Assembly (NCBI GenBank): GCA_026745465.1
Contig: JACYXH010000028.1
Span: 77,501-141,500, forward strand
Source of the DNA: Lota lota
Lineage: Eukaryota; Chordata; Actinopteri; Gadiformes; Lotidae
Length of the DNA stretch: 64,000 bases
Reading direction: 5' to 3'
Position 1 is the stretch's first letter; every line of letters begins with the position of its first letter. The translations under genes were made by a program, and so were the position numbers. The notes beneath the pieces are model-generated. The model did no database searches and was not told where the DNA came from. It saw only the letters and a list, made by a program, of their open reading frames with translations. Of this stretch, positions 1 to 64,000 are shown in pieces.

Positions 1-3000
1 CCAGGGCCGAGCCGCCCTGGATCTTCTCAGTCTGTTTCCCATGCCAACATGCCAGACAGACATACAACGTTGAACATTGAAGGAATAGCTTGAACACTCC
101 CGCTGACGTGGACTCGCTGGCGTATTACACAATCAAGTTTTAAAAGGCTTTTTTTTATTCTTAATAATAGAGCTGTTATTGCTGTTATAAAGAAGTGGAT
201 GCAGGACAGTTTCAGTTAGAAATAAAATGGTGTGTGTGTGTGTGCATATGCGTGTTTGTCTGCGTGTGCGTGTGTGTGCGTGCATGTGTGTGTGAGAGTG
301 TGTGCGTGCGTACGTGCGTGTGTGTGTGTGTGCTAGATGTTGGTTCATCTTGTCCTCCACCATGTGGTTGTTTTGCAAGAAACTTCCAAAATGACGAATA
401 CAAATCTTCCCAGGGAATGTGCACATACAGAAAGAAAAAAGCCTCACTGCATCCACAGATAGATGTGGATGTGAGTTATGAATTGTGTATTTACAGTTTA
501 GCAAAACAAATGTAACTACTTTTCATAAATGATATACTTTATTGTTTGACCTATATTGCCTAATGTACATACATGTGATGGCCAGATATTTGAACCTCTA
601 ACCTCATCAGTGTTATTGTCTAGACCCTGATCCATGGCCTCTAGTGAAGATGCCAGGCTTCGATTTTATAGCTCAAAGGAAACTCATTCTGGAGTCAACA
701 GTTGCTCTTTGGCTGCAAAGGTAAAAGCAGCCATTACAATCTGCTCCACTGGTCTGCATAGAAGAGGTATTCTTTAAATTGCTAGTTTGCATTATTCCTT
801 GCTTCAAGAGAGTTGTATTGTTGGCTGTTGGCATGTCTGCACATTTGAAGTATAAGAAACAGCTGTTTAAACTTAATATCAAAAGAGGAACCACAGCCAT
901 TCAATGACCAATGACAATCACCTAATCACTATCTGTAGTGCAGAGGGATCTCCAAATACATATATTGTGTTATATGAAGAAATGAAAATGCAATACATTT
1001 CTACTTTTGTACTTTTGGTTTTTTCAAATGTTTCTTATCGGTGTGTGTGTTTGAAATGGACAGCAGAAACAATCACCTATTTGCTACGTTACTTTTTTTG
1101 TTTAGAATCAGTTCTTATTGATGATTATTCTGTATTGCATGGCGACAGTTATGAAGTAATTTTATCCCAGAATGTATAATTGTTTATAATATGTGTGTAT
1201 CAATCTGTCATTGTCTGTGTTCCATGTGAAGCATGTGTTCCCAACACTACTACAGTGCTGCACAGCTCTGTAGCAGTCCAGCTATTGTTGCTGTTATTAT
1301 TATTGCTGTTGACCTATGATTTATCCAGTATTCAAGCAGTGTACATGTGCTGAGCTGGATTAATCCAGTTGTACTCCATCCTATACCATCTGAACTGCAC
1401 ATTGGGTGCCTGAGTACTTTTCGTACAAATCTAACTCTAACGAGAACCTTCTTGCTTTAGCCAGTAGCAGGAGGTGCACCAGGAGTACCCAGGAGGTGTT
1501 TGCTTCCCTCATGTTAAGACAGTGGTTTAAGCATCTACGGTTTTTGGATTTCTAGCTATAAATCCGTATCAGTCGTGCGACACGATGCAAATGTTGCACC
1601 AATATGTTGCTCGGAATTTAATCTGCATTCAAGTCCATTCAGAAAAGAACAGCATATTAACAATATTGTACTTTACAGTGAAAGGTACTATCTGTAACCC
1701 AAATAAAATTAAAATAAATGAACTCAAGCGATGGGAATTATTTTAATAATTGCAATGAAAAAACGAAATGGCATAAAGTTATGCTAAATATAGGTATTTT
1801 AGGAAAGGCTATTGAATTGCCTTGGGATCCTCTCAAGTATCCTGCTGGTGAGCTAAAGAAGAGGCCAACTGAAGTTTGTTTGGGCCAGTTGGTGTGGCTC
1901 TATAACTGTGACGTCATAACATGTCTGCTCTGATTCCATGGCTTTGCTAGTAGAGTCTGAAGTCCTTTGAGAATAAGTAACAGGTGGAGTCTCTTTAAAC
2001 GACCGCTTGAGCGCCAATCTCTCCTCCAGTTTAGATATATTTACTCTTGACTTCAAGTTGCAATGTATAAGATTCAGTTAGTAGGCGGGAGACTTTCAGA
2101 AATCAAAAGAACTCCGTCACAGAGTTCTGTCCATTCTGACTGAACTGTGGCTCTACCTCTGCTGGCTGGGTGGTGTGAGTGGGAGGGGTTTAGGAGGGTT
2201 GGTAGTTTGATTCTTGTAAACAAAGAGAGAGGATATCAGGTATACAATATGATTTTATTAATAACATTATGGAAATCATTATCGATCAGCATTGACTACA
2301 GATACAGATCAAACTAAGGCGTGGATTTACGCCTTGTTTCCTGTACGTCATATGCAAGATATATATATATATACGAGATATGCAAACGAAGAAAACGAAT
2401 TAGCGCGAATGGATAATCCCTTCAGAAGGGGATTTAAAAAGTGTATTTCTACAGTGGCCTGTCTACACGGTGTTGATTTGGAACATTTTTCCCAGTTTAC
2501 TAGGGCTGGCCGAGTGACCCTGACCCTGTGCCGGATTTTTTAGACTAGTCTTGACTTTATCGTAGAGATCAATAAAATAAAACACTATGAGTCACCCTTA
2601 CAAGTGAGGGATATAAGCCTCAGAGTGAGAGAGACACAGAAGGAAAGTGATAATATTTTCTACTCTGGATAGCAACAACCCATAACATCCACAGTCTCCT
2701 TTGTCTTCACAGAATGGAATGGAATTGTTTAACCACACAACGCACAAACAAATGTTCCCAAAGTGAGAGAGCCTTAATATCATGTTGCCGGCCTTGGACC
2801 CCGGCTCATAATGAGGAGCTTGCGCACATACGCTGATATGCATATGTGTGTGAGTGTGTGTGTGCTCATTTCTGGAGGACATCTGTGTATATTCTGCTGC
2901 ACACAATCAATAAACACATGAAGGACCTTGAGGATTATGGACTGCAGGCATCAAGCTGCGAGCTCTCTCCCCCCCCCCCTCCAGGCAGTTTACAGTAAAC

Positions 3001-4499
3001 GCCTCCACTGACGTCACTGAAGTAGCTCCAGCAAGAGTCCAGCCAGGCAGACCACATCCCCTTTACCTGTCTATGCGGTCGAACATTCTCACGCTGTAAA
3101 TGCACGCCTCATTTGTCTCTCAAGACTCTCAAGTCCCTGGTACTGAGCGCTTATTGTAAGAAAATACATTTTTAAGGAACTACAGCAGCGATGATTAGGA
3201 TGGTCATGAACTGTGCTAGCTGTTTTTAGAAAAGATGAATGATAACAAAATGTGGCACACAGTGTTCCCATTCAATGTTTTATCTGGGATGCTTGCTAAA
3301 TAGTTAGCAATTCCATTTGTCAGGAGCAAGAAAAGAGGATGTTTAGAGTTTTGAAATCTAAACAATATTCATACATCTATACCACCATCATCATCAATAT
3401 ACATAAGCAGACATCTGTGGAGGTTTTTCAGTTTGGAGGTTTTAGCCCCAGGTCCAAGATAATATCCAGAAGTGATAGAAACGGCCTGCCATGGTCCATC
3501 TACATGGGCTTATGAGCTCATTTACAGTTTCATTCAAACAAACATGGCTCAAGGAAATATGTCAAGATCTCAATCCGCACTATTTCATAATGAGTAAGAG
3601 AAGTTGTTGAAAAAACAAATGTTGCATGTAAAGAGGAACCATTAACACCCACTTTTTTACAAAGAAACTGGTCAACGCTAGGTAACTTAAAAAACGTTAC
3701 AGACAGTTTATTCTACATCAATTCTACCGGTTTTTTATCAACATTATATCTGAATAATATACATTTTTGTATGAGTACTGCATAGCTTTTAAAGGTATGA
3801 AAAGCTAACTCTGTGGAGGAGCTTTTGAGTCTGTGCCCGTACATCCCTCTTCAAAGTGGAAAAGACAGCACATGGGGCCTGATCTGAGGACCAGGTCCAG
3901 GGGAGCTCAGGCCAAGGACCCTGGGAACTAGGTTTGAACAGGAACTCCTGGGGGTCCGGCCCTGAACGGATTCAATGAGCATCTGATTCTCTACAGCCAT
4001 ATAGATAGCCTGTATCAGAAATGTGGTTGAATATTGTCCCTAAAGACCTCTTCTGACCCACAGATACCCCTATTGCTTCACAGCCCTTTAAAATAATGTA
4101 ACATTATATATTTGACATATTTGCTGTGTCAAGTTACTACATAGAGGACCCCTGTCTTTCTTTCTATCTTTCTTTACAAGCAGAGCAACAAACCTTCCCC
4201 TCCCTTATCTACAAACACACCAAGTTCCCCAACCGGCACCCTCTGTCCCAATGAAGCTAACACTGAATGCCTGACACTCCGTGTGTTTGTGTGTCTGTGT
4301 GTTGATGGATGAATCCATGATTAGATACCATAATGATGTTGTACTCTATAATCTATCTGGAGCTAGAGGGGATGCAAAGGCATGCAGCTCGGTGAGCGTG
4401 CACATGCGCATCAAATAACCGGAGGAAAAGATAGAGACAGAAATAATAGGCCATCATCAATCTCTGTCACACTCCCCAGGTTGGTGGGGTCACAGAGCT

Positions 4500-4502
<3 letters not shown>
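1..4502. other. upstream non-coding region
   Basis: No exon with coding character or recognisable domain was found on either strand. The stretch holds an interrupted TG/GTGC tract at about 229-333, a short (TA)n at about 2358-2374, and two perfect CRE octamers (TGACGTCA) at 1909-1916 and 3009-3016. The open frames here are short and lack coding features. Confidence 0.5.
229..333. repeat. interrupted (TG)n / GTGC microsatellite
   Basis: Alternating purine-pyrimidine tract, mainly TG with CG and CA interruptions. Such mixed TG/CG tracts can form Z-DNA. It is the first of many such tracts in the window. Confidence 0.85.

Positions 4503-4581
<79 letters not shown>
4503..4581. repeat. (GT)n microsatellite upstream of tgfbr1
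   Basis: Uninterrupted GT run of about 39 dinucleotides, ending 105 bp before the GC box of the tgfbr1 promoter. Confidence 0.97.
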
Positions 4582-4583
<2 letters not shown>

Positions 4584-4686
4584 ATCCACAACGTGTTAGA
4601 ATCCACCCTATATGTCCCACCGTATTCAACAGCCTACATTGAACAGCAACACATTTGTTGACAACAGTGCTACGTTGCTGTGTGCT

Positions 4687-4823
4687 GGGCGGGGTGTGGC
4701 GGCGCTCTCAGCCAATCCGCCGCCTCTCTCTCCCCCCTCAGAGCCGCACACACAAGTTGAGAGCAAGAGCAAGAGAAAGAAGCAGAGCTGCCAGGCGGTC
4801 TGGAGTCTACGTCCGAAGCCACA
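4687..4823 (+). promoter_or_regulatory. tgfbr1 proximal promoter / 5'UTR with GC box and CCAAT box
   Basis: A consensus Sp1-type GC box (GGGCGGGG, 4687-4694) and a CCAAT box (4712-4716) stand 107-137 bp before the start codon. No TATA box is visible at a suitable distance. The stretch is locally GC- and CT-rich, unlike the surrounding AT-rich DNA. This fits the TATA-less, GC-rich promoter known for mammalian TGFBR1. The transcription start itself is not determinable here. Confidence 0.5.
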
Positions 4824-45581
<40,758 letters not shown>

Positions 45582-46030
45582 AGCCCCCACACACTTATTA
45601 TCCCTATTGTTTTTATCTTATTATTATCATTATCAAACTCCCTGTGTTTGGCCAGGAGATTACGTGTGTATTTTTCCTCCATCTTTGGTTTGTCGTCGTT
45701 TTTGAGTAGCCGCACAGCACATGCATCAACAAGTTTAAGATGGGCTGACACACACACTGGTGTGAGTCTCTCCCAGCCCAAGCGCAGGACTGGGATGTGT
45801 GCATAGTGGATGGGCTGGGCAGACCTAACCATAATAGGGTTATCTTGTGAGAGTGGGACTACTCCGGTCTCTGGAGAGCTCACGATACATGAGGTCAGGG
45901 AGGTTTTAGGTCCTGCAACCCACCAACAGTGATCTCTCACGCTTGAGCCAGTCCTCCACAGAGACCCAGATCAGGGCATGGAGCGAGACACGAGGCCCTG
46001 TTGTCTCCTCATCAGCATGGGCAGCAGAGC

Positions 46031-46622
46031 TCCTCCCTCTGGTGTCCTCTCCCACTGGTGTCCTCTCCCACTGGTGTCCTCTCCCACTGGTGTCCTCTCC
46101 CACTGGTGTCCTCTCCCACTGGTGTCCTCTCCCTCTGGTGTCCTCTCCCTCTGGTGTCCTCTCCCACTGGTGTTCCCACTGGTGTCCTCTCCCACTGGTG
46201 TCCTCTCCCACTGGTGTCCTCTCCCACTGGTGTTCCCACTGGTGTCCTCTCCCACTGGTGTCCTCTCCCACTGGTGTCCTCTCCCACTGGTGTTCCCACT
46301 GGTGTCCTCTCCCACTGGTGTCCTCTCCCACTGGTGTTCCCACTGGTGTCCTCTCCCACTGGTGTCCTCTCCCACTGGTGTCCTCTCCCACTGGTGTTCC
46401 CACTGGTGTCCTCTCCCACTGGTGTTTCCTCTGGTGTCCTCTCCCACTGGTGTTCCCACTGGTGTCCTCTCCCTCTGGTGTCCTCTCCCACTGGTGTCCT
46501 CTCCCACTGGTGTCCTCTCCCACTGGTGTCCTCTCCCACTGGTGTTCCCACTGGTGTCCTCTCCCACTGGTGTCCTCTCCCACTGGTGTCCTCTCCCACT
46601 GGTGTCCTCTCCCACTGGTGTG
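46031..46622. repeat. 16-bp/12-bp minisatellite in putative 3'UTR
   Basis: CCTCTCCCACTGGTGT units of 16 bp are interrupted at intervals by a 12-bp TCCCACTGGTGT unit. CCCTCTGG variants occur. All frames are open because stop codons are absent from the unit. Confidence 0.95.
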
Positions 46623-46953
46623 CCCTCTTGGGATGCTGGTGTTCTGTGTGGCGACGCCCCCTTGCTGTTCAATGCATTCGTTTCTCTGAACCGCCATCAG
46701 TGGAGGTTAGGGTTACCCATCAGTATTACCGGTGACACAGGTCAGTTTATAGCATTTCTTTCTTTTAGAGATGATCGTGTTCCTCAGCTTTTTATTTTGT
46801 TATTTGTCTTTTTCAATTTATTAGCTACATTTGGACATTTATTTTTGTTTTTCTTTAGCAAAATGAACTGGACACCCTCTCACTCATTCTCAGCTAACAT
46901 GCTGCAACATATGCAAAATAATTCTTTATGCTCTACTCTGCTGACTACCGCAA

Positions 46954-47330
46954 GAACTACAACCCAAGCTGACAACAGTAGAACTACAAACCGAGATAAC
47001 AACAGTAGAACTACAAACCGAGATAACAACAGTAGAACTACAAACCGAGATAACAACAGTAGAACTACAAACCGAGATAACAACAGTAGAACTACAAACC
47101 GAGATAACAACAGAACTATAACACTAACTACAACGCGAGATAACAATAGAACTACAACACTAGATAACAATAGAACTTCAACATGAGATAACAATAGAAC
47201 TACAACACAAGATAACACTAACTACAACACAAGATAATGCTAACTATAACACGAGATAACAATAGAACTACAACATGAGATAATAGAACTACAACACGAG
47301 ATAACAATAGAACTACACACGAGATAACAG
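46954..47330. repeat. GATAACAACAG minisatellite in putative 3'UTR
   Basis: 27-bp units (ACTACAAACCGAGATAACAA plus CAGTAGA), regular at first, then degenerating to 20-25-bp AACTACAACACGAGATAACA forms. Confidence 0.93.
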
Positions 47331-49429
47331 CTGCAGCCATGCCTTCCAGGCCTACTGTTGGAGTGCCACAGCTTTAATTGGACAGCTTGATCACCTCTAG
47401 TGTGCGGTAGGAGACCACGTGTGTGTGTGTGCGTGCACGCATTTTCATGTATGTTTTTGCCTCTTTTCCTGTGTTTCTGGTGTGTGTGCATGTGCGCTGT
47501 GTGCAGTGACTGCCTCCAGCAGTGTAGAGGAGCAGTTCCCATGAATCTGCTGGCCTCAAACTATGCACACCGGCCATGGACTAAAGGGGCTGTTGGAGGA
47601 GTGACGCACACAGACACACACACGCCAAACTGTCCACCTGAGCCCTCTCACTGGTGCCATTACCTCCACCTCAGCAGCAGCCCATCCTTACAGGTCATAA
47701 GGGACGAGGCATCGAGAACCTCAACTCAAGGTCGCCGTAAAAAACAACAAAAAAGCAAAAGGCATCTAAAAGTTGCTAATAAAATAGCTTGTTTGGTTCT
47801 CGTTCTTCGTTTGTGCGCCGTTGTTTACAAATGGGTGGCGGGCATGTTCTTTTCAAGCATTAACTTTTATCAAACGATAATCAAAACTTAAAAAAACTTG
47901 GAGTGATGTACATTTGTTTTAAATATAGCAAGTGGATATTTACTAAGCCATAGGTTTTCCATTGATTTGGGGTGAAGTGGTTTGGTTGATTTATGTTTTG
48001 TCCTTTTAATGGCAAGATCTTTTTCTACTAGAATGTACATTTCTGAAAAAGCCACCGCAAAAACAAAGAGAACTGCAACATGGACAACTTTGTCATTTCA
48101 GCTTTGCAAGCCTTAAGGGACCAACAATATATGCTTTTGTTTCGTCTGTAAAACATATATAAATGATTACTTTGTTAAAACTGATCATATATTATCTTAA
48201 GGACAAAAAATGATATGTAGCACAGTCTTATTTATTGTCTTGTGGCCCATACTGCCACACAGCTAAACCTGTCCTAACCCGTTGTCTGGGGTGTTCAGAT
48301 CACTGGACCTTTAGCAGCACATGGATAAATACAAGAACCATCAAAGTAACATTTAAAGAACTACTACTTCTGAATACTGATACATGACGTGCGAGTTTGG
48401 TCTGTCTTGAATTGTCACTTGAAAGAATATCTGCCTGGTCATTCAGCAATAAGTGCACTTCAAGGTTTAAATGTGTGGCACTATGGACCTAGTTAGGTAT
48501 GTGTTTAGTTTCCTTTATTCTTCTTGCTTTTTGTTTTCAGATGATGTATTGATGTGCTGCTATGTAGTCTGTGGCCTGCTCCTGCTGAGTGAGTCTAGGG
48601 CTGCTGTTGGATGTACATATCTTCAATTGCCTGACTTCCATCTGTGCCATGTCGCTGTTCTGTAGCTACTCAAGTTCACTTTTGTATCGACTGGAGCACA
48701 TTACAGTCCTCCATTTTGAAAGCCTGTTTTCTATGACATTTAACAAAATAATCAACCACAACAAACTCCACAAGTGCATCAAAACAAAAATAGACTATCT
48801 GTGCCATATACACCTGTATAGAAATTGAACTGTCACAAATGTTGTTTTCCCCTAGAATGAATTTCAACATGTATTGGGTGGGGGGTCTACCTGTTTGAAA
48901 CCTGTTGATACAAAAGAGAAGAAAGAAGAGAACTGTCAATCGTTTGCTGCTATCTCAAAGCAACAGAGGGTTAATTCATTGCCTCTACTGAACCCTAACC
49001 CAACCCAGGGTCAGGGTTGACCCTAACCCTAACCAAGCCTTCAGGGTCTCAATGGGAGGGCCACAAGAGGGGGGACCAGTAGAGGATCAACATTCATTGT
49101 AGTATAGGCCATGTTTGGATTGTGTGGTGTACATGTTATGCTAGTCAAGTCATACTCTGGGACATTAGCAACATCAATAGCTCAACTCAACAGCACCTCC
49201 ACTGGTACGCCTCCACCAGGACAACTCTTCATCCTGTCTTAATGATCACCAGCAGCCTTCCTCTTTTACTTTCTCCCAAAACGACCTACCTGTAAAAAGA
49301 CTTCTGACTTTCTGTTTTATACACTGCATTTGATTTCCTTTTCTTGTCATTGTAATCATGGAATAATCAGCCTTTGTTATCATTGAACAATTCCTGAGGT
49401 TCAGGTAAGGGCCGCACAGGTCTGAACAG
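47331..49429. other. AT-rich sequence in putative 3'UTR
   Basis: AT-rich, with AATAAA at 47778-47783. A cluster of CCCTAACCC/GGGTCAGGGTT motifs lies at about 48990-49040. There is no coding evidence. Confidence 0.4.
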
Positions 49430-50040
49430 AACGCTCCTGATCCCTCCAGAACCAAACAGGCCCATCTGATCCCTTCAGAGCGCTCCTGATCCCTCCAGAA
49501 CCAAACAGGCCCATCTGATCCCTTCAGAACGCTCCTGATCCCTCCAGAACCAAACAGGCCCATCTGATCCCTTCAGAGCGCTCCTGATCCCTCCAGAACG
49601 CTCCTGATCCCTCCAGAACCAAACAGGCCCATCTGATCCCTTCAGAGCGCTCCTGATCCCTCCAGAACGCTCCTGATCCCTCCAGAACCAAACAGTCCCA
49701 TCTGATCCCTTCAGAGCGCTCCTGATCCCTCCAGAACGCTCCTGATCCCTCCAGAACCAAACAGTCCCATCTGATCCCTTCAGAGCGCTCCTGATCCCTC
49801 CAGAACCAAACAGGCCCATCTGATCCCTTCAGAACGCTCCTGATCCCTCCAGAACCAAACAGTCCCATCTGATCCCTTCAGAGCGCTCCTGATCCCTCCA
49901 GAACCAAACAGTCCCATCTGATCCCTTCAGAGCGCTCCTGATCCCTCCAGAACGCTCCTGATCCCTCCAGAACCAAACAGGCCCATCTGATCCCTTCAGA
50001 GCGCTCCTGATCCCTCCAGAACCAAACAGTCCCATCTGAT
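49430..50040. repeat. 49-bp minisatellite in putative 3'UTR
   Basis: The unit contains CTGATCCCTCCAGAACCAAAC and CCCATCTGATCCCTTCAG; in some copies an extra CTGATCCCTCCAGAACGCTC block of about 20 bp is inserted. CAGG/CAGT variants alternate. Confidence 0.94.
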
Positions 50041-52744
50041 GGAGGCTCTGGAACTAACCAACAAACTTCGGTTAGTCTTTAAATAAAGGACCAAGCCTGA
50101 CATTCTTTTAAGTAAATAAATGCATATAGAATTGTGTGAACAAAATTAAGAAATACCTGAATATGTGTCAGAAGTGAAGAGTTGTTCTCATAATCTGATG
50201 ATTTCTGCAAAGAAAATACTCCCAATTATACCAATTATTTCTGTATGATTTTCTCAATATTCTGTATGTGTTTACCACCCCTATTTCTTTGTTTCAACGG
50301 TCTGTATATTTGCATTTATTTCTCTGTGACACATAAGACAGAGACAGCGAATGAGCTCCACTTGAGTCAGTGTACGTTAAAGGTTCTTTAGAAGTGTCAG
50401 CCATCTCTGTTGTGGATAAATGGCCCTGGTGTTTCAAGGCCTTCAGTATAAAATCAAACAACCATTCAACCAATGGGCTTCATTGCTTGATTAGTGCACA
50501 GACTCAACTGACCAGCAACGTCAAAGAAATACTGAACTTAAGTGAAGAGCAGATATGCATTCATGGAGTGGGAAACTAGATGGATTCATTATTATAGAAA
50601 TGCCACCGCAAATGACTAAAAACAGAAAATGTATTAAACAATTAAATGGGCCAATACAAAAAAATAAAGAAAATGTAGGGAAAAACAGCTATTTGCATTC
50701 ACATGTTTTACTTATTTTTTAATTTAAAAAGTTAATGTATTTATTAATTTGATATTGTTTTAATTTTGGTTGTATCCTTCATATGTACATGCTTAGATGT
50801 GGTCCAGATTCAGGTGTTGTAGGATGTTTCTTCTTCACACGTGGTTAATGACTTTGTCATTGAACTTGATTCTCACGCGAGATTACATTTTAATAGAATA
50901 TAAAATAGTATTTCTTTTGTCTAATTTTCTACTCTGTTTAAAGGGCCAATACCTTATAAGACTGGTCAGTTCCCCAAAGCAAATTCACTTGAATTGAAAT
51001 GTAGAAGTAAGCTATTTCCACTATTGGAAGAAGATAACCACCCAAATTCTTATCTGGTTCTTTGTCTGCTCTAACCGTGAAATTGCTATTCTTTTTCAAA
51101 CTCAAAAATTCTTACCTGTGCCCTTTTGTGACTCAAACCCAGCTAGGAAATGCTAGGATCTTCTCATCTGTTTAGTGACCAAGACCTTCTGTAGTCTTCT
51201 CAACGCAATGCAGGTGCAGAATATGTAGACGAAGTGTACACTATGCCCCTAGTGGTCACCTTGCTCTTAGCGCCTGATAAGTCCTGGAGCAGCAGTGAAT
51301 GCGTTAAGTACACGTCTCAGAATCTCCAGCAGCTAAGCTGAGCCAGGGTTCAACCCAAAGAAACAGAGAAGAGGGTTAGGGTTAGACAACAGCACAGCTA
51401 CAGCACTTGATGGACATGCAATAATGATGTACATACACATACCCCACGGCGTCTTCTCTTATGCAAATCCTCAGCCGGCCATTCATGGCCCCTCAGTCGG
51501 TCCTATGGGATCCCGCTGGTCAGGTGATCTACCTATGCTAACATGATCCACTCACTGTGACCTCAACGTCATTTGGGCAGCATGAGTCAAAACAACAGGA
51601 ACGGTGATGTTAAGGAGACGGGTGCCCAGCGATAACCAGACATGTTGGGCCCCAGCAACGGCTGTGGCTGGTGACGCTCAGTTGGGTTAGTGGCTCTCCA
51701 ATGGTCTCGAAGAGAACAAAACAGGAACAATTCCTGTTTCTGATTGGTTATGAATTAAGTGATAAAGTGATTACCAAAGTTTGTATGACAAGTTTAAGCT
51801 CCAAGAAAAAATGTAAGTCAATAGGAAATAGTCATTGCAATTGTTAAAATGTGTGTAAGTTATGTTTAGTGTTTAAGGTTTTAGAGTTGGCTAACTTTTA
51901 AGCAGGCCTAGTTTACGTTGTGTTGGGTAGTTTGGGTCACGGAAGGGCTCTGCAGAGCAACCAATTGATGTAAGCTTCCTTTCCACACCGGTTGATGTGT
52001 GCGCAGCATGGGAGGCCTGTGTAGCAACCAGACAAACACCCTTCATTTGGCAGAATGTCACCTTTTCTTTTTCTTATTCCACACTGAAGGACAAAATCGC
52101 ATGTGATAGTGTTTCTGTATTGAAGTCTGCATCACTTGCTTTATGGATTAGTCATTCAAAGGCTGAAAATGAACTAAAAGGTCATCAAAATGAAAAGAAA
52201 ATACCTCCTTTAAGACCATTGTGTTTTACCTCACTGTAAATATTTTCTCAATTTGTTTACTCCAACTTTGCAATTTATACTTTTTTTGGTTTGATTTTTG
52301 TTTCTATGAAATGCTTAAGAAAAGAAAGAATGAAACTTGTCATGGTACTCAAATGTCAGAAGACATTGTATGGTGTTAGTGTTGGCGCATTACGCTGCTC
52401 CTGTTCTCACGCAGCTGTCTACATGGTTGTCTTCTGCCCCAGCTGTACAGTCAAAAGTGCTTTATGAGTGTCTAAGCCCCTTTCTGAGAACCAATATAAA
52501 TGCCTTGTTCTATATGGTCCTTTGTTTAAAAGAATAAATACAAATGCATTAAAATGGAAGCAGGAGGGAAACAAGAGATGCATTCTAAGCTACTGTGCCC
52601 AGCCCTTTACTACTTCTACGCATATTATAACCCTGAACTTTATATACAATATATAGTGTGTACAGACAGATGAAAGATCGACATAGGACATAGCGGACTG
52701 ATACCTTGTTCACTTCTTATCTAGCTGGAGTAGCAAATGGTGTG
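50041..52744. other. AT-rich sequence in putative 3'UTR
   Basis: Long T- and A-rich unique sequence, consistent with a 3'UTR. AATAAA occurs at 50082, about 50673 and 52533. No coding exon is recognisable. Confidence 0.4.
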
Positions 52745-52790
52745 AATAAAGAAGCTAAGAGTTTCATAAAAAAAGATGTGCGTCTGCTTG
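52745..52790 (+). promoter_or_regulatory. candidate terminal polyadenylation site of tgfbr1
   Basis: AATAAA at 52745-52750 is followed 16 nt later by a CA cleavage dinucleotide (52765-52766). A GT/T-rich downstream element then spans about 52774-52800. This is the best complete signal, downstream element included, after the stop codon. The preceding AATAAA at 52533 lacks so clear a downstream element. Confidence 0.45.
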
Positions 52791-53750
52791 CTTGTCTTGT
52801 CGGCCTTTAGACTTGTTCAGCAAACATTTTTGGAGCATTGATACAACAATTTGATTCGGTTCAGTCTCATCTGTCGTAGTTTCAATAGAGATCCATTTAG
52901 AGTTAGGTTTCTCTTATGGCAGATGCTCAGACTGGTGAAATGCAGCCATCATTTGGAATGATGTCAAATTCCAATGTCCTGTAGTGTAATTTAATAGTAT
53001 TATACTTCGTTTTTTTGTCAACCAAAAGCCAAGCAAGAAGGACTGGAGTTCATCCCAACAAAACGAATTGAATATGTATTCAAATCAAGCTTTATTTATT
53101 TAATCAAAGTCACCCGAACTCACTAAATCAAGTCAGAAGTAGCTACGTCTTTCAACCACTAGACGGCAGCATTGACATCACTTTATTAACATCACAGGAT
53201 CGTTATCAATCTTTAGTGCAATAAACAATATCACAGTGATCATTACATCATCTCACAGCACTGCAAAGAAGCATTGCTATTACCCAAGCTTTCCAACACT
53301 TACATCGCTAATGGGCTAGGGTTAGGTAAGTAATTATTAGATTTTTGCTAGCCTTTTGTGTCTTTCTAGTATATTATGCCCTTCATGACAGTCTGTGTGG
53401 TTCTGTGTGTCTCACAATACAAGACTAAAAGTTGAACTATCACAAACCTCGGTCCCCCGCGGCCCATATGGTCCATCCGGCCCCATCTCAAGACCAGTGC
53501 TGGACCAGTGGGCTCTGGAGCCCGGCATGAGAGCTTACGTCTACATCTGAAGCTCTCCTCGCTGGGCCCCGTGTTGACCGGCCACATTTCCCCCTGAGAT
53601 AACAGCCTTGCTTCATGAGGACTCAAGCTGTCGCACGAGTCCTCATGATCCACACGGCTCCCCAATCAGCTCCATCCTAAAACAAGAAATAGATATACAA
53701 ATAGAATCTCAAAAATACAAAATGGAACTCAAAAACGCTCACACTGTATG
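52791..53750. other. intergenic region
   Basis: Between the candidate tgfbr1 end and lancl2. Nothing recognised. Confidence 0.35.
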
Positions 53751-54484
53751 GTGAAGGACATTAGTGTTAGACCTATGAGTCCCTGGTTCAGTGAGTTCCA
53801 CCCTGTGAAGGACATTAGTGTTAGACCTATGAGTCCCTGGTTCAGTGAGTTCCACCCTGTGAAGGACATTAGTGTTAGACCTATGAGTCCCTGGTTCAGT
53901 GAGTTCCACCCTGTGAAGGACATTAGTGTTAGACCTATGAGTCCCTGGTTCAGTGAGTTCCACCCTGTGAAGGACATTAGTGTTAGACCTATGAGTCCCT
54001 GGTTTAGTGAGTTCCACCCTGTGAAGGACATTAGTGTTAGACCTATGAGTCCCTGGTTCAGTGAGTTCCACCCTGTGAAGGACAGTAGTGTTAGACCTAT
54101 GAGTCCCTGGTTTAGTGAGTTCCACCCTGTGAAGGACAGTAGTGTTAGACCTATGAGTCCCTGGTTCAGTGAGTTCCACCCTGTGAAGGACATTAGTGTT
54201 AGACCTATGAGTCCCTGGTTCAGTGAGTTCCACCCTGTGAAGGACATTAGTGTTAGACCTATGAGTCCCTGGTTCAGTGAGTTCCACCCTGTGAAGGACA
54301 TTAGTGTTAGACCTATGAGTCCCTGGTTTAGTGAGTTCCACCCTGTGAAGGACATTAGTGTTAGACCTATGAGTCCCTGGTTTAGTGAGTTCCACCCTGT
54401 GAAGGACATTAGTGTTAGACCTATGAGTCCCTGGTTTAGTGAGTTCCACCCTGTGAAGGACATTAGTGTTAGACCGATGAGTCT
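53751..54484. repeat. 54-bp minisatellite, intergenic
   Basis: About 13.6 copies of a 54-bp (18-codon) unit containing GACATTAGTGTTAGACCTAT and TCCCTGGTTCAGTGAGTTCC. Variants ATTAGT/AGTAGT and TTCAGT/TTTAGT occur in blocks. Open frames on both strands are artefacts of the period. Confidence 0.96.
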
Positions 54485-54612
54485 CCAATACAATGACGCA
54501 AGGCATCGTGGATCTCGTCTTTCTGTAAAATACAGAAACGAGGTCTCAGAGGACGGGTGTGTTGCTTAATCAGAGCCTGTCGGAAATGATTGAGCATTAA
54601 ACAGATAAACAA

Positions 54613-54665
54613 ACACCCCCCCCCCCCTCACACCCCCCCCTCCCTCACACACACTCACCCCCCCC

Positions 54666-54712
<47 letters not shown>

Positions 54713-54720
54713 CCACACAC
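54613..54720. repeat. C-rich / CA tract with (C)25
   Basis: CCCCC and CACAC blocks, including an unbroken run of 25 C (54658-54682), then (CA)n. The complementary strand is poly(G). Confidence 0.95.
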
Positions 54721-54785
54721 CATCTGTTTGGACTATGATTCACATTTCTCAGAATCGAGTCAGCTGGTGGGGATGCAGAGCAGCC

Positions 54786-62392
<7,607 letters not shown>

Positions 62393-62412
<20 letters not shown>

Positions 62413-63418
62413 GTGAGACGATGGTATTTACACCACATGATGCTCCTCATGGCGTACCAGGTGAGACGATGGTATTTACACCACATGATGGTCCTCATGG
62501 CGTACCAGGTGAGAGACGAGGGTATTTACACCACATGATGGTCCTCATGGCGTACCAGGTGAGACGATGGTATTTACACCACATGATGGTCCTCATGGCG
62601 TACCAGGTGAGACGATGGTATTTACACCACATGATGGTCCTCATGGCGTACCAGGTGAGACGATGGTATTTACACCACATGATGCTCCTCCTGGCGTACC
62701 AGGTGAGACGATGGTATTTACACCACATGATGGTCCTCATGGCGTACCAGGTGAGACGATGGTATTTACACCACATGATGGTCCTCATGGCGTACCAGGT
62801 GAGAGACGAGGGTATTTACACCACATGATGCTCCTCATGGCGTACCAGGTGAGACGATGGTATTTACACCACATGATGCTCCTCATGGCGTACCAGGTGA
62901 GACGATGGTATTTACACCACATGATGCTCCTCCTGGCGTACCAGGTGAGACGATGGTATTTACACCACATGATGGTCCTCATGGCGTACCAGGTGAGACG
63001 ATGGTATTTACACCACATGATGGTCCTCATGGCGTACCAGGTGAGACGATGGTATTTACACCACATGATGCTCCTCATGGCGTACCAGGTGAGACGATGG
63101 TATTTACACCACATGATGGTCCTCATGGCGTACCAGGTGAGACGATGGTATTTACACCACATGATGGTCCTCATGGCGTACCAGGTGAGACGATGGTATT
63201 TACACCACATGATGGTCCTCATGGCGTACCAGGTGAGACGATGGTATTTACACCACATGATGGTCCTCATGGCGTACCAGGTGAGACGATGGTATTTACA
63301 CCACATGATGGTCCTCATGGCGTACCAGGTGAGACGATGGTATTTACACCACATGATGGTCCTCATGGCGTACCAGGTGAGACGATGGTATTTACACCAC
63401 ATGATGCTCCTCATGGCT
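62393..63418. repeat. 48-bp minisatellite carrying the exon 6 donor
   Basis: The unit contains CTCATGGCGTACCAGGTGAG and ACGATGGTATTTACACCACA. TACCAG ends at 62412, 62460, 62508, 62558 and on to 63376: 21 junction-like positions in all. Units are 48 bp, except two of 50 bp that have GTGAGAGACGAGG (after 62508 and after 62798). The last exon codons (LLMAYQ) are part of the repeat. Confidence 0.97.
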
Positions 63419-64000
63419 CATAGTTATACTATTTAGACCCACGTGTAGATCTGGTCTAATGCTCAGACTGCTACTTATATGTATATATTTATATTAGTTT
63501 CCCATGTCATTGAGACTCGTTTTCTATTGGCTGTTACACCTCTCTACTCCCAGTGGACCAAACAAGTTGTTATTCATTACTGTGTTTCTGTGATGGACAA
63601 TGTCTTTATTCCTCGCACCATTAACGAGCCACTTGGAAGCTAATGCGTTTCTATCTCGATGCAAGGTGCTGAAACGCTCAGTATGAAGCTTAGCTAAGTG
63701 ATGAAAGGTTAAGATGTCTTATACTTGTTCGCTGTGATGGTCCTCACTGTGTGAGTGTCTGCTAAGTGATGAAAGGTTAAGATGTCTTATACTTGTTCGC
63801 TGTGATGGTCCTCACTGTGTGAGTGTCTGCTAAGTGATGAAAGGTTAAGATGTCTTATACTTGTTCGCTGTGATAGTCCTCACTCAGCCTGATTGAATCA
63901 GCTTCAGATAAAAGGGTCTGCTAAGTGATGAAAGGTTAAGATATGTCTTAAGCTTAGGATACTGTGAAATGTATATCCTGTGCACTCTACTGTTAAATGA
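63419..64000. other. lancl2 intron 6, downstream part
   Basis: Unique sequence with one short repeat (63692-63940). The next lancl2 exon, expected to begin near VFKEEKYL-like sequence, is not present. Confidence 0.5.
63692..63940. repeat. 68-bp repeat, lancl2 intron 6
   Basis: About 3.4 copies of a unit containing GCTAAGTGATGAAAGGTTAAG and TACTTGTTCGCTGTGATGG. The last copy diverges. Confidence 0.92.

Follow-up and report, generated by a model that had tools for sequence, protein, structure and literature searches.

Exon 6 of lancl2 ends inside a tandem array in which the splice donor of that exon is present 21 times in identical form. The array starts in the end of the exon and runs on into intron 6, its first unit beginning 22 bp inside exon 6. 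The ladder of donors is probably harmless by-catch, and it represents a ready-made natural test of how a cell chooses among identical splice sites. The window, i.e., the whole stretch of DNA that was analysed, comprises 64 kb (C28:77501-141500) of a genome of 575 Mb in 867 contigs; positions are those of the window.

The array at the border of exon 6 and intron 6

61592..62228, + strand: CA-rich simple repeat up to the exon 6 acceptor (TRF; AG scan)
62230..62412, + strand: lancl2 exon 6, 61 codons, ending in HWCHGAPGVVPMLLMAYQ, with the exonic part of repeat unit 1 taking up its last 22 bp (phmmer, acceptor AG, donor)
62391..63417, + strand: tandem array spanning the exon 6/intron 6 border (TRF and unit listing)
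62407..62418, + strand: donor 1, located where the orthologous exon ends, with 62412 as the last exonic base (unit listing; gap-free junction in the LANCL2 alignment)
62455..62466, + strand: donor 2 (62460), which would add VRRWYLHHMMLLMAYQ, 16 aa in frame (unit listing)
62503..62514, + strand: donor 3 (62508), which would add 32 aa in frame (unit listing)
62536..62538, + strand: in-frame TGA arising from the 50-bp third unit, with donors 4-21 downstream (sequence and unit listing)
62553..63382, + strand: donors 4-21 (62558 to 63376), all TACCAG/GTGAGA, with a premature stop if used (unit listing)

TRF reports the array at 62391-63417 with a period of 48, 21.3 copies, 97% matches and a score of 1934. 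The unit listing resolves it into 21 full units, 19 of 48 bp and two of 50 bp, and a partial copy of 15 bp that closes it at 63403-63417. The donor TACCAG/GTGAGA is identical in 21/21 full units, while the units as a whole vary at two substitution sites (C/G and A/C), and units 3 and 9 in addition have GA inserted beside a further change. Between 62407 and 63382 there are accordingly 21 occurrences of TACCAGGTGAGA, their last exonic bases lying at 62412, 62460, 62508, 62558 and onward to 63376. On the + strand of the window only 26 sites score at least as high as the exon 6 donor on an approximate weight matrix, and 21 of these 26 lie within the array. Chance is excluded as an explanation of the array.

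The gene surrounding the array is intact. Exon 6, the sixth of nine, is 183 nt long, ends in phase 0 and matches residues 276-336 of 6wq1 LanC-like protein 2, the human protein (phmmer, E 2.9e-27). The nine exons, whose introns begin with GT and finish with AG, join into an intact protein of 431 aa, whose residues 1-431 align with residues 1-444 of 6wq1 at E 4.5e-209, compared with E 6.2e-154 for the best LANCL1 chain. Both the HWCHG and the GICHG motif are present in this full-length product, which places it in LANCL2. With the first donors of exons 6 and 8, the LANCL2 alignment is free of gaps at the 6/7 and 8/9 junctions. This full-length alignment, free of gaps at these junctions, identifies donor 62412 as the ancestral exon end, and lancl2 looks like a functional gene here.

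Only the first three donors keep the reading frame open (+0, +16 and +32 residues), donors 2 and 3 lengthening the exon by 48 and 96 nt with neither a frameshift nor a stop. An earlier, sequence-only reading of this DNA had described 21 tandem copies of the lancl2 exon 6 donor, and much of that description stands. The copies are real, on which TRF and the unit listing agree; phmmer and the nine-exon model bear out the gene, the exon number and the donor coordinates; and the frame count confirms that donors 62460 and 62508 add exactly 16 and 32 residues. Also correct was the claim that a 50-bp variant after 62508 shifts the frame into a TGA, which lies at 62536-62538, so that donors 4-21 would all lead to a premature stop. 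The limits that had been given for the array, 62393..63418, need adjustment, since it starts at 62391 and ends at 63417 with the partial copy. Likewise, the spacing of 48 bp holds for most donor-to-donor steps, but two of them (62508 to 62558 and 62798 to 62848) measure 50 bp.

The exon 6 donor scores 6.77 on the approximate matrix, and the duplex of its 9-mer with U1 amounts to -11.1 kcal/mol, second in the gene after that of exon 2 (-11.6). Predicted RNA accessibility of the 21 donors is low and much alike (0.000-0.003 for 9 nt). It singles out no donor clearly, and accessibility was rejected as the selector of one donor for want of a clear contrast among the 21.

The acceptor AG of exon 6 ends at 62229 and the previous AG at 61560, which leaves 669 AG-free bases before the acceptor. 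The tract leading to it is a CA tract with 50% pyrimidine in the 20 bases counted. Repeats flank exon 6 at both splice sites, with the CA-rich stretch (61560-62229) on one side and the donor array on the other.

Repeated splice sites beyond exon 6

Exon 8 of lancl2 (68024-68096 in window coordinates, beyond the window; L019:4124-4196) carries a second ladder of 21 donors.

68073-68864 (L019:4173-4964), beyond the window: exon 8 donor ladder, 21 donors at 33/38-bp steps

Its donors read GAAG/GTACC or GACG/GTACC, and the first step is of 33 bp and all others of 38 bp. Use of donor 2 would extend the exon by 11 aa in frame; up to donor 3 the sequence is still open but the frame shifts, and donors 4-21 pass a stop. 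The exon 8 donor is weak, scoring 0.08 on the approximate matrix versus 6.77 for exon 6. In intron 7 of the same gene, a 32-bp array starts 8 bases past the donor. A LanC paralogue (C474, L017, minus strand), whose exon ends in GIYYYLMQ like lancl2 exon 5, has a run of ten CAG/GTGAGT donors that starts with the real one. They are spaced by 33 bp at first and by 25 bp thereafter. This array starts within the intron and shares no more than the bases around the donor, and the frame stays open just for the first two donors, i.e., the real one and the first extra one.

Donor ladders also occur in exons of two unrelated genes, one with a 43-bp unit and five further near-identical 11-mers (L033), the other with a 66-bp unit and three (L058), while a further exon (L024) has a single donor duplicate 69 bp downstream. 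The acceptors of two SH2-domain exons are repeated upstream, one in 32-bp units found by script (L052), the other in a tandem array that matched at 18/24 bases by script and was read by eye (L068). These acceptor repeats are the mirror image of the donor ladders. At a kinase exon on the reverse strand (L079), presumably LATS-like as judged by eye, the intron opens with a 32-bp array that by eye matches the intronic side of the donor, GTGAGCTGG. Within the window, kinase-like coding stretches lie between several arrays on the + strand (35158-41734); read by eye, they presumably resemble a TGF-beta/activin type I receptor.

The lancl2 locus is rich in arrays: those with a period of at least 10 cover 37% of C28:57501-161400 versus 4.75% of 30 SH2-exon loci. 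Recurrence of splice sites was scored where 24 bases were found again within 600 nt at 20/24 identity. In raw counts, two of the eight lancl2 donors recur downstream, as opposed to 718 of 1200 random intronic positions, and none of the seven lancl2 acceptors does so in this 24-base test, exon 4 being left out. For other genes, the survey drew 116 anchor exons from 262 family matches (SH2, 76 of 121; kinase, 40 of 141). The choice was non-random: the SH2 matches were worked through roughly in list order from the first, with some passed over, and the kinase exons were selected as partial matches whose ends probably coincide with an exon border. Donors were called in 107 of the 116 exons by a script using the approximate matrix, and poor calls, with scores down to -8.1, were kept. 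Three of these 107 donors recur, two of them as ladders, versus 69 of 916 nearby intronic positions (raw counts, control positions including simple repeats). Among the acceptors, one of 116 (L052) recurs at 20/24 bases versus 84 of 680 controls; of three more at 18/24 bases, L068 was judged by eye to be a true repeat, and L033 and L058 were judged not to be. A second criterion, the donor 11-mer with at least two further copies, gives 2/107 donors versus 74/1022 control positions and misses partial captures, such as that of the intronic side only in L079, as well as L110, with a short array at the end of the match.

Enrichment of arrays at donors was thus tested and not found, the share of recurring donors being below that of intronic positions nearby. 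Capture of splice sites is rarer than that of the adjoining sequence, which fits arrays that may arise at any place but, at splice sites, are tolerated only where a good first copy stays. Since donors recur less than intronic positions, arrays do not favour donors, and the ladders look like by-catch. Neither is the frame-preserving length of the exon 6 unit remarkable, because the best period is divisible by 3 in 15 of the 48 merged arrays (period at least 10, length at least 100 bp) of C28:57501-161400, close to one third. Repeated donors elsewhere follow no frame rule either (33 then 38 bp in exon 8, 43 in L033, 66 in L058, 33 then 25 in L017). Selection for frame was rejected on the chance-level periods and on the other repeated-donor units of 38, 43, 66 and 25 bp, one of which is divisible by 3.

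Origin of the array and choice among its donors

We consider it likely that the array is minisatellite by-catch in an array-rich locus, with donor 62412 as the main splice site and little or no function. It probably originated when a 48-bp segment was duplicated in tandem, this segment joining 22 bp from the end of exon 6 to the 26 bp that open intron 6. Slippage or unequal exchange would then have raised the number of units to 21, in a locus with more than a third of its DNA in such arrays. The donor would have been caught because arrays arise throughout these introns and reach intron edges, with no part played by selection. The first copy would retain the ancestral donor and exon, the other 20 sitting in a long intron. 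Under exon definition, the acceptor of exon 6 would then pair across the 183 nt of the exon with the closest good donor, making 62412 the main one. Slight leakage to donors 2 and 3 would yield forms longer by 16 or 32 aa, and leakage to donors 4-21 would yield transcripts with a premature stop.

Given that all 21 donors are equal and strong, the choice among them must come mainly from position. PMC9225289 describes exon-defined minigenes in which the upstream member of a pair of identical CAG/guaagu donors was chosen exclusively, and on this ground donor 62412 is expected to dominate. These minigenes are like lancl2 in that identical CAG/GT donors compete for one acceptor under exon definition; they are unlike it in having two engineered donors, 365-nt introns and a strong pyrimidine-rich acceptor, where lancl2 has 21 natural donors and introns of 2-5 kb. 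With its half-pyrimidine CA tract, the exon 6 acceptor may support a weaker exon definition than theirs. The long introns beside exon 6 (about 2.2 and 4.6 kb) are a setting for exon definition, and for near-equal natural donors between long introns the same text describes an upstream preference under exon definition. Among all natural alternative donors, with strengths unmatched, it gives about 60% as preferring the downstream site, in all four intron classes, and its Introduction credits Reed and Maniatis with a preference for the intron-proximal (downstream) site. For the weak donors of exon 8, the weakened minigenes in this text are the relevant comparison: smaller exons kept the upstream preference and larger ones were skipped.

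The sequence-only reading had proposed a built-in ladder that could produce length isoforms or act only as strong decoys. A built-in ladder finds no support, as splice sites are caught no more often than the neighbouring intron and the first-donor product is the full 431-aa protein without junction gaps. An isoform role loses ground, since exon 8, the paralogue and unrelated genes repeat donors too and the exon 8 unit is mostly frame-breaking; decoys that are present but little used seem the better of the two options. That donors 2 and 3 are used together with donor 1 to a useful extent, inserting 16 or 32 residues into LANCL2 between HWCHG and exon 7, is in our judgement unlikely. The donors are identical and strong, and the first two extensions are open and in frame. 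Moreover, human IFI6 offers a precedent in which, according to PMC4526556, two downstream repeat units act as donors and give three mRNA species; that the closest natural precedent does use its downstream units also counts against mere by-catch. However, the insertion would hit a stretch that is gap-free from the product to LANCL2 and LANCL1 chains, the upstream-only use in the minigenes (PMC9225289) points the other way, and divisibility of the unit by 3 is at chance level. Competition by the downstream donors could also make the premature-stop share grow with array length, array polymorphism then setting lancl2 output, and the many U1 sites might in addition alter the processing of intron 6. 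With 18 of 21 exon 6 donors leading to a stop, 18 of 21 passing one at exon 8, where one more (donor 3) is open but frame-shifted, and natural alternative donors of unmatched strength more often using the downstream site, such a length-tuned brake has some appeal. It is nonetheless decidedly improbable in view of the upstream preference of equal donors between long introns, both tendencies being taken from PMC9225289, and of an accessibility that is low and much alike in all 21 donors.

Tandem repeats are a cause of assembly errors, as set out in an Atlantic cod case study (PMC6868369), and the array or its copy number could have been made by mis-assembly. This we regard as highly improbable: the units bear interspersed variants (C/G, A/C and the GA insertion with its neighbouring change) in a non-trivial order, and splice-site arrays are found on several other contigs as well. 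A bolder proposal would be that a few per cent of splice sites genome-wide are ladders and that those of lancl2 exons 6 and 8 are used at a low level, early in-frame steps giving a longer LANCL2 and later ones nonsense-mediated decay, with array length setting output and varying between individuals; as a whole, it is a long shot.

Minisatellites at splice sites of other genes

Intronic minisatellites are known in fish genes, e.g., that of growth hormone in Sparus aurata (PMC3045353). Among the matches listed for literature on fish or cod and on splice donors with repeats, none describes repeated lancl2 donors or gives the genome frequency of such ladders. PMC2812944 describes, for human duplicated genes, internal tandem repeats at exon-intron boundaries, with minisatellite expansion altering splice-site choice and gene structure. 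The lancl2 array likewise reflects minisatellite expansion at such a boundary; unlike the repeats there, which may form novel introns via cryptic sites, it has multiplied the boundary and kept the ancestral intron.

The choice among equal donors has been tested with engineered identical pairs, and the resulting rules differ by setting. Here the ladders are natural and at native loci, with 10 to 21 near-identical donors each and three ladders within a single gene family, and ordinary RNA reads from them could test the proximity rule of exon definition. The ladders would also reveal how much invasion of splice sites by repeats a genome tolerates and, if downstream donors are used, would be a source of heritable, length-dependent isoforms.

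The IFI6 array reportedly consists of 26 copies of a 12-nt unit, starting near the end of exon 2 of this interferon-induced gene. The lancl2 array differs in its 48-bp units, its 21 copies and the loss of frame from the fourth donor on, and a 12-nt unit in an interferon-induced gene is not what is found here. It is alike in that every unit (21/21) holds a donor-consensus site. A minisatellite with multiple splice donors in human IFI6 (6-16, G1P3) has been in print since 1995 (Turri, Cuin and Porter, NAR 23:1854). In IFI6, too, a minisatellite supplies multiple donors (PMC4526556), and the lancl2 array likewise begins inside an exon end and continues into the intron; two extra donors are used in IFI6, and in lancl2 the extra donors that keep the frame are also two, namely the first two. 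At the DNA level, the lancl2 array resembles that of IFI6 and is an independent instance in another gene, with a longer unit. The kind is already known from IFI6, and the added interest is its recurrence: lancl2 alone has two ladders of 21 steps, and further ladders exist in other genes.
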